Source: Flavisolibacter ginsengisoli DSM 18119 | GTDB taxonomy: Bacteria; Bacteroidota; Bacteroidia; Chitinophagales; Chitinophagaceae | NCBI RefSeq assembly: GCF_900129295.1 | Contig: NZ_FQUU01000013.1 | Span: forward strand, 62,001 to 126,000 | Length of the DNA stretch: 64,000 nt | Reading direction: 5' to 3' | Shown here: positions 1 to 64,000 of the stretch, piece by piece | Position numbering within the stretch: position 1 is the stretch's first letter | Layout: each line of letters opens with the position of its first letter | Program-made: the position numbers and the translations under genes | Notes under the pieces: generated by a model | Databases searched by the model: none | The model's input: the letters and a program-made list of their open reading frames with translations, nothing else | What the model was told of the DNA's origin: nothing

Positions 1-207
1 TATTACCCTTGTATTGTTTAGTATTAATGTGGAGCCCGGTTCAATATAAGAAGGTAATTGATGGAATACCGAGTCTATAATTTTCCCTTTCTCATAAATC
101 AAAAGTTTTGAGTCGTCCCTGTTTAACAAAGGCACCTCTGCAATATTAGCTGAAGGGAGCTCATAGTTATAATCGCTGATATAGACTGTTTCTGGTGAAA
201 TTTTCAT
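1..207 (-). CDS. queA: QueA, tRNA ribosyltransferase-isomerase (N-terminal part)
   Basis: This is the first 69 codons of a minus-strand gene that leaves the window at base 1. The ATG is at 207-205. The translation starts MKISPETVYISDYNYELPS and continues with IAEVPLLNRDDSKLL and LILNNTRVI, the conserved N-terminal blocks of S-adenosylmethionine:tRNA ribosyltransferase-isomerase (YELP, IA..P...RD.SKLL, LNNTRVI). The family makes epoxyqueuosine from 7-aminomethyl-7-deazaguanine in tRNA, the step after Tgt, and tgt lies at the far end of this window (56067). It is divergent from the dcw operon. Family identity is clear; the rest of the protein is not visible. Confidence 0.9.
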   Translation of the reverse strand, partial: MKISPETVYISDYNYELPSANIAEVPLLNRDDSKLLIYEKGKIIDSVFHQLPSYIEPGSTLILNNTRVI

Positions 208-220
208 GCGCTATACTTGG

Positions 221-375
221 GTATTCACAATTGGAAAATGATGATATGCACAGGCTTATTCAGGTTTAAATTAGGTTATCCACAGTTCATCCACACTGTT
301 TTTGCTCAAAAACAATTTTTTCGGGGTAAAACCCTTGTTCCGTCTGGCTTTTATAGGTTTTAAACATGTGGAAAA
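221..375. promoter_or_regulatory. Cluster of DnaA-box-like 9-mers between queA and mraZ
   Basis: Compared with the DnaA box TTATNCACA, the + strand has GTATTCACA (221-229, one mismatch), ATATGCACA (244-252, one mismatch), TTATCCACA (276-284, exact) and TCATCCACA (287-295, one mismatch). The reverse strand has one more, TGTGGAAAA read on + at 367-375 (one mismatch to TGTGGATAA). The exact box and its neighbour are 11 bp apart. This could be an origin of replication or a DnaA-controlled promoter for the divergent queA and dcw units. The motifs are read directly; their role is inference. Confidence 0.5.
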
Positions 376-394
376 ATTAACTAAACGAAAAATG

Positions 395-430
395 CTATGG
401 CAAAGTGGGAAAAAGTGTTATTTTGTGTTA
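395..430 (+). promoter_or_regulatory. MraZ operator, 10-bp phased direct repeats
   Basis: GTGGGA (405-410), GTGTTA (415-420) and GTGTTA (425-430) repeat with an exact 10-bp period, and a weaker TATGGC stands one turn earlier (395-400). They lie just before the mraZ start at 461. MraZ is known to bind phased GTGGG-type direct repeats upstream of its own gene and to repress the dcw operon, so this is the expected autoregulatory site. Only the first GTGGG is canonical; the others are degenerate. Confidence 0.65.
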
Positions 431-460
431 AATGAGCTCCATTCTTCCAAACCATTGATA

Positions 461-931
461 ATGACAGGTTTTCTAGGTGAATTCGAAGCTACTCTGGACA
501 CAAAAGGTCGCTTTCTCCTACCTGCAGGCTTAAAAAAGCAACTGCCGGAAGGCGAAAATACACGTTTTGTTATCAACAGGGGATTCGAGAAATGCCTGAG
601 CTTGTATCCTTTACAAAGCTGGGAGCCACTTTTTGCCCGTATCAGCAGTTTGGATGATTTTGACCCTGATGTGAGAAAGTTCAGAAGGTTCTTTTTAAAT
701 GGAGCTATTGAAGTTGAGCTTGATTCTGCAGGAAGGCTTTTAATGCCGCCCAACCTAAAGGAATATGCCGAATTGTCGAAAGATATAGTTCTGGCTTCTG
801 CGGTGGATAAAATAGAAATCTGGTCTACTGAAAACTATAATAAGTTCTTTGAATCCTATTCGCCTAGTGATTTTAGTTCTCTGGCGCAGCAGGTAATGGT
901 AAAGAAAACAGAAAAAGAACAGGGGAGTTAA
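461..931 (+). CDS. mraZ: MraZ, dcw operon transcriptional regulator
   Basis: This 156-aa protein is the first gene of the dcw cluster. Two tandem MraZ/AbrB-like (SpoVT-fold) half-domains are visible, each with the DxxGR signature: D13-R17 in LDTKGRFLLP and D88-R92 in LDSAGRLLMP. The protein forms ring-shaped multimers that bind repeats upstream of its own gene. I chose the ATG at 461 because it gives the normal family length and the canonical start MTGFLGEFE; the reading frame stays open upstream to about 302, but that extension would run through the operator and has no family similarity. It is followed 35 nt later by rsmH. Confidence 0.95.
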   Translation: MTGFLGEFEATLDTKGRFLLPAGLKKQLPEGENTRFVINRGFEKCLSLYPLQSWEPLFARISSLDDFDPDVRKFRRFFLNGAIEVELDSAGRLLMPPNLKEYAELSKDIVLASAVDKIEIWSTENYNKFFESYSPSDFSSLAQQVMVKKTEKEQGS

Positions 932-966
932 CAATTTATGTTACCGGTTAAAACACCCTGTTCAAA

Positions 967-1872
967 ATGAATGAAGCCTACCATATACCTGTTTTGCTGG
1001 ATGAGGTGATTGAAAACCTCAACATTAAGCCTAATGGAATATATGTCGATTGCACATTTGGTGGCGGCGGACATTCCAGGATGATTTTGGAAAAGTTGGG
1101 AGAGAATGGCCGTTTAGTAGCCTTTGACCAAGATGCTGATGCCAGGAAAAATGTGCCTGCGGATGATCGTGTGCTGTTTGTACCACAAAATTTCAGACAT
1201 CTCCAACGATTTTTAAAGCTTAATGGGATAGAAAAGGTAGACGGTCTGCTGGCGGATCTTGGAGTAAGCAGTCACCAGTTTGATGAAGGGGAAAGAGGTT
1301 TTTCAACCCGTTACGATGCTCCGATGGATATGCGGATGGATCAGCGGCAGACAAAAACGGCTTACGACGTAGTCAGTGAGTATAGCGAGCAGCAATTACA
1401 CAAGTTATTTGAACAATACGGTGAGGTGACCAATGCAAAAACGCTGGCAAGGACCATTGTTGAGGTGAGAAAAACCACATCTCTTAAAACCATAAATGGT
1501 TTTAAGGCAGGAGTGAGTGGCGTGGTAAAGGGAAATCCGAACAAATATTTCGCCCAGGTTTTCCAGGCCTTGCGCATAGAAGTGAATGATGAAATGGGTG
1601 CATTAAAGGAATTACTGGTGCAATTGCCAGTTGTTTTAAAGCCAGGGGCAAGGGTAGCAATTATCACCTTTCATTCAATTGAAGACAGGTTGGTGAAAGT
1701 GTATTTCAGGGACAACAGTTTTGACCTTTCGGAAGACAACCCTTTTACGATGAGTGAAAAGGAAGTAACCCTGAAACCGGTGAATAAAAAACCAATCGTG
1801 GCTTCGCAACAAGAGTTGAAAAGGAATCCAAGATCCAGGAGTGCCAAGCTAAGGGTGGCAGAAAGGGTTTGA
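967..1872 (+). CDS. rsmH: RsmH, 16S rRNA (cytosine1402-N4)-methyltransferase
   Basis: This 301-aa protein is the SAM-dependent enzyme that N4-methylates C1402 in the ribosomal P site (old name MraW). It opens HIPVLLDEV, then shows the SAM-binding block VDCTFGGGGHS (residues 27-37). LLADLGVSSHQ, a GERGFS...PMDMRMD block and AIITFHSIEDR are further family hallmarks. The length is close to the family norm of about 300-315. It is the second gene of dcw, as in most bacteria. The ATG at 967 begins directly at the conserved N-terminus. Confidence 0.97.
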   Translation: MNEAYHIPVLLDEVIENLNIKPNGIYVDCTFGGGGHSRMILEKLGENGRLVAFDQDADARKNVPADDRVLFVPQNFRHLQRFLKLNGIEKVDGLLADLGVSSHQFDEGERGFSTRYDAPMDMRMDQRQTKTAYDVVSEYSEQQLHKLFEQYGEVTNAKTLARTIVEVRKTTSLKTINGFKAGVSGVVKGNPNKYFAQVFQALRIEVNDEMGALKELLVQLPVVLKPGARVAIITFHSIEDRLVKVYFRDNSFDLSEDNPFTMSEKEVTLKPVNKKPIVASQQELKRNPRSRSAKLRVAERV

Positions 1873-1966
1873 AGTAAAAAGATAAATTAAAAAGAAGGAG
1901 AGATTCAATACTCGCCTCCTTTAAATAAATAAAGAGTGGTCATTTAATGGCCAATGAAATTATTAA

Positions 1967-2296
1967 ATGATGCCAGAAATAAAGAAAGGAAAAGAAAAGA
2001 AGTACCGCTGGAAAAAATGGTTGAATTATCAATCCATTGTAAAGCAGGTTCCTTTTTTCGTTTTCCTGGCTTTATTAGCGGTTGTGTATATCTATAACGG
2101 GCATTATGCAGACAAGACCATCAGGGAGATCAACAAAACAAGCAAAGAATTGAAAGAACTCCAGTATGAATACAAATCTGTAAAAGGGGATGTTTTATTC
2201 AGGAGTAAACAAAGTGAATTGATAGAAGCGGTAAAGCCTTTAGGATTAAAAGAGCTAACCGTGGAACCAATGATATTAATTGATAGCAGTAACTAA
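1967..2296 (+). CDS. FtsL-like cell division protein
   Basis: This small bitopic membrane protein (109 aa, or 108 from the second ATG at 1970) sits exactly where ftsL lies in dcw clusters. It has a very basic cytoplasmic N-terminus (residues 4-18), one transmembrane segment at about 28-44, and a periplasmic heptad-like stretch (about 50-85) suited to a coiled coil. FtsL partners FtsQ and FtsB and links them to FtsW/FtsI. Primary sequence is barely conserved in Bacteroidota, so the call rests on architecture and position between rsmH and ftsI. Confidence 0.8.
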   Translation: MMPEIKKGKEKKYRWKKWLNYQSIVKQVPFFVFLALLAVVYIYNGHYADKTIREINKTSKELKELQYEYKSVKGDVLFRSKQSELIEAVKPLGLKELTVEPMILIDSSN

Positions 2297-2334
2297 TTAA
2301 AACCAATTCCGTAACAACGGTCCCAACTGAAAGA

Positions 2335-4443
2335 GTGGAGATAAAACGCGACATACTATGGAGGGTGTACTTAAGCTTTCTTGGCGTAGTACTGCTGAGT
2401 TTCATAGTGTTAGGTCGTGCATTTTACATTCAGAACGTGGAGGGTGACCATTGGCGCAGCATGTCAGACAGCATGCACCAGCGCTTTGTGGAACTGGACG
2501 CAGAAAGGGGTACTATTTACAGTGAAGATGGCCAGATGTTAAGTACATCTGTTCCTTATTTTGACCTATACATGGATTTTGGTGCAGATGGACTTCGTGA
2601 AAAGAACGGTAAAAGATTTAAAGACAACCTTGATTCATTTGCAATATCGCTATCGGGTATGTTCCCCGACAAAACCTCCTCAGAATATAAGAAAGAATTA
2701 AAGCAGGCATACAATACTAAAGACCGGTATTACCTGATAAAAAAAGGTTTGTCGTTTGAAGAGTACAAAGAATTTCGTGCTTTCCCCTTAGTAAGATTGG
2801 GCAGAAATAAAAGTGGCATCATTGCTGAAGTTAAAAGCAGGCGATTGAATCCTTTTGGCTTACTGGCAAAAAGAACTATTGGCCTTTCAAGGGATAATGC
2901 CCAGAATGTTGGCCTGGAAAGAAGATTTGATAGCTTGTTGAAAGGAACTACAGGTAAAAGACTGGTTCGCTTTATTGCAGGTGGGGCAGCCGTGCCTGTG
3001 GAAGGATATGAAATAGATCCTGAAAACGGAAGGGATGTTATAACGACTTTAGATATCCAGATGCAGGATATCGTTGAATCAGCATTAATGAAAATGATGG
3101 TTCAAAGTGCTTCCCAGTATGGCACGTGCCTGGTAATGGAAACCAAAACCGGAAAGATCAAGGCTATTGCCAACCTGGGAAGAGATAAAAATGGTGATTA
3201 TGGTGAAAACCTGAACTATGCACTTCAAACTACCGAACCAGGATCTACTATTAAGCTGGCTACACTATTAGCAGTTTTGGATCATGGAACTTCCAGGATC
3301 ACTGACCTTGTAGAGGTTGGATCTACTGGCAGTGCCTATGTTGGTGTAAGAAATGTGAACGATGCAGAACGGGCTCCCAAGCCTGTTATGACCGTTAGGG
3401 AATGCTTTGCACACAGTTCTAATGTAGGTATGAGCAAAATAGCCTACAAGGCTTTTGCCAGTGAGCCAGACCTATACAAAAACTATCTACACAAGTTTCA
3501 TTTAGATAAAAGGACTGGTATTGACCTGGTGGGTGAAGATGCACCTGTATTACCTCGTTTGAAACGTAATAAAGAAGGTCTTCATGCTATGATCACTGCC
3601 AGCTTTGGATATGCTATCGAAGTTAGTCCCCTGCACACTTTAATGTTATACAATGCCATAGCCAATAATGGAAAGATGATGAAGCCATACCTGGTGAACC
3701 GCATCCGCAACAATGGCGTTACTGTAAAAGAGTTTGAACCAACGGTACTTGATGAAGCTATTGCAAAGGAAAAAGTAGTTCAGGCAGCCCGCAACTGCAT
3801 GGAGGCTGTAACTACAGAAGGTACTGCCAAAGATGTGTTCAAGGATTCTCCTTTCCCCGTTGCTGGAAAAACAGGCACGGCACACGTTGCTGGTGGAGAT
3901 ATCAAATATTATGATGGTGTTTACCAGGCATCATTTGTAGGCTATTTTCCTGCAGACAAACCTGAATATACATGCATTGTTCTTATTAAAACAAGTCCTC
4001 ATGCCCCCATGCACTATGGAGGTCAACTGGCTGCTCCTGTATTTAAAGAGATCGCCAATAAAATATATGCTATGTATGTGCAGGGGAAAAAGGGAATGAC
4101 CCTTCCTGTTACTGCTGACAGTTCAATGTTTTCTTACGCAGGTTTTACACCTGATGTAAGAAACGTGTTTGAGCAGGTCAATATGAAGCCTGTTGATTCA
4201 GCCCATAAGAACACCTGGAGCATCATATACAGCAATAATTATAAACCTGTTATTAAAGGCAATCCGGTTGTTAAAAACCAGATGCCTGACCTGTTTCATA
4301 TGACCCTTAAGGACGCATTGTATGAATTGGAAAACAGGAATATGAAAGTGATAGTTAAGGGAAGAGGAAAAGTGGTAGCACAGGATATTGCTCCTGGAAC
4401 CGCTATCAATAATAACCAAACAGTAACCCTGTTATTAAATTAA
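2335..4443 (+). CDS. ftsI: FtsI-type penicillin-binding protein with C-terminal PASTA domain
   Basis: This 702-aa class B transpeptidase cross-links septal peptidoglycan. It has an N-terminal membrane anchor (about 9-31), a PBP dimerisation domain, and the transpeptidase domain with S304TIK, S361SN and K512TG as the three active-site motifs. The last ~50 residues (PDLFHMTLKDALYELENR onward) form one PASTA domain. The start is GTG at 2335, giving MEIKRDILWR; there is no ATG nearby. murE follows with no gap, so the two are translationally linked. It could also be called PBP2/SpoVD-type; position in dcw favours FtsI. Confidence 0.94.
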   Translation: MEIKRDILWRVYLSFLGVVLLSFIVLGRAFYIQNVEGDHWRSMSDSMHQRFVELDAERGTIYSEDGQMLSTSVPYFDLYMDFGADGLREKNGKRFKDNLDSFAISLSGMFPDKTSSEYKKELKQAYNTKDRYYLIKKGLSFEEYKEFRAFPLVRLGRNKSGIIAEVKSRRLNPFGLLAKRTIGLSRDNAQNVGLERRFDSLLKGTTGKRLVRFIAGGAAVPVEGYEIDPENGRDVITTLDIQMQDIVESALMKMMVQSASQYGTCLVMETKTGKIKAIANLGRDKNGDYGENLNYALQTTEPGSTIKLATLLAVLDHGTSRITDLVEVGSTGSAYVGVRNVNDAERAPKPVMTVRECFAHSSNVGMSKIAYKAFASEPDLYKNYLHKFHLDKRTGIDLVGEDAPVLPRLKRNKEGLHAMITASFGYAIEVSPLHTLMLYNAIANNGKMMKPYLVNRIRNNGVTVKEFEPTVLDEAIAKEKVVQAARNCMEAVTTEGTAKDVFKDSPFPVAGKTGTAHVAGGDIKYYDGVYQASFVGYFPADKPEYTCIVLIKTSPHAPMHYGGQLAAPVFKEIANKIYAMYVQGKKGMTLPVTADSSMFSYAGFTPDVRNVFEQVNMKPVDSAHKNTWSIIYSNNYKPVIKGNPVVKNQMPDLFHMTLKDALYELENRNMKVIVKGRGKVVAQDIAPGTAINNNQTVTLLLN

Positions 4444-5910
4444 GTGAAGAAACTAAGCGACATATTATATAAGGTTCAAACTACTGCTCTTGCAGGAATA
4501 ACCGACATGGATATTACTGATGTCCAGATCGATTCCCGCAAGGTGCAAAAAGGAACCTGTTTTATAGCTGTAAAAGGTGCTGCTGCTGATGGGCATTTAT
4601 TTATTTCCCGCGCCATTGAATCCGGTGCAGTTGCTATTGTATGCGAAGTGCTACCTGCTGAGAGGAACGAAGACGTAACATATGTTCAGACAACCAGCAG
4701 TGCAGAAGCTGCAGGATTGATAGCTCATAATTTCTATGACAGCCCAACAAACAGGATAAAGCTGGTAGGAGTAACCGGAACTAACGGGAAAACCACAATT
4801 GCAACATTATTATATAGGCTTTTCAATGCTCTTGGTTATAAATGTGGCCTTGTAAGTACGGTAGAAAATATTATTGCAGGCACCATCATTCCTTCCACGC
4901 ATACGACACCTGATGCCATCAGCTTGAATTCATTGTTGAAGCAAATGGCAGATGAGGGTTGCGATTTTGTTTTTATGGAAGTCAGTTCTCATGCCATTCA
5001 CCAGAAAAGAATAGCAGGATTGCAATTTGCAGGCGGGATATTCAGCAATATCACACATGATCATCTTGATTATCACCAGACTTTTGATGAATATATAAGA
5101 GTTAAGAAAGCGTTTTTTGATGGACTGCCTGCACAGGCTTTTGCCATCACTAACCTTGATGATAAAAGAGGGGCTGTGATGTTGCAAAACACAGCTGCTA
5201 AAAAGCTTACTTACAGCCTTCGCACTGTAGCTGACTTTAAAGGAAAGATCCTGGAGAACAGTCTTACAGGATTAGTTATGGTCATCAATGAGCAGGAAGT
5301 GCATTTCAGGTTGATAGGGGAGTTTAATGCGTACAACCTGCTGGCTGTCTTTGGAGCCGCTATAAGTCTGGGGGAAGATAAATCGCAAGTACTGCTGGCG
5401 CTGAGTAACCTGACCGGGGCAGAAGGCCGGTTTGACTATATCATTTCAGCAAAGGATAAAATAATAGGGATTGTAGATTATGCCCACACACCCGATGCAT
5501 TGGTGAATGTATTGGATACCATTAAAAAATTAAAGAAAGGATATGAGAACGTGATCACTGTAGTTGGTTGCGGGGGTGACAGGGATAAGACAAAAAGACC
5601 GGTTATGGGCCAGGTGGCATGCGACAATAGTGATAAAGTAGTTTTTACGAGCGATAATCCACGTAGTGAAGAACCTGAAGCCATATTGAAAGATATGGAA
5701 GCAACACTTAGTACCGCAGCCAGGCGCAAGTACATAGCTATAGCAGACAGGAAGCAAGCTATAAAGACTGCAATAAGCATGGCGCAACCGGAGGATATTG
5801 TGTTGATTGCCGGAAAAGGTCATGAAAAATACCAGGATATCAAAGGTGTTAAACATCACTTTGATGATAAGGAAGTATTAGTGGAAATGTTTGAATTGTT
5901 GGATAAATAA
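4444..5910 (+). CDS. murE: MurE, UDP-MurNAc-tripeptide synthetase
   Basis: This 488-aa Mur ligase adds the third stem-peptide residue to UDP-MurNAc-L-Ala-D-Glu with ATP. It has an N-terminal UDP-binding domain, the P-loop GTNGKT (112-117), the central ligase domain (SSHAIHQKR, NITHDHLDYH), and a C-terminal domain with D404NPR. DNPR is the known signature of meso-diaminopimelate specificity, so a DAP-type wall is inferred. The GTG start at 4444 abuts the ftsI stop codon. The expected next enzyme, MurF, is not in this cluster. Confidence 0.96.
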   Translation: MKKLSDILYKVQTTALAGITDMDITDVQIDSRKVQKGTCFIAVKGAAADGHLFISRAIESGAVAIVCEVLPAERNEDVTYVQTTSSAEAAGLIAHNFYDSPTNRIKLVGVTGTNGKTTIATLLYRLFNALGYKCGLVSTVENIIAGTIIPSTHTTPDAISLNSLLKQMADEGCDFVFMEVSSHAIHQKRIAGLQFAGGIFSNITHDHLDYHQTFDEYIRVKKAFFDGLPAQAFAITNLDDKRGAVMLQNTAAKKLTYSLRTVADFKGKILENSLTGLVMVINEQEVHFRLIGEFNAYNLLAVFGAAISLGEDKSQVLLALSNLTGAEGRFDYIISAKDKIIGIVDYAHTPDALVNVLDTIKKLKKGYENVITVVGCGGDRDKTKRPVMGQVACDNSDKVVFTSDNPRSEEPEAILKDMEATLSTAARRKYIAIADRKQAIKTAISMAQPEDIVLIAGKGHEKYQDIKGVKHHFDDKEVLVEMFELLDK

Positions 5911-5936
5911 ATAACGATAAATAAATAATAAATAAA

Positions 5937-7214
5937 ATGCTGTATCACTTTTTTGAATGGTTAAGAGCTGAGAATGTACACTTCCCGGGAAGTGAGCTAT
6001 TCCGCTTCATCACCTTCAGGGTGTTAATGGCAGTTATTTTATCCTTATTCATCACAACCATTTTTGGTAAGAAGTTGATTAACTACCTGGTTAAGAAACA
6101 AGTTGGTGAATCTGTAAGAGATCTTGGTTTGCAGGGAGAGCAGCAAAAAAAGGGAACACCAACAATGGGTGGCATCATAATCATCCTTGCCATATTGATT
6201 CCAACATTGTTACTGGCAGATCTGAGCAAGGTGTATGTACGCCTTATGATATTCTGTACGCTTTGGTTGGGCGCCATAGGCTTTATTGACGATTACCTGA
6301 AACTGAAAGCAAAAAAGATGGCTCAGCTTAAAGGAGTAGGCTATAAAAAAACAGATGCTGATGGATTGGCAGGCCGCTTTAAAATATTTGGACAGGTAAT
6401 GCTTGGGATCGTTGTAGGGGCTACATTATATTTTAATCCTAATGTAAAGATCTGGAGAGAATACCAGGGCGTGCCAACAGCCAACGATACTACAGTAATT
6501 ACCAAAAGGGTTAATGAAAAGGATAAATATTTTGTTCCGGCCAAATCATTTGTTACGACCATTCCATTTGTAAAAGGCCACGAATTCAATTATGGCAAGT
6601 TATTACCCGCAGGTTTGCGTGATTACACCTGGGTGTTATATATTCTGATTGTCATTTTCATTGTTACGGCAGTATCCAATGGAGCAAACATAACAGATGG
6701 AATTGATGGCCTGGCAACAGGGACATCTGCTATTATGAGCGCCTGTCTTGGCATTTTCGCTTATGCAAGCGGCAGTCTTGTCTTTGCAGATTACCTGAAT
6801 ATAATGTACATACCCAACCTGGGCGAATTGTCCATATTCATAGGCGCAATGATAGGTGCCTGTGTAGGCTTCCTTTGGTACAATGCATATCCTGCACAGG
6901 TATTTATGGGAGATACAGGAAGTCTAACCCTTGGTGGACTGATAGCTGCCATAGCCATAATTGTTCATAAAGAATTGCTGATACCAATTATATGCGGAGT
7001 GTTCCTGGTAGAGAACCTGAGTGTGATGATCCAGGTAAGTTATTTCAAATACACTAAAAAGAAATATGGTGAAGGAAGAAGGATCTTTTTAATGAGTCCG
7101 CTTCATCACCATTATCAAAAGTTGGGATATCATGAGTCCAAGATTGTTACCCGTTTTTGGATCGTCACCATATTGTGTTTTGTGTTATCAATAGTAACAT
7201 TAAAACTCAGGTAA
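5937..7214 (+). CDS. mraY: MraY, phospho-MurNAc-pentapeptide-transferase
   Basis: This integral membrane enzyme (425 aa, about ten TM helices) transfers phospho-MurNAc-pentapeptide to undecaprenyl phosphate to make lipid I. Visible motifs are the catalytic FIDDYLKL (D118, D119), [23 protein letters not shown] and the histidine-rich SPLHHHYQ. It is longer than the ~360 aa of E. coli MraY because of a hydrophilic insertion at about residues 170-220, before LRDYTWVLY; this is common in Bacteroidota. The ATG at 5937 begins the conserved N-terminus. Confidence 0.96.
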
Positions 7215-7243
7215 GAGATTTCTGAAAAACCACCTAGAGGACT

Positions 7244-7327
7244 ATGAAAAACCAGGATGTCCGCCAGATCATTAAGTTGCGAACAAATGTAATGCTGATG
7301 AAAAACCATTTCTTCCGTACACTGTAG
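7244..7327 (+). CDS. Possible 27-aa ORF between mraY and murD
   Basis: A short open frame (MKNQDVRQIIKLRTNVMLMK, then NHFFRTL) fills most of the 119-nt gap between mraY and murD. An AGAGG stretch precedes the ATG by 3 nt, too close for normal spacing, and Bacteroidota seldom use Shine-Dalgarno pairing. It resembles no family I know. The peptide is basic. It may be chance or a translated leader; conservation in relatives would decide. Confidence 0.2.
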   Translation: MKNQDVRQIIKLRTNVMLMKNHFFRTL

Positions 7328-7333
7328 AAATCA

Positions 7334-8674
7334 ATGATGGGAAAACGTTTGGTCATATTAGGAGGTGGGGAAAGTGGAGTAGGTGCGGCCTTGCTTGGAA
7401 AGAAGGAAGGCTATGAGGTAGTGTTAATGGATGAAAGTTCTTTGAAAGATGTTTATCGTAATGAGTTGCAAAAGGCCGGAATTGATTTCCTGGAGAAAGA
7501 AATTAACAAGGAAAGACTATTCAGTGCAGATGAAGTTGTAAAAAGCCCTGGTATCCCTGAAAAGAATGAGTGGGTAAAAGCTTTAAGGCAAAAAGGAATT
7601 GCCATAATCAGTGAGATAGAACTTGCATACCGCCATAAAGGCAATAGCAGGATAGTGGCAATTACAGGAAGCAATGGTAAATCAACAACAACTTCACTCA
7701 TCTATCACATTTGCATGCATGCAGGATTGGATTGTGCGTTGGTTGGCAATATTGGATATTCATTTGCCCGTCAGGTGGCCGAAGATCCAAAGCAATGGTA
7801 TGTAGCGGAGATCAGTTCATTTCAACTGGACGACATTCTAACATTCAGGCCAGACATAGCGGTGCTGCTGAATATCACTGAAGATCATTTAGACAGGTAT
7901 GATTACCAGTTTGAAAAGTACATACGGAGTAAGTTCAGAATTACGATAAACCAACAACCATCAGATCATTTTATCTACAATTTAGATGATGAAGTGATCA
8001 AGAATTATATAGAAAGAAATAAGATTAACTCAATTCAATTACCAATCAGTATGAAGCAGAAAGTTGAAAAAGGCGGGTACATAAAGGACGACCAGATGCA
8101 TGTGAATGTTTCTGGCGATGAGCAGCAAATGAGCATTTATGATTTTGCCTTGAAGGGTAAACACAATCAATTTAATACAATGGCAGCAAGTGTGGCGGGC
8201 GCAACCATGGATATTCGCAAGAATAAGATCCGGGAAGCTGTGCAAACTTTTGAGAATCTTGAACACCGTATGGAATCTGTTGCAACTGTAAGGGGTGTTG
8301 AGTTTATTAATGACAGTAAGGCAACCAACGTTAATTCTACCTGGTATGCCCTGGAAAGTATGACAAAACCTACTATCCTGGTACTTGGTGGTGTTGATAA
8401 AGGGAATGACTATACACTGATAACCGAACTGGTGAAAGAAAAAGTAAAGGCTATTGTTTGTATGGGCCTTGACAATAAAAAGATCCATGAGGCATTTGAC
8501 GATGTGGTAAAAGTGGTTGATACAGATAATGCCAGTGATGCTGTAAGGAGTTCTTATTCCCTGGCGCAGCCTGGAGATATCGTTTTATTGAGTCCTGCCT
8601 GTGCTTCTTTCGATCTTTTTAAGAATTATGAAGACAGGGGCAGGCAGTTTAAGGATGCTGTTAGAGATCTATGA
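7334..8674 (+). CDS. murD: MurD, UDP-MurNAc-L-alanine:D-glutamate ligase
   Basis: This 446-aa Mur ligase adds D-glutamate to UDP-MurNAc-L-Ala. It opens with the UDP-binding Rossmann motif LVILGGGESGVGAA, has the P-loop GSNGKST starting at about residue 112, the ligase motif ISSFQLDDI, NITEDHLDRYD, FINDSKATN and a C-terminal LLSPACASFDLF block that is diagnostic for MurD. Two ATGs are in tandem (7334, 7337), so the start is uncertain by one residue. It lies in the usual dcw order mraY-murD-ftsW. Confidence 0.96.
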   Translation: MMGKRLVILGGGESGVGAALLGKKEGYEVVLMDESSLKDVYRNELQKAGIDFLEKEINKERLFSADEVVKSPGIPEKNEWVKALRQKGIAIISEIELAYRHKGNSRIVAITGSNGKSTTTSLIYHICMHAGLDCALVGNIGYSFARQVAEDPKQWYVAEISSFQLDDILTFRPDIAVLLNITEDHLDRYDYQFEKYIRSKFRITINQQPSDHFIYNLDDEVIKNYIERNKINSIQLPISMKQKVEKGGYIKDDQMHVNVSGDEQQMSIYDFALKGKHNQFNTMAASVAGATMDIRKNKIREAVQTFENLEHRMESVATVRGVEFINDSKATNVNSTWYALESMTKPTILVLGGVDKGNDYTLITELVKEKVKAIVCMGLDNKKIHEAFDDVVKVVDTDNASDAVRSSYSLAQPGDIVLLSPACASFDLFKNYEDRGRQFKDAVRDL

Positions 8675-8736
8675 TCTGCTTAAGAAAAAAGATATGGTAA
8701 TTGAATGAAATGAGCTGATTAGTATATAAAGCTGCA

Positions 8737-10077
8737 ATGAGTCAACAAGCTGATATAAAATTTTCTGATCTGGCGGGCATTAAGCCAGCAAGGCTCCTGA
8801 CAAAAACCAGGGGTGATAAGACCATATGGGCATTGGTGTTCCTATTGGTCCTTATTTCTTTACTTGTTGTTTATAGTGCCACAGGTTCTTTGGCTTATAA
8901 AATGTATAAGGGCAATACAGAGGTTTATTTGTTCAAGCAAATAGCCTTTATTGCTGTTGGATTTTGTGTCATTTATTTTGCACACCGGGTAAACTATACT
9001 ATTTACTCGCAGGTGGCTAAAATATTATTCCTGCTTTCTATCCCGTTATTATTATATACACTCCTGTTTGGAGTGACACTGAATGAAGGCAGCCGTTGGA
9101 TCAAGTTGCCTATCATCAATATGACCATGCAAACCTCTGACCTGGCGAAATTGTCCCTGTTTATGTTCCTTGCAAGGTTGCTTAGTCGTAAGCAAAACAA
9201 AATAAAAGACTTTAAAAAGGGTTTTCTTCCTGTTATTCTTCCTGTGGCGGTAACCTGCCTGTTAATTGCACCTGCCAATTTATCAACTGCTTTATTGCTG
9301 GGCGCTAGTTGCATGTTATTATTATTCATTGGACGGGTAAGTACCAAGCATTTAATGCTCACCATCAGTTGCGCAATGATACCTGTTATCTTCCTTGTGA
9401 TGGCAGCTGTAATAAAGCATAAATCTTCTGCCGGGGAAGAGGTAGCTGCAACAACTACCAAGAAGGAAAAATCATCTAAACTTTTTGCCAGGGTAGATAC
9501 CTGGATCAGCAGGGTGGAAAACTTTATGTATGGCAGTAAAGAGGCTGATAATGACAATAACTATCAAACGAACCAGGCAAAAATTGCCATTGCCAAGGGC
9601 GGTGCATTTGGACGGGGACCAGGCAACAGTGAGCAAAGAAATTTCCTGCCGCAGGCATATAATGATTTCATTTACGCCATCATTATCGAGGAGTACGGAT
9701 TGATAGGGGGTGCTTTTATAATATTCATTTACCTGGTTTTCTTATACCGAAGCATAAGGCTTTTTAAAAAATGCCCCTATGCTTTTGGTGCTTTCCTGGC
9801 TTTAGGATTAAGCTTCACACTGGTGATCCAGGCTATGGCTAACATGGCTGTGAACGTGAATTTGTTTCCTGTTACAGGAGTAACCTTACCTCTTGTCAGT
9901 ATGGGTGGAAGCAGTTTTTTGTTTACATGCCTGTCTATAGGGATCATTTTGAGTGTGGCAAGAAATGTAGAACAATTGGAAGGTCGTAAAAAAATGGAAG
10001 CGCTGGCTAAACAAGAAGAAGAGCAAGAGGGTGAAGAGCAAGAAGAAGAAGTGGAAGAGGAGCCTGAAGAAGTATAA
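8737..10077 (+). CDS. ftsW: FtsW, SEDS-family septal glycosyltransferase
   Basis: This 446-aa polytopic membrane protein polymerises lipid II at the septum with FtsI. It has about ten TM helices, LNEGSRWIKLP, a large extracytoplasmic loop (about 225-290) rich in Lys, Asp and Asn, and the SEDS motifs GAFGRGPGNSEQRNFLPQA and NDFIYAIIIEE. PLVSMGGSSFLFTC is near the end. After residue ~420 comes a tail of almost only Glu, which is cytoplasmic and unusual for the family core. murG starts 3 nt after the stop codon. Confidence 0.95.
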   Translation: MSQQADIKFSDLAGIKPARLLTKTRGDKTIWALVFLLVLISLLVVYSATGSLAYKMYKGNTEVYLFKQIAFIAVGFCVIYFAHRVNYTIYSQVAKILFLLSIPLLLYTLLFGVTLNEGSRWIKLPIINMTMQTSDLAKLSLFMFLARLLSRKQNKIKDFKKGFLPVILPVAVTCLLIAPANLSTALLLGASCMLLLFIGRVSTKHLMLTISCAMIPVIFLVMAAVIKHKSSAGEEVAATTTKKEKSSKLFARVDTWISRVENFMYGSKEADNDNNYQTNQAKIAIAKGGAFGRGPGNSEQRNFLPQAYNDFIYAIIIEEYGLIGGAFIIFIYLVFLYRSIRLFKKCPYAFGAFLALGLSFTLVIQAMANMAVNVNLFPVTGVTLPLVSMGGSSFLFTCLSIGIILSVARNVEQLEGRKKMEALAKQEEEQEGEEQEEEVEEEPEEV

Positions 10078-10080
10078 TTT

Positions 10081-11184
10081 ATGGCAAGAGGGAAAAATAT
10101 AATTATTGCTGGTGGAGGAACAGGTGGACATATTTTCCCTGCAATTGCAATAGCCAATGCCATGAAAAAACTGGCACCTGCAACTGAAATATTATTTGTA
10201 GGCGCTAAAGGGAAAATGGAAATGGAAAAAGTACCACAGGCAGGTTACAAAATAGAGGGGTTGGATATAGCAGGGTTTAACAGAAGTTCTTTGATAAAAA
10301 ATATCGGTTTACCATTTAAGCTGGTAAGAAGTTTTTTTCAGGTGCGAAAAATCTTTAAGGGATTCAGACCGGATGCTGTAGTAGGTGTGGGTGGATATTC
10401 GTCTTTTCCTGTATTACGTTTGGCGCAGGCAAGGGATATTCCAAGCTTCATACATGAGTCTAATTCCTTTGCAGGAAAGTCAAATATTCTTTTGGGTAAG
10501 AAAGCAAAAAAAGTATTTGTAGCAACCGATGGCATGCAAAAGTTCTTCCTAGCGGAAAAGATCGTAGTGACTGGAAATCCTGTCAGGCCTGCAATAGTTA
10601 ATGTTTCATCTATTGATAAAAACGAGGCATTACAATTTTTTGGTTTACAGCCGGGGAAAAAGACTCTGTTGATTGTGGGGGGTAGTTTAGGGGCGAAATC
10701 GATCAATACAGCCATTTCGAAAGGATTGGAAAACTTAATAAATGCCGGCCTGCAATTGATATGGCAAACCGGGAAGACTAATGCAGCTAAATGGAAAGAA
10801 CAAACAGCCGACCATCCAACCGTCTGGGTCAATGATTTTATTACACAAATGGAGATGGCCTATGCTGCTGCTGATATGGTAATATCAAGGGCAGGCGCTA
10901 TGGCCATTGCAGAATTGTGTGTAGTGAAAAAGCCCGTTTTGTTCGTACCCTACCCATTCGCTGCAGAAGATCACCAAACGGTGAATGCTATGAATCTAGT
11001 AGAAAAACAAGCAGCACTTATGGTTAAAGACAACGAGGCTATTGACAAAGTGGTGCCGGCAATTATTGAATTGGCCCTTGATGAAAACAAACAATCGGAA
11101 CTTAAAAATAATATCAGCAAATACGCTATAGTTGATGCTGATGAACGAATAGCCCGTGAGATCATTAGATCAATAGAGGGTTGA
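10081..11184 (+). CDS. murG: MurG, lipid II-forming GlcNAc transferase
   Basis: This 367-aa GT28 enzyme adds GlcNAc to lipid I at the inner face of the membrane to give lipid II. The N-terminal glycine loop GGGTGGHIFPA (G11-A21) and VGVGGYSSFP bind the acceptor and diphosphate; the C-terminal half has LLIVGGSLGAKSIN, SRAGAMAIAE and FVPYPFAAEDHQ, the UDP-GlcNAc-binding blocks. Length is typical. The ATG at 10081 lies directly behind ftsW, indicating coupling. Confidence 0.97.
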   Translation: MARGKNIIIAGGGTGGHIFPAIAIANAMKKLAPATEILFVGAKGKMEMEKVPQAGYKIEGLDIAGFNRSSLIKNIGLPFKLVRSFFQVRKIFKGFRPDAVVGVGGYSSFPVLRLAQARDIPSFIHESNSFAGKSNILLGKKAKKVFVATDGMQKFFLAEKIVVTGNPVRPAIVNVSSIDKNEALQFFGLQPGKKTLLIVGGSLGAKSINTAISKGLENLINAGLQLIWQTGKTNAAKWKEQTADHPTVWVNDFITQMEMAYAAADMVISRAGAMAIAELCVVKKPVLFVPYPFAAEDHQTVNAMNLVEKQAALMVKDNEAIDKVVPAIIELALDENKQSELKNNISKYAIVDADERIAREIIRSIEG

Positions 11185-11221
11185 AAGAGCAATAGACAGG
11201 ATTTTAAATTTTATAAACAAA

Positions 11222-12688
11222 CTGCTTATCAAAGAAAAGAAAACATATGGCCATGAGAAGAGCAATGAGGCTTTCTATTTACTAAAAAGTGGTGGGCTTA
11301 AGTCTGTTTACTTTATAGGAATAGGAGGAATTGGCATGAGTGCACTTGCCCGTTATTTCCATTCCCGTGGCATCCTTGTTAGTGGTTATGACAAAACCCC
11401 TACTGCCTTGACAAATCAACTTGAGGCGGAGGGAATTGCTATTCATTTTAATGAGGACATCAACATTATTCCAAAAGATGTTGACCTGGTTGTGTATACA
11501 CCAGCAGTTCCAAAGGAGCATAAGGAATTAGCGTTTTATCAACAAAACAATTACACTCTATTAAAACGTAGTGAGGTCTTAGGTGCATTAACAAACTCCT
11601 CTTTTAACATCTGTGTGGCAGGAACTCATGGTAAAACAACGGTGTCTACCATGATCGCTCACATTCTGAGATCAAGTGGATATGGGTGCAATGCTTTTTT
11701 AGGTGGCATAGCTGTGAATTACCAGACCAATTTCTGGAGCAGCGAAAATGATGTATGTGTTATAGAAGCTGATGAATATGACAGAAGCTTTCTTCAATTG
11801 AATCCCGATATTGCATTGATCACCTCCATGGATGCTGATCATTTGGATATTTACGGCGATGAAGCTTCTATGCAGGATGCCTTTGTAGCTTTTGGAGATA
11901 AAGTAAAAGAGCAGGGCTTACTGTTTAGTAAGTTTGGATTAAAGCGTACTAAGGAAATTAAAGTTGCAAGGAAGAAAACATACAGCCTGCAAAATGAATC
12001 AGCAAATGCCTTTGCCGGTAATATTAAAATACAGGATGGCGGATATGTATTTGATGCCCATCTTGAAGACAAGCTCATTCCCGCAATAGAAATGAGTATT
12101 GGTGGTATGCACAATGTTGAAAACGCCATTGCAGCCATTGCTGTTGCCAATGAATTGAAAATAGACCCTCTTAAGATCGCGGAGGCAATTGCCGGTTTTA
12201 AAGGTGTCAGAAGAAGGTTTGAATACAGCATACCTCCGGTAAAAAAACAGGAAGGTGCTTATGTAAAGCCAGTGCTGATAGATGATTACGCCCATCACCC
12301 CGCAGAATTAAAGGCGTTATTGACAAGTGTGAAAAGCTTGTTTCCTCAGCGCGTGGTAACTGTAATCTTTCAGCCACATTTATTTACAAGAACCAGGGAC
12401 TTTGCAAATGGTTTTGCCGAGGCCTTATCAATTGCAGATAATGTGGTTTTATTACCTATTTATCCTGCCAGGGAATTACCCATTCCAGGTGTGTCCAGTG
12501 AGATGGTCTTAGAGAAGATCAATGCAAATGAAAAGGTATTGGTAACAAAAGAAGGCTTACTGGATTGGATGAGAGAACATGTACAACATTTAAATAAAGA
12601 ATTTGGAGAGGTGATAGTAATGGCTGGTGCAGGTGATATAGATGCAATGGTAATGCCTGTTAAAAATATTATTGAGGAACTAAGTTGA
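11222..12688 (+). CDS. murC: MurC, UDP-MurNAc:L-alanine ligase (start unresolved)
   Basis: This Mur ligase adds L-alanine to UDP-MurNAc. It has the glycine motif FIGIGGIGMSALARYF, the P-loop GTHGKTT, EADEYDRSF, TSMDADHLDIYG, DDYAHHPAE and FQPHLFTRTRDF. The first ATG is at 11336, inside the glycine motif, and would remove beta-strand 1 of the Rossmann fold. The frame is open upstream to the stop at 11174 but holds no ATG, GTG or TTG. I used the only CTG (11222) as a provisional start. Alternatives are another rare start codon, or one missing base that would join the frame to the ATG at 11265. Downstream the gene is intact and overlaps ftsQ by 4 nt. Confidence 0.85.
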   Translation: MLIKEKKTYGHEKSNEAFYLLKSGGLKSVYFIGIGGIGMSALARYFHSRGILVSGYDKTPTALTNQLEAEGIAIHFNEDINIIPKDVDLVVYTPAVPKEHKELAFYQQNNYTLLKRSEVLGALTNSSFNICVAGTHGKTTVSTMIAHILRSSGYGCNAFLGGIAVNYQTNFWSSENDVCVIEADEYDRSFLQLNPDIALITSMDADHLDIYGDEASMQDAFVAFGDKVKEQGLLFSKFGLKRTKEIKVARKKTYSLQNESANAFAGNIKIQDGGYVFDAHLEDKLIPAIEMSIGGMHNVENAIAAIAVANELKIDPLKIAEAIAGFKGVRRRFEYSIPPVKKQEGAYVKPVLIDDYAHHPAELKALLTSVKSLFPQRVVTVIFQPHLFTRTRDFANGFAEALSIADNVVLLPIYPARELPIPGVSSEMVLEKINANEKVLVTKEGLLDWMREHVQHLNKEFGEVIVMAGAGDIDAMVMPVKNIIEELS

Positions 12689-13794
12689 AAAACAAAATTG
12701 TCATAAGAAGGATATTGGTTATGGCTGCCTGGCTGCTGGTAATAGCTGGTATTACCACATTGCTGGTTGCTGCTAATAAAAAGCAGACCGAACATGTCTG
12801 TAAAATGGTGAATGTTTCTATAAAAGGAACAGGTGAGAAATATTATATAGATAAAACTGATATTCTAAAGCAATTGGAAAAGGCATACCATTCAAGCCTG
12901 TTGAATAAGCCTTTGAAAAGTATTTCACTGGTCACATTAGAGAAATCTTTAGAAAAGGATCAATGGATAGGAGATGCTGAGTTATATTTTGACAGGGAGG
13001 ATGTTTTGCATGTCATCATTGAAGAAAGAACACCTATTGCCCGTGTGTTTACTACAGGCGGTCGTACATTTTATATGGATAGTTCTGCTCACCAGATGCC
13101 GGTGATAGAAAGAACTGGCATAAGGGTGCCTGTAATCACTGGGTTTCCTAATTCAAGCAAGTTCAATTCAAAGGATAGTGTATTGCTTACAGATGTAAAG
13201 AAAGTCGCCTGGTTTATCTATAGCAATGAATTCTGGAACGCCCAGGTAGGCCAGGTAGATATTACTCCTGAAAGAAAGTTTGAATTAATACCCGTTATTG
13301 GCGATCATATAATCAGGCTTGGAAATGCGGACAATCTTGAAAACAAAATGTCCCGGGTACTATTATTCTATAAGCACGTGTTAAGCAAGGTAGGATTCAA
13401 TAAGTACAGTGCAATCGATGTTCAGTTTGATGCACAGGTAGTGGCAGTGAATAAGGGGCCGGTTTCAAAAGTTGATTCCATACAGTTACAGAAAAATATT
13501 CGCGAGCTTTTGGAAAAGAGCACCATACAGAACGTATCTGAAGAAATGCTCCCTGAATCCCGCGCTATGAGTACAACAGATTCTTTGAAAACTTTTGCAA
13601 AGGTGGATGCAAGCATCGAACCTTTGCCTACCAATCCTATCCCTGCTAAAAACACTGATCCGGAAAAAGTGATTGCACCCGTTGTCGGCAAAACGTTAGC
13701 CGTGCAAAAAACTAAAGTCAGTATCCCGGAAAAACCGAAAAAAGTAGAACAGACACATCAAAGGCCAAAAGCTGTGATGAAAAGAAAAGTTTAA
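12685..13794 (+). CDS. ftsQ: FtsQ/DivIB-type cell division protein
   Basis: This is a bitopic division protein of 369 aa: a short cytoplasmic tail, a TM segment at about 11-30, a POTRA-like region (VNVSIKGTGEKYYIDKTDIL), and the beta domain with IIEERTPIARVF and FYMDSSAHQMP. It bridges early and late divisome parts with FtsL and FtsB. The start is TTG at 12685, which overlaps the murC stop (TTGA). The last ~100 residues are a Lys/Pro/Thr-rich low-complexity tail beyond the usual FtsQ end. Position between murC and ftsA supports the call. Confidence 0.92.
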   Translation: MKNKIVIRRILVMAAWLLVIAGITTLLVAANKKQTEHVCKMVNVSIKGTGEKYYIDKTDILKQLEKAYHSSLLNKPLKSISLVTLEKSLEKDQWIGDAELYFDREDVLHVIIEERTPIARVFTTGGRTFYMDSSAHQMPVIERTGIRVPVITGFPNSSKFNSKDSVLLTDVKKVAWFIYSNEFWNAQVGQVDITPERKFELIPVIGDHIIRLGNADNLENKMSRVLLFYKHVLSKVGFNKYSAIDVQFDAQVVAVNKGPVSKVDSIQLQKNIRELLEKSTIQNVSEEMLPESRAMSTTDSLKTFAKVDASIEPLPTNPIPAKNTDPEKVIAPVVGKTLAVQKTKVSIPEKPKKVEQTHQRPKAVMKRKV

Positions 13795-13902
13795 TAGTTG
13801 TCTTGTTACGTCAGCAACTGCCATTATTTATGATAAATGCAGCCAGGAGCTTAACATTTTAACTGTTCGACCAAAACGCAAACAACTAAAAACAACATAG
13901 AC

Positions 13903-15273
13903 ATGAACAACGAGCAACCAATTATTGTGGGGCTTGACATTGGAACCACCAAAATTGCCGTCATTGCAGGACGAAAAAATGAATGGGGCAAGCTGGAGAT
14001 CCTTGGCTTTGGCAAGTCCAACTCCAACGGAGTAAAACACGGACAGGTTTTAAACATCGATGAAACTATCAAGGCAATCAGGCAGGCGCTTGATGCCTGT
14101 TATGCTTCCAATCCAAACCTGGAAGTGAACGAAGTATACGTAGGTATTGCAGGCCACCACATCAAGAGTTTACAAACACGTGGCGATATTGTTCGCCATG
14201 ACACAGAAAACGAGATCTCTCAAAAAGAAATTGACCAGCTGATAGCAGATCAGTACAAAACGTACATTCCGGCTGGAGACCAGATCATCGATGTTATTCC
14301 TCAGGAATACACCGTTGATAATTTTCAAAACATTGCCGACCCAATTGGTTATGGAGGGGTGAAAGTTGGTGCTAACTTCCACATCATAACTGGTGATAAA
14401 AATGCTATCCGTAATATCAACCGTTCTGTTGAGAAATCAGGGTTGATCACAAAGGACCTGGTATTACAACCCCTTGCTTCATCTGCTGCTGTTATGGCGC
14501 AGGAAGACATGGAGGCGGGTGTAGCAATCGTAGATATAGGTGGCGGTACTACAGATCTTGCCGTATTTTATGAAGGCATTCTGAAGCATACTGCTGTTAT
14601 TCCATTTGCAGGTGAAAATATCACTAACGATATCAAAACTGGTTTGGGTGTATTAAAAACCCAGGCCGAGCAAATGAAGGTGCAGTTTGGCAGTGCATTG
14701 TCAAATGAAGCCAAGGCAAATGCCTACATTACCATTCCTGGTCTCAGGGGCATGCCTGCTAAAGAGATCAGTGTAAAGAACCTGGCAAACATCATCCAGG
14801 CCCGCATGAGCGAGATACTGGACTTTGTTACCTATCATTTAAAGCAAGTTGGATTAGATAATAAAATGTTGAATGGAGGTATCATACTCACAGGAGGTGG
14901 ATCTCAATTAAAACATTTGATACAATTAACCGAATATGTTACAGGACTGAACTGCCGCATAGGATTGCCCACAGAGCATCTTGCGGCGGGACATATCGAA
15001 GAGCTGGCTAAGCCCACGTATGCAACCTGTCTTGGATTGATACTAAAGGGATATGATGATTATGAGCACAACCGAAAGCAATTTGAACACACTTTTAAAG
15101 CTGTTTCCGTTCCTGATAACTTGCGCACAGAAACTGAAGAAATGTCTGAAGTGGTAGAAGCCAATGGTAGTATTATTACAACCGAAAGGCGAAAAGGCAT
15201 GAGTAACTTCTGGGGAAAGTTTAAAACAAGTTTAATTGAAATTTTTCGCGAAGAAGAAGATCACAACTTTTAA
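13903..15273 (+). CDS. ftsA: FtsA, actin-like FtsZ membrane anchor
   Basis: This 456-aa actin-fold ATPase ties FtsZ filaments to the membrane. It begins with phosphate loop 1 GLDIGTTKIAVIAG; phosphate 2 is IVDIGGGTTDLAVF, and GGIILTGGGSQLKHL is the adenosine loop. The SHS2/1C region follows phosphate 1 (IAGHHIKSLQTRG). The extreme C-terminus NFWGKFKTSLIEIFREEE is an amphipathic helix matching the FtsA membrane-targeting sequence. Length is slightly above the ~420 of E. coli. ftsZ begins 204 nt downstream, enough room for a separate promoter. Confidence 0.96.
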   Translation: MNNEQPIIVGLDIGTTKIAVIAGRKNEWGKLEILGFGKSNSNGVKHGQVLNIDETIKAIRQALDACYASNPNLEVNEVYVGIAGHHIKSLQTRGDIVRHDTENEISQKEIDQLIADQYKTYIPAGDQIIDVIPQEYTVDNFQNIADPIGYGGVKVGANFHIITGDKNAIRNINRSVEKSGLITKDLVLQPLASSAAVMAQEDMEAGVAIVDIGGGTTDLAVFYEGILKHTAVIPFAGENITNDIKTGLGVLKTQAEQMKVQFGSALSNEAKANAYITIPGLRGMPAKEISVKNLANIIQARMSEILDFVTYHLKQVGLDNKMLNGGIILTGGGSQLKHLIQLTEYVTGLNCRIGLPTEHLAAGHIEELAKPTYATCLGLILKGYDDYEHNRKQFEHTFKAVSVPDNLRTETEEMSEVVEANGSIITTERRKGMSNFWGKFKTSLIEIFREEEDHNF

Positions 15274-15477
15274 TTCTTTGTTTCAGAGATGCATTCTTTA
15301 GTACAGTATTTATAAAAAAGCTTTTACTCATTTATAAAAGGGAAAAAATGGTAAGCTTTTTGACTGGAGAATGGCCTCGAAAGAATAAAGAAGTTTTTAA
15401 ACAGAAACAAATCATCATCCATTTAAAATTCATTCATCCGTTGTTGCCAAATCAGTAACGACACAAATCAAAATCTT

Positions 15478-17379
15478 ATGATTCATTTTGATCTCCCCAA
15501 AGAGAAATCATCCATAATAAAAGTGATAGGCATAGGTGGTGGAGGCAGCAATGCTGTGAACCACATGTATTCCCAAAATATAGAGGGTGTCAACTTTATA
15601 ATATGTAACACAGATGCACAGGCAATAGCCCAAAGCAATGTGCCAAACAAAGTACAACTGGGGCCACACCTTACACAAGGCCTTGGTGCAGGTGCCAATC
15701 CTGAGATCGGCCGCCAGGCTACTGAAGAAAGTCTGGAAGAGATCAAGCGTATTCTTGAAGTGAATACAAAGATGGCTTTTGTAACTGCCGGAATGGGCGG
15801 TGGTACAGGAACTGGTGGAGCTCCTATCATTTCCAAAATATGTAAAGACCTTGGCATTCTTACCGTTGGTATTGTTACCACTCCTTTTTCTTACGAAGGC
15901 AAAAAAAGACAGCAACAGGCAGAAGAGGGAATAAAAAATCTGAAGCAGTATGTCGATACTTTGCTTGTGATCAGTAACGACAAACTACGTCACCAGTTTG
16001 GTAACCTTAAAATGCGTGAGGCGTTTTCAAGAGCTGATAATGTTTTGGCCACTGCGGCTAAATGCATCACTGACGTGATCAACAGTACAGGCCAGATCAA
16101 CGTTGACTTTGCGGATGTTTGCACAGTCATGAAAAATGGTGGTGTGGCTATCCTGGGTAATGCGGCTTGTGAAGGTGAAAATCGTGCTCAACGTGCTATT
16201 GAAGATGCACTGAATTCTCCATTGCTGAATGATAACGAGATCCGTGGCGCTAAATGGATCTTAATAAATATCAATTCGGCCGAAGGTGAGCATGAATTTA
16301 CAATGGACGAAGTTGAGATCATCCAGAATCATTTATTAAGCCAGGCAGGAGAAAATACAGATGTGATCCTTGGATTGGGTTATGACAATACATTGGGCAG
16401 CCAGATCGGTATTACACTGATTGCAACCGGCTTCCAGCATAAAGATCCATTTACCCGCAGGGAGGCTCCACGCCAGGAAGCTCCGAAGCAACCAGAAAGG
16501 ATCGTAATGACCCTTGGAGAGCAGCCCATCCCAAAGCCTGAAGCCACCACCACTCCCACCAAAGAAGATCTCTTGGCTCCAAGGCTGATAGATGAAAATA
16601 CCATTGCTGAAGAAATTCCAATGCCTCAATTGCAGGATGCAGATTTTGATTTACATTTAGGATCCTTGAGCCAGGTTGAAGAAAAAGAAGAAGAGCCTGA
16701 GGCTCCTGTTCATCTGCAACTAAAGATCAAGGATGAAAGTGCAGAGGCGGAGGTAGAAAAAAAGGAACTCGAGCGCAAGAAACAAGAGCTTGATGACCGT
16801 TTTGAAAAACTTCGCAGATCTATATTATCTACCGATAACCAGGCTGCAAAGCCTGTTCAAAATACTTCCCAGGCGTCTGCAGCGTCGGGAGGATATCTGG
16901 CCAGACCATCCAATATTTATGCGGAGTCCAAACCGGAAGTTTTCACTTCCAAACCTCTGGAAGAAAAACCGGTTACACCACCTATTGCAAAAGTAGAAGA
17001 CCAGGAAACCTTCGACATGCAGCTGGTGATACGTAACGACATTCCGAAAGCGGCGGATACTACTGAGAGCCACCATACTCAAACACCGAACATTCCCCCA
17101 GTCGAGGACCCTGCTTTGCAGGACGGGACGGAGGATCAAAAAAGGAGAGCGGCAGAACGATTACAAAAGTTGCGCAACTTGTCGTTCAATATTAATGCTG
17201 CAGATCCTAATAATGAGTTTGAAGCGGTTCCTGCGTATATCCGCCGCAATATGGAATTATACAACACAGTCTCCTCTGTTGAAAATTTCTATAGCAATTA
17301 CACAGTGAAAGATGATGGTAAGAACAGCGCTACCATCAGTACCATTAATAGTTTTTTAGACGGGAAAAAGCCTGATTAA
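15478..17379 (+). CDS. ftsZ: FtsZ, tubulin-like division GTPase with long C-terminal linker
   Basis: The GTPase core (residues ~13-320) has GIGGGGSNAVNHM (18-30), the tubulin signature GGGTGTG (107-113), and the T7-loop region NVDFADVCTVM. An unusually long, Glu/Lys/Pro-rich linker (about 325-580) follows, with a short charged helix-like part (EKKELERKKQELDDRFEKL). Near the end AVPAYIRRNMELYN looks like the conserved C-terminal peptide, but some 40 more residues follow it (YSNYTVKDD...FLDGKKPD). At 633 aa it is much longer than E. coli FtsZ (383). It is the last dcw gene; a terminator follows. Confidence 0.97.
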   Translation: MIHFDLPKEKSSIIKVIGIGGGGSNAVNHMYSQNIEGVNFIICNTDAQAIAQSNVPNKVQLGPHLTQGLGAGANPEIGRQATEESLEEIKRILEVNTKMAFVTAGMGGGTGTGGAPIISKICKDLGILTVGIVTTPFSYEGKKRQQQAEEGIKNLKQYVDTLLVISNDKLRHQFGNLKMREAFSRADNVLATAAKCITDVINSTGQINVDFADVCTVMKNGGVAILGNAACEGENRAQRAIEDALNSPLLNDNEIRGAKWILININSAEGEHEFTMDEVEIIQNHLLSQAGENTDVILGLGYDNTLGSQIGITLIATGFQHKDPFTRREAPRQEAPKQPERIVMTLGEQPIPKPEATTTPTKEDLLAPRLIDENTIAEEIPMPQLQDADFDLHLGSLSQVEEKEEEPEAPVHLQLKIKDESAEAEVEKKELERKKQELDDRFEKLRRSILSTDNQAAKPVQNTSQASAASGGYLARPSNIYAESKPEVFTSKPLEEKPVTPPIAKVEDQETFDMQLVIRNDIPKAADTTESHHTQTPNIPPVEDPALQDGTEDQKRRAAERLQKLRNLSFNINAADPNNEFEAVPAYIRRNMELYNTVSSVENFYSNYTVKDDGKNSATISTINSFLDGKKPD

Positions 17380-17488
17380 TTCCCTGTTTTTAAAGGTTCC
17401 ATGTCATAATTATGGCCTGGTCCGTTTCATTGAAGCCACTGTCCTCAGTTGTTTGGGACACCAGAATAGGCTTGTGTTTTTAGTTGTT

Positions 17489-17516
17489 CCCCCATCGTTT
17501 ACGATGGGGGTTTTTT
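17489..17516 (+). terminator. Rho-independent terminator of the dcw/ftsZ operon
   Basis: A perfect 9-bp stem CCCCCATCG / CGATGGGGG with a 4-nt loop TTTA is followed by six T. It lies about 110 nt after the ftsZ stop and ends the plus-strand unit before the minus-strand zinc-ribbon gene. Confidence 0.9.
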
Positions 17517-17609
17517 GTGTCTGGGCAAAAGGAGGCAGAAAATGTTAATCACTAAAAACCAAAAGCGGCTTTTAGAGTTTGAATATAGACACAATCAAAG
17601 AGGCATAAC

Positions 17610-17792
17610 TTACTCCTCGTCAGGCTGGCTAATAAATCCCAGGTATCCATTGCAGCAAGGGCAGTATAATTCAATGGCATGTGTTAGGATAAGTTCTTCT
17701 TGTTTTATTTCAGTTCCCTTGCCTTCCCATTTACATTTTGGGCAGCTTATTTCCTGGGATAAGAGTACAGACGGAGGATACACTTTGTGCAT
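17610..17792 (-). CDS. Small zinc-ribbon-like protein
   Basis: This 60-aa hypothetical protein has two CxxC knuckles, CPKC (residues 17-20) and CPCC (44-47), about 26 residues apart, which fits a single zinc ribbon. The N-terminal half contains SQEISCPKCKWEGKG and the C-terminus is YLGFISQPDEE. I cannot name a family. A longer frame (116 aa) exists on the opposite strand but looks like a shadow: Cys- and Ser-rich with no domain pattern. It faces ftsZ tail to tail across the terminator. Confidence 0.6.
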   Translation of the reverse strand: MHKVYPPSVLLSQEISCPKCKWEGKGTEIKQEELILTHAIELYCPCCNGYLGFISQPDEE

Positions 17793-18276
17793 GCTAGATT
17801 CTTTTGCAGTAAGTTGTTGTTACAATATTAGCTACGAGTTTATTAAAAAAAATACCCATAAGTAGGTACTTTTTTGTTCAGAGTTTGCAAATTTTAATGA
17901 ATACTGAATACCCATGGCAATAACCTATTGACGTTCAATGAGTATTTCTATTATTAATGATTAGTCAAAGATTTTTCAATCTATTATAAGACCCATTGAT
18001 TACTTAGATAAATTGAGTTATTCCCCAAAGACCGGCAAGCAGCTGCCTTACCTGCTGTATGGTTCTTATTCTATCCTTCCAGCTATCTCCAGCCTACCTC
18101 CTCCCTATCTAGGCTATAGTAACGGTATAGATACTCCGTGCCCGCACGGAGTATCTATACCGTAGATAGGGAGAAGGTAGGGAGAAGCCATGCCGTAGCT
18201 ACATCGCAGGTTGCAGATTTTTTACCATCCAGCCAGGATGGAAATGGGATAAAAATTGGTCCTGCTGATGATTGGG
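17793..18276. other. 484-nt gene-free stretch upstream of the zinc-ribbon gene
   Basis: The first ~270 nt are AT-rich and show no ORF, RNA gene or repeat that I can support; they must hold the promoter of the minus-strand zinc-ribbon gene. The rest is dominated by the palindromic 11-bp-unit array at 18067-18198. The stretch ends at the stop codon of the ABC permease. Confidence 0.6.
18067..18198. repeat. Palindromic array of degenerate 11-bp units (copy 1)
   Basis: About twelve consecutive 11-mers run in strict phase, for example CCAGCCTACCT, CCTCCCTATCT, AGGCTATAGTA, ACGGTATAGAT, then on the other arm CTATACCGTAG, ATAGGGAGAAG, GTAGGGAGAAG, CCATGCCGTAG. The array folds on itself: a perfect 19-bp inner inverted repeat (18123-18141 with 18144-18162, only 2 nt between) and an outer 17-bp repeat with one mismatch (18094-18110 with 18164-18180). 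It lies between two minus-strand genes. A second element with the same architecture but another sequence lies at 57420-57507. It is not a CRISPR. Confidence 0.85.
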
Positions 18277-19092
18277 TCAAAGGTCTCTTCGGCTGTTGAT
18301 ACGGAAGCAAAGGATCCATACCAGGGTTGTCAGTACCAGGGTATAAATGATGTGCGGATTTATAGCAGCCAACGCTGCCTTATAATTGGTCTCTCCCAAC
18401 CGAGCCAGGAAAGCCGGCACAGGGATTAACCTGTCAGATATTTCAAGTGGCATAAACCGGCCTAGGTCATTGGCCTTCAATTTGGCAATACCAACAATGA
18501 CTGGCTCGAGAATGATAAAATAAAATATGAAGATGCCTAAAGAAACAAATGCTTTTCTTACCAGGAATGCTATCAGGAAGGCAATGGATAACTGGGAGAA
18601 GGCCTGCAGGGCAAATAATCCTATATATTTTGAACCGCTCCAGATAGTTGCAGTGGGTTCACCATTATTAAAAACACCAAGTGCCAGGGCTACCAACAAA
18701 TATAAAACAGTAACCAGGGCTGTCAATAATAAAACATCAATGAATTTGCTGGCGATAAACTGTTTTCTACTCCAGCCATCAATAATATTTTGCCTATGGG
18801 TCTTATACGTATACTCATTGGTAATGAACATAATAACAACCACAGATGGGATAAAGATAAAGAGGGAAGAAGCATATGCTACAGTATGCCATACTTCAGG
18901 AAAGGTAAATGGGTTGCCAACAAGCATTTTTACCATTTGTGCTGTTGTATCCCCTTTGCTAATTACTTGTTGGTAAATATGATAAAATATATAATTAACC
19001 CCGGGGTAAGACAGGGCGATAATGCCAGTCATCCACCAAAATGCCGGGTACTTTCTTAGCTTTAGCCATTCAGTATTTAAAAGACCTTTCAT
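18277..19092 (-). CDS. ABC-2 type transporter permease
   Basis: This 271-aa membrane protein has about six TM helices and begins MKGLLNTEWLKLRKYPAFWW, the typical start of ABC-2 permeases in BcrA/BcrB-type exporters (a basic, Trp-containing N-terminus before TM1). It contains NEYTYKTHRQNIIDGWSRKQFI between TM2 and TM3, the usual cytoplasmic coupling segment of this class. The gene lies just downstream of the ATPase at 19141 on the same strand, so the two form an exporter pair. The substrate is not evident; lantibiotic/antibiotic export and gliding-type transport are only guesses. Confidence 0.85.
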   Translation of the reverse strand: MKGLLNTEWLKLRKYPAFWWMTGIIALSYPGVNYIFYHIYQQVISKGDTTAQMVKMLVGNPFTFPEVWHTVAYASSLFIFIPSVVVIMFITNEYTYKTHRQNIIDGWSRKQFIASKFIDVLLLTALVTVLYLLVALALGVFNNGEPTATIWSGSKYIGLFALQAFSQLSIAFLIAFLVRKAFVSLGIFIFYFIILEPVIVGIAKLKANDLGRFMPLEISDRLIPVPAFLARLGETNYKAALAAINPHIIYTLVLTTLVWILCFRINSRRDL

Positions 19093-19140
19093 AATAAGCA
19101 GTATTAACTATTTTTCTTTTAATAAGTAGGGAAACGTTTA

Positions 19141-20037
19141 TTAGTTATTGGTAAGCTCAAAGAAGCGAGCTTCCAATCTTTTCTTTTTAAGTAACAAATG
19201 AGAAAGAACAATACCCTGGCTGAAGCAATAACTGTTTATCTCTTCCGGGTGGGCTTTTCCCTTTGGAAGCTTGAGCAATACGGTGCCTGCTTCATTATTA
19301 ATGATAATATCTGAACCAAATTGTTTTAATGCTGCTGCCAGTGCATTTATGTCTGCCGCTTTAACTTCAACAAGGTCCTCGTCCATTAATACATCGTCCA
19401 CATCACCGGTTGTTATCAATGTACCAGATTTCAATATGGCTACATGCGTACATACTTTCTCTACTTCATCCAAAAGGTGACTGGCCATGATAATGGTGTG
19501 GCCATTATTTTTCAATTCCACTATCAGGTTCCGGATTTCGGCTATACCTACCGGGTCGAGGCCATTTGTAGGCTCGTCAAGTACCAGCACTTTTGGACTT
19601 CCTAACAACGCAGCCGCAATTGCCAGCCTTTGTTTCATGCCAAGGCTAAACGTGCTAAAACGGCTTTTTCTCCGGTCAAACAGGTTTACTTTTTTCAGGG
19701 CTATATCTATATCCTGAAGGTTTCCTCTTTTGCTGATGCTTTGGGTGATCTTCAGGTTGTCCACAGCACTGAGGTAATGGTAAAAGTTGGGGGTTTCCAG
19801 CAATGAACCTATCCTTTTTCTCTGTTCAGGCGAACCTGCATGCCCAAACCATAGAAAGTTTCCATTATTGGCCTTAAGTACATCCAGTATAATGCTAAGG
19901 AGGGTGGTTTTGCCACTGCCATTAGGTCCCAAAATGCCAAAGACGGTACCCGGTGGAACCTCGAATGAAACATTTTTTAGTGCCTGGATAGGGCCGTAGG
20001 ATTTTGAAATGTTATTCAGCGAAAGAACTGCGTCCAT
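19141..20037 (-). CDS. ABC transporter ATP-binding protein (BcrA/CcmA-like)
   Basis: This 298-aa ATPase has Walker A GPNGSGKTT (about residues 38-46), the Q-loop region, an atypical signature FSLGMKQR, Walker B VLVLDEPTNGLDP and the switch His in MASHLLDEVEK. The C-terminal ~80 residues form the small extra domain common in DrrA/BcrA exporters. It is the first gene of a two-gene unit with the permease at 18277 (48-nt gap). The gene is divergent from the epimerase at 20163. Confidence 0.92.
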   Translation of the reverse strand: MDAVLSLNNISKSYGPIQALKNVSFEVPPGTVFGILGPNGSGKTTLLSIILDVLKANNGNFLWFGHAGSPEQRKRIGSLLETPNFYHYLSAVDNLKITQSISKRGNLQDIDIALKKVNLFDRRKSRFSTFSLGMKQRLAIAAALLGSPKVLVLDEPTNGLDPVGIAEIRNLIVELKNNGHTIIMASHLLDEVEKVCTHVAILKSGTLITTGDVDDVLMDEDLVEVKAADINALAAALKQFGSDIIINNEAGTVLLKLPKGKAHPEEINSYCFSQGIVLSHLLLKKKRLEARFFELTNN

Positions 20038-20162
20038 TATTCCATAATTTTTCTGAAGATAACCGGTTATGGTTGTTTCCGCAATTGGTTTTCCACCAAT
20101 TGGATTATTCTATATACCAACCATCTTTTGCTTTCCTTTGTTAGTAAATTACAAATGACCTT

Positions 20163-21083
20163 ATGGCAATAGTAATGATAACTGGTGGTACAGGTTTGAT
20201 AGGATCAGCACTTACAAAAAGCCTGGTTGAAAAGGGACACCAGGTAATTATACTCACCAGAAATAGTTCCAACAAAAAGAAAACCGGGAACTTATCTTAT
20301 TCACAATGGGATCCGGGAAAGGGTACTTACAATGCCCATGATTTTGCTTCTGCAGATGCCATTATTCACCTGGCTGGGGCAAATGTTGCGGAGAAGCGAT
20401 GGACTGATGAACGGAAAAAGGAAATCATTGATAGCCGTGTTCAGGGAGGGGAATTGATCATAAAAGCTTTGCGGGAAGTGCCTAATAAAGTATGCACCAT
20501 TCTGAGTGCTTCTGCTATTGGTTATTACGGACCGGACCAAATGCCAGCTTCGCCTTTTGTTGAAGAAATGCCACCCTACCATGATTTCTTAGGCCAGACA
20601 GTCAGTCAATGGGAAGCTTCACTTAATCCTGTTATTCAAATGGGTAAAAGACTGGTAATTTTTAGAACTGGCATTGTGCTGAGCCGCCAGGGTGGCGCTT
20701 ACAAGGAGTTCGAAAAGCCATTACATTTTGGGATTGCTTCCATTTTAGGAAGCGGGAAGCAAGTGATCAGTTGGATACATATAGACGATATGGTGCGGCT
20801 ATATATTGCAGCACTGGAAGACGAGGCGTGGAAGGGTACTTATAATGCTGTAGCACCTGTTCCGGTTTCTAATAGAGAGTTAGTGTTAGCCATGGCAAGG
20901 CAAAAGAATAAAATATTTATCCCTCTACCTGTTCCTTCCATTGTATTGAAAACGCTGTTAGGCGAAATGAGTATAGAGGTTTTAAAAAGTACTACTGTTA
21001 GTTCAGCAAAGGTGGAACAAAGGGGTTTTATATTTCTCTATCCTACCATAGACAAAGCCGTAGCGGCATTATTAAAAAAATAG
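20163..21083 (+). CDS. TIGR01777-family NAD(P)-dependent epimerase (YfcH/SDR39U1-like)
   Basis: This 306-aa atypical short-chain dehydrogenase has an N-terminal Rossmann motif ITGGTGLIGSALT and family hallmarks: IHLAGANVAEKRWTDERK, SASAIGYYG, ISWIHIDDMV and YNAVAPVPVSNRE. Members are called epimerases or sugar-nucleotide reductases by similarity, but the physiological reaction is mostly unknown; a role near division has been suggested for E. coli YfcH relatives. It ends 2 nt from the oppositely oriented metzincin gene. Confidence 0.9.
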   Translation: MAIVMITGGTGLIGSALTKSLVEKGHQVIILTRNSSNKKKTGNLSYSQWDPGKGTYNAHDFASADAIIHLAGANVAEKRWTDERKKEIIDSRVQGGELIIKALREVPNKVCTILSASAIGYYGPDQMPASPFVEEMPPYHDFLGQTVSQWEASLNPVIQMGKRLVIFRTGIVLSRQGGAYKEFEKPLHFGIASILGSGKQVISWIHIDDMVRLYIAALEDEAWKGTYNAVAPVPVSNRELVLAMARQKNKIFIPLPVPSIVLKTLLGEMSIEVLKSTTVSSAKVEQRGFIFLYPTIDKAVAALLKK

Positions 21084-21085
21084 GT

Positions 21086-21745
21086 TCAAAGATTAATAGC
21101 AGCATGGTTCCAATGATAAATATTGGTGAATCCGCCTACAATAGCTTTGTTATTTTGAAACCTGAGTTTATTTAGTTTTAAACTATCTACATCTTCTATT
21201 CTAACCTTGCGGTACATAGGATGCATGGTTCCTCCTGTAACACCTGCAGGTTTGCTTGGATCATATTGGAAGGAAGGATCTACCAGCGTTCCACGGGGAT
21301 ACATGATCCCAGGCACACCCTGGCCGCGGATGTCAAGGAAAATAGGGTGGTCAAGTCCCAATGTATGTCCATACTCATGTGCCGCAGTAGTAGAACCCTC
21401 ATATAAATTTTCTAATAAAAAGTATCCTGAGTTAGAACCCAATCCATCGACAAATGAAATGTTGCCATGCACAAAGGATTCAATACGGAAATAATTATTG
21501 AGAGGGTTGGTATTTTGTAAGACCTCCATTTGGTCAATGTCTTTCTTTAGTTCAGCACTGATGCGGAAGTTGACTTGCAGGGAGGTATTGTTGATAATAC
21601 AAATTGCCCCGGGTTCATTCCACATAGTTTCAATCTCTGAACGGATGCGTTCAGTGAGTATATCATCAGCCATGGAACCATAAGTGATGATATGAGAACG
21701 TATGACAATCGATTTCTCCTCAAGGTTCAGTTCAGCTTCACCCAT
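21086..21745 (-). CDS. Metzincin-like zinc metallopeptidase, no signal peptide
   Basis: This 219-aa protein has the full metzincin zinc site H123EYGHTLGLDH133 and a plausible Met-turn M148 in GIMYPRG. The family is otherwise not clear to me; peptidase M10/M12-like is the nearest idea. The start at 21745 gives MGEAELNLEEKSIVI with no hydrophobic leader, so it is cytoplasmic or exported by another route, which is odd for this fold. Stop codons of this gene and the epimerase nearly touch. It may share a transcript with nothing else: the fadN-like gene upstream ends 17 nt before its start, so they could be one unit. Confidence 0.75.
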   Translation of the reverse strand: MGEAELNLEEKSIVIRSHIITYGSMADDILTERIRSEIETMWNEPGAICIINNTSLQVNFRISAELKKDIDQMEVLQNTNPLNNYFRIESFVHGNISFVDGLGSNSGYFLLENLYEGSTTAAHEYGHTLGLDHPIFLDIRGQGVPGIMYPRGTLVDPSFQYDPSKPAGVTGGTMHPMYRKVRIEDVDSLKLNKLRFQNNKAIVGGFTNIYHWNHAAINL

Positions 21746-21762
21746 ATTATTATACCGATAGC

Positions 21763-24144
21763 TTAATTGCGGACAGGTTTACCACCTTTCAAAACGCTTT
21801 GAATTCTTTCCAATGTCTTTTTCTCCCCGCAAAGTGATAAAAATGCTTCTCTTTCCAGGTCGAGCAAGTATTGTTCGCTCACCAGCGTTTGTTCACTGAG
21901 GTCTCCTCCACACATAACATAAGCCAGTTTTTTAGCTACAGTAACATCGTGCTCAGTAGCATAGTTAGCGCGCCACATGCCGTGGATCCCGGAATAAAGG
22001 GCACCGAGTGCACTTCTGCCGAGTACTCTTATATCTTTTCGCTGGGCGGGCATGCTGTAACCGCTATCATAGAATTCGATAACAGATTTTTTGGCTTCCA
22101 GTACCCTGCGATTTTGATTGACAACCACTTCATCAAGCCCTTTTCTATAGATACCAAGATTATAAGCCTCGAAAGCTGATGTGGCTACTTTGGCAGTAGC
22201 AATAGTGAGGAATCTATTCTTTAATGTGATGGTTTCCGGTTCATCCTCGTGCATTTCATCTGAAGCCCTTAATACAAACTCTTTTGTACCCCCACCACCA
22301 GGTATCAGGCCCACACCTAATTCAACGAGCCCTGTATAGGTTTCAGCTGCAGCACAAACCTTGTCACTATGCAGACTCATTTCGCAGGCACCTCCAAGTG
22401 CCAGCCCATGAGGCGCAACAACAACAGGCACAGAAGAATAACGGCAGCGCATCATCGTATTTTGAAAGGCCCGAATGGCGAAATCCAGTTCGTCATACTC
22501 CTGCTCAATGGCAAACATGAAGATCATACCTACATTGGCGCCGGCGCTAAAGTTGGCTCCTTCATTGGCAATGACCACACCTTTATAATTTTTTTCTGCC
22601 ATTTCAATGGCCTTGCTGATACCAGCCAGCACATCACCACCAATACTATTCATTTTGGTGTTCCATTGAACGCCAAGCACTCCATCACCTATATCATAAA
22701 TATTTGTGCTCCCATTCTTCCAAACTGTTTTGTCCTTATAATTTTCCAGGATGATAAAATCTTTGGAGCCGGGAATAGATTTATATGATCTAGAAGCTGG
22801 ATCGTAGCTAAGTGTATTTCCATTTTCTACCTTGTAAAAGGTTTTGTTCCCGGCAGCAAGCATTTCATCTACCCATGTTGCCACAGGATAACCTGCAGCT
22901 TTCATGGCCTGAACTGTCTTTTCTACGCCCAATGTATCCCAGCTTTCAAACGCACCAATTTCCCATCCAAAACCGGCTTTCATGGCATCATCAATGCGAT
23001 ACACTTCATCGCTGATCTCAGGTATCCTGTTAGAGATATAAGAAAATAGCCCGTAATGAAAATGGCGGTAAAACTCTCCGGCTTTGTCCTGGGATGAAAC
23101 CAGCATTTTCAATCGCTGCCTGAGGTCTTCAATTGGTTTTGCAGCTTCTAAAGAGGCAAATTTTGCTTTTTGCCTTGGTTGATATTCCAGGGTTTTTAAG
23201 TCAAGGGTGAAGATCTCTTTTTCACCTGAATTGCCTTTTACTTTTTTAAAGAAACCCTGGCCTGTTTTATCGCCCAGCCAATTGTTTTCTACTACTTTAT
23301 TTAACCAGGCTGGTATTTGAAATACATTTCTTTGTTCATCATTGGGACAACTGTCATATACACCTTTTGCCACTTTTACCAAGGTGTCTATCCCGACAAC
23401 ATCTGCCGTGCGGAAGGTGGCAGATTTTGGACGGCCAATAACAGGTCCTGTTAAGGCTTCTACTTCATCTATAGATAATCCTAATTTTTCGATTAATCCA
23501 AAAATGGCCATCATGCCATATACACCAATGCGATTGGCAATAAATGCCGGAGTATCCTTAGCCAGTACTGTGGTCTTACCCAAATACAGATCGCCATAGT
23601 TCATAAGGAAATCAACTACTGAAGGGTCAGTATCCGGAGTTGGTATGATCTCAAGGAGCCTGAGGTAACGCGGGGGATTAAAGAAGTGAGTGCCACAAAA
23701 ATTCTTTTTGAAATCTTCTGATCTGCCTTCACTTAATAAATGAATGGGAATGCCAGAGGTATTGGAAGTAACCAGGGTTCCGGCTTTTCTGAAACCTTCC
23801 ACCTTCTCATACAGAGCCCTTTTAATATCCAGTCGTTCCACTACCACTTCAATGATCCAGTCGCATGTACCAATTTCTTTCAAATCATCATCAAAATTTC
23901 CAGTAGCAATCCTTTTCACTGCATCCTTTGTATAAACCGGAGAAGGATTGCTTTTAATGGCTGCCTGCAGTGAATCATTTACGAGTTTATTGCGAAGTAA
24001 TTTGTTTGTAGATTCTTTTGCCTCGGTGGGAACTATATCCAATAAAATTACCTGCACGCCTATTCCTGCAAAATGACAGGCTATACGTGAACCCATAACT
24101 CCACTGCCTAATACTGCAATCTTCTTGATAATTCGTTTACTCAT
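21763..24144 (-). CDS. 3-hydroxyacyl-CoA dehydrogenase / enoyl-CoA hydratase fusion (FadN-like)
   Basis: This 793-aa bifunctional beta-oxidation enzyme has domain order dehydrogenase then hydratase, as in Bacillus FadN and unlike E. coli FadB. The NAD-binding site is KIAVLGSGVMGSRIA (8-22), followed by the catalytic region CGTHFFNPP and the HCDH C-terminal domain. From about residue 480 a crotonase domain begins, with EGANFSAGANVG and GLALGGACEMSLHSD forming the oxyanion holes and GLIPGGGGTKE. Its usual thiolase partner is not next to it here. Confidence 0.92.
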   Translation of the reverse strand: MSKRIIKKIAVLGSGVMGSRIACHFAGIGVQVILLDIVPTEAKESTNKLLRNKLVNDSLQAAIKSNPSPVYTKDAVKRIATGNFDDDLKEIGTCDWIIEVVVERLDIKRALYEKVEGFRKAGTLVTSNTSGIPIHLLSEGRSEDFKKNFCGTHFFNPPRYLRLLEIIPTPDTDPSVVDFLMNYGDLYLGKTTVLAKDTPAFIANRIGVYGMMAIFGLIEKLGLSIDEVEALTGPVIGRPKSATFRTADVVGIDTLVKVAKGVYDSCPNDEQRNVFQIPAWLNKVVENNWLGDKTGQGFFKKVKGNSGEKEIFTLDLKTLEYQPRQKAKFASLEAAKPIEDLRQRLKMLVSSQDKAGEFYRHFHYGLFSYISNRIPEISDEVYRIDDAMKAGFGWEIGAFESWDTLGVEKTVQAMKAAGYPVATWVDEMLAAGNKTFYKVENGNTLSYDPASRSYKSIPGSKDFIILENYKDKTVWKNGSTNIYDIGDGVLGVQWNTKMNSIGGDVLAGISKAIEMAEKNYKGVVIANEGANFSAGANVGMIFMFAIEQEYDELDFAIRAFQNTMMRCRYSSVPVVVAPHGLALGGACEMSLHSDKVCAAAETYTGLVELGVGLIPGGGGTKEFVLRASDEMHEDEPETITLKNRFLTIATAKVATSAFEAYNLGIYRKGLDEVVVNQNRRVLEAKKSVIEFYDSGYSMPAQRKDIRVLGRSALGALYSGIHGMWRANYATEHDVTVAKKLAYVMCGGDLSEQTLVSEQYLLDLEREAFLSLCGEKKTLERIQSVLKGGKPVRN

Positions 24145-24266
24145 AAAATTAGTTAGTTAAACAACTATTTAGAGTGAAGATACTGCAAAAAGAGAATAGA
24201 AAAGACGAGTTTAAGACATGGAAACAGGTGTGCCTACATTGAAATAAAAGAGGAGTAAAATGCAAC

Positions 24267-24292
24267 AAAACCCTGTCACGCCAAAGGGTTTT
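24267..24292 (-). terminator. Hairpin downstream of the DUF5777 operon
   Basis: AAAACCCT (24267-24274) pairs with AGGGTTTT (24285-24292) across a 10-nt loop, about 45 nt past the stop codon of the last minus-strand gene of this operon. The T tract on the minus strand is short and interrupted, so termination is likely but not strong. Confidence 0.5.
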
Positions 24293-24338
24293 ATCCAGGC
24301 ATTTCTATTTGCTCATTCAACACTAAAAAGGGTACTGC

Positions 24339-25214
24339 TTAAGACCTTTTCTTTTTTAGCTGGAAGGACCTGGAAATATTGAATCCAAACTGGATGTCCC
24401 CATTATCCCAGTGATCGGCTGTTTCTGCCAGGAAAGCACGTTCATTAATGCCTTTTGCATTGGTAAAGTGTAATTGGAAAACGTGTCCACCTGTTTCTAT
24501 GTCGAAACCAACAGATAATGGATTGGTTATTCCGGGCACCTGGTTGATAACATAATAATAGTCAACGTTGAAAGATATGCGTTTGGATAATTTTATACGT
24601 CCTCCGAAACCACCTGCAAAAAGGTCATTGTGCTCACCCTGTGCTACAATATTTTTATGAAGCATAGTTGGCATAATTTGTAAAGTAAGGGCGTCATTGA
24701 ATTTTCTTCCTATAAGTGCCTGCCAGTAAAAAGCAAAACGATCAGAAGAATGATATCTTTTGGTAATTGTATCTGCTGCATAGGTCATTCCGGCTACTGC
24801 TACCAATGAAACAGGAAATGCTCCAGGGCCTTTGGATTGTTGTAAGGGACGATACTTTAAAAAACCATCTAACTCCTTTTTATAAGCACTCCGTCCTATG
24901 CCAAAGGAAATATTATCTGTTAGTCCATAATCTAATCCCAACCTAACGGTAGCTGGCCCATCGAGGCCAAAAAACTCGTAGGTGCCGCCACTTACCTTGC
25001 CAAAGCGATGAAGTATCCTGAAATCCAAAACTCCCTCACGCAGCATTTCAACACTATGTGACATAATGATCCTTGAGGATTTGAAAGAGGCATATACCAA
25101 TTCCTTTTGGGGTTCATCTACACCCAATTGTTTGAACAGGTCGGTAGAATCCTGGCTGTTTGCTTTATTAAATAGTACAATTGCTAAAAGGAGCAGGGCT
25201 AGTTTTGGCTTCAT
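24339..25214 (-). CDS. DUF5777 family outer-membrane beta-barrel protein
   Basis: This 291-aa secreted protein has a signal peptide (KLALLLLAIVLFNKANS, cleavage near Ser20/Gln21). The mature part alternates hydrophobic and polar residues and ends LQLKK-type basic, as in small barrels; DYGLTDNISFGIGRSAYKK and FNVDYYYVINQ are strand-like segments. I recognise the pattern as the Bacteroidota DUF5777 family, of unknown function and often next to YceI and haem-lipoprotein genes as here. It is the last gene of the five-gene minus-strand unit 24339-27415, 7 nt after the YceI gene. Confidence 0.75.
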   Translation of the reverse strand: MKPKLALLLLAIVLFNKANSQDSTDLFKQLGVDEPQKELVYASFKSSRIIMSHSVEMLREGVLDFRILHRFGKVSGGTYEFFGLDGPATVRLGLDYGLTDNISFGIGRSAYKKELDGFLKYRPLQQSKGPGAFPVSLVAVAGMTYAADTITKRYHSSDRFAFYWQALIGRKFNDALTLQIMPTMLHKNIVAQGEHNDLFAGGFGGRIKLSKRISFNVDYYYVINQVPGITNPLSVGFDIETGGHVFQLHFTNAKGINERAFLAETADHWDNGDIQFGFNISRSFQLKKKRS

Positions 25215-25221
25215 AATCGAT

Positions 25222-25776
25222 TTATTTAAGAGGATCCATTTTACACTCCACCATAACCACTATATTATTAGAAAGCTTTTCTTTTACCACGGAAGGTATT
25301 TTTATCTGGTAGTCAGAAAGTAAAACGTTGAAAGTTGCGTTTGTTTGCACCTTTCCATTTTCCACTTTTACTGTGCCTTTTGTTTTAAGATCCCTTGTAA
25401 CACCATGTAGGGTTAGTTTGCCTATTACTTCTGCCGGATAGGTACCGTCAACAGTATAGTTGATATCCTTGTTATTTGAAATAGAACCTTTAAAGTCGCC
25501 GCGGGGATATTTATCACTTTCGATATAATTTTCATTAAAGTGCTCCTGCATCAGTGCCTTTGGAAATTCAAATCCTTTCATCAGTACAGAGAACTGCATC
25601 ATTCCGGTTTTTGTATCCAGCAGCCCTGCAAGGGTTTTATTTTTTGCTTCAATATCTTCCATAGGAGCTTTTGAAGAAAATTCTATTTTACCCGTTTTTG
25701 TATAAAATTTATCCTGTGCTTGCGCATTAACTGATAAAATGAAAGCAATAACAATTAAACATTTGAATTTCAACAT
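25222..25776 (-). CDS. YceI family periplasmic lipid-binding protein
   Basis: This 184-aa protein has a signal peptide (MLKFKCLIVIAFILSVNAQA) and the YceI lipocalin-like fold pattern: FYTKTGKIEFSSKAPMED, the FKGSISNN strand, YTVDGTYPAEVIGKLTLHGVTRDLK and VLLSDYQIKIP. YceI proteins bind isoprenoid or fatty amide ligands in the periplasm; the exact ligand is unknown. The LHGVTRD block is highly typical. It lies 7 nt before the DUF5777 gene and 21 nt after the OB-fold gene, all on the minus strand. Confidence 0.88.
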   Translation of the reverse strand: MLKFKCLIVIAFILSVNAQAQDKFYTKTGKIEFSSKAPMEDIEAKNKTLAGLLDTKTGMMQFSVLMKGFEFPKALMQEHFNENYIESDKYPRGDFKGSISNNKDINYTVDGTYPAEVIGKLTLHGVTRDLKTKGTVKVENGKVQTNATFNVLLSDYQIKIPSVVKEKLSNNIVVMVECKMDPLK

Positions 25777-25797
25777 TGCGTTTTATTTAGAGTATGA

Positions 25798-26235
25798 TTA
25801 TTTTGTTTCTATTAGAATACACCGGTTAAGTGAAACATCAGTGCCAAAAAGTGCATCTGAGCTTGCGCCAAAACAAATGCCTTTTATAGCCACCTGGTTA
25901 CCTTCTTTTACGCTTTTGTAATTAGTGTAACTGGAGTCCATACTGCACTTTACCGAAGACATGGATCCGCTTTCTCCCAATGAAATGATAACCGGGCTTC
26001 CGTCCATGTCAATACTTTTGACTGTACCTGAAACAGCAATTACCTTATCAATATATTTTTTATAGAAACCTGATGAATCTTTTTCATAGTCTGCCACCAG
26101 GGTATTCATATTGGTGGTGTAATCCGGGTTTACATTTTTAAGGTCTTTATTGGTTCGGTTATATTCCCGAATGGCATACACCAACCCAGTTATAGCAATC
26201 AAAACTATTATGATCAAAAAAACCTTTTTATTCAT
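25798..26235 (-). CDS. Membrane-anchored OB-fold (tRNA_anti-like) protein
   Basis: This 145-aa protein has one N-terminal TM segment (about 5-22) and then a soluble domain with ADYEKDSSGFYKKYIDKVI, VSGTVKSID and KGICFGASSDALFGTDVSLN, the pattern of the tRNA_anti-like OB-fold family. Members are membrane-bound in Bacteroidota and of unknown function; no tRNA binding should be assumed. It is the third gene of the haem-lipoprotein/YceI/DUF5777 unit. Confidence 0.7.
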   Translation of the reverse strand: MNKKVFLIIIVLIAITGLVYAIREYNRTNKDLKNVNPDYTTNMNTLVADYEKDSSGFYKKYIDKVIAVSGTVKSIDMDGSPVIISLGESGSMSSVKCSMDSSYTNYKSVKEGNQVAIKGICFGASSDALFGTDVSLNRCILIETK

Positions 26236-26331
26236 TTCCTGGTGTTTAATTTTCTTTAGAACAATGGCTTATCAAATCTATTTCTAACCACCCTTATTAA
26301 TTGTTATATAAAAGAAAATGTTCATTGTAAT

Positions 26332-26715
26332 TTAATTATTAGGCGCACCAGCTTTTATCCAAGCCTGAACCTTATCTATTTCACATTGGCTTATTTTGCC
26401 GGCATTCTGCGGCATGGCCACAAATCCCGAAGAGTGGTTGATAGCTCCGAACAACCTGGTTTCCATTGCTTTTACAGAATTGTAATCTGTTAACCTTATG
26501 CCCGAAATGGGATTGTTTCCGCCATGACAATCTGGTGTCAGGCAACCATTTGATTGTATGATGCCCGCAATGGTTGTTGAATAGGTAACATGACTGGTGT
26601 CACAAGTGCCAGGGTTTGGTTCAATATCATAATAGCATCCGGCAATGATCATCATACACATTAGCAGTGAGATAGATAGTATGCTTTGTTTTCTATTAAT
26701 TATTGGGTGCGCCAT
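26332..26715 (-). CDS. c-type haem lipoprotein, single CX4CH motif
   Basis: This 127-aa predicted lipoprotein has a hydrophobic leader and lipobox ending at C27 (IIAGC). One haem-binding-like site is present, C58LTPDC63H64, with four residues between the cysteines instead of two. The rest (DYNSVKAMETRLFGAINHSSGFVAMPQNAGKIS, WIKAGAPNN) closely repeats the C-terminal half of the 239-aa upstream neighbour; both end in GAPNN. Their coding regions overlap by 20 nt, so this looks like a tandem duplication in one transcript. The Met in FVAMPQ is a possible axial ligand. Confidence 0.75.
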   Translation of the reverse strand: MAHPIINRKQSILSISLLMCMMIIAGCYYDIEPNPGTCDTSHVTYSTTIAGIIQSNGCLTPDCHGGNNPISGIRLTDYNSVKAMETRLFGAINHSSGFVAMPQNAGKISQCEIDKVQAWIKAGAPNN

Positions 26716-27415
26716 TCGATATCCATTTATGTAATTGATTTAATTCACAATCAGAAAGCTTCTGTCCATTTTTGGGCATTGAGGAAAAACCTGTAAGAAA
26801 GTTAACAGATCCCCAGAGCCTTCCATCATCTACCCTGGCTTTTACACCACTGTATTGGCTAAGATCATAACCACCCGAGGCATTGTAATTATTATGGCAG
26901 CCGATACATTTATTGGCAAGCAGGTTTTTTATAGTTGTGGAATAAGTGACATTAACAGAATCACATTGAAGCTCCTGGCAGGCATTATTTTGAGCCCCCT
27001 GCATAATCCATTTATAAATGATATCTTTTTGCTGCTGGCTCAATGGATTATACGGTGGGGGAGGCATCCTGTCATTTGAATTTGATTCACTGATCTTTAC
27101 CCATGATTTGCTCCTGGCCGGTTGTCCGGGAACTATTTTACCGGTATTCATTATAGAATTGTAATTCGTCAGTACGATGCCTTCCTGGTGGGAAGCAGCA
27201 TCATGGCAACCTGCAGAAGAACAATTGGAAACGAAAATGGGCAATACCTGTTGCTGAAAATAGGCAGTATCAGCACTGCATCCTGTTGATATAATAGGCG
27301 GATTCTCACCACCGTTTTGGGGTGGGTTAGCAGCAGGAAACTCATGCTTACAGGATTGTATAAATGCAATTATAGCCAAGATAAACCCCAGGTATACAAC
27401 ATGCATCTTTTTCAT
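26696..27415 (-). CDS. Di-haem c-type lipoprotein (CX4CH plus CxxCH)
   Basis: This 239-aa predicted lipoprotein has a lipobox near C22 (FIQSC). It carries two haem-type sites: C65SSAGC70H71 (CX4CH) and C170IGC173H174 (normal CxxCH). RMPPPPYNPLSQQQ offers an axial Met in the first domain, and SSMPKNGQ in the second. Related Bacteroidota proteins are annotated as cytochrome c or planctomycete-type cytochrome domains. It is the first gene of the five-gene envelope operon and overlaps the next gene by 20 nt. Redox partners are not known. Confidence 0.78.
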   Translation of the reverse strand: MKKMHVVYLGFILAIIAFIQSCKHEFPAANPPQNGGENPPIISTGCSADTAYFQQQVLPIFVSNCSSAGCHDAASHQEGIVLTNYNSIMNTGKIVPGQPARSKSWVKISESNSNDRMPPPPYNPLSQQQKDIIYKWIMQGAQNNACQELQCDSVNVTYSTTIKNLLANKCIGCHNNYNASGGYDLSQYSGVKARVDDGRLWGSVNFLTGFSSMPKNGQKLSDCELNQLHKWISNGAPNN

Positions 27416-27573
27416 AGAAAGGCGTAGTTTACTGAAAAATTAAAATGAAAACGCTTCCTGAAAAAGAATATTTCGGCAGCCTTGTTATGATTGAAATCAT
27501 TAAGACAAGACTAACAAATATGTTTAATTCTTAAAACGAGGCAGAAAGGAAAAAGGTTGCCTGCTTATAGTAC

Positions 27574-29730
27574 CTACCTTACTTCTGACCCATTTTCAGC
27601 TAGTGCATTTGGGTTAACCAGTATCAGTTTCCCATCTGCCTGTTCAGCTGTAAGTATCATACCCTGGCTTTCTATACCCCGCATTTTCCTGGGTGCCAGG
27701 TTTGCTACTACAATAACCTGCTTATCGACAAGGTCCTCTGGTTTAAAATGCTGCGCTATACCTGAAACAATGGTCCTTATTTGGCTGCCCATATTCACCT
27801 GCAACTTTAATAGCTTATCAGCTTTTTCAACTTTTTCCGCATGGGTAATAGTTCCAATGCGCAGATCCAGTTTGGCAAAATCATCATACTGGATCTCTGG
27901 TTTATCTTCAGGAATACGCTCTGTAGTTGCTATGCTTGAAGGCTGACTCACCGGCTGTTTATTTTGTTCCTGTTCCATTTTTGATTGTGCTAATCCTTTT
28001 TTTAATTTTTCAACCTGGAATTGTACCTCGGCATCCTCAATTTTCCTGAATAATAATTCTGGCGCCCTTAAGGAATAACCAACACTTAAAAGCTTTGTTT
28101 TACCTGCATTTTCCCATTCAAGCATTTTGTCAACCACTTTCATCATTTGACACATTTTTTTAGCTGTATGCGGAAGAAAGGGATTGATGAAAATGGCCAT
28201 ATTGGCACAAAGCTGTAAGCAAACATGCAGGCAGTTATCTATCTGTTCCTGCACTTCCGGAAGAATTGCGCCTTCTGCATTTACCTGTTTAGCTTTTATC
28301 CAGGGTTCCTTCTCCTGCATGTACTTATTTCCTTTCCGGGCAAGGTCTATGACATCAAATAAAGCATCCCTGAATTTGTATTCCTCAAGCAGCTTTTCTA
28401 TCCTGGGCTTTGCTGATTCTATTTCTGCTATTAATTCTTTATCCTTTTCGTCAATAATGTTGTTGTGGAATCGCGGAACTTTTCCATTGGTAAGTTTGTG
28501 CATCAACACAAACGTCCTGTTGAAAAAGTTGGCAAATACAGCAACCAGTTCTCCGTTAACAGCATCCTGGAATCCTTTCCAGGTAAATTCACTGTCCTTG
28601 TTTTCAGGAAGGATAGTAGTAAGATAATACCTTAAGGCATCTGCCATTTGTGGCCCGCCATTTTCTTTTTTAAGGAAATCATCTATATAGTCCTGCATAT
28701 CCAGTTTCCAATTGCGACTGGTACTCATTTTATCACCTTCGAGGTTCATAAATTCATTGGCGGGAACATTGTCAGGAACTATATAATTATGCAAATGAAG
28801 CATTACAGGGAATATCAGGCAATGGAAAACAATATTATCCTTTCCTATAAAGTGTACCAATTTGGTGTCTTTATCCTGCCAGTAAGGCTTCCAGTCATTG
28901 CCGGTGTTAAGCGCCCATTGCTTTGTGGCACTGATATAACCAATAGGAGCATCAAACCATACATACAAAACCTTGCCTTCCGCATCTGGCAGCGGAACTT
29001 TAACCCCCCAGTCAAGATCACGGGTTACAGCCCTGGGTTGAAGGCCGGCATCTATCCAGCTCTTGCATTGACCCAATACATTGGCTTTCCAATCTTTCTG
29101 GTGTTCATTCAGTATCCAGTTGCGAAGCCAGTCTTCATGCCTGTTAAGGGGTAGGTACCAATGTTTTGTTAGTTTTTTTATAGGGGTATTACCACTTAAA
29201 GTGCTGACGGGGTTTATCAGTTCATCAGGACTTAATGCAGTGCCACATCTTTCACATTGATCACCAAAAGCGCTTTCAAAGCCACAATTGGGACAAGTGC
29301 CTTTTATATAACGGTCGGCAAGAAAGGTTTGAGCCTGTTCATCATAATATTGTTCTGTTTCTTTTACTTCCAGCTCACCCCGATCATTCAGGTAAGTAAA
29401 GAATTCCTGGGTTGTTTCATGATGTATAGCATTAGAGGTACGGTCGTAAATATCAAAGGATATACCCAGGTCATCAAAGTTTTGTTTCATGATGACATGA
29501 TACTTATCAATGATCTCGCGAGGGGTAGTGCCTTCTTTCATAGCCTGTATAGGTATGGCTGTACCGTGTTCATCGCTTCCGCAAACGAACACTACATCCC
29601 GCTTTTGTGCTCTTAAATACCGTACATAAATATCTGCGGGTATATAGGCTCCTGCCAGGTGTCCTATGTGTTTTTGTCCATTAGCATATGGTAAGGCAGA
29701 AGTAATTAAATATCTTTTGGGCTGGTTCAT
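27574..29730 (-). CDS. metG: MetG, methionyl-tRNA synthetase with C-terminal tRNA-binding domain
   Basis: This 718-aa class I synthetase has the HIGH motif H21IGH in YANGQKHIGH, the zinc knuckle CPNC...CERC in the connective domain, and the KMSKS-type loop KMSTS. After the anticodon-binding helices a Lys/Gln-rich linker leads to a ~110-aa EMAP II-like OB domain (YDDFAKLDLRIGTI, ANLAPRKMRGIESQGM) that helps dimerise and bind tRNA. Length matches the MetG1 form with this extra domain. It is transcribed alone on the minus strand. Confidence 0.97.
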   Translation of the reverse strand: MNQPKRYLITSALPYANGQKHIGHLAGAYIPADIYVRYLRAQKRDVVFVCGSDEHGTAIPIQAMKEGTTPREIIDKYHVIMKQNFDDLGISFDIYDRTSNAIHHETTQEFFTYLNDRGELEVKETEQYYDEQAQTFLADRYIKGTCPNCGFESAFGDQCERCGTALSPDELINPVSTLSGNTPIKKLTKHWYLPLNRHEDWLRNWILNEHQKDWKANVLGQCKSWIDAGLQPRAVTRDLDWGVKVPLPDAEGKVLYVWFDAPIGYISATKQWALNTGNDWKPYWQDKDTKLVHFIGKDNIVFHCLIFPVMLHLHNYIVPDNVPANEFMNLEGDKMSTSRNWKLDMQDYIDDFLKKENGGPQMADALRYYLTTILPENKDSEFTWKGFQDAVNGELVAVFANFFNRTFVLMHKLTNGKVPRFHNNIIDEKDKELIAEIESAKPRIEKLLEEYKFRDALFDVIDLARKGNKYMQEKEPWIKAKQVNAEGAILPEVQEQIDNCLHVCLQLCANMAIFINPFLPHTAKKMCQMMKVVDKMLEWENAGKTKLLSVGYSLRAPELLFRKIEDAEVQFQVEKLKKGLAQSKMEQEQNKQPVSQPSSIATTERIPEDKPEIQYDDFAKLDLRIGTITHAEKVEKADKLLKLQVNMGSQIRTIVSGIAQHFKPEDLVDKQVIVVANLAPRKMRGIESQGMILTAEQADGKLILVNPNALAENGSEVR

Positions 29731-29881
29731 TGTATTAACTCCTCTTTTGAATCTTTAACTATCCTGTATCACCGTATTTTCAATAGTTGCATGCACAGGA
29801 AGTTTGCAAAAATACCGCAAAGGCGCCAACTGCTTTTTATTTGGCCCAACAAGGTTTATTTTGTGCTGGCAATTAAGCATT

Positions 29882-30793
29882 ATGATTCAAATTCCTCCCT
29901 ATTTAAAAAAAGGCGATTGCATTGGAATAGTGGCGCCAGCAGGATATATGCCTTTGGAAAAAATGGAAACCTGCATTAACACTCTCCAGGATTGGGGTTT
30001 TTCTGTGCGGCTTGGAGCCACTGCCAACAGCAGGTCAGGGAATTATTTTTCCGGAACAGACCAAGAGCGCCTGGCAGATCTCCAGGAAATGATGGATGAC
30101 AGGTCAGTACAGGCTATTTTATGTGCCCGCGGAGGGTATGGTATGAGTCGTATAATAGACAATATCAGCTTTAAAAAGTTCAGAAAGCACCCTAAATGGG
30201 TCATAGGGTTTAGTGATATAACGGTTCTCCATTGCCATCTTTATGAGCGTTATGGAATTGCTTCCTTACATGCTCCCATGGCGGCAGCTTTTAATGATGG
30301 CAATTTTAATAATGATTATATTAAGTCATTAAAAAATGCCCTGGAGGGTACACCAGTCAAATATGAAGTACCTGTTGCAGCCAATAATAAAATGGGGGAA
30401 GCAGAGGGTGCTTTAGTAGGAGGGAATCTATCCCTGCTGGCTCATCTTATTGGTACCAGCTCTGATATTAAAACAAAGAACAAGATCTTGTTCCTGGAAG
30501 ACATAGGAGAATATCTATACAGTATTGACCGGATGCTGTTACAATTAAAGAGGAGTGGCAAATTTGATAAGCTTGCTGGCTTGATCATTGGTGGCTTCAC
30601 TGATATGAAGGATACAGAAAGACCTTTTGGAAAAACCATACAGGAGATAATCTATGAACATGTGAAGGAATATGAGTTTCCTGTATGTTATGATTTTCCT
30701 GTAAGCCACAGTACTGAGAACCTTTCATTGAAGATAGGAGTGGGTTATCATTTATCTGTACAAGAGGATATTGTTAGATTAGCTGAAGTTTAA
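29882..30793 (+). CDS. LD-carboxypeptidase (peptidase family S66)
   Basis: This 303-aa cytoplasmic serine peptidase trims the terminal D-Ala from murein tetrapeptides during wall recycling. ARGGYGMSRI and GFSDIT (nucleophile S111) are the S66 signatures; FLEDIGEYLYSIDR and a late His-containing stretch (PVSHSTEN) supply the Glu and His of the triad. I chose the ATG at 29882, which starts MIQIPPYLKKGDCIGIVAPA; the frame is open further upstream from 29804, but that part has no family similarity. MccF-like immunity proteins share the fold, but wall recycling is more likely. Confidence 0.9.
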   Translation: MIQIPPYLKKGDCIGIVAPAGYMPLEKMETCINTLQDWGFSVRLGATANSRSGNYFSGTDQERLADLQEMMDDRSVQAILCARGGYGMSRIIDNISFKKFRKHPKWVIGFSDITVLHCHLYERYGIASLHAPMAAAFNDGNFNNDYIKSLKNALEGTPVKYEVPVAANNKMGEAEGALVGGNLSLLAHLIGTSSDIKTKNKILFLEDIGEYLYSIDRMLLQLKRSGKFDKLAGLIIGGFTDMKDTERPFGKTIQEIIYEHVKEYEFPVCYDFPVSHSTENLSLKIGVGYHLSVQEDIVRLAEV

Positions 30794-30812
30794 TGCCCGG
30801 GAATTCCGGGCA
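30794..30812. terminator. GC-rich hairpin between convergent genes
   Basis: TGCCCGG (30794-30800) and CCGGGCA (30806-30812) form a perfect 7-bp stem with loop GAATT directly after the stop of the LD-carboxypeptidase gene. It lies between that gene and the convergent lipoprotein gene. No clear T tract follows, so it may stop transcription poorly or act mainly as a 3' end stabiliser. Confidence 0.5.
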
Positions 30813-30838
30813 CTAAATCAATTAATATAATTATTAGC

Positions 30839-31975
30839 CTATTGGTTATAATAATTGCGGAGGCGGTTGGACAGGTCGTTTTGTATCTGTTTGAATAGTT
30901 CCCTGGTTATTTCTTCCTGTGTGGGAGGTGTAACCTCATTTTTATTCAGAATCGTTTTATCATTATCACTTAAGGCCCTTTCATCCCCGGTATAGCTGGC
31001 AAATTCTGTTTTCCAGTTATGTTCACCAGTGAAACGGTCGCTCCAAATAGCTTTGCCCTGTGCATCCCTAATAGTGATCATCAGGTCGCCTTCTGACACC
31101 AAGGATCTTTTAATACTTGTTATTTTTGCCTTGACCGTACCATATTGTTTAATAACGGAATCTGGCTTATAAACTGTTTCCTTTATTACAACTTCTTTAG
31201 AAACTTCCCTGGAGGTCTTATTATCATAGGGTTGTCCTATAGAAATACGACTTAGGTTTAACTCCAATGACTGGTCAGGCTTTATACCTTTATTCCTGGA
31301 TTCCCATTCGGAATAGAATTTTACAAATTCATTATTCATGCTATAGGATAACGTCCTGATGATCTCATTCTGAAAGTTTTGCACCTGTGTGGAGCTTGCA
31401 TACTGGTAACCGCCATAATTCTGCATAGGCAATACCAGCACCTTTGTAACTGCCTGGTTGTACAGGGTATCCTTTTTTCTTTGGAGGTTAAAGTCATTCG
31501 GCTTATACCGGACTGCAATAGCCAGTTCTTTATATGCCTCTTTGTAAGACTCTTTATTAGCGGCTGCCATCCACTTTTCAGCTCTTTCTACATGAATATC
31601 CGCAATCTTATTCCGATAAGTTTCAACATATTCCGAATAATCTTTAGTCCTTATAATTCTTGCAGGGACTGGATAAGCATGAATGGTTTGATAAAGGTCC
31701 TGTAGTCTTAAATAAGACTGGTATATTTTCTCATAGCGATTGTCATCACTACTATTAGAAAGAATTCTTATTTGGTTTTCTCCCTCATTAACGGCATAGG
31801 TATATGAACTCTGTACTATTTCTTTTGTTTCATAGTCGTTAGGATCTTTTTGCAGCTTTTTAACCCCGAGTTCAATGGCATCTGCATAATCGCCTTTCTG
31901 GTAAGCTTTGTTTGCTGATTTACAGCCTGCAAAATATGTGCAACAGGCAAGTAAAAGAAGGTAGAATTTAAACAT
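30839..31975 (-). CDS. Lipoprotein of unknown function with TPR-like N-terminus
   Basis: This 378-aa protein has a lipobox YFAGC18 and should be an envelope lipoprotein. Residues ~20-60 (AYQKGDYADAIELGVKKLQKDP) look like a TPR/Sel1-type helix pair, with another such pair near 140-165 (YKEAYKELAIAVRYKPND). The C-terminal half has VLVLPMQNYGG and a region similar to assembly lipoproteins, but I cannot name a domain. It is alone on the minus strand, convergent with the LD-carboxypeptidase gene. Confidence 0.65.
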   Translation of the reverse strand: MFKFYLLLLACCTYFAGCKSANKAYQKGDYADAIELGVKKLQKDPNDYETKEIVQSSYTYAVNEGENQIRILSNSSDDNRYEKIYQSYLRLQDLYQTIHAYPVPARIIRTKDYSEYVETYRNKIADIHVERAEKWMAAANKESYKEAYKELAIAVRYKPNDFNLQRKKDTLYNQAVTKVLVLPMQNYGGYQYASSTQVQNFQNEIIRTLSYSMNNEFVKFYSEWESRNKGIKPDQSLELNLSRISIGQPYDNKTSREVSKEVVIKETVYKPDSVIKQYGTVKAKITSIKRSLVSEGDLMITIRDAQGKAIWSDRFTGEHNWKTEFASYTGDERALSDNDKTILNKNEVTPPTQEEITRELFKQIQNDLSNRLRNYYNQ

Positions 31976-32406
31976 AGTCTGGTTTTATATATTGGATTCA
32001 AAACACCCCGCAAATGTTACCCGTAAAATTGATTTTAAACCTAAATTAACAGGAAAACGGGTTGAATTTGGGGACCAATATAACAAATAGGAGCGTGGAA
32101 TGCAATCAGGTTGACTGAATTAGTTTTAAAAACTGGTCTTTTTAAGTGGTGTTAACTTCCTGCCTTTTTGGAACGTTATCTATTTCTCAATTATATGGAG
32201 TTACCAGGGTTTTATTTATTCCTAAACAATTGAGTTATGGTGTTTCACTTACAGGCCCTATGCTTTTATTTATTGCCTGGTAATCCAGAATTTCCTTTTC
32301 AGAAATTATAGGTATATGGTTACACAATCCATGTTCCAAATCCAATCATGGAAAGAGGTACTATATTTTAGCAACAAATGCTTTAAACTGCTGAACAAGG
32401 GAAGAC
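31976..32406. other. 431-nt intergenic stretch without a supportable gene
   Basis: This lies between the kup stop codon and the lipoprotein start, so it should contain the promoter of the minus-strand lipoprotein gene and the 3' end of kup. I see AT-rich sequence, only very short open frames and a small palindrome GTTTTAAAAAC near 32130, and nothing resembling a gene, RNA or insertion element. Confidence 0.4.
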
Positions 32407-34422
32407 CTAGTCTTCAATACGTTTCAATTTCAGGTTGGTTACAGGTGCTACAATAAGCGGAAATTTTTCAACAGTAACATTGCTTGGATCCAATCCAAAA
32501 CCTCTTTCTTCGGAAAGTGAAATTTCTTTAAGCCAGAAATGAAATTTCATAACCACTCTTTCAAGGAAAGGGAGGTCATTATCCTGGCTGAGGTATTTTT
32601 CCATCACTACAAAGGAAAAATCACCAACAATATTACTTCTCTCAAGGCTTTCATACCGGCTTGTTATATTAACCTCCCGGTTGGTTACCAGGTCTTCAAC
32701 TACTTTTCTGAACATGAGGTTAATACGTGGCTCAACCCTGAAACCCAGTCGGAAATCCACTCGAATAATGTCGTTAGGAATGATGTGATCCACCTTATAT
32801 TCCATGGTGTATGGGTCATCCAGGGTGTCCACATGCACAAGCCAGTAGATATCTGCCCTTTTAGGCTTTTTATTAAGTATGGAGTAAATGATCTTATGTT
32901 CTATCTCTTTTGGATTATCGGCACTTGTCAGGTATACCAGGTGAGTGGCATATTTAACGATAGAACGGTCATTGCTAAGTTCCTGGATCTTTGGAATATA
33001 ATGTTCCAAGCGTACAAATTCCACGTACCTGTTTTTAATCTTCCTTGCCCGGTACCAGGCATACATAACCAGGAACATCAAACCACCTATCATTAGGGTG
33101 ATATACCCACCATGTGTGAATTTTTGTAAAAGGGCAAATAGGAATAATATTTCTACAACAGAGTATACGGAAAGAAATATCCAGATATAAATGGGCTTTA
33201 CCCTTCGGGCAACGAGGAAATTGGAAAACAAGATCGTAGTCATCAACATAGTGACTATGATTGCCAGGCCATAAGCCGCTTCCATTCTTTGGGAGGTTCT
33301 GAAATAAAGTACCACACCTACGCAACCCATGAACATCAGTAGGTTTAAAGACGGGATAAACAACTGCCCCCTGGCTTCGGAAGGGTAGCGTATCTTCAGT
33401 TTAGGCCAAAGATTTAGGCGCATAGCCTCGCTTATAAGGGTAAAAGATCCGGAGATCATTGCCTGGCTGGCAATAATAGCCGCAGTAGTTGCTATTATAA
33501 CACCTATGATAATGAACCATTCTGGCATAAGGTCATAAAAGGCATTGATTCCCAGGCTTTCTCTAACAGAGTCTGTAATAGTAAGGCCTGTATGATGACT
33601 TAAAAGGCTGGCTCCCTGGCCAAGGTAATTTAGGATCAGGCATATTTTGACGAAACTCCAGGAGCCTCGTATGTTTCCCCTGCCACAGTGACCAAGGTCA
33701 CTATATAGCGCTTCGGCTCCTGTTGTACAAAGAAATACAGCTCCTAACAGCCACAATGCATTGGGATATGACCTTAAAAAATGAAAGGCATAAGTTGGAC
33801 TAAATGCCCTGAAAATGGTCCAGTCGTCCGATAAGTGAACAATGCCAAGGACAGCAAGCATACTAAACCATATGAACATAATTGGCCCAAAGAACCTTCC
33901 AATTGAGGCGGTGCCGAATTGCTGTAAAAAGAAAAATAGCCCAAGAATGACAAGGACTATGTACACTACATATTCTTCAATATTGTGGAAAGTCGGGATC
34001 TTTTTAAGTCCCTCAACCGCTGAAGTGATAGAAATGGGAGGTGTAATGATGCCATCCGCAAGCAAAGCAGAACCTCCTATCATGGCTGGAATCACCAGCC
34101 ATTTTCTTTGTCTTCGCACCAAAGCATATAGGGCAAAGGTTCCGCCCTCACCCCGGTTATCGGCGCGTAAAACCAAAAGAACGTATTTAATGGTTGTTTG
34201 TAAGGTGATTGTCCAGATGATACAGGATAAGCTCCCAATAATCAATTCTTCAGTGATTGTCCTATTGGTAATTATAGCATTAAAAACATATAAGGGGGAA
34301 GTGCCTATGTCTCCATAAATAATACCTAACGCTATAACTAATCCTGCAACAGTAACCTTATTAAGTGGTGCTTTCAATGTACCTGTGTTGTAATTTTTGA
34401 TGGTTTCAAGGCGAATTGCCAA
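32407..34422 (-). CDS. kup: Kup, potassium:proton symporter
   Basis: This 671-aa KUP/HAK/KT family uptake system has about twelve TM helices. Family blocks include ALGIIYGDIGTSPLYVF, ADNRGEGGTFALYAL, and SALLADGIITPPISI. TGAEALYSDLGHCGRG is another strong signature. A soluble C-terminal domain of about 200 residues follows (RSIVKYATHLVYLTSADNP...). It is a single-gene unit on the minus strand; no c-di-AMP riboswitch is visible upstream (34423-34629). Confidence 0.95.
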   Translation of the reverse strand: MAIRLETIKNYNTGTLKAPLNKVTVAGLVIALGIIYGDIGTSPLYVFNAIITNRTITEELIIGSLSCIIWTITLQTTIKYVLLVLRADNRGEGGTFALYALVRRQRKWLVIPAMIGGSALLADGIITPPISITSAVEGLKKIPTFHNIEEYVVYIVLVILGLFFFLQQFGTASIGRFFGPIMFIWFSMLAVLGIVHLSDDWTIFRAFSPTYAFHFLRSYPNALWLLGAVFLCTTGAEALYSDLGHCGRGNIRGSWSFVKICLILNYLGQGASLLSHHTGLTITDSVRESLGINAFYDLMPEWFIIIGVIIATTAAIIASQAMISGSFTLISEAMRLNLWPKLKIRYPSEARGQLFIPSLNLLMFMGCVGVVLYFRTSQRMEAAYGLAIIVTMLMTTILFSNFLVARRVKPIYIWIFLSVYSVVEILFLFALLQKFTHGGYITLMIGGLMFLVMYAWYRARKIKNRYVEFVRLEHYIPKIQELSNDRSIVKYATHLVYLTSADNPKEIEHKIIYSILNKKPKRADIYWLVHVDTLDDPYTMEYKVDHIIPNDIIRVDFRLGFRVEPRINLMFRKVVEDLVTNREVNITSRYESLERSNIVGDFSFVVMEKYLSQDNDLPFLERVVMKFHFWLKEISLSEERGFGLDPSNVTVEKFPLIVAPVTNLKLKRIED

Positions 34423-34629
34423 AGGTATATGTTAAAATTAATAGATGCACAATCAGAAACAAGGCAATAGTTTGAAATTTGAATGTGTTCACGGGATTGT
34501 GAGGAATAGTATTAAAAGCAAACTTGTGAACATCTTAACGGTCTCTCCATGCATCCGCTTTAGTTTTTATACGTCTTATTAAAATAAAATACAACGATTA
34601 ACTTTAATAGTTTAAAGATTTTGCTTTTT

Positions 34630-36150
34630 ATGCGATTTGCACCAATTATAATTACAGTATTCCTCCTTGCTTCAGGCACTGTTCTAAATGCACAAAGGAT
34701 AATATATTCCCAGCCCGGTAACGATGATACTCGTAGAATGAACTTCGAGGTTATAGGTAAGGTGTCTGGTAATTTCCTGATCTATAAGAATAGCCGCAAT
34801 AAAAGCTATGTAAGCGTGTACAACAATGAAATGGAAGAAGTAAGTAAGGTCGAACAGGATTATATACCGGAAGATAAGTTGATCAATGTGGACTTCTTCG
34901 CTTACAATGATTTTAGTTATATTATCTACCAGTACCAGAAAAAGAATGTTGTCTACTGTAATGCGGTGAAGGTTGACGGTAATGGTAAAAGGGCCTCAGA
35001 TATCCTCACCCTGGATACTTCGCATATAGGATTTACGGCCAGTAATAAGATCTACTCCACCATAACTAATGAGAATAAGTCAAAACTTATGGTATTCAAG
35101 ATCAACTCAAAGAATAAATCGAGGTTTATCATTACAACCCTACTTTTTGATGCCGAACTGATGCTTCAAAAGCGCAACCAGTTTACTATGGATATGGAGG
35201 AAAGGGATGATAACCTGGATGAGTTCAATATTGATAATGATGGGGATCTTGTATTTGTTAAGTTCAACAGGAATAATAATGAAACAATTAACCGTACTAT
35301 CTTATTCTGGAAGCCTGCAGCAGTAGATACGGTAACAGCAATAGAAGTACCGCAGGATAAGATACTTTTAGATGAATTGCATGTAAAAGTTGATAATTCC
35401 AATAAGCGATACTTTCTCACTTCCTTTTATTACACCAAGAAAAGAGGAAATATTGAAGGGTTTTATTTTTATGTGTGGGATAAACTATCCAGGCAGCCGA
35501 TTCTGCAGAATGCTGTGGCCCTCGGGGAAGATATAAGAAACGACGCAAAGGGTGATGCGAATATAAAAATGGCTTTCAATGATTATTTTGTCAGAAATAT
35601 TGTAATTAAAAAGGATGGTGGATTTGTTATAAATGCTGAATCCTATTACACTACCTCACGTAATAATAACTGGAACAGGTATAATTATCTATACGGATAC
35701 CCTTTGTCCACCTATGATTATTACAGCATGTATTCTCCATATTACAGCAATTGGTATTGGAGAGACAGGTATTACAACAATCAAAATGTAAGAAGGCATG
35801 CGGATAATGTAACCATTCTTTCCTTTGATAAAACCGGAAAGCTGGAATGGAGCGGCGTCATTCATAAAGAGCAATATGATGATGAATCTGACGACAGGAT
35901 ATCCTACCTTATGGCCAATACGGGTAGCCAGATTCACTATCTTTTTAATGTTGATGAAAGAAGGGCCTTACTGTTGAATGATTACACCCTTTCTCCTGGT
36001 GGAGAGTTGAATCATAACCCTACTTTAAAGAACCTGGACAGGGGTTATGAATTTTTACCTAAGTATGGCAAACAGGTAAGTAGTTACCAGTTGATCATTC
36101 CGTGTTACTATCGCAATTACATTTGCTTTGCTAAAATCGAATTTAATTAA
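34630..36150 (+). CDS. Secreted protein of unknown function, Tyr/Asn-rich
   Basis: This 506-aa protein has a signal peptide (MRFAPIIITVFLLASGTVLNA, cleavage after NA). I chose the ATG at 34630 because it starts this signal; a TTG 9 nt upstream is also possible. The mature part is rich in Asn, Asp, Lys and Tyr and looks like repeated beta strands (IYKNSRNKSYVSVYNN, DFFAYNDFSYIIYQYQ). Around residues 345-390 is a Tyr-Asn-rich stretch. I recognise no domain. It is followed by the DUF6427 membrane protein and purQ. Confidence 0.75.
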   Translation: MRFAPIIITVFLLASGTVLNAQRIIYSQPGNDDTRRMNFEVIGKVSGNFLIYKNSRNKSYVSVYNNEMEEVSKVEQDYIPEDKLINVDFFAYNDFSYIIYQYQKKNVVYCNAVKVDGNGKRASDILTLDTSHIGFTASNKIYSTITNENKSKLMVFKINSKNKSRFIITTLLFDAELMLQKRNQFTMDMEERDDNLDEFNIDNDGDLVFVKFNRNNNETINRTILFWKPAAVDTVTAIEVPQDKILLDELHVKVDNSNKRYFLTSFYYTKKRGNIEGFYFYVWDKLSRQPILQNAVALGEDIRNDAKGDANIKMAFNDYFVRNIVIKKDGGFVINAESYYTTSRNNNWNRYNYLYGYPLSTYDYYSMYSPYYSNWYWRDRYYNNQNVRRHADNVTILSFDKTGKLEWSGVIHKEQYDDESDDRISYLMANTGSQIHYLFNVDERRALLLNDYTLSPGGELNHNPTLKNLDRGYEFLPKYGKQVSSYQLIIPCYYRNYICFAKIEFN

Positions 36151-36162
36151 TAGCATTGCTAT

Positions 36163-37146
36163 GTGATTGGACTGTTTAAACAAAAATCTCCAGGTAATGT
36201 CGTTGTCCTGCTGATCTTTGGCCTATTATTGAAGCTGCCACTATTCTTATTTCCAAAGAATATTACTTTTTCTGAACAGGATGGACCATTATACCAGTGG
36301 TTTATTGGTATGCTGCCTGCAAATAATGGGCTGCTTTGCAGTTTGATTTCATTTGGCTTATTGTACCTGCAGGCTTTATTAATTACTTACCTGGCCAATG
36401 AGTATCGTATGATGGCAAGGCAGAACTTCCTGCCCGGAATGTCATACCTGATGATTACATCTTTGTTGCCGGAATGGAGTTATTTATCTGCACCTCTTTT
36501 AAGCGCTACTTTTATTATTTGGATATTCATTACGCTTTTCCGGTTATATAATTCTCCTATTGCAAAAGCACAGGTGTATAATATTGGCTTAATAACAGGG
36601 TTAAGCTCCTATATCTACTTTCCTTCTGCCTGTTTTATTATATGCATAATTTTAGGACTAATGATCCTGAAACCTTTTAGGTTTAACGAGATCATTTTGT
36701 TCCTTCTTGGCTGTATTACGCCTTATTATTTTTATGGCATATACCTTTTTCTGACTGACAGGTTGAACTTTAAGAATTTTGTGCCCGAAGTTTCTTTTGC
36801 TGTTCCCCAGCTTAAAAACTCTCTGTGGCTGGCCATTAGTACCTTTCTTATTGCGATTCCTTTTATTATGGGAGGCTATTATATCCAGACACATTTAAGA
36901 AAAATGCTTATCCAGGTAAGAAAGAACTGGAGCATCATATTACTGTATCTTTTATTATCCTTTTTCGTTCCCTTTATTAACAGCCATCATGCGCTCCAGG
37001 CATGGATGCTTATAGCTGCCCCTTTTGCCCTTTTTCATGCCTGTGCGTATTTCTACCAGACCAGGAAAATCATATCATCGTTATTATTTATTATGGCTAT
37101 TGGCTATATCCTGTATATGCAATATGGTACTGCAACAGTGCATTAA
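36163..37146 (+). CDS. DUF6427 family polytopic membrane protein
   Basis: This 327-aa integral membrane protein has about nine TM helices. The pattern MIGLFKQKSPGNVVVLLIFG at the start and the arrangement of helices match the Bacteroidota-only DUF6427 family, which is of unknown function and often sits beside purine or uracil genes. The start is GTG at 36163, only 12 nt after the previous stop. purQ follows 49 nt downstream with its own likely promoter. Confidence 0.75.
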   Translation: MIGLFKQKSPGNVVVLLIFGLLLKLPLFLFPKNITFSEQDGPLYQWFIGMLPANNGLLCSLISFGLLYLQALLITYLANEYRMMARQNFLPGMSYLMITSLLPEWSYLSAPLLSATFIIWIFITLFRLYNSPIAKAQVYNIGLITGLSSYIYFPSACFIICIILGLMILKPFRFNEIILFLLGCITPYYFYGIYLFLTDRLNFKNFVPEVSFAVPQLKNSLWLAISTFLIAIPFIMGGYYIQTHLRKMLIQVRKNWSIILLYLLLSFFVPFINSHHALQAWMLIAAPFALFHACAYFYQTRKIISSLLFIMAIGYILYMQYGTATVH

Positions 37147-37169
37147 AAGGAAAAATGACCTCTGCAAAC

Positions 37170-37177
37170 TATCTTTG
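37170..37177 (+). promoter_or_regulatory. Bacteroidota-type -7 element (TAnnTTTG) upstream of purQ
   Basis: TATCTTTG matches the Bacteroidota -7 consensus TAnnTTTG exactly and lies 19 nt before the purQ ATG at 37196. No clear TTG is found at the -33 position, so the upstream half is weak. The element would give a very short 5' leader. Confidence 0.5.
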
Positions 37178-37195
37178 CAGTTCAAAACTTAATAT

Positions 37196-37873
37196 ATGAA
37201 GTTTGGTGTTGTGGTTTTCCCAGGCTCTAATTGCGACAGAGATATGTACAACGCCCTGGTACATGACCTAAACCAGGAATGTATAATGTTGTGGCATAAA
37301 GACAGTGATCTTTCTGAATTTACTACTGAGGACTGTATTGTACTTCCCGGGGGATTTTCTTATGGAGATTATTTGCGTACAGGTGCCATAGCCCGATTTA
37401 GCCCCATCATGCAAAGCATTATTGAGTTTGCTAAAAATGGAGGCAAAGTATTAGGCGTATGTAATGGCTTTCAGATCTTATGCGAATCTCATTTACTGCC
37501 GGGTGCATTATTACGTAACAATAACCAGCAATATGTCTGCAAAAACCTGTATATAAAGGACGTCCAGGATAAGGTTTATAAGATACCAATTGCACATGGC
37601 GAAGGCCGTTATTATGCCGATGATGCAACGCTGGATATCCTGGAAAAAAATAACCAGGTTCTATTCCGTTATTGTGATGAAAAAGGAAATTTAGTTCCTG
37701 AAGCTAACCCCAATGGTTCAGTCCGAAATATTGCGGGTATCTGTAATGAAACCCGAAATGTTTTTGGTATGATGCCCCATCCTGAAAGAGCTTGTTCTTC
37801 ATTATTAGGAAATACTGACGGCAGGAAAATTTTCGAGATATTGTTTTCCGAGGTGATGGAAGGTGTCATTTAA
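37196..37873 (+). CDS. purQ: PurQ, phosphoribosylformylglycinamidine synthase glutaminase subunit
   Basis: This 225-aa class I glutamine amidotransferase supplies ammonia to PurL in purine synthesis (FGAR to FGAM). FPGSNCDRD opens the fold, VLGVCNGFQ holds the catalytic C89, and MMPHPERA gives the His and Glu of the triad. Such separate PurQ subunits need PurL and the small linker PurS; purS lies alone 13 kb away at 50298, and purL is not in the window. Confidence 0.96.
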
Positions 37874-37944
37874 GGTTTCCTTACCCCTACTTTAACAAGT
37901 TTTCAAATTTTAATATTAGAAATTTGTTGACATAAATCTGGAGC

Positions 37945-38400
37945 ATGAAAAGATTACTATTGATTCTTAGTGTTTTCTTCACTGTGGCTGTTGCATCAGC
38001 GCAAAACATCAATCCTGTTAGTTGGACATTTACCAGTAAAAAATTGGGAGATAAGGAATACGAAATACAAATGTTGGCTACAATTCAGCAAGGATGGCAT
38101 TTATACTCTCAATCTCAACCTGCAGACGCTATAGCACAACCCACTTCATTTCAATTCAATAAGAACCCTTTATTGGATATGAGTGGTAAAGTGAAGGAAG
38201 TTGGCAAAATGGAAAAATTCAAGGATAAGACCCTGGATGTTTCTGCCAATCAATACAGTAATAAAGTGTTATTTGTACAGAAAGTGAAAATAAAGGGAAA
38301 GGCAAAAACCAATGTAACGGGCAAGTTGGAATTTCAAACTTGTAACGATGAGAAATGTCTGCCTCCTAAATCTGTGAATTTCTCAATAGCCTTAAAATAA
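37945..38400 (+). CDS. Stand-alone DsbD alpha-like domain protein
   Basis: This 151-aa secreted protein has a signal peptide (first 20 residues to ASA) and one DsbD N-terminal (alpha) domain. The redox Cys pair is present as C133NDEKC138LPP, matching the CxxxxC-YPP pattern of DsbD alpha domains. It precedes a full DsbD whose own alpha domain lacks these cysteines, so the present protein could be the electron acceptor of the transmembrane part. A hairpin separates the two genes. Confidence 0.85.
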   Translation: MKRLLLILSVFFTVAVASAQNINPVSWTFTSKKLGDKEYEIQMLATIQQGWHLYSQSQPADAIAQPTSFQFNKNPLLDMSGKVKEVGKMEKFKDKTLDVSANQYSNKVLFVQKVKIKGKAKTNVTGKLEFQTCNDEKCLPPKSVNFSIALK

Positions 38401-38416
38401 TATGAACCATTAGTTC

Positions 38417-38454
38417 AGCAAAACGAGTTCTTTTTAAGGACTCGTTTTGCTTTA
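38417..38454 (+). terminator. Hairpin between the two DsbD-type genes
   Basis: AGCAAAACGAGT (38417-38428) pairs with ACTCGTTTTGCT (38440-38451), a perfect 12-bp stem with an 11-nt T-rich loop. Only a short TT run follows, so it may be a partial terminator setting the ratio of the two products. Confidence 0.55.
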
Positions 38455-38465
38455 AATACAGGAAG

Positions 38466-40418
38466 ATGAAAGCAATCGTTCAGGCCGGCTTATTTATATT
38501 TTTTATACTGGCAGGAGTTTTAACACATGCGCAAGATTCAATTCAGCCATTTAAATGGAATGTTAGCAGTAAAAAAATCAGTGCTAACCAATACCAATTG
38601 ATATTCTCAACAACTGGAAATAAAGGTTGGGATTTGTACGCTCCGGATCAATTATTAAGTGAGGTGCCCACCACCGAATTGCAATTGTCCGATTCGTCTA
38701 TAATGGTTACAAATGGTTATGCCGATTCCGGTTATTTTAAAAAAACGCACAGCCCCTTATTTGATACTGTTGTAAAGACCTACGAGGGGCCTGCTACCTG
38801 GAAAAAAACCATAACTTTTCCAGGGGTTATTCCTGGTCATCTTCAGGGCACTTTATTGTATACTTATGGTAGGGGTGAAGAATTCTATCCTTCTACCGCA
38901 CTTTCATTTAATGTTTCATTGGAAGGAGGAGTAAACACCACGGCCCAAATAAAAGTACCTACTATAGACCTCAAAAACCCTGTTAATAATTGTGGGGACG
39001 ATGATACTGCAGATAAAAGCTTGTTTTCTATTTTTCTCCTTGGGTTTATTGGAGGACTAATCGCTCTTATTACACCTTGTGTCTTCCCATTAATTCCCTT
39101 GACAGTTTCCTTCTTCACCAAAAAGTCCGGAACCCGGAAAAAGGGAATACAAAACGCATTGCTTTATGGGCTAAGTATATTTATAATCTATGCCTTATTA
39201 AGTGTACCGTTTCATCTTTTAAGCAGTGTAAACCCTGAGATATTAAATAATATATCTACCAATGTTTGGTTGAACCTTACATTTTTCGTGGTGTTCATAT
39301 TTTTCGCTCTTTCTTTCTTTGGACTTTATGAGATTGGTTTGCCAAGTGGTTTAGCCAGTAAAATAGATTCCAGGGCAGGTATGAGTAATTTCTGGGGCAT
39401 CTTCTTTATGGCTCTTACACTTGCTATTGTTAGTTTTTCCTGTACAGGACCTATACTAGGTTCCCTGCTTGCGGGTGTGCTGACGAGTGATAATGGAGCT
39501 ACCCAATTAACTTTTGGAATGTCAGGCTTTGGGTTGGGGCTTGCACTTCCCTTTGCTCTTTTTGCCTTATTCCCTAACTGGCTTCAATCGCTCCCCAAAT
39601 CAGGAGGATGGCTTAATTCAGTCAAAGTAGTATTGGGGTTCCTGGAACTGGCCCTGGCCATAAAGTTCCTTTCAAATGCTGACCTGGTTAAGCAATGGCA
39701 TCTGTTGGAAAGAGAAGTGTTTATTGCCCTATGGATTTTAATAGGAATAGCTATTGTACTTTACCTGCTTGGCATTATCAGGTTTGGACATGATAGTAAA
39801 CCTCGTTTTTCAAAGACAAGGGTCTTCTTTATCGCCTTATTCGGATTATTTACCCTGTACCTGGTGCCTGGGGTAACAAATACCAAATGGGCAAGACTCA
39901 CGCTTATCAGTGGATTCCCGCCTCCCTACGGTTATAGTATTTACCAACACCCTGTAAATTATGAAACAGGGGTAGAGCCGCTTCATAACCAGTATGCAAA
40001 GGCATTGCAAATGGCACGTGAACAAAATAAGCCCGTATTAATTGACTTTACAGGTTGGGCATGCGTCAATTGCAGAAGGATGGAAGAAAATGTATGGACA
40101 AATGAAGAAGTAAAGGAATTAATGAAAAATGATTTTATAGTCGTTTCCCTGTATGTAGATGAGAGGCAGCAATTACCAGCATCAGAGCAATTTGTTTATA
40201 ACACCAAGTCAGGTACCGAAAAACCCATTATAACTGTGGGAGATAAGTGGGCAACTTTTCAATCTGAGAATTTTAATGCCGTTTCCCAGCCTCAATATGC
40301 CATTATTTCTGCCGATGAAGTGGCTTTGACTAAAACCAAAGCATATACACCATCAGCAGGTCAGTTCCGGGATTGGCTGAAATGCGGGCTGGATGCATAT
40401 AAAAAGAGTAAAAAATAG
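38466..40418 (+). CDS. dsbD: DsbD-type transmembrane thiol:disulfide reductase
   Basis: This 650-aa protein carries reductant from the cytoplasm to the periplasm. After a signal peptide (to THA) the alpha-like domain (24-155) contains no cysteine: the position of the Cys pair reads YTYGRGEEFYPS. About eight TM helices follow with the redox Cys in LITPCVFPLIPL and VSFSCTGPILG, then a C-terminal thioredoxin-like domain with C533VNC536. The loss of the first Cys pair is unusual; the upstream 151-aa protein retains it. Confidence 0.9.
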   Translation: MKAIVQAGLFIFFILAGVLTHAQDSIQPFKWNVSSKKISANQYQLIFSTTGNKGWDLYAPDQLLSEVPTTELQLSDSSIMVTNGYADSGYFKKTHSPLFDTVVKTYEGPATWKKTITFPGVIPGHLQGTLLYTYGRGEEFYPSTALSFNVSLEGGVNTTAQIKVPTIDLKNPVNNCGDDDTADKSLFSIFLLGFIGGLIALITPCVFPLIPLTVSFFTKKSGTRKKGIQNALLYGLSIFIIYALLSVPFHLLSSVNPEILNNISTNVWLNLTFFVVFIFFALSFFGLYEIGLPSGLASKIDSRAGMSNFWGIFFMALTLAIVSFSCTGPILGSLLAGVLTSDNGATQLTFGMSGFGLGLALPFALFALFPNWLQSLPKSGGWLNSVKVVLGFLELALAIKFLSNADLVKQWHLLEREVFIALWILIGIAIVLYLLGIIRFGHDSKPRFSKTRVFFIALFGLFTLYLVPGVTNTKWARLTLISGFPPPYGYSIYQHPVNYETGVEPLHNQYAKALQMAREQNKPVLIDFTGWACVNCRRMEENVWTNEEVKELMKNDFIVVSLYVDERQQLPASEQFVYNTKSGTEKPIITVGDKWATFQSENFNAVSQPQYAIISADEVALTKTKAYTPSAGQFRDWLKCGLDAYKKSKK

Positions 40419-40458
40419 GGTATACCTATTAATTCACCTTTGATCAAAGGGTTAGAAA

Positions 40459-40490
40459 CAATAAAGCCACTCCAGGGAGTGGCTTTATTG
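40459..40490. terminator. Bidirectional terminator between dsbD and the DUF2795 gene
   Basis: CAATAAAGCCACTC (40459-40472) and GAGTGGCTTTATTG (40477-40490) form a perfect 14-bp stem with a 4-nt loop. The stem base is A/T-rich on both sides, so it can serve the convergent genes in both directions. Confidence 0.85.
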
Positions 40491-40505
40491 TGTATTGTCG
40501 TACAA

Positions 40506-40727
40506 TTAGTATTCATCTTCATTAAAAAGGAAATCATCCTGTGAAGGGTAATCCGGCCATATATCCTCAATACTTTCATACACCTCTCCTTCATCTTCGA
40601 GCTCCTGCAGGTTTTCTATTACTTCAATAGGCGCTCCCGAACGGATTGAATAATCGATCAATTCGTCCTTTGTCGCTGGCCAGGGTGCCTCTTCCAGGTA
40701 GGATGCTAATTCTAACGTCCAAAACAT
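40506..40727 (-). CDS. DUF2795 family small acidic protein
   Basis: This 73-aa protein contains LELASYLEEAPWPATKDELI and ENLQELEDEGEVYESIEDIW, then ends DFLFNEDEY. I recognise this as a short acidic DUF2795-type protein common in Bacteroidota, of unknown function; APWPATKDEL is the strong hallmark. I chose the ATG at 40727 (MFWTLELASYL) instead of an upstream one at 40778, as the extra 17 residues have no family match. It converges on dsbD across a perfect hairpin. Confidence 0.78.
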   Translation of the reverse strand: MFWTLELASYLEEAPWPATKDELIDYSIRSGAPIEVIENLQELEDEGEVYESIEDIWPDYPSQDDFLFNEDEY

Positions 40728-40937
40728 CTTTGTAGGTTTTTGATTGATTTTATTGAGATGGTGAAGTATAATTTCCATGCCAGTTTACAACAAACGGCCA
40801 TTATATTGAACCCCCCAAATTTTTCGCAAATGTAGGTGTAATAACTAATTTTCCAAATGTTGAATATTATATGGTTAAAAACAGGGATTGAACTTTGCCG
40901 GGCAGTATTGTTTATGGATATTTGAATAATTCTAAAG

Positions 40938-41615
40938 ATGCTAACAGCCAGGGATATACATAAAAAATACGGAACAATAGAAGTACTGAAAGGTGTAGAA
41001 ATTTCTATAAATACCGGTGAAATCGTAAGTATTGTAGGCCCTTCAGGTTCTGGTAAGTCCACTTTGTTGCATATTTTAGGCACTCTTGATAAGCCCGATA
41101 AAGGGGAAGTTATGTTGCATGATATCAATGTGACCAATCTTTCAGGCAAAAAACTGGCTGATTTCCGTAATAAGCATATTGGGTTCGTATTCCAGTTTCA
41201 TCACTTGCTTCCGGAGTTTTCTGCTTTGGAAAATGTATGTATTCCCGGATGGATCTCTGGAAATAATAAAAATGAAGTAAAGAAAAGGGCAGGGGAGCTG
41301 CTTAATTTATTGGGGCTTAGCCATAGGTTGCATAACAAACCGGGTGCTTTATCAGGCGGGGAGCAGCAGCGGGTAGCCGTGGCAAGGGCGCTTATCAATA
41401 ATCCTGATATTGTATTTGCAGATGAACCTACAGGAAACCTGGATACAGCAAATGCCCGTGAACTTCACCAACTCTTCTTTAAATTAAGAAAGGAATTTAA
41501 CCAGACATTCCTTATTGTTACCCATAATGAAGAACTTGCACAACTAAGTGACCGTAAACTCACTATGAAAGATGGTAAGATCGTATTTGAGGTTGATCTG
41601 GAGATTGAAACCTGA
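40938..41615 (+). CDS. lolD: LolD-like ABC transporter ATP-binding protein (first copy)
   Basis: This 225-aa ATPase of the LolD/MacB/FtsE group has Walker [10 protein letters not shown], the signature LSGGEQQRVAVARAL, Walker [12 protein letters not shown] and the switch His in IVTHNEELA. VFQFHHLLPEFSALENV is the typical Q-loop region of LolD. In the outer-membrane lipoprotein pathway such ATPases work with LolC/E permeases, but no permease gene is adjacent, so the partner is elsewhere. It converges with the cobalamin adenosyltransferase gene. Confidence 0.9.
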   Translation: MLTARDIHKKYGTIEVLKGVEISINTGEIVSIVGPSGSGKSTLLHILGTLDKPDKGEVMLHDINVTNLSGKKLADFRNKHIGFVFQFHHLLPEFSALENVCIPGWISGNNKNEVKKRAGELLNLLGLSHRLHNKPGALSGGEQQRVAVARALINNPDIVFADEPTGNLDTANARELHQLFFKLRKEFNQTFLIVTHNEELAQLSDRKLTMKDGKIVFEVDLEIET

Positions 41616-41633
41616 GGAGCTTACAAAAAATTT

Positions 41634-42200
41634 CTACTGACCAATTCTCGGATTCCATTTTATCTCATCTACCCCAAGCTTAAGACCCACATAGCGGGCA
41701 AGGGTAAAAAGATAATCGCTAAGCCGGTTCAGGTATTGGATCACCTTTTCATCAATAAATAGTTCATGTTGTTGCATATTTACTGCCAGCCTTTCTGCCC
41801 GGCGGCATACACAACGTACTATATGAATAGAAGAAACTATTGGATGTCCTCCAGGAAGTATAAAGGATTTCATCTCTGGCAACCGGGATGTCATCAGGTC
41901 TATACTGTTTTCCAGTATGGTTATATCTGATTGGTGAAGGTCCGGCAATCTCATTTTAGTTTCTTTCTCTGCATCTGTTGCCAAAGAAGAACCTATTGTA
42001 AAAAGCCTGTCCTGGATCTCTCTTAATTCATAGATAAACTCCGCATCATTCAACTGGTCATTAATTAATCCTATCCAGGAGTTTAATTCATCTACTGTGC
42101 CATAAGTTTCAATCCGTATATCATTCTTAGGCACTTTCGTTCCCCCAATTAATGAAGTATTGCCTTTGTCTCCTGTCTTTGTATAGATCTTGAAAGCCAT
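41634..42200 (-). CDS. PduO-type cob(I)yrinic acid a,c-diamide adenosyltransferase
   Basis: This 188-aa enzyme transfers adenosyl from ATP to cob(I)alamin to make coenzyme B12. The N-terminal ATP site KIYTKTGDKGNTSLIGG, YGTVDELNSWIG and CRRAERLAV mark the PduO/MMAB family, which forms trimers. It is the last of a minus-strand trio gatC, ABC ATPase and this gene, with 8- and 10-nt gaps. No B12 riboswitch is visible. Confidence 0.93.
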   Translation of the reverse strand: MAFKIYTKTGDKGNTSLIGGTKVPKNDIRIETYGTVDELNSWIGLINDQLNDAEFIYELREIQDRLFTIGSSLATDAEKETKMRLPDLHQSDITILENSIDLMTSRLPEMKSFILPGGHPIVSSIHIVRCVCRRAERLAVNMQQHELFIDEKVIQYLNRLSDYLFTLARYVGLKLGVDEIKWNPRIGQ

Positions 42201-42208
42201 TTCATTTA

Positions 42209-42910
42209 TTATTTAACCAGCAATTGCTCTTTCCTGACGTCACTTTCTATGATGCCGTCCTTCAATCGTACGATTCTGTGTGCAAATTCAGCTATATCAA
42301 CTTCATGAGTTACAAGGATTACCGTATTTCCTCCCGCATGTATTTTACTGAATATCTCCATGATCTCGTGAGAGGTTTTCGAATCCAGGTTACCTGTAGG
42401 CTCATCGGCAAGGATGATAGAGGGATCATTCACCAATGCTCTGGCAATGGCTACTCTTTGATTTTGTCCTCCACTCATCTCATTGGGTTTGTGGTGGCTC
42501 CTATCCGCCAGGTTCACCCTTGATAGTACCTCAAGGGCTTTTTCCATTCTTTGCTTACGGGGTACGCCAGCATATACAAGTGGTAGTGCAACATTTTCAG
42601 CCGCCGTCAACCGGGGAAGCAGGTTGAATTGCTGGAATACAAAACCAATCTCTTTATTCCTGACATCTGCAAGGTCATTATCCGCCATTGAGCTAACATC
42701 ATGACCATTCAATATATACGTTCCACTGGTAGGTGTATCCAGGCAACCCAGTATATTCATTAGGGTGCTTTTGCCTGAACCGGAAGGCCCCATTAATGCT
42801 ACATATTCATTCTTTAAAATATCAAAGGAGATACCTTTCAATACTTCAATGACTTGTTTTCCCAGGTAGTAATTTTTCTTGATATTGTCCAGGTGTATGA
42901 TGGCCTCCAT
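42209..42910 (-). CDS. MacB/LolD-like ABC transporter ATP-binding protein (second copy)
   Basis: This 233-aa ATPase has Walker [10 protein letters not shown], the signature [15 protein letters not shown], Walker [12 protein letters not shown] and the His in [28 protein letters not shown] and [21 protein letters not shown] are MacB-like. It differs clearly from the LolD-like copy 600 bp away, so they are not recent duplicates. It lies between gatC and the cobalamin adenosyltransferase gene with no permease nearby. Confidence 0.9.
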
Positions 42911-42920
42911 TACATTAAGA

Positions 42921-43217
42921 TTAATCTGGTTTTTTGATCACTTTAGGTACTTTGAAAAACTGGCTATCATGCAAAGGCGCATTTCTTAAGGCTTCTTCCT
43001 GGGTAAGCATGTTTTTTACTTCGTCTTCACGAAGCATGTTATTATTCCCACTCATATGCAGCAAGGGATCAATACCACTCGTATCAAGTTCTTTCAGCTT
43101 ATCTACAAATCCTATCATTTTTACAAGATCTGCTTTGATCTCTTCCTTTTCTGCTTCATTAAAATCAAGCATAGAGAGACGGGATAATTTTGCAATAAGG
43201 GCGTCATCTACCTGCAT
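42921..43217 (-). CDS. gatC: GatC, Asp/Glu-tRNA amidotransferase subunit C
   Basis: This 98-aa subunit clamps GatA in the GatCAB complex, which makes Gln-tRNA(Gln) or Asn-tRNA(Asn). It opens with [17 protein letters not shown] and has the long helix [33 protein letters not shown] and LREDEV, all family-typical. It is the first gene of a three-gene minus-strand unit. gatA and gatB are not in the window. Confidence 0.93.
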
Positions 43218-43455
43218 TAAACAAATATAAGTACAGATTCATATCAGATCTATGCTTTTGGATAGGTGGTCCTGACAAAAGTTTCCTTTAGTTAGAATGG
43301 TTAATTGAACATGAAGAAAAATAATTTTCAAAAGGTTTGTACATTCCTTCCCCTAAGGCTAAGACAAAACTTACCTGGATCTGTTGATCAGTAAGGCAAG
43401 GAAGCTTAATTTGACTATTGAGACTTCTTATCTTCGCCATCCCAAAAGAGGATTT

Positions 43456-44457
43456 ATGGCTGCAAAAGAGATTGTATTAAGTGGAATCAGACCTACCGGG
43501 TTTTTACACCTGGGAAATTATTTTGGTGCTATGCGCAACTATGTTCGCATGCAGGAAGATTATGAATGTTATTTTTTCGTTGCCGACTGGCATTCCCTTA
43601 CCACACATCCCGATACCAAAGGGTTAAGGGAAAGTGTATTGAGAGTGATAGCTGAAAACCTGGCGGCAGGTCTTGACCCTGAAAAGGTTAGTTTGTATGT
43701 TCAAAGTTCTGTTCCCGAAATTGCGGAGTTATATCTCCTTTTGAATATGCTTGCTTACAAGGGTGAATTGGAGAAGACCGTTACCTTCAAGGATAAGGTG
43801 CGTCTGAATCCCCAAAATGTAAACTCAGGCCTTTTGACCTACCCGGTTTTAATGGCTTCAGATATCCTTATTCACCGGGCCAAATATGTACCCGTTGGCA
43901 AGGACCAGGAGCAACACCTGGAAATGGCAAGGAACTTCGCACAACGCTTTAACCATAGATATGGTGACCTGTTTCCTGAACCCCTGGCTTTTAACTTTGG
44001 AGCTGACCTGGTAAAAGTGCCGAGCCTTGATGGAGCTGGTAAAATGAGTAAGAGCGAAAACCAATATGCTACCCTTTACCTGGCAGATGATGATGACCTG
44101 ATCCGGAAAAAAGTTATGAAAGCTAAAACAGATGCCGGGCCTACAGAGCCTAATGCTGAAATGCCTGAGTACATAAAAAATATATTTCAGATCATGAGCC
44201 TGGTCAGTGAAGAGCAAACAGTAACTAAGTTCCGGGAAGATTTCAATAATGCTAACATCCGGTATGGTGATATGAAAAAACAGTTAGCTGAAGATATGGT
44301 CAGGTTTATAGCACCTATCCGGGAAAAAGCTAATGAAATCAGGAATGATGAAAACTATTTGAAAAAGATTATGAAGGAAGGAACTGAAAAGGCGCGCATC
44401 AGTGCTACCAAAACAATTGAGGCAGCCCGGGAATTAGCAGGCCTGAAATACTACTAG
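43456..44457 (+). CDS. trpS: TrpS, tryptophanyl-tRNA synthetase
   Basis: This 333-aa class I synthetase has the HIGH-type motif HLGN (18-21) in SGIRPTGFLHLGNYFGA and K196MSKS200. Family blocks such as FFVADWHSLT and PVGKDQEQHLEMARN are present. I chose the ATG at 43456; an upstream TTG in frame (43384) would add 24 residues without family similarity and would cover the likely promoter TATCTTCG at 43429. It is a monocistronic gene divergent from the gatC unit. Confidence 0.95.
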   Translation: MAAKEIVLSGIRPTGFLHLGNYFGAMRNYVRMQEDYECYFFVADWHSLTTHPDTKGLRESVLRVIAENLAAGLDPEKVSLYVQSSVPEIAELYLLLNMLAYKGELEKTVTFKDKVRLNPQNVNSGLLTYPVLMASDILIHRAKYVPVGKDQEQHLEMARNFAQRFNHRYGDLFPEPLAFNFGADLVKVPSLDGAGKMSKSENQYATLYLADDDDLIRKKVMKAKTDAGPTEPNAEMPEYIKNIFQIMSLVSEEQTVTKFREDFNNANIRYGDMKKQLAEDMVRFIAPIREKANEIRNDENYLKKIMKEGTEKARISATKTIEAARELAGLKYY

Positions 44458-44545
44458 ACAAAAATTAAAGTTTACTCATAAATCTCAGTACTATATTCTA
44501 TTTTGTGCCCCTTGAATAACTGAACGAATCAGTCCCCATCATTTT

Positions 44546-45181
44546 ATGGCAAAATCTAAAAAGGCAAAACATATTGCAATAGCTGGAAATATTGGTGCAG
44601 GAAAAACTACACTTACACAACTTCTTAGTAAGCATTATAAATGGATACCTCATTTCGAGGACGTAGATCACAATCCTTACCTTAATGATTTTTATGAAGA
44701 CATGCCACGCTGGAGTTTCCAGTTGCAGATATACTTTTTGAATAGCCGTATCAACCAGTTATTAGAGATACATAGAGGTAGTGAGACCGTCATCCAGGAT
44801 AGGACAATCTATGAAGATGCTAATATTTTTGCTCCCAATCTTCATGAAATGGGCTTGATGACCAAAAGGGATTTTGAAAATTATTATAGCTTCTTTCAAA
44901 CTCTAAAAACAATGGTTCAGCCTCCCGACCTGCTTATTTACCTGCAGGCTTCTGTTCCTACACTTGTAGGCCAGATCCAGAAGAGAGGAAGAGAATACGA
45001 AGAAAACATCCGCCTGGATTATTTAAAACGGCTTAATGAATATTATACCAAGTGGATCGATACATATAAGGAAGGGCCTCTACTGATAATAAACGTAGAC
45101 GAAAACAAATTTGGCGAAAAGGAAGAAGACCTGGGAATTATAATGAGCAAAATAGACGCCCAGTTATATGGCCTGTTTTAA
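44546..45181 (+). CDS. Deoxynucleoside kinase (dNK family)
   Basis: This 211-aa salvage enzyme phosphorylates deoxynucleosides. It has the P-loop AIAGNIGAGKTTL (12-24), QDRTIYEDANIFA (the DRS-type motif) and the arginine-rich LID segment QKRGREYEENI. Similar Bacteroidota enzymes are annotated as deoxyadenosine/deoxyguanosine kinases, but substrate choice cannot be read from sequence here. It follows trpS with an 88-nt gap. Confidence 0.92.
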   Translation: MAKSKKAKHIAIAGNIGAGKTTLTQLLSKHYKWIPHFEDVDHNPYLNDFYEDMPRWSFQLQIYFLNSRINQLLEIHRGSETVIQDRTIYEDANIFAPNLHEMGLMTKRDFENYYSFFQTLKTMVQPPDLLIYLQASVPTLVGQIQKRGREYEENIRLDYLKRLNEYYTKWIDTYKEGPLLIINVDENKFGEKEEDLGIIMSKIDAQLYGLF

Positions 45182-45219
45182 GCTGATACAGATCTAAGTT
45201 TATTGCAATTCTATTTCAC

Positions 45220-45819
45220 TTAAGGGTAATTAGCGTAAGGGGCTGTTTCATCAAGCAGTTGATCTATCTTCTCTAACCAGTCATATTGTATCCTCCTGTT
45301 GCGGCTATGATCAGATTCTCCATCATATTCCGCCTGCATGTTTTCTTTCTCTTCCACTATTGCCTTGTAGATCTCATTAACGTCCTTGCGGTATGTTCTC
45401 CTGTTAAACTGGTATTCTGAAAGGGCTTTATATAATTTACGGGCAAAAATTTCTGTAATGTCAAAATGCCCCTGCTCGTGAGCTAAAATATATTCCGTTT
45501 TCAGCAAGCCCCATGACTTGTGTTTAGAAAAATTACAGCTGATAGAATAGGTAAGTTCTCCATCTTCTACCTGGTAAGCTATTCCCAACGAAGTACTTGT
45601 GGAAGCTACCGCATCAGAGTTATTTTTAGGCGCACATAAAAAATCTTCCCATTCTAAACGGCGGCTAAAAGTCCACGGAATAAACTCTTCATTTTCACCT
45701 CTTGGATTAATTGATTTCTCTATTCTCGGACTTTTTTTAGTGGCAGTAATGTCTGGTGCGGGTTTTCCCGAAAAGTTTAGAGCAAGGATTATAATATAAA
45801 GTAGGTGGTGGTAGCTCAT
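45220..45819 (-). CDS. DUF922 family putative secreted zinc protease
   Basis: This 199-aa protein has a weak N-terminal hydrophobic leader (HHLLYIIILALNF). The DUF922 core is clear: FSRRLEWEDFLCAP, SISCNFSKHKSWG, then H114EQGH118FDITEIFARKLYK with an HExxH zinc motif. The third ligand is not obvious. DUF922 proteins are thought to be predicted zinc-dependent proteases; activity is unproven. The gene converges on the deoxynucleoside kinase gene. Confidence 0.75.
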   Translation of the reverse strand: MSYHHLLYIIILALNFSGKPAPDITATKKSPRIEKSINPRGENEEFIPWTFSRRLEWEDFLCAPKNNSDAVASTSTSLGIAYQVEDGELTYSISCNFSKHKSWGLLKTEYILAHEQGHFDITEIFARKLYKALSEYQFNRRTYRKDVNEIYKAIVEEKENMQAEYDGESDHSRNRRIQYDWLEKIDQLLDETAPYANYP

Positions 45820-46151
45820 AGTGGTCTAACGCTTATCAGATTCTAAAAATTATGATGGGCTTACTGCAATTAGGTTAAAATAAAAGTAAAAAAGAGAAAT
45901 TGTATCTGGCGTTAAATGAAGATGAAAGGGGTAAAGGGTATCGACCTAACCCCAAATTTTATAGTTGAAATGATGCCGGATTTATAAGGTTTTAGAGGAA
46001 ATACGGGGTATGCTCGTTGCCATTACTTACCATTTTATTGAAGTAAAAAAGATTAGGGATTATAAAATGGCACTAAAGGCATTACATATAAGGTTACGAA
46101 AAACCCTCCGGGAGGAGGGCATTTCATTTTATAAATACAGAGGATGTGATT
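45820..46151. other. 332-nt gap between the DUF922 and pckA genes
   Basis: This stretch should hold the DUF922 promoter and the 3' end of pckA. A pckA terminator lies at 46099-46119. A short + strand open frame at 46010-46222 crosses into pckA antisense and shows no family pattern. I see nothing else. Confidence 0.4.
46099..46119 (-). terminator. Terminator of pckA
   Basis: Read on the minus strand, CCCTCC and GGAGGG form a 6-bp GC stem with loop TCCC, followed by five T. It lies about 33 nt past the pckA stop codon. Confidence 0.75.
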
Positions 46152-47756
46152 TTAAATCTTTGGACCGGCAGCCTTTACTTCTTCTTTTACTCCGGAGGCA
46201 TATTTCTCAAAATTCTTTTTAAATAATCCAGCGAGGAACAGCGCCTTTTCGTCATAGGCATTTTTATCTGGCCATGTATTCCTTGGAAATAAAAGCTCGG
46301 ATGGTACACCCGGAACTTCCTTGGGTATAGCAAGGTCAAATAGTTCATCTTTCTGCATTTCAGCATTATTGAGCGCCCCTGATATTGCCGCCGTAATCAT
46401 AGACCTCGTATAAGCAAGTTTCATTCGTTTGCCCACTCCGTATGGACCACCGTTCCACCCGGTATTTACCAGCCATACATTTACATCATGCTTTTCCATT
46501 TTCCTACCCAACATTTCGGCATATTTGCCGGGATGTAAAGGCAAAAATGGTGCGCCAAAACACGCGCTAAAAGTAGGTTTAGGCTCAATTACTCCTTCCT
46601 CAGTACCGGCAACTTTGGCTGTATAGCCGGAAATAAATTGATACATGGCCTGTTCCTTTGTCAATTTCGCAATCGGAGGCAATACTCCATAGGCATCGCA
46701 GGTCAAAAAGAATAGGTTTTTAGGAATATCTCCAACTGAGGGCTCCTGGGCATTGCTTATAAATTCTATTGGATACGATACCCTGGTATTTTCTGTGATT
46801 GAACCATCCTCAAAATTGATCTGGTTGGTACCCTCATAAAACTTTACATTTTCCACAATGGCACCAGGCCTGATAGCATTATAGATTTCTGGTTCATTTT
46901 TAGGCGATAGATTAATCAGTTTGGCATAGCAGCCCCCCTCAAAATTAAACACACCATCATTAGCCCATCCATGCTCGTCATCCCCAATCAGTTTCCTGTT
47001 AGGATCTGCACTCAATGTTGTTTTGCCAGTACCACTTAGACCAAAGAAAATAGCAGTGTCTCCATCCTCTCCTACATTGGCAGAACAATGCATGCTTAAT
47101 ACATTTTTTTCCTGTGGTAAAATATAATTCAGCACCCCGAAAATGCCTTTTTTAGTTTCACCTGTATAACCTGTGCCAGCTATTAACACGGTTTTATGTT
47201 TGAAAGAAACGATCACTGCATTGTATTGCCTGATCCCACATTCTTCCGGGTCAAGACGCAGGTCAGGAGCGGAAATAATATGCCACTCGGGTTTGAAATC
47301 ATCGAGTTCTTCCTCGGTTGGCCTAAGGAACATGTTGTAAGCAAATAAATTGGTTGAAGGCCTTTCAGTGACCACTCTTATGTTCAACCTGTACCTGGGG
47401 TCTGCACAAGCATAACAATCACGCACCCATACTTCTTTTTTACCGTTCAGGTAATCCATCATCTTTTTATGGACAATAAAAAAATACTTCTCCTCGATGG
47501 GGATATTGAAATTGTTCCAGTGAATGGTGTTTTCTGTGATTTCGTCTTTTACGGTGAACTTGTCGTTGGGTGATCTTCCGGTAAACTCACCGGTGCAAAT
47601 GGCAAGGGCTCCTGTGTCTGTTAACTGGCCCTCTCCTAAGCGTAAGGCATCTTGTATTAATTCTTCGGGTGTGGATTGGTAGTGAAGGCTTTCAGTATAT
47701 TGCAAACCAAGCTTCACTAACTTCTCTTTCGAGATAGTAATTGTAGGTACTGACAT
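46152..47756 (-). CDS. pckA: PckA, ATP-dependent phosphoenolpyruvate carboxykinase
   Basis: This 534-aa gluconeogenic enzyme converts oxaloacetate and ATP to phosphoenolpyruvate, CO2 and ADP. It has TGEFTGRSPNDKF, the metal- and substrate-binding RLNIRVVTERP and HCSANVGEDGDTAIFFG. The kinase loop GLSGTGKTTLSADP is followed by LIGDDEHGW. It is of the ATP-using bacterial/plant type; the GTP type has other motifs. It is monocistronic, divergent from pepP. Confidence 0.96.
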   Translation of the reverse strand: MSVPTITISKEKLVKLGLQYTESLHYQSTPEELIQDALRLGEGQLTDTGALAICTGEFTGRSPNDKFTVKDEITENTIHWNNFNIPIEEKYFFIVHKKMMDYLNGKKEVWVRDCYACADPRYRLNIRVVTERPSTNLFAYNMFLRPTEEELDDFKPEWHIISAPDLRLDPEECGIRQYNAVIVSFKHKTVLIAGTGYTGETKKGIFGVLNYILPQEKNVLSMHCSANVGEDGDTAIFFGLSGTGKTTLSADPNRKLIGDDEHGWANDGVFNFEGGCYAKLINLSPKNEPEIYNAIRPGAIVENVKFYEGTNQINFEDGSITENTRVSYPIEFISNAQEPSVGDIPKNLFFLTCDAYGVLPPIAKLTKEQAMYQFISGYTAKVAGTEEGVIEPKPTFSACFGAPFLPLHPGKYAEMLGRKMEKHDVNVWLVNTGWNGGPYGVGKRMKLAYTRSMITAAISGALNNAEMQKDELFDLAIPKEVPGVPSELLFPRNTWPDKNAYDEKALFLAGLFKKNFEKYASGVKEEVKAAGPKI

Positions 47757-48027
47757 ATAATAGCAATCGTTTTAAATAAAGTACAAAGGTAAGTCTATAA
47801 TAATTTCATGCCTGCAACACGTGTCTTATATACACATTGCATAGGAACTGCAAATAGATTAAAATGAAGAAACATTTGCACAACCCAAGAATCGAGCTCC
47901 TCAATTTTATCCTGTTTGTTGTTTTATACTAAGGATGGTGATAGCATAAAAATTAAAAAAAAAGGCAGGGTCAGTTAATAAGTTTCATCATTTCGGTTAC
48001 TTTGCCCGTGTTTAAATTAAAACAAGC

Positions 48028-49317
48028 ATGAAAAATCTTCCTTTAAATCCGGAGTTATTCAAAACGAACAGGAAACGCTTTATAGAAAAAATGAAGCCTG
48101 GTTCCATTGCCATATTTGTAAGCAATGATGAAGTGCCCAGCAATGGCGATGCGCTGCATCCTTTCAAACAAAATAGCGACCTGTATTGGCTTTCAGGAAT
48201 TACACAGGAAGATACAATGGTGGTTTTGTTTCCATCTAACCCCGATCCTAAATATCGTGAAGTGCTGGTTCTGGTAAGGCCTGTAGAATTAAAGGAAAAA
48301 TGGGATGGCAAACGTTTGAGAAAGGAGGAAGCCATTGAAATGAGTGGCATACAAACAATCGTATGGCTTGATTCTATCGATGCCCTGCTCCAGACCTGGA
48401 TCCATCTTGCCGATATTATTTACCTGGATACTAATGAAAATGATCGCAAGTCCAGTTTAGTGCGTTCAAGGGATTACCGTTTTGTTGATGAGATGAAAAG
48501 CCGCTATCCCTTACATCAATATGAAAGAGCTGCAAAGCTTATGAAAGAGCTTAGGGCCATCAAGACTGAGTATGAGGTAGAAGTAACAAAAAAAGCGGTA
48601 GAAATAACTCATAATGCCTTTATCAGGGTTATGAAGTTTATTCACCCGGGTGTTATGGAATATGAAATAGAGGCGGAGATCATACATTCATTTCTTTCAC
48701 AAAGAGCTTCCGGAGAAGCCTATGGTAGCATTATTGCCAGCGGCGACAGGGCCAGGACCCTGCATTATGTTTCAAATAACCAGGAATGTAAAGATGGTGA
48801 ACTGGTGCTAATGGATTTTGGTGCTTCCTATGGAGGATACAATGCAGATCTCACACGCACCATTCCCGTAAATGGTAAATTTTCACCCCGCCAGAAAGAA
48901 GTATACAATGCCTGCCTTCAGTTGCACAACTATGCCAAGTCCCTCTTAAAGCCTGGCATTACTATCAATGATTATACTGACAAGGTAGGGGATGAGGCTA
49001 CCAAACTATTTATTCAGATAGGACTACTGAAAGAAAGTGATGTAAAGAATGAAGATCCGGAGAATAGGGCCTATCGCAAATACCTTTACCATGGTATTTC
49101 CCATCACCTGGGCCTTGATGTACATGACCTGGGGACTCGTACTGAACCTATTAAAGCTGGAATGCTCTTTACTGCGGAACCAGGAATTTATATTGAAGAA
49201 GAAGGAATGGGAATCAGGATCGAGAACAATTTATGGATAACCGAAAATGGAAACATAGATCTGTTCGAAGGTATTCCTATTACAGTAGAGGAAATTGAAG
49301 CTATAATGGCAAAATGA
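48028..49317 (+). CDS. pepP: Xaa-Pro aminopeptidase (PepP, M24B)
   Basis: This 429-aa metalloenzyme removes N-terminal residues before proline. An N-terminal AMP_N domain (FKTNRKRFIEKMKPGS, FKQNSDLYWLSG) precedes the pita-bread catalytic domain with DFGASYGGYNADLTRT (two Asp ligands), HGISHHLGLDVHD (His), TAEPGIYIE (Glu) and GIRIENN (Glu). All five ligands are present. It is followed by a terminator at 49323. Confidence 0.93.
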   Translation: MKNLPLNPELFKTNRKRFIEKMKPGSIAIFVSNDEVPSNGDALHPFKQNSDLYWLSGITQEDTMVVLFPSNPDPKYREVLVLVRPVELKEKWDGKRLRKEEAIEMSGIQTIVWLDSIDALLQTWIHLADIIYLDTNENDRKSSLVRSRDYRFVDEMKSRYPLHQYERAAKLMKELRAIKTEYEVEVTKKAVEITHNAFIRVMKFIHPGVMEYEIEAEIIHSFLSQRASGEAYGSIIASGDRARTLHYVSNNQECKDGELVLMDFGASYGGYNADLTRTIPVNGKFSPRQKEVYNACLQLHNYAKSLLKPGITINDYTDKVGDEATKLFIQIGLLKESDVKNEDPENRAYRKYLYHGISHHLGLDVHDLGTRTEPIKAGMLFTAEPGIYIEEEGMGIRIENNLWITENGNIDLFEGIPITVEEIEAIMAK

Positions 49318-49322
49318 TCATA

Positions 49323-49348
49323 AGCCCCATGTGAAGTGGGGCTTTCTT
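49323..49348 (+). terminator. Terminator after pepP
   Basis: AGCCCCA (49323-49329) pairs with TGGGGCT (49337-49343) over a 7-nt loop, then TTCTT. It begins only 6 nt after the pepP stop codon and precedes pssA. Confidence 0.7.
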
Positions 49349-49383
49349 ATATATTTGTTGATTAATTATACGCCCTGCGGGGA

Positions 49384-50196
49384 ATGAGCATGAAACAGAT
49401 ACCTAATATTTTTACACTTATCAACCTGGTCTTTGGTTGCATCGCAATAGTGCTCATACTTCAGACAGGCGAAACCATTGTGGTCCTGGATAATATGGGT
49501 GCTTCCCAGGTTACGTTGCCTGAGAAGATCTGGCAGGGATCACTCTTTCTTTTTGGAGCAGCCATTGTTGATTTTCTTGATGGCTTCCTGGCTCGTATGC
49601 TTAAGGCAAACTCCGAAAAGGGAAAGCAATTGGACTCCTTATGCGATGTCGTTAGTTTTGGTGTAGCCCCGGGGATGATACTTTACCAGTTGCTACGCAT
49701 AGGGTATGCAAAGGAAGAAAACGGGCTTGATGTTTCCTTGATGGCATTGTTACCAGCCTTTATCTTTTCTGCTGCTGTAGCCTGGCGCCTGGCAAAATTC
49801 AACATCAGCACTAACCAAACTTATAGTTTCAAAGGTGTGCCCTGTCCTGCAGCTGGCTTGCTGGTCGCTTCCTTCCCCCTGATTATCTGGTACGAGACAC
49901 TTGGCTTACAACAGCTATTCATCAATGTATGGTTCCTTTACTTTGTTATTTTAGCTGTTAGTTATCTCATGGTCAGTAACAGGAGCTTTATGGCCTTTAA
50001 ATTCACAGATTATTCCTTCAAGAACAATTCGGTTAAATATACATTACTGGTATTATCCGTAATAAGCATCATCTGGCTGAAATGGCTGGCTGTGCCTGTT
50101 ATTTTTGTATTATACCTGGTATTCTCCATGTTTTCCAAAGAGCCTCCTCCTATGGTAACTGATGTTCATAAGCAAACACTGGACGTCACTGTTTAA
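49384..50196 (+). CDS. pssA: PssA, CDP-diacylglycerol-serine O-phosphatidyltransferase
   Basis: This 270-aa integral membrane enzyme makes phosphatidylserine, the precursor of phosphatidylethanolamine. The CDP-alcohol phosphatidyltransferase signature DG-x2-AR-x8-G-x3-D-x3-D is visible in DFLDGFLARMLKANSEKGKQ followed by LDSLCD. About seven TM helices surround it. The start MSMKQIPNIFTLINLVFGC is typical for the PssA (not PgsA) subfamily; psd is not in the window. Confidence 0.93.
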   Translation: MSMKQIPNIFTLINLVFGCIAIVLILQTGETIVVLDNMGASQVTLPEKIWQGSLFLFGAAIVDFLDGFLARMLKANSEKGKQLDSLCDVVSFGVAPGMILYQLLRIGYAKEENGLDVSLMALLPAFIFSAAVAWRLAKFNISTNQTYSFKGVPCPAAGLLVASFPLIIWYETLGLQQLFINVWFLYFVILAVSYLMVSNRSFMAFKFTDYSFKNNSVKYTLLVLSVISIIWLKWLAVPVIFVLYLVFSMFSKEPPPMVTDVHKQTLDVTV

Positions 50197-50297
50197 GTCC
50201 GGCAGGCTTGCATGGTATAAAAACAACCTCATTCAACATACAATAAAGAAGGGTAGCAAAACTTTTCCTTAGGTTTGCCGGATAAATTTTTTGAGAA

Positions 50298-50543
50298 ATG
50301 AAGTTCACCGTCCAGGTTAAAGTAATGCCCTTAAAAGAATTACTCGATCCGCAAGGGAAAGCAGTAATGACAGGGCTCGGAAATTTAGGATTGAAAGCCA
50401 TTGAAGATGTACGCATTGGAAAAAATATCAGTCTCCAGGTGGAAGCCAATTCAGCAGAAGAGGCAAAACAAATAGCTGAAGAAGCCAGTAAAAAGCTATT
50501 AGCAAACCCGGTAATGGAATATTTTGAAATTACTGCTGTTTGA
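50298..50543 (+). CDS. purS: PurS, FGAM synthase small subunit
   Basis: This 81-aa protein bridges PurL and PurQ in the multi-subunit FGAM synthase. KFTVQVKVMPLKELLDPQGKA, then MTGLGNLGLKAIEDVRIGK and the closing NPVMEYFEI match the family (a dimeric beta-alpha-beta fold). Here it stands alone, 12 kb from purQ, between pssA and rsmI; in many genomes purS, purQ and purL are together. Confidence 0.92.
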   Translation: MKFTVQVKVMPLKELLDPQGKAVMTGLGNLGLKAIEDVRIGKNISLQVEANSAEEAKQIAEEASKKLLANPVMEYFEITAV

Positions 50544-50669
50544 TGTCTGATTCAATAAATGCTGTTAGATTCAAAACTGTTATTGTAATAATAGCTATCC
50601 TTCAATGCAATAAGCAGAAACTGATAAAATGGCAAAGCTGTAATAAATTGAATCCCTAAACAGGAAGTA

Positions 50670-51353
50670 ATGGCAACTAGCGGAATGCTTTACCTTGTAC
50701 CCACGCCTATCGGCAACCTGAAAGATATTACAATAAGAGCACTGGAAGTATTGCAACAGGTAGATGTTATCCTGGCCGAAGATACAAGGACCTCTTCTAA
50801 ATTGTTGAACCACTACCAGGTAAACAAGCCGCTTTCCCCCTACCACCAGCATAACGAACATAAAATTGTTCAGCACCTGGTTGACCAGCTCTTAGCTGGA
50901 AAAACTATGGCTGTTATTACAGATGCCGGCACACCTGGCATATCCGATCCGGCTTTTTTATTGGTTAGGGAGTGCATCCGCAACAATATCAAAGTAGAAA
51001 CTTTGCCTGGGGCTACAGCCTTTGTTCCTGCGCTTGTTAATAGTGGACTTACAACAAACAGGTTTTCATTTGAAGGTTTTTTGCCCTTAAAAAAGGGCAG
51101 GCATACCCTGCTCACAAAGCTGGCAACAGAAGAAAGAACCATGATTTTTTATGAGTCTCCTTTAAGATTGGTAAAAACCCTGGCCGATCTCATCACTTAT
51201 TTTGGTGCTGAAAGGAAATGCTCAGTTAGCAGGGAACTGACAAAAATGTTTGAAGAAAATGCCAGGGGTACTTTACAGGAAGTTCACGATCATTTTCAAA
51301 CTAAAAATGTTAAGGGCGAAATTGTAATTATTGTTGAGGGTAGTGATACATAA
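50670..51353 (+). CDS. rsmI: RsmI, 16S rRNA (cytidine1402-2'-O)-methyltransferase
   Basis: This 227-aa SAM-dependent methylase adds the 2'-O-methyl to C1402, the same nucleotide that RsmH (967-1872) methylates on N4. YLVPTPIGNLKDIT and DVILAEDTRTSSKLLNH open the tetrapyrrole-methylase fold; AVITDAGTPGISDPAF is the SAM-binding block. It is shorter than E. coli RsmI (286) and lacks the C-terminal domain, as in other Bacteroidota short forms. Confidence 0.94.
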   Translation: MATSGMLYLVPTPIGNLKDITIRALEVLQQVDVILAEDTRTSSKLLNHYQVNKPLSPYHQHNEHKIVQHLVDQLLAGKTMAVITDAGTPGISDPAFLLVRECIRNNIKVETLPGATAFVPALVNSGLTTNRFSFEGFLPLKKGRHTLLTKLATEERTMIFYESPLRLVKTLADLITYFGAERKCSVSRELTKMFEENARGTLQEVHDHFQTKNVKGEIVIIVEGSDT

Positions 51354-51389
51354 TGGCATTAAAATTTCATAGACAATGAAAAATAAACT

Positions 51390-51836
51390 ATGAAAAGAAA
51401 TCTGTTACTGCTGGTGCTAGGTCTGCTGACTCTGGGAGCAACCAGTTTTGCCCAAAGTGATAATGTACCCCAGGCTGTTAAAGAAACATTTACAAAACAA
51501 TATCCGGCTGCGGAAAATGTAGAATACAAGGATAATCTTCTGAACGTTTGGGTGAATTTCACTTTGAATGGAGATACTTTAAAGGCGAACTATACTAAAA
51601 AAGGTGTTTGGGAAAACACTGAAAAATCTATAACATACGATCAATTACCAGATGCGGTAAAGGATGGATTCTTAAAGAGTAAATATGCAGATCGTGAGGT
51701 GGAAGAAACAAAGATCATTTACAGGGCAGGCGGAACAGAACGTTACCGGCTGAAGACAAGGAAAAATGATCTTCAAAAGAAATACCTGTATTTTAATGAG
51801 AAAGGACAGTTAGTTGAAGATTCTATAGCTATTTAA
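51390..51836 (+). CDS. PepSY-like secreted protein
   Basis: This 148-aa protein has a signal peptide (MKRNLLLLVLGLLTLGATSFA). Two PepSY-like repeats are visible: VPQAVKETFTKQYPAAENVEYKD and LPDAVKDGFLKSKYADREVEETK, each a helix and strands. Such proteins are abundant in Bacteroidota; they may bind or inhibit periplasmic peptidases, but this is not shown. A strong terminator follows at 51856. Confidence 0.8.
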   Translation: MKRNLLLLVLGLLTLGATSFAQSDNVPQAVKETFTKQYPAAENVEYKDNLLNVWVNFTLNGDTLKANYTKKGVWENTEKSITYDQLPDAVKDGFLKSKYADREVEETKIIYRAGGTERYRLKTRKNDLQKKYLYFNEKGQLVEDSIAI

Positions 51837-51855
51837 TTCATTCTAATAATTAGTG

Positions 51856-51880
51856 AACCCTGCATCATGCAGGGTTTTTA
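51856..51880 (+). terminator. Terminator of the PepSY-like gene
   Basis: AACCCTGCA and TGCAGGGTT (51856-51864 with 51868-51876) form a 9-bp stem with loop TCA. TTTATTTTTATT follows. It lies 20 nt after the stop codon. Confidence 0.85.
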
Positions 51881-52000
51881 TTTTTATTATAACACTCATT
51901 TGTCGAAATTTACCGCTAAAGCATTTGAGCACCTGATAACCTTAGCCCCAGGCAATGAATGATTGTAACCTTATGCATAAACAATAGACAATACATACAT

Positions 52001-54010
52001 ATGAAGCAACCCTTTGTTCCGTTACTTATTATTTTACTGTTTCTTTCCTGCACCCTATTTGCCCAGCCCGACAGGTGGCAGCAAAGAGTGAAATACACTA
52101 TGAATATTGATATGAATGTGCAAACCAATCAATATAAGGGAAAACAAAATATTGAATACTGGAATAATTCTCCCGATACCCTGCACAGGGTTTTCTTCCA
52201 TTTATATTGGAATGCATTTCAGCCAAACAGTATGATGGATGTGCGCAGCCGCAGGCAGGGCACCATTATCATGGGAAAAGACAGGAATGGCAATGAAGTA
52301 GCCGATTGGGATCCAAGGGTGGAAGACAGGATCCTAAATCTTACTCCAGAGGAGATCGGCTACGAAAAGGTGTCTGTTATTAAAATGAATGGGCGCATTC
52401 AAAAAACAAAATTGCACGAGACCATCCTGGAAGTAATGCTGGATAAGCCAATACTACCTAAGTCTAAAGTAATATTCGATATGGATTGGGATGCCCAGGT
52501 ACCCCTGCAGGTGCGCCGAAGCGGTAGGGATAATCCATCTACAATGGTTCGCTATACAATGACACAATGGTATCCTAAGTTGGTGGAATATGATTATGAA
52601 GGATGGCACCCAACACCCTATATTGCCAGGGAATTTTATGGAGTGTGGGGCGATTATGATGTTAAGATCAATATAGACGGAAGTTATTTGTTGGGCGGAT
52701 CAGGAACCGTTGTAAATGCTAAAGAAGTGGGTTATGGCTATGCATCCCCGACATCAAAAGGTCCTGCCTCAAAGGCAAAGACTTTGACATGGCATTTTGT
52801 AGCTCCCAATGTGCATGATTTTGCATGGGCGGCTGATCCTGAGTATAAACACATTGTTCGCCAGGTGCCAGGTGGTCCAACCATTAATGTAATCTACAAT
52901 GGTCAGCCTTCCAGGGATGTATGGGAAGATATGAGCGATGCAGCACGTTCAGGCTACAAAAACGATTTCAATAATTATGTTCAGAAATGGGATGAGCAAT
53001 GGGAAACAGTAGCCAATGCGGCCGTCACCGTGCTTCCTTATATTGAAAAAACGTTTGGAGCATATCCTTACAAGCAATACTCTTTTATTCATGGCGGTGA
53101 TGGGGGTATGGAATATCCTAACTGCACCATGATCTCGGGTCCTTCATTGGGCACTGCCTTCCATGAATGGATGCATAGCTGGTACCAGGGCATGTTGGGT
53201 ACCAATGAATCATTATACCCATGGATGGATGAAGGTTTTACAGAGTTTGCAACCAATAAGGTAGAGGAATATTATCGCCAGCAAGTACTAAGAAAAGCCT
53301 TGCTCAATAATCCTGAAGCTTTGAAGCGGTCAGATTCTATAGCAAATGTGAAACCTCTTTTACAAGCTCCAAATTATAATGGCTATTTCAGGCTGGTGAA
53401 AAGTGGAAAAGAAGAACCAATGAGTACACATTCCGACCATTATAATACCAATTATGCCTACAGTAATGCAGCGTATTCAAAGGGTGCTGTATTCCTGGAA
53501 CAATTGGGATACATTATCGGGGCTAAAGCCAGGGACCAGGTTATGCTGGAGTATTATCGTCAATGGCGTTTTAAACATCCTAATGCAAATGACTTTATTC
53601 GTGTGGCTGAAAAACTGAGTAATATTCAATTGGATTGGTACAAGGAATATTGGATCAGCTCTACCAAAACAATTGACTATGCCATAGACTCTTTATGGCA
53701 GAGCGGTAATGGAACGAATATCCGTCTGCGTGATATTGGAATGATGCCTATGCCTATAGATGTTAAGGTGACATTTAAAGATGGTACAAGTGAGTGGCAT
53801 TATATTCCTATGTCATTGATGTTTGGCGAAAAGCCGGCTGAAGAAGGGCAGGAAGGGCGTAAGGTATATGAGGAGTGGAAATGGACACATCCCACTTACG
53901 AGATCAGTACTTCCAGGAAGCTTACTGATATCACTTCCGTGGAGATAGATCCGTCGTACAGAATGGCAGATGTGGAAAGGAAAAATAACCGGTTGGAATT
54001 AAAATGGTAA
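52001..54010 (+). CDS. Secreted M1 family metallopeptidase
   Basis: This 669-aa gluzincin has a signal peptide (MKQPFVPLLIILLFLSCTLFA); a Cys in it (C17) could be a lipobox but the -3/-1 residues fit poorly. The start at 52001 is chosen because it begins this leader. The zinc site is H388EWMH392 with E411 19 residues on (HExxH-x18-E), and GGMEYPN replaces the usual GAMEN exopeptidase motif. This class is common in Bacteroidota and assumed to be aminopeptidases; the changed motif makes exopeptidase activity uncertain. Confidence 0.9.
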   Translation: MKQPFVPLLIILLFLSCTLFAQPDRWQQRVKYTMNIDMNVQTNQYKGKQNIEYWNNSPDTLHRVFFHLYWNAFQPNSMMDVRSRRQGTIIMGKDRNGNEVADWDPRVEDRILNLTPEEIGYEKVSVIKMNGRIQKTKLHETILEVMLDKPILPKSKVIFDMDWDAQVPLQVRRSGRDNPSTMVRYTMTQWYPKLVEYDYEGWHPTPYIAREFYGVWGDYDVKINIDGSYLLGGSGTVVNAKEVGYGYASPTSKGPASKAKTLTWHFVAPNVHDFAWAADPEYKHIVRQVPGGPTINVIYNGQPSRDVWEDMSDAARSGYKNDFNNYVQKWDEQWETVANAAVTVLPYIEKTFGAYPYKQYSFIHGGDGGMEYPNCTMISGPSLGTAFHEWMHSWYQGMLGTNESLYPWMDEGFTEFATNKVEEYYRQQVLRKALLNNPEALKRSDSIANVKPLLQAPNYNGYFRLVKSGKEEPMSTHSDHYNTNYAYSNAAYSKGAVFLEQLGYIIGAKARDQVMLEYYRQWRFKHPNANDFIRVAEKLSNIQLDWYKEYWISSTKTIDYAIDSLWQSGNGTNIRLRDIGMMPMPIDVKVTFKDGTSEWHYIPMSLMFGEKPAEEGQEGRKVYEEWKWTHPTYEISTSRKLTDITSVEIDPSYRMADVERKNNRLELKW

Positions 54011-54035
54011 GTTGATTCTACGTGTTTATAAAAAA

Positions 54036-54066
54036 GCCTCAACCATTACTGGGTTGAGGCTTTTTT
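54036..54066 (+). terminator. Terminator of the M1 peptidase gene
   Basis: GCCTCAACC (54036-54044) and GGTTGAGGC (54052-54060) form a perfect 9-bp stem with a 7-nt loop and six T. A run of A on the left side lets it work for the convergent rsmG unit too. Confidence 0.9.
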
Positions 54067-54129
54067 ATTGCACATAACTTTTTATCCTGGAATAAAATTA
54101 ATTCCCATGTTTAGGCCATAACTATTGAG

Positions 54130-54780
54130 TTACTTCTTTACATACAACAAATACTTTTCCCTGAAATATTCTTCTTGAAACAAACTGGATACCTCTATCA
54201 TCCTTGGTTTGGCCCCGCTTTCAGATATTTCCTGGGCCAGGTCGCCACCTTTCAGGCAGATCAGGCCTGAATGAAGTAACACCTGGCCTGACGCGGATTC
54301 AAATGTATAAGCTGATGACTTCAATAATGGCCGGCTCCATTGCAACAGGTCTTTTAATGGAGCCACAGCCCTGCTCACTGCAAAGTCAAACTTCCTGTTC
54401 TTTATTTCCTGTGCCCTGGCATGTTGTGTTGTCACGTTTTGTAAACCAATAGCTTCCTTAACTGCTTCTACTATTTTTAATTTCTTACCTATACTGTCAA
54501 CCAGGTGAAATTTTACTTCAGGAAAATAGATAGCCAATGGAATTCCGGGAAAACCTCCACCAGTGCCTATATCCACAATCTCCAGGCCGGCAGGAAATTC
54601 AAACGCTGCAGCAATAGCGAGCGAATGCAAGACATGTTTTTCATAAAGGCTGTCAATATCCTTTCTTGAGATCACGTTGATTTTGGCATTCCATTCTTTA
54701 TATAGTCCTTCCAGTGACTTGAATTGTTCTACCTGGGCATGAGTAAAATCAGAAAAATATTTTAATAGTATGTCCATCAA
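54130..54780 (-). CDS. rsmG: RsmG, 16S rRNA (guanine527-N7)-methyltransferase
   Basis: This 216-aa SAM enzyme (old name GidB) methylates G527 of 16S rRNA. Signatures are WNAKINVISRKD, HVLHSLAIA, VDIGTGGGFPGIPLAIYFP (SAM site) and AVSRAVAPL. Loss of this gene is known to give low-level streptomycin resistance in other bacteria; nothing here is disrupted. The GT2 gene upstream on the same strand starts about 60 nt before it. Confidence 0.94.
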   Translation of the reverse strand: MMDILLKYFSDFTHAQVEQFKSLEGLYKEWNAKINVISRKDIDSLYEKHVLHSLAIAAAFEFPAGLEIVDIGTGGGFPGIPLAIYFPEVKFHLVDSIGKKLKIVEAVKEAIGLQNVTTQHARAQEIKNRKFDFAVSRAVAPLKDLLQWSRPLLKSSAYTFESASGQVLLHSGLICLKGGDLAQEISESGAKPRMIEVSSLFQEEYFREKYLLYVKK

Positions 54781-54843
54781 TCAATCATTTGGTTCTGATG
54801 AGCCCTCGGAAAGTACCCATTATTCATCAAAGAGATTTTACAG

Positions 54844-55989
54844 TTAATTCCAGCTCTTCCTGGGCTTTTTCCATAAGGCAGGAGCAAAAATGATATAATA
54901 AATGAACATCCAGATATCCCAGAATAAAAACAATGAGAAAAGATCGTTTTCACCCAGTCGTTTCATTGCCTTATTCCAGATGATTGCCTGTGTAACCAAT
55001 CGGACAACAAGGGGTATCAGACTCCATCTCCAGTCAAATGTTATAGCTGTAGCAATAAACAGGGGATAGAAAAGGAAAAAGGAAAAAGTATATAAGCCCA
55101 ATAGAAACTTATGCGAGGATTTATAAAATTTGCCCGTACTGTAATGCCTGTTCTTTTGTCGCATCCATTCTTTCCAGCTGCGTTTTGGATTGGACAGGGT
55201 AAATGCTTCAGGATCCAGTACTACCGTTGTATTGTGTTTATTGGCTACTTTATTAATAAACAGGTCATCATCCCCGCTTGCAATATGGTTAATAGATGAA
55301 AAGCCTTTATTCTTAAAGAATAGATTCTTCTTATAGGCTAAATTTCTGCCTACACCCATGTAAGGCTTACCCGCCAGGGCATATCCAAAATATTGAAGGG
55401 CAGTATGAAACGTTTCAAACCGGATGATCTTATTCAAAAGGCCTGGCATCTTGGTATAAGCGCCATAGCCTAATGCTACTTCCACCCCGTTGCTAAAGGC
55501 ATCCTGCATTTTAAACATCCAATGTTCACTGGCAGGCACACAATCAGCATCCGTCAATAGCACGATCTCATGTTTTGCTTCTTTGATACCAATAGACAAA
55601 GGGAACTTTTTCCCTGCTATCATTTTAGCCTCCTGCGTGAGGTCAACTATCTGCAGCTTTTTGAATGTTTTCTGCAATTCAGCCAGTATGTATTTTGAAT
55701 CGTCAAGGGAGTTGTCATTGACAACAATTACTTCGTTGGTAGTAGCATACTCCTGCACTAATACGCCCGGAAGATGTCGCGCTAGGTTTTCATCCTCGTC
55801 ACGTGCGCAAATGACCACGGATACCGGGTGTTGCTGTGAATTTACTTTTGGCGCAGGTTTATAAAAAGCTACGCGTCTGAAGAAAAAAAGGTAGTAAAAC
55901 AGTTGTACGAGAGTAACTGCCACTAAAGCACAAAAAATAAGGAATTCCCACCTCATAAGCATGGGCGCGAAGATAGTAAAGCGCTCCAT
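54844..55989 (-). CDS. Membrane glycosyltransferase, family 2
   Basis: This 381-aa GT-A enzyme is anchored by an N-terminal TM helix (about 14-36) and two or three C-terminal ones (about 295-370). Motifs are VSVVICARDEDENL (nucleotide sugar), LLTDADCVPAS (the second Asp pair), GDDDLFI and a RQKNRHY substitute for QxxRW. This is the pattern of processive or lipid-linked family 2 enzymes; acceptor and sugar are unknown. Starts at 55989, 55962 and 55956 are all possible; I kept the longest. It is divergent from tgt. Confidence 0.85.
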   Translation of the reverse strand: MERFTIFAPMLMRWEFLIFCALVAVTLVQLFYYLFFFRRVAFYKPAPKVNSQQHPVSVVICARDEDENLARHLPGVLVQEYATTNEVIVVNDNSLDDSKYILAELQKTFKKLQIVDLTQEAKMIAGKKFPLSIGIKEAKHEIVLLTDADCVPASEHWMFKMQDAFSNGVEVALGYGAYTKMPGLLNKIIRFETFHTALQYFGYALAGKPYMGVGRNLAYKKNLFFKNKGFSSINHIASGDDDLFINKVANKHNTTVVLDPEAFTLSNPKRSWKEWMRQKNRHYSTGKFYKSSHKFLLGLYTFSFFLFYPLFIATAITFDWRWSLIPLVVRLVTQAIIWNKAMKRLGENDLFSLFLFWDIWMFIYYIIFAPALWKKPRKSWN

Positions 55990-56016
55990 TGCAAGCGCAG
56001 ACTGATTTTCACAAAT

Positions 56017-56046
56017 TTGGTATAAATCTCTTTGCCCTTATCTTGC
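56017..56046 (+). promoter_or_regulatory. Putative Bacteroidota promoter of tgt
   Basis: TTG at 56017-56019 and TATCTTGC at 56039-56046 are 19 nt apart, as in the Bacteroidota -33/-7 promoter (TTG-N19-TAnnTTTG; one mismatch in the -7 element). It lies 20 nt before the tgt ATG at 56067. It argues against a tgt start upstream of this. Confidence 0.45.
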
Positions 56047-56066
56047 AGCCCAATTTTTTAGATCTT

Positions 56067-57206
56067 ATGCCTGCTTTAGCCTTTGATTTATTGAAAACAG
56101 ATGACAGGAGTGCGGCCCGCGCAGGGAAGATCACTACCGACCATGGCCTTATTGAAACACCCATATTTATGCCGGTGGGCACAATTGGTAGTGTAAAAGC
56201 AGTTTCGCAACAGCAATTAAAATCTGAGGTGGACCCTCATATTATTTTAGGTAATACTTACCATTTGTACCTGCGCCCAGGCATGCAAACGCTGGAAGCT
56301 GCGGGAGGTTTGCACAATTTCATGAATTGGGACAGGCCAATTCTCACTGATAGCGGGGGCTTCCAGGTGTTTTCGCTTTCGGGCAACAGGAAGATCAATG
56401 AAGAAGGTGTGATGTTTCAAAGCCATATTGATGGCAGCCGACATTTATTTACGCCTGAAAAGGTTATGGATATAGAAAGAATTATCGGTGCCGACATTAT
56501 GATGGCCTTTGACGAATGCCCTCCGGCCAACTCTGAATATAAGTATGCACTGGATTCCATGAACCTGACCCACCGTTGGCTGGACAGGTGCTTCACTCAT
56601 TTCAATGGCACCCAGGATCGTTACGGCCATACTCAAAATTTGTTTCCAATTGTTCAAGGTGCGGTATTCCACGACCTGAGAAAAGCTTCCTGTGAATACG
56701 TCTCTTCAAAGAATGCTACAGGGAATGCCATAGGGGGACTTAGCGTAGGTGAGCCAGAGCCAGTGATGTACGAGATCTGCCAGCTTTGCTGCGAAAGCTT
56801 GCCCACCGAAAAACCCAGGTACCTGATGGGAGTAGGAACGCCCTGGAACATACTGGAGTGCATAGCCCTGGGCATAGACATGTTTGACTGCGTAATGCCT
56901 ACACGGAACGGCCGCAATGCCATGTTGTTTACCACCAAAGGCGTTATCAATATTGATAATAAGAAGTGGGAACAGGATTTTTCTCCTATTGATGATGGAC
57001 TGGATTCGGAATTCAGCCATTATTATAGTAAAGCCTATGTAAGACATTTATTCAAGGCTGGAGAACTACTTGGGCTGACCATTGCCTCTGTTCAAAACCT
57101 CGCCTTTTACCTCTGGCTGGTTAAAGAAGCCCGTAAGCATATTCTTGCCGGAGATTTCCTCTCCTGGAAAGAAGAAATGATCCCCATTTTAAAAACCAGG
57201 CTTTAA
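56067..57206 (+). CDS. tgt: Tgt, queuine/preQ1 tRNA-ribosyltransferase lacking zinc ligands
   Basis: This 379-aa TIM barrel swaps guanine-34 for a preQ1-type base in tRNA (queuosine path with queA at 1-207). Catalytic residues are D95 in LTDSGGFQVFSL and D274 in MFDCVMPTRNGRN. In E. coli-type Tgt a CxCxxC plus His site holds zinc; at those positions this protein reads L312-D-S314-E-F-S317 and Q343, so all four ligands are missing. The barrel is otherwise intact (HIDGSRHLFTPE, IVQGAVFHDLR). I chose the ATG at 56067: an in-frame stretch back to 55989 lies over the promoter. Confidence 0.93.
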   Translation: MPALAFDLLKTDDRSAARAGKITTDHGLIETPIFMPVGTIGSVKAVSQQQLKSEVDPHIILGNTYHLYLRPGMQTLEAAGGLHNFMNWDRPILTDSGGFQVFSLSGNRKINEEGVMFQSHIDGSRHLFTPEKVMDIERIIGADIMMAFDECPPANSEYKYALDSMNLTHRWLDRCFTHFNGTQDRYGHTQNLFPIVQGAVFHDLRKASCEYVSSKNATGNAIGGLSVGEPEPVMYEICQLCCESLPTEKPRYLMGVGTPWNILECIALGIDMFDCVMPTRNGRNAMLFTTKGVINIDNKKWEQDFSPIDDGLDSEFSHYYSKAYVRHLFKAGELLGLTIASVQNLAFYLWLVKEARKHILAGDFLSWKEEMIPILKTRL

Positions 57207-57690
57207 AAATACCCTCCGCTATTATTCCTTTCCTATACGTACTGCCTGGAATGAAAGCAGGGAGTTTAGAATAATTCATTCTCGCAAATGAATGCATTCT
57301 TTCCAATGCACCAGGTTAATTGCTTTTGTTTACGCCATTCCCTGGCTTTGGTTAATAAGGGCCATTTCTTTCAGGTACCCTTAATGCCAACTTCTTCCAT
57401 CTATATCCTATACATAAACCATGGATGTCCCGAGGATATCCCGACTCTATAAGAGTCGGCTTATCGTCGGCTTATCCTCGGGATATCCTCGGGATATCTA
57501 TGGGACATCCCTCCTTTTGGTTAGCCTTTGCATTATATGAAAAGGCTTTGACGATTGCAGGAATTGTGGTATACATGGATTTAGATCAGAATTTAAAAAA
57601 GAGTGGGTACATAGTGAGATAGGCGAGGGCATAACCGGCACTTGCCATTACATCAGCAGATCTTATATTGAAATGTTACCGGGGCTATCC
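57207..57690. other. 484-nt gene-free stretch between convergent tgt and lptG
   Basis: It holds the palindromic 11-bp array (57420-57507) in its middle. The left part (57207-57419) is unremarkable. An open frame over the array (57425-57622) simply translates the repeat. No clear T-tract terminator for either gene is visible, so the array itself may be the transcript end. Confidence 0.5.
57420..57507. repeat. Palindromic array of degenerate 11-bp units (copy 2)
   Basis: Eight consecutive in-phase 11-mers: CATGGATGTCC, CGAGGATATCC, CGACTCTATAA, GAGTCGGCTTA, TCGTCGGCTTA, TCCTCGGGATA (twice, identical), TCTATGGGACA. The left arm and the outer part of the right arm are inverted copies; the right arm is longer by exactly 33 bp (three units), as if units had been added on one side. 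The centre is the stem CCGACTCT / AGAGTCGG with loop ATA (57441-57459). Copy 1 at 18067-18198 has the same layout with other bases. The element is not coding. Confidence 0.88.
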
Positions 57691-58779
57691 TTATTTCGGG
57701 GCTTTTTTATAGAGATAGTAGGCCACAAAAGAAAATACAAGATTTGGGATCCATGCCGCTAACAGGGGAGGAAGGTTTCCTTTTACGGAGAAAGTGGTTG
57801 AAAACCTGTCGGAAACAATGAAAATCGCTGCGATCACTATTCCGATGGCCATATGGAGTCCACTGCCACCCCTGGTTTTGCGGCCGGCGATAGTTGCACC
57901 TATCAGGGTAAGTAATAAAACAGTGAATGGTGTAGCAGTTCTCCTGTATAATTCCACCTTAAGCGGGTTGAGGCCTTCGGAAGCCCTTGTTTCTTCAGTA
58001 TGGATATAGTTGGCCAGCTCCGGGGTGGTGAGGTTGTCTTTTAAATAATTGTCCACCTTCAATTCTTTTGGCTGTAGTTTCAGGTCAATATTCATGGAGG
58101 GAATATTTCTTATGGATTCCCCCAGGCTATCCAGGTTTCGCTCTACCACTGATAAAAGCTTCCAGTTATGTTTGGCAGTATCCCATTCCAGTCTTTGAGC
58201 CCTTAAGTTGTAGAACATCTTATTGTTCCTTACCTTATTTATAAATATTCCGGCGGCTGTTTTAGAAGATGTATCATAGTTCTTAATACCAACATACGTC
58301 ACAGAATCAATGCGACGGTAAATTGAACTGCTGCTAAAATTGGGATTGGGACCATTATTATCTATATAGGTAGTTTGAAAACGGCTCCGTATCTCATTAG
58401 CCCTGGGTAATACATACCGGGCTGCGAAAAACAGGCCTATTGCAAAGAACAGCCCCCCAATGAAATAGGGTCTTAACCACCGGTTGTATGTGGTGCCGCT
58501 GGCTAATATGGCTATCACCTCCGACTTTAAAGCCATTTTGCTTGTGAAAAATATTACGGCTATGAAAACAAATAGGGGGTAAAGCATTCCCCAGATAAAT
58601 GGTATAAACCCAATGTAATAATTATAGAATATCTCTCTAGTGCTAAGACCTGACTTTACAAAATCATCTGTTTTTTCGCTTATATCAATTGCCACTGCCA
58701 ATGTGGTCATGATAAGCATGCAGAAAAAGAATGTAAAAATGAATTTTCGAAGTATGTACCAGTCGATCTTGGTAAGCAT
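57691..58779 (-). CDS. lptG: LptF/LptG family permease of LPS export
   Basis: This 362-aa membrane protein has six TM helices, three at each end, with a periplasmic beta-jellyroll domain between (about 130-265). DWYILRKFIFTFFFCMLI opens it and TATPFTVLLLTLIGATIAGRK is the conserved block before TM4. It extracts lipopolysaccharide from the inner membrane with LptB. Whether it is LptF or LptG cannot be decided from this gene alone; the symbol is provisional. Side-by-side tgt and lptG are usual in Bacteroidota; here an 11-bp array lies between. Confidence 0.9.
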   Translation of the reverse strand: MLTKIDWYILRKFIFTFFFCMLIMTTLAVAIDISEKTDDFVKSGLSTREIFYNYYIGFIPFIWGMLYPLFVFIAVIFFTSKMALKSEVIAILASGTTYNRWLRPYFIGGLFFAIGLFFAARYVLPRANEIRSRFQTTYIDNNGPNPNFSSSSIYRRIDSVTYVGIKNYDTSSKTAAGIFINKVRNNKMFYNLRAQRLEWDTAKHNWKLLSVVERNLDSLGESIRNIPSMNIDLKLQPKELKVDNYLKDNLTTPELANYIHTEETRASEGLNPLKVELYRRTATPFTVLLLTLIGATIAGRKTRGGSGLHMAIGIVIAAIFIVSDRFSTTFSVKGNLPPLLAAWIPNLVFSFVAYYLYKKAPK

Positions 58780-58886
58780 GACAGCGAAGTAAATATATAA
58801 TTGGAAGAATAGCTGAAAAGAAATGATAAGTTTTGCTGCGTAAGTAAGTTATATGAGCAATGTAATTGTTTAATTGTCAGCTTTTT

Positions 58887-58916
58887 TTGTTGCAACAACC
58901 TCATTCTATAACTTTA
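58887..58916 (+). promoter_or_regulatory. Putative Bacteroidota promoter of gltA
   Basis: TTG (58887-58889), a 19-nt spacer and TAACTTTA (58909-58916, one mismatch to TAnnTTTG) form a plausible -33/-7 promoter. It lies 44 nt before the gltA ATG at 58960. Confidence 0.45.
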
Positions 58917-58959
58917 GGGCCCTAACGATTATCCTACATAAACAAGTAAAATAGAAAAA

Positions 58960-60285
58960 ATGGGTGTTATAAAGGACAGGTTTAAGGAAAAAGCGGATGT
59001 GCTTGCAGCAGAAATTAAAGATCTTTTAAAGGAGCATGGGTCTAAGGTGATCGGTGAAGTGCAATTGGCGCAGATCTACCAGGGCATGCGTGGTATAACC
59101 GGATTGGTAACAGAAACATCATTGCTGGATGCCCAAGATGGAATCCGTTTCAGAGGCTATTCTATTCCTGAACTCCAGGAAAAACTTCCCAAAGCAGAAG
59201 GCGGCTCGGAGCCTTTGCCGGAAGGCTTATTTCACCTGATGCTGGTGGGTGAACTGCCAACTGATGCTGATGCGCAACATGTAACATCTGTGTGGCAACG
59301 CAGAAGCCATGTTCCTAATCATGTGTTTGCAACCATAGAAGCATTGCCGGTAACTGCTCATCCCATGACCCAGTTCGTGGTAGCAATCATGGCTTTACAA
59401 ACCGAAAGCCAGTTTGCCAAGCGCTATGCTGCGGGAATGAATAAGAAAGAATATTGGGATGCTGTATTTGATGATTCAATGGACCTTATAGCCAGGTTGC
59501 CACGGGTAGCAGCGTATATCTATCGCAGAAAATATAAGAATGGTGATCATATACAGCCTAATGGTTTATTGGACTGGGCAGGAAATTTTGCCCATATGAT
59601 GGGATACCAGGATGAAAGCTTCAAGGAATTAATGCGCTTATATATGACCATCCATGCCGACCATGAGGGTGGTAACGTTTCTGCTCATACGACGCATCTT
59701 GTGGGATCTGCCTTGAGCGATCCTTATCTAAGCTATGCCGCGGGCATGAATGGATTGGCAGGTCCTTTACATGGGTTGGCCAACCAGGAAGTGATCAAAT
59801 GGATATTTGAATTGCGGGAGAATCTGAATACAGATCTGCCAAGTAAAGAGCAGATAGCTGAATATGTAAAAAAGACCCTAAGTGAAGGGAAAGTAGTTCC
59901 GGGATACGGCCATGCTGTATTAAGAAAAACCGACCCGCGTTTTACTGCCCAAATGGAATTTGGTAAAAAGCATATGCCTGACGATCCATTGGTGCAAACT
60001 GTCTGGAATATTTATGAAACCGTGCCTCCAATACTTCAATCATTAGGTAAGATCAAGAACCCATGGCCAAATGTTGATGCGCATAGTGGGGCTTTGCTGG
60101 TACATTTTGGAATGGTGGAGTATGAATTCTACACCGTATTATTTGCAGTGAGCCGTGCGCTTGGCGTATTAGCTAGCCTTTGCTGGGACAGGGCTCTAGG
60201 ATTTCCACTGGAAAGACCCAAATCTGTTAGTACAAGGCTGGTAAAAAAATGGCTGAAAGGTGAAGACGAGATCTGGGGTGATTAA
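58960..60285 (+). CDS. gltA: Citrate synthase, mitochondrial/eukaryotic type
   Basis: This 441-aa enzyme condenses acetyl-CoA and oxaloacetate, the first step of the TCA cycle. The sequence resembles animal mitochondrial citrate synthase, not the usual bacterial type: [47 protein letters not shown]. Catalytic His residues lie in [11 protein letters not shown] and [13 protein letters not shown] and the Asp in [10 protein letters not shown]. The enzyme is probably dimeric and not inhibited by NADH, as for the eukaryotic type. It is monocistronic with its own terminator. Confidence 0.95.
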
Positions 60286-60306
60286 GATTATACCCACAAA
60301 AAAATT

Positions 60307-60336
60307 AAAGCTCTCAATATATATTGGGAGCTTTTT
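60307..60336 (+). terminator. Terminator of gltA
   Basis: AAAGCTCTCAAT and ATTGGGAGCTTT pair around a 4-nt loop (one G-T wobble), followed by a T run to 60336. It starts 22 nt after the gltA stop codon. Confidence 0.85.
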
Positions 60337-60394
60337 ATTTTAAAAGGATATCAATATTCCTTTAGGGAAGTAAGAGTCCCTCGTGAATTAGTAG

Positions 60395-60739
60395 TTAGAA
60401 AAAATTATCTAATGATTTGAGACTGATAGGCTTTTCCCAGATGGTAAGTTTAGCTCCATCTAGTTCAGTGGGCATGGTAGGCCGGAAAGCACTGATCAAA
60501 TGAAATTGGATATCCGGGTACTTTTTAAATAGATCCGGTAGTTTATCCCATCCCAGTCCATCAGGCAGATTGTAATCAATAAACAGGTAATCCGGAACAA
60601 TCTCATTTAGCCTGGAAATACCGTCACCCAGTGTATGTGCTATATATACCTCATAGTTCTTTCGCAGGAAATAGGTCTTCATGAGCAGACATAAGTCTAC
60701 CTCATCATCAATAATTAATACTTTTTTCCTCGTTATCAT
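60395..60739 (-). CDS. Single-domain response regulator
   Basis: This 114-aa receiver domain has no output domain. KKVLIIDDEVDLCLLM holds the acidic pair (D11, D12), D55 in FIDYNLPDG is the phosphorylation site, S83 replaces the conserved Thr/Ser and K103 lies in WEKPISL. Such stand-alone receivers serve as phosphorelay shuttles. No histidine kinase is adjacent. The gene is divergent from the YtxH gene at 60942; the shared upstream region carries repeated ATCATAC motifs. Confidence 0.9.
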   Translation of the reverse strand: MITRKKVLIIDDEVDLCLLMKTYFLRKNYEVYIAHTLGDGISRLNEIVPDYLFIDYNLPDGLGWDKLPDLFKKYPDIQFHLISAFRPTMPTELDGAKLTIWEKPISLKSLDNFF

Positions 60740-60768
60740 AGCTCTTCTAATGTCTTTATTCCTAAATT

Positions 60769-60891
60769 ATCATACCAGTCTTAAATCGGGACAATATCGA
60801 TTACATCTATAAAATTATGGGATTGATGTATATCATACACATTCTCTTTCAATTATTATTATCAGTCTCTAAATGAGGTGTTTGGTATGAT
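60769..60891. promoter_or_regulatory. Repeated ATCATAC motifs between response regulator and YtxH genes
   Basis: ATCATACC (60769-60776), ATCATACA (60832-60839) and the inverse GGTATGAT (60884-60891) occur in the 202-nt divergent region. The middle one is part of a short palindrome TGTAT-ATC-ATACA (60827-60839). They could be binding sites of a regulator for one or both genes; function is inference. Confidence 0.35.
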
Positions 60892-60941
60892 TATTTAAAC
60901 ATTACAATCAAAAATTACTCACCTCATAAATAGTTATCATT

Positions 60942-61199
60942 ATGACAACGAAATCAAAAATCATCCTTGGATTAGTAGGAGCAGCGGCCGCAGGTGTGGT
61001 TGTGGGTTTACTTTTGGCTCCTGATAAAGGAACTGAATTAAGATCTAAGATCTCCCGGAAAACAGGCGACTGGACCAGTCATTTATCAGACCTTTTTGCG
61101 AGTGCAAAAGATGAAGTAGGCAATATGGCAAGAAAAGGATCCAGGGCTGCAGCAGATGCGGGAAATAAATTCAACAATGTAACTGAGAACTTCAGTTAA
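60942..61199 (+). CDS. YtxH domain stress protein
   Basis: This 85-aa protein has an N-terminal glycine-rich TM helix (KIILGLVGAAAAGVVVGLLLAP, about 6-27) and then DKGTELRSKISRK, the YtxH signature. The rest is a helical, Ala/Lys-rich tail. YtxH-type proteins are induced by general stress in other bacteria; function is unknown. It starts a three-gene unit with the holin-like gene (55-nt gap) and the gene at 61631. Confidence 0.85.
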   Translation: MTTKSKIILGLVGAAAAGVVVGLLLAPDKGTELRSKISRKTGDWTSHLSDLFASAKDEVGNMARKGSRAAADAGNKFNNVTENFS

Positions 61200-61254
61200 T
61201 ATTGAAATATGTGCAGGTCATTTATTGGCCTGCACTTCTTTTACCTGAAATACC

Positions 61255-61644
61255 ATGCGCATGGAAGATTTTGCAACTCAAACCGGAACTACTCCAAAAG
61301 AAGATCTGAAAACGAAAGCTACTCATTTAAAGGACCATGCAAGTGAATATGTAAAGACTTATGTGCAGTTGGCCAAAGCAAAGGCTACTATTGGTGCATC
61401 TAACGCGGCTTCAGGGATCGTAATTGCCGTTTCGGCTGTTCTATTTACTTTCTTCTTTTTAATATTTGCCTTTACAGGTGTTGCCTGGTGGTTGGGTGGC
61501 TTGTTAAACAGCCCGGCTGGAGGATTTTTCTGCGTAGCAGGCTTCTTCCTGCTTTTAATTATTTTGGTAGTGGCACTACGTAAAAAGGTTATTGTTCCAA
61601 TGATCAGGAATTCAATCATCAGTAAGGTTTATGAAAAAGATTAA
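61255..61644 (+). CDS. Phage-holin-superfamily-like membrane protein (YqjE/Holin-X type)
   Basis: This 129-aa protein has a soluble N-terminus with a helix (KDHASEYVKTYVQLAKAK) and two TM helices (about 56-80 and 89-106), the layout of PF07332/DUF1469 proteins. Despite the family name it is a chromosomal gene in a stress cassette similar in layout to E. coli yqjD-yqjE-yqjK, not a phage lysis gene. Starts at 61255 and 61261 are both possible. It overlaps the next gene by 14 nt. Confidence 0.75.
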   Translation: MRMEDFATQTGTTPKEDLKTKATHLKDHASEYVKTYVQLAKAKATIGASNAASGIVIAVSAVLFTFFFLIFAFTGVAWWLGGLLNSPAGGFFCVAGFFLLLIILVVALRKKVIVPMIRNSIISKVYEKD

Positions 61645-62038
61645 AACATACGAAGATCTTTTACAGGAAGAACAGCGATTGTTGTCGCAGTTGAAAGCTT
61701 CCGAGCTTTTGATACGTGATGATATAGCAGGGGTAAAGGAAGGACTTAAGCCTATAGGTAAGGTTATGAAGACGATCAGCAAGTTCACTACACGGGATAA
61801 AACCGGAGCCTTTGCTAATTTCGGCTTAGACTTTAGCGTAGACCTGTTGGTACGAAGAATATTGCTGGCTAAAGCAGGCTGGCTTACCAAGATAGTAATA
61901 CCATATGTTGTTAAGAACTATTCTTCACATTTCATTTCTGAACAACAAAAGGCCAAGTTGATGCAAAAGATAAGTAACATTCTTTCCAAACTGCGTCCTA
62001 AACCCGATACGGCACATACTGCAGAATCTGCTCGCTAG
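61631..62038 (+). CDS. Hypothetical protein downstream of the holin-like gene
   Basis: This 135-aa basic protein has an N-terminal coiled-coil-like helix (TYEDLLQEEQRLLSQLKASE) and a moderately hydrophobic middle (about 85-105) that may touch the membrane. I do not recognise a family. Its start overlaps the holin-like gene by 14 nt, so it is translationally coupled and probably works with it; the position resembles that of yqjK. Confidence 0.65.
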   Translation: MKKIKTYEDLLQEEQRLLSQLKASELLIRDDIAGVKEGLKPIGKVMKTISKFTTRDKTGAFANFGLDFSVDLLVRRILLAKAGWLTKIVIPYVVKNYSSHFISEQQKAKLMQKISNILSKLRPKPDTAHTAESAR

Positions 62039-62103
62039 TGTTTTGGAATGAGAGTGCGCTGCAATAATCTGTTCCAGTGAATTTGTTAAAACAGCAGTTT
62101 AAT

Positions 62104-62151
62104 GTACAATAAGTACCTGGCTGGCAAAACAGGTACAATTTTTAGGTACTT
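62104..62151 (+). promoter_or_regulatory. GTACC inverted-repeat cluster upstream of the 71-aa gene
   Basis: GTACCTG (62113-62119) can pair with CAGGTAC (62130-62136), while AAGTACCT (62111-62118) can pair with AGGTACTT (62144-62151). The two pairings share the left arm and exclude each other. This sits 27 nt before the ATG at 62178. It may be an operator with three half-sites or an RNA switch-like leader. Confidence 0.4.
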
Positions 62152-62177
62152 ATAATTCATTACAAATTAAATACTGT

Positions 62178-62393
62178 ATGGAAAGGAGCAATAACAATCA
62201 GTCAACCAGTGAAAGACTACAGGATACTAATAAAGGTTTTCCTGACATGACACCCAGAAGGATTGGTGGAGATGATAGTCTTGCTGAAACATCTCCGAAC
62301 GATAGCCGTGCAGATGAAAAAGTATTAAGTAATAGAAACAGTAACTACAATTCAGATCGAAAGAATAATAACGATAGTGAGGTTGGTGAATGA
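62178..62393 (+). CDS. Small disordered hydrophilic protein
   Basis: This 71-aa protein has almost no hydrophobic residues; Asn, Ser, Asp, Arg and Glu make up most of it (for example SNYNSDRKNNNDSEVGE at the end). It is likely intrinsically disordered, a type often seen among desiccation or osmotic stress proteins. No family is known to me. The coding call rests on the clean ATG start, a terminator downstream at 62548 and its place in a cluster of similar small genes. Confidence 0.5.
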   Translation: MERSNNNQSTSERLQDTNKGFPDMTPRRIGGDDSLAETSPNDSRADEKVLSNRNSNYNSDRKNNNDSEVGE

Positions 62394-62547
62394 TGATAAA
62401 AAATGACCGGAAATGATACTAAGATGAATCAATGATAATAGACTGGTCTTTACAAAACCTGGAATGTGTCAATAAGTTTAGGTGGATGGATAATAAATTT
62501 CCAGGTATAACATTTCAAATTTTTTGTCATCAGAGGGTTAGGTTTGA

Positions 62548-62585
62548 AAGTGGCCTCCGTTAAATCGGTGGCCACTTCTTTTTAT
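62548..62585 (+). terminator. Terminator after the 71-aa gene
   Basis: AAGTGGCC (62548-62555) pairs with GGCCACTT (62570-62577), extended by CCG/CGG across a T-T mismatch, with loop TTAAAT. CTTTTT follows. It lies 155 nt after the stop codon, leaving a long 3' region in which I see nothing else. Confidence 0.8.
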
Positions 62586-62649
62586 ATAATGGTCTAAGCT
62601 TAATATAAAGGCACAGTATGCATGCGCCTTTAATAAAATAGCAATTACA

Positions 62650-62817
62650 TTAATCTACTCTTCTAAATCCGCCTGCAATTAAGGATAATACAAACAAGAC
62701 CAGGAAAATATAGAATAGAATCTTTGCAATTGAAGCTGCACCAGCAGCGATTCCGCCAAAACCAAAAATAGCTGCGATAATGGCGATTACTAAAAAGATA
62801 ATTGTCCAGCGTAGCAT
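62650..62817 (-). CDS. DUF1328 family small membrane protein (YtjA-like)
   Basis: This 55-aa protein starts [20 protein letters not shown] and continues [15 protein letters not shown], then ends [14 protein letters not shown]. Two TM helices with the central FGFGGIA motif are the hallmark of DUF1328/YtjA, whose genes are often stress-induced. The frame is read on the minus strand with ATG at 62817 and TAA at 62650. It is too short for usual length cut-offs but the family match is strong. Confidence 0.85.
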
Positions 62818-62870
62818 AAGTTATAGTTTTTGTATGGTTAATAAATCTTCAATGGTAGTAATTAAAGAAT

Positions 62871-63000
62871 TGTACCATAAAGTTTTTCTGCTGACCATAC
62901 TTAGGTAGAATTGGGTAAAATAATTTGAGGAATATGTTCCACTAACAATTGATTTTCAGTCTCAATAGGGTAAATTAAAGAGGTAAAATATTATGGTACA
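62871..63000. promoter_or_regulatory. 10-bp inverted repeat TGTACCATAA / TTATGGTACA in a divergent region
   Basis: TGTACCATAA (62871-62880) and its exact reverse complement TTATGGTACA (62991-63000) flank the shared upstream region of the DUF1328 gene (minus) and the 65-aa gene (plus). They are 110 bp apart, too far for a normal hairpin, so two operators in opposite orientation are likely. The GTACC core also occurs at 62113, 62132 and 62145. Confidence 0.4.
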
Positions 63001-63036
63001 TTTTTTAATATAAAAAAGAGTAGAAGATAATCAATC

Positions 63037-63234
63037 ATGCAAAGCAATATGAATTTCAGAAATACATCAACTATACAACCAGTTAATGCTGGAAAACCTA
63101 CTATGCCTTTAGGAAGACAACCCATAGTGGAAAGAAAGATTTCTGATCCTTCATCATCACCTAAATGTGAACGGTACCCGATACCTACATTTTTTGATTA
63201 CAGATCGCGCCCCAGGGAAGCAGATCTATTATAA
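63037..63234 (+). CDS. Small hypothetical protein, disordered
   Basis: This 65-aa hydrophilic protein (MQSNMNFRNTSTIQPVNAG...YRSRPREADLL) is rich in Pro, Ser, Asn and Arg and has one Cys. I recognise no family. A strong terminator 26 nt after the stop codon (63261) supports a real transcript. It lies between the DUF1328 gene and the sigma-54 gene. Confidence 0.5.
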   Translation: MQSNMNFRNTSTIQPVNAGKPTMPLGRQPIVERKISDPSSSPKCERYPIPTFFDYRSRPREADLL

Positions 63235-63260
63235 ACGGAGTTCACCCTTAACCATATAAG

Positions 63261-63286
63261 CGCAATCCTTTGGATTGCGTTTTTTT
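63261..63286 (+). terminator. Terminator of the 65-aa gene
   Basis: CGCAATCC (63261-63268) and GGATTGCG (63272-63279) form a perfect 8-bp stem with loop TTT, followed by seven T. This is the most typical terminator in this part of the window. Confidence 0.9.
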
Positions 63287-63327
63287 ATGCAGAGCCTGCT
63301 TTAAAATAAAATAAATAAGAGTCAGTA

Positions 63328-63350
63328 TGGGGAATTAACGCCCCACTTTT
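63328..63350. terminator. Weak hairpin upstream of rpoN
   Basis: TGGGG (63328-63332) pairs with CCCCA (63341-63345), with loop AATTAACG and four T after it. It could be a second terminator or a leader structure of rpoN. Confidence 0.35.
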
Positions 63351-63505
63351 AAGTAAAATATTGATAATATCATTAATTAATTACTCCTTCAATCACATGC
63401 CCTTACTGCTTAAACGTTTGATTATCAATGCTATTTAACTCTTTTTTTACAATGGGAATTTTGGTGTTAGACTTGTCTTATAGAGTATAAGCCAAAATAA
63501 GCACC

Positions 63506-64000
63506 ATGATCAATCAGCACTTAGGCCAGAAGCAGAAATTAAAGATTTTACCCCAACAGATACAGTTATTAAACTTTTTCCACCTGAATACGCTGGAATT
63601 AGAACAAAGAATTCAACAAGAAATAGAGGACAATCCATTATTGGAAGATCAGAAGAATGAGTTTGAACCTGTTGTAGATAAATTCAATAAAGATTCAGTT
63701 CAGGACTACCAGGATTGGGAGGAATATGGATATGATGACATACCCGATTATAAAGTTGAGTATGGCTGCACCTTACACAACGACAAACTGCCCGAGCGAC
63801 CTATTACCAATAGCTTTGATTACCGCATTTCAGTAAAAGAACAATATAAACTTACCACCGATGATCCCAAAGAAATAGAACTGGCAGAGTTCATAATAGA
63901 TTCACTCAATGAATGCGGGCTGATGGAACAAAAGCTTGAGGATTTGGCAGAAGATATTTCGTTTAAGTATAACCGGTGGGTGGAGGCTGAAGAGATAGAG
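63506..64000 (+). CDS. rpoN: RNA polymerase sigma-54 factor, N-terminal part
   Basis: The first 165 codons lie in the window and the gene continues past the end. MINQHLGQKQKLKILPQQIQ followed by LLNFFHLNTLELEQRIQQEI is the Gln/Leu-rich activator-interacting region I of RpoN, and EDNPLLED is the usual end of that region. The acidic region II (DYQDWEEYGYDDIPDY) and start of the core-binding domain (KEIELAEFIIDSLNECGLM) follow. Many residues differ from usual RpoN, so it might be a second, diverged sigma-54 copy. No clear -24/-12 promoter was found among its small upstream neighbours. Confidence 0.88.
   Translation, partial: MINQHLGQKQKLKILPQQIQLLNFFHLNTLELEQRIQQEIEDNPLLEDQKNEFEPVVDKFNKDSVQDYQDWEEYGYDDIPDYKVEYGCTLHNDKLPERPITNSFDYRISVKEQYKLTTDDPKEIELAEFIIDSLNECGLMEQKLEDLAEDISFKYNRWVEAEEIE

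Follow-up and report, generated by a model that had tools for sequence, protein, structure and literature searches.

What is a palindromic array of degenerate 11-bp units doing between ftsZ and an ABC-2 permease gene, does it stand alone, and is it read as DNA or as RNA? These questions are raised by positions 18067-18198 of a 64-kb stretch of the Flavisolibacter ginsengisoli DSM 18119 genome (64,000 nt of contig NZ_FQUU01000013.1, analyzed as a whole and called the window below). The following features were delimited, with the basis of each given in brackets.

18067-18198, no strand: solitary 11-bp array as first noted (sequence, family matches, periodicity)
~18076-18209: phased part of the array, six units either way from the center (family profile)
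18076-18121, minus strand: left outer array, units running outward on the minus strand, with an extra CTATAGCCTAG-type unit (copies, folds)
18122-18141, plus strand: left arm of the central stem, perfect over 20 bp (stem search)
18144-18163, plus strand: right arm of the same stem, units GCACGGAGTAT and CTATACCGT.. (stem search)
18164-18209, plus strand: right outer array, units running outward on the plus strand (copies read, periodicity)
57403-57508, no strand: family-2 element with an 11-bp step, unrelated in sequence to family 1 (periodicity, copies)

Structure of the array

The central stem is perfect over 20 bp and closed by a 2-nt loop (CC); the original prediction had placed the arms correctly 2 nt apart and had given their length as 19 bp. 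No perfect stem elsewhere in the window was as long (loops of ≤8 nt considered), and in Markov copies of the window (n = 5) the longest comparable stem was ≤11 bp. The inverted arms found by repeat search were 67 nt long and 70% complementary. Two more perfect stems, at ~40473 (16 bp, 2-nt loop) and ~54044 (17 bp, 7-nt loop), are perhaps terminators. The window gave 0 Rfam covariance-model matches at gathering scores.

Phasing of the units at 11 bp, as originally proposed, was borne out. Self-identity of 18067-18198 at lag 11 was 0.479 against a Markov mean of 0.251 (0/5000 copies as high), and 11 was the best lag among 5-29, with a maximum attained by 0/1000 Markov copies. The right arm without the stem reached 0.585 at lag 11 (p 0.01 for the maximum over lags); the left arm alone was weak (0.451; p 0.02 at lag 11, p 0.29 for the maximum over lags). 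In the right arm, CTATACCGTAG (18155-18165) and CCATGCCGTAG (18188-18198) lie 33 bp apart, the three units that had been read there. The mirror symmetry also claimed for the element holds for the central two units; farther out no unit-by-unit mirroring was found, and both arms are 11-bp arrays running outward.

Dispersed copies in the same genome

The array belongs to a dispersed family (family 1) occupying at least 40 distinct places in the F. ginsengisoli genome (84 matches; 40/62 candidates scored; 4.68 Mb, 55 contigs), a lower bound given the number of candidates scored; five array-bearing loci of the gene family described below fall outside these 40 places. Family-1 sequence was matched in 0/57 relatives at E 1e-4, 17 of them congeneric. 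The exact core pattern was found in three stretches of a contig collection from which the genome's own records may be omitted, which by estimate is about chance for 18 fixed bases. A simple hairpin in a Chitinophagaceae MAG (L035:4387-4410, AATACTCCGTACTGGTACGGAGTATT) resembles the 1a core and may be chance.

Among 39 of the 40 copies, read unit by unit, 23 had the core GATACTCCGTGC (1a) and 16 the core GATACTGCGTGAT (1b). Copies lay in 16 tandem, 8 divergent and 7 convergent gaps, compared with 83/44/32 for background gaps, and 8 further copies overlapped ORFs of 63-85 aa that were taken as spurious; family-1 copies thus have no preference for gene ends. A terminator reading was rejected, as gene context gave it no support.

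Information per unit fell from the center outward (18.4, 14.3, 10.8, 9.4, 7.3, 4.1 and then 1.3 bits; 78 arms), so that unit phase persists outward for about six units. Family 1 has two unit types, CTATACCGTAG-like and ATAGGGAGTAG-like. At level 3, the two arms carried opposite types in 32/39 copies (19.2 expected, p 3e-5), which gives the element a polarity hidden by the central palindrome. At level 5, equal types were in excess (opposite in 8/34, 16.9 expected, p 0.003), which speaks against full independence and shows some arm-to-arm correlation. The left-right match at level 1 (10.36 vs 9.56 in permuted copies) is confounded by the 1a and 1b subfamilies.

Outer-arm co-variation was assessed on the premise that, if pairing were selected, units within one copy would be more alike than units of different copies. 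Of 12 comparisons (32 oriented copies, three offsets), 11 were null at p 0.05 and one gave p 0.027. The absence of copy-by-copy co-variation favors phased recognition units over a hairpin and, all in all, the units resemble words for recognition that are held in phase, not paired strands. In the predicted fold, one extra unit in one arm appears as an 11-nt bulge.

A gene family beside the arrays

Comparison of the neighbors of array copies revealed a multicopy gene family, named MAKQ after its N-terminal residues, encoding proteins of 200-250 aa with up to about two dozen gene copies per genome. By position, 16/39 copies adjoined a MAKQ gene or fragment and 23/39, including the window copy, did not. 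A tblastn search of the window gave no MAKQ match (best E 0.15), and the window array is therefore a solitary copy.

The F. ginsengisoli genome holds 22 MAKQ loci in two clades, of which one is a 33-aa fragment and another contains a stop; canonical MAKQ copies are also present, on contigs C53 and C34. The array core, scored as present at ≥22 of 24-26 positions, was found upstream of 22/22 clade-1 and clade-2 loci, at 162-416 bp from where the match begins, and was absent from stretches of 118-600 bp downstream of them (at most 16 positions). Core 1b was found at the 16 clade-1 loci and 1a at the 6 clade-2 loci, a correspondence that linked descent alone can explain. No array was present upstream of the C53 copy, the one of the two canonical copies that was compared.

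Two loci (L064 and L065) with unrelated surroundings were 95.6% identical over 941 bp, a block that begins at the array's outer edge and ends shortly after the stop codon of the gene, which indicates that the two can be copied together. No target duplication was seen by eye at this pair, the one inspected.

MAKQ proteins gave nothing above cut-off against Pfam, NCBIfam, PHROGs and PADLOC, and no match to the transposase models of the first three. Structure models reached a mean pLDDT of 82.8 and 84.5, with only ~38-67 over the first 40 residues, and were composed of a beta-hairpin and helices, with a beta-rich remainder in the protein from genome G005. Fold searches with both models found no PDB match at E 0.001 and identified no DNA-binding domain; one model searched against viral structures gave no match at E 0.001, and the G005 model gave weak C2/beta-sandwich hits.

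Arrays upstream of MAKQ in other genomes

MAKQ homologues were found in 12/34 relatives (alignment A1), with 23 matches in G015 and 12 in G031, and in 32/395 phylum genomes and 46/395 class genomes (alignment A3), F. ginsengisoli included. Phages gave no match, viral contigs none that was confirmed, and plasmids one, on Marivirga p1.

Lag 11 was significant (p 0.01) upstream of MAKQ at 22/58 loci from 41 genomes, with 0.58 expected, and downstream at 0/58. Lag 22 was significant upstream at 21/58 loci and all other lags at ≤7, lag 7 being found at 7/58 upstream and 7/58 downstream. The remaining 36/58 upstream regions missed p 0.01 at lag 11, and the four G031 loci tested showed no lag-11 signal upstream. 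Left out of this test were L109, with a truncated start, and L137, which repeats the gene of L115, whereas the C53 copy was included; the loci are not all independent (five from G015, four each from G005 and G031). In a second sample, lag 11 was found upstream at 10/17 loci and downstream at 0/18.

Array words differ between species (AGGTATACTTT, CATGCATTATC, CTACGAATGAA, GATACGGCTTT), with perfect CATGCATTATC repeats in G392. Common to many of the arrays upstream of MAKQ is ATRC on the strand of the gene. ATRC pairs on this strand numbered 93 at 11 bp and 65 at 22 bp, compared with 2-12 at each of the remaining spacings between 5 and 29. Sense pairs at 11 bp were present upstream at 42/74 loci (36/57 genomes), at a median of 262 bp from the start codon; control counts were 6 loci for antisense upstream and 3 and 7 loci for the two strands downstream (of 74), and a Markov control gave a mean of 2.9 loci and a maximum of 7 (100 runs). 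L109, L137 and L150 were omitted here, and L205 lacked usable upstream DNA. Collected units gave C-Y-A-T-R-C-N-N-T-A-T, which CTATACCGTAG of F. ginsengisoli fits except at the last base. In the second sample, 11-bp ATRC pairs were found at 14/17 loci in sense, 1 in antisense and 1 downstream; the core had been noticed in first-sample loci but was framed as a test only after the second sample had been seen, so that this sample was blind for lag 11 and not strictly so for ATRC. The 11-bp arrays sit ~160-450 bp upstream of MAKQ genes in F. ginsengisoli and in many other genomes of the group. Arrays inspected in other species had no central palindrome, which marks the mirror symmetry as a local variant that is not essential.

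Genome G015, a congener (complete, one contig), has an array family of its own at 40 or more places (40/63 candidates scored), in which 11-mers such as TCCCTTCATGG and TTACTCCGTAT alternate; two genomes of the genus thus carry different dispersed arrays. Mean self-identity over 30 copies was 0.60 (lag 22), 0.39 (lag 11) and 0.36 (lag 8), and no central palindrome was seen in these copies. By position, 6/23 G015 MAKQ matches had such an array upstream (among the 40 places scored). At L195, also in G015, ~5 almost identical repeats of a 22-bp pair (CCACGCCTCTGTCCCTTCATGG) point to recent tandem growth by two units per step.

Other short-period arrays

The original prediction had named two lag-11 elements in the window and made its case depend on others in the genome. 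Besides the family-1 places, the second element, at 57403-57508 (lag-11 self-identity 0.567), was found to have 22 strong copies in the genome, so the proposal was not refuted on this count. These family-2 copies (GATATCCCGAG / GTCGGGATATC units) are more uniform than those of family 1. No common partner gene was found at 20 loci (ORFs ≥90 aa, flanks up to 1.5 kb), and the sole MAKQ hit among family-2 loci was at a locus also bearing a family-1 array.

Degenerate arrays of 7, 8 and 10 bp were also found. In several genomes the stretch that separates the 11-bp array from the start of MAKQ contains a 10-bp array (GGNCAAANCG-like), ~190 bp upstream (L059:8830, L066:9867, L070:9393, L073:9302; also upstream of MAKQ in L074, L135 and L150), which may be a second site of the MAKQ module. 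In F. ginsengisoli, degenerate 8-bp arrays (GTTGAAAA / AACTTTTC words) were noted at L060:7390, L069:18688, L074:5409 and L077:9381, some of them in MAKQ upstream regions. At L059:9032 and L066:9667 the 11-bp array is continued without a break by one of 7 bp, made of GAAGGTA and then of TTGAACA words.

A small HTH-like neighbor

In many genomes a small HTH-like gene of an undescribed family (YPKD, IYPKDIQxITGKS...) lies beside MAKQ (e.g., L141:1052-1216, L120:1151-1327), and in many species the array is near its start. Among 30 HTH loci fetched, 19 had MAKQ divergently upstream, 4 had another arrangement and 7 had no MAKQ in reach; the HTH profile (A4) was built from MAKQ-adjacent loci, so that the presence of MAKQ within 1.5 kb in 23/30 is a biased figure. 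An array signal was found upstream of the HTH gene at 8/23 loci with MAKQ and 1/7 without, too few to separate. The HTH protein had no Pfam or NCBIfam match above cut-off, and its PHROG match, Cox-like, was weak (E 0.08).

No HTH match was found at E 0.001 in G015 or G031, despite many MAKQ matches in both. As G015 has its own array family and 23 MAKQ matches without the HTH, MAKQ is the more constant partner. F. ginsengisoli has a single HTH gene, with no array or MAKQ gene beside it in the sequence read. Plasmid p1 of Marivirga sp. BKB1-2 (L198) carries a divergent pair: an HTH-like protein of 65 aa, which is annotated, and a MAKQ-like frame, which is not and which ends at a stop after ~98 residues. 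Only a weak array was found at this locus (24/44 at lag 11 and likewise at lag 6; one ATRC pair), and a site-specific integrase is annotated nearby.

Interpretation and alternatives

From the observed phase, position, gene linkage and dispersal of the arrays, we infer binding, control and a route of copying as follows. The window element would be one of the solitary copies of a helically phased binding array that is dispersed in the genome; at its own gene, such an array would be coated by a protein of the MAKQ module, and solitary arrays would be further tracts for this protein. We put the probability of this reading at about 0.5. The binder may most simply be MAKQ itself, acting through its conserved N-terminal part, with one 11-bp unit bound per DNA turn on one helix face and cooperative coating of the array. 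The array beside a MAKQ gene would control the promoter region of that gene. Solitary arrays could be REP-like passengers that are tolerated, or could be used in organizing DNA or expression. Speaking against this reading are the 36/58 upstream regions that miss p 0.01 at lag 11, the four G031 loci without lag-11 signal, the C53 copy without an array, the arm-to-arm correlation at level 5 and, for MAKQ as the binder, the low pLDDT over its first 40 residues, the lack of a fold match that identifies a DNA-binding domain, and the position of the array at the HTH start in many species. A wider version is tentative, with the odds against it: in a new gene-and-DNA system of the phylum, the undescribed family would form a filament on one-unit-per-turn arrays with lineage-specific words, and these arrays would spread along the chromosome with no recognized transposase, yielding genome-wide tracts for the protein (for chromosome organization, silencing or a selfish regulator network).

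Of the three natures originally suggested for the element, the protein-binding array gained most; an RNA rod and slippage growth are less favored. Protein binding is favored by a phase that persists although the outer arms are not complementary copy by copy, by the recurrence in many genomes of the 11-bp step and a common sense-strand core ahead of a single gene family, and by the lack of bias of the copies to gene 3' ends. It is very unlikely that the element works as RNA, its transcript hairpin serving as a terminator or stabilizer. The window copy does fold very stably on both strands (z -7.1 and -7.9; 0/200 shuffles as good), and the central stem was conserved in the family-1 copies read, but gene context follows the background (16/8/7 vs 83/44/32), 11/12 arm comparisons lack co-variation, and the palindrome is missing from the arrays inspected in other species. 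Least probable of all is that these are functionless tandem repeats generated by slippage, one of several short-period arrays. Degenerate 7-, 8- and 10-bp arrays do exist, the CATGCATTATC repeats of G392 are perfect, and lag 7 is enriched on both sides of MAKQ; against this, lag 11 is confined to the upstream side (22 vs 0 of 58), at a fixed spacing and on one strand, with the core in 36/57 genomes.

A mobile element is a more serious, if unlikely, alternative, in which array plus gene would be autonomous, solitary arrays non-autonomous, and the array a mobilization site comparable to REP/RAYT. The L064/L065 block (941 bp, 95.6%) in unrelated surroundings, the 23/39 copies that are solitary and the restriction of copies to single genomes agree with mobility, but MAKQ matches no transposase family, no target duplication was seen by eye at the one pair, and the listed copies have no Y1 transposase match nearby. 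Five Y1_Tnp matches (4 over cut-off) were found in the genome, by position each at least 7 kb away from the listed arrays; one of them, on C23, lies at a contig edge with one side unseen. A RAYT partner for the arrays was therefore rejected. Rather unlikely, too, is that the array is the operator of the divergent YPKD protein, which would coat it in the manner of a recombination directionality factor (RDF) or BldC, with MAKQ merely a regulated neighbor and the F. ginsengisoli arrays relics or trans targets. Where the array is close to the HTH start, as in many species, the HTH protein would be an equally good binder; it is divergent from MAKQ at 19/30 HTH loci (in a profile biased to MAKQ-adjacent loci), and F. 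ginsengisoli retains one such gene. However, G015 and G031 have many MAKQ genes and no HTH match, G015 has dispersed arrays, the single F. ginsengisoli HTH gene is not beside an array or MAKQ in the sequence read, and the family matches are weak (Cox-like PHROG at E 0.08; Pfam none above cut-off).

What had looked like a lone peculiar repeat has become a system of two parts that can be tested, the MAKQ family and a DNA array. The link to MAKQ, which the window's own sequence could not have revealed, is the central result. The one-turn step of the array is kept upstream of MAKQ in distant genomes while its sequence drifts, and the series of forms (a group-wide consensus, the palindromic form here, the alternating 22-bp form in G015) makes the co-evolution of array and protein approachable.

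Comparison with known systems

No description of these arrays or of the MAKQ family was recognized in searches of the open-access (PMC) literature. Among degenerate short-period intergenic tandem arrays, the STRR of cyanobacteria are heptanucleotide repeats, as opposed to the period of 11 here; we know of no gene family linked to them. Insertion sequences and MITEs have terminal inverted repeats, a target-site duplication and a transposase; the inverted symmetry here is central, not terminal, no duplication was seen by eye at one pair of copies, and MAKQ matches no transposase model in Pfam, NCBIfam or PHROGs.

REP and REPIN sequences are 20-40-bp palindromes with GTAG (or CGTC) at one end and a RAYT partner and, as far as the excerpts of the two sources go, those with RAYT (REPtrons) resemble the present arrays in being intergenic, dispersed, genome-specific and palindromic, some of them beside a cognate gene (PMC3733652, PMC3116915). 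The array here is ~130 bp long, with GTAG recurring within its 11-bp units and not once at the end, and MAKQ is not a Y1/HUH transposase (no Y1_Tnp match). The original judgment that this is not a typical REP is thus upheld on tag, size and RAYT partner, as these are set out in the same excerpts. In the plasmid R1 system, ParR needs at least two 11-bp repeats of parC, and parC is, in the part of the source consulted, likewise a direct-repeat array upstream of a gene (PMC9426499). Unlike parC of ParMRC, the present arrays are chromosomal and dispersed, and their recurrent neighbors, MAKQ and the HTH protein, match neither ParM nor ParR by Pfam.

The operators of lambda Xis and P2 Cox, both RDFs, are comparable in layout. 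Those of Apl of phage 186 are described, in the excerpt of the source used, as direct repeats 10-11 bp apart between divergent promoters, bound cooperatively (PMC7498355). The arrays share with such operators direct repeats about one helix turn apart (here an 11-bp step), but they occur at dozens of chromosomal places, and their constant neighbor is an undescribed protein of 200-250 aa. RDF operators have a cognate small winged-HTH protein; here the HTH-like YPKD protein, with its Cox-like PHROG match at E 0.08, is found in many species and is absent from G015 and G031. BldC of Streptomyces binds variable numbers of direct repeats as head-to-tail multimers with one helical turn between protected tracts (PMC5859096, in part). 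It differs in being a small MerR-like protein with a 9-bp site, and the excerpted text describes no dispersed repeat family (PMC5859096). The one-unit-per-turn layout shared with Apl, other RDFs and BldC is the reason why head-to-tail coating is proposed here. If binding is confirmed, the MAKQ family would gain a function, and the arrays would be a new case of dispersed repeats partnered by something other than a recognized transposase.
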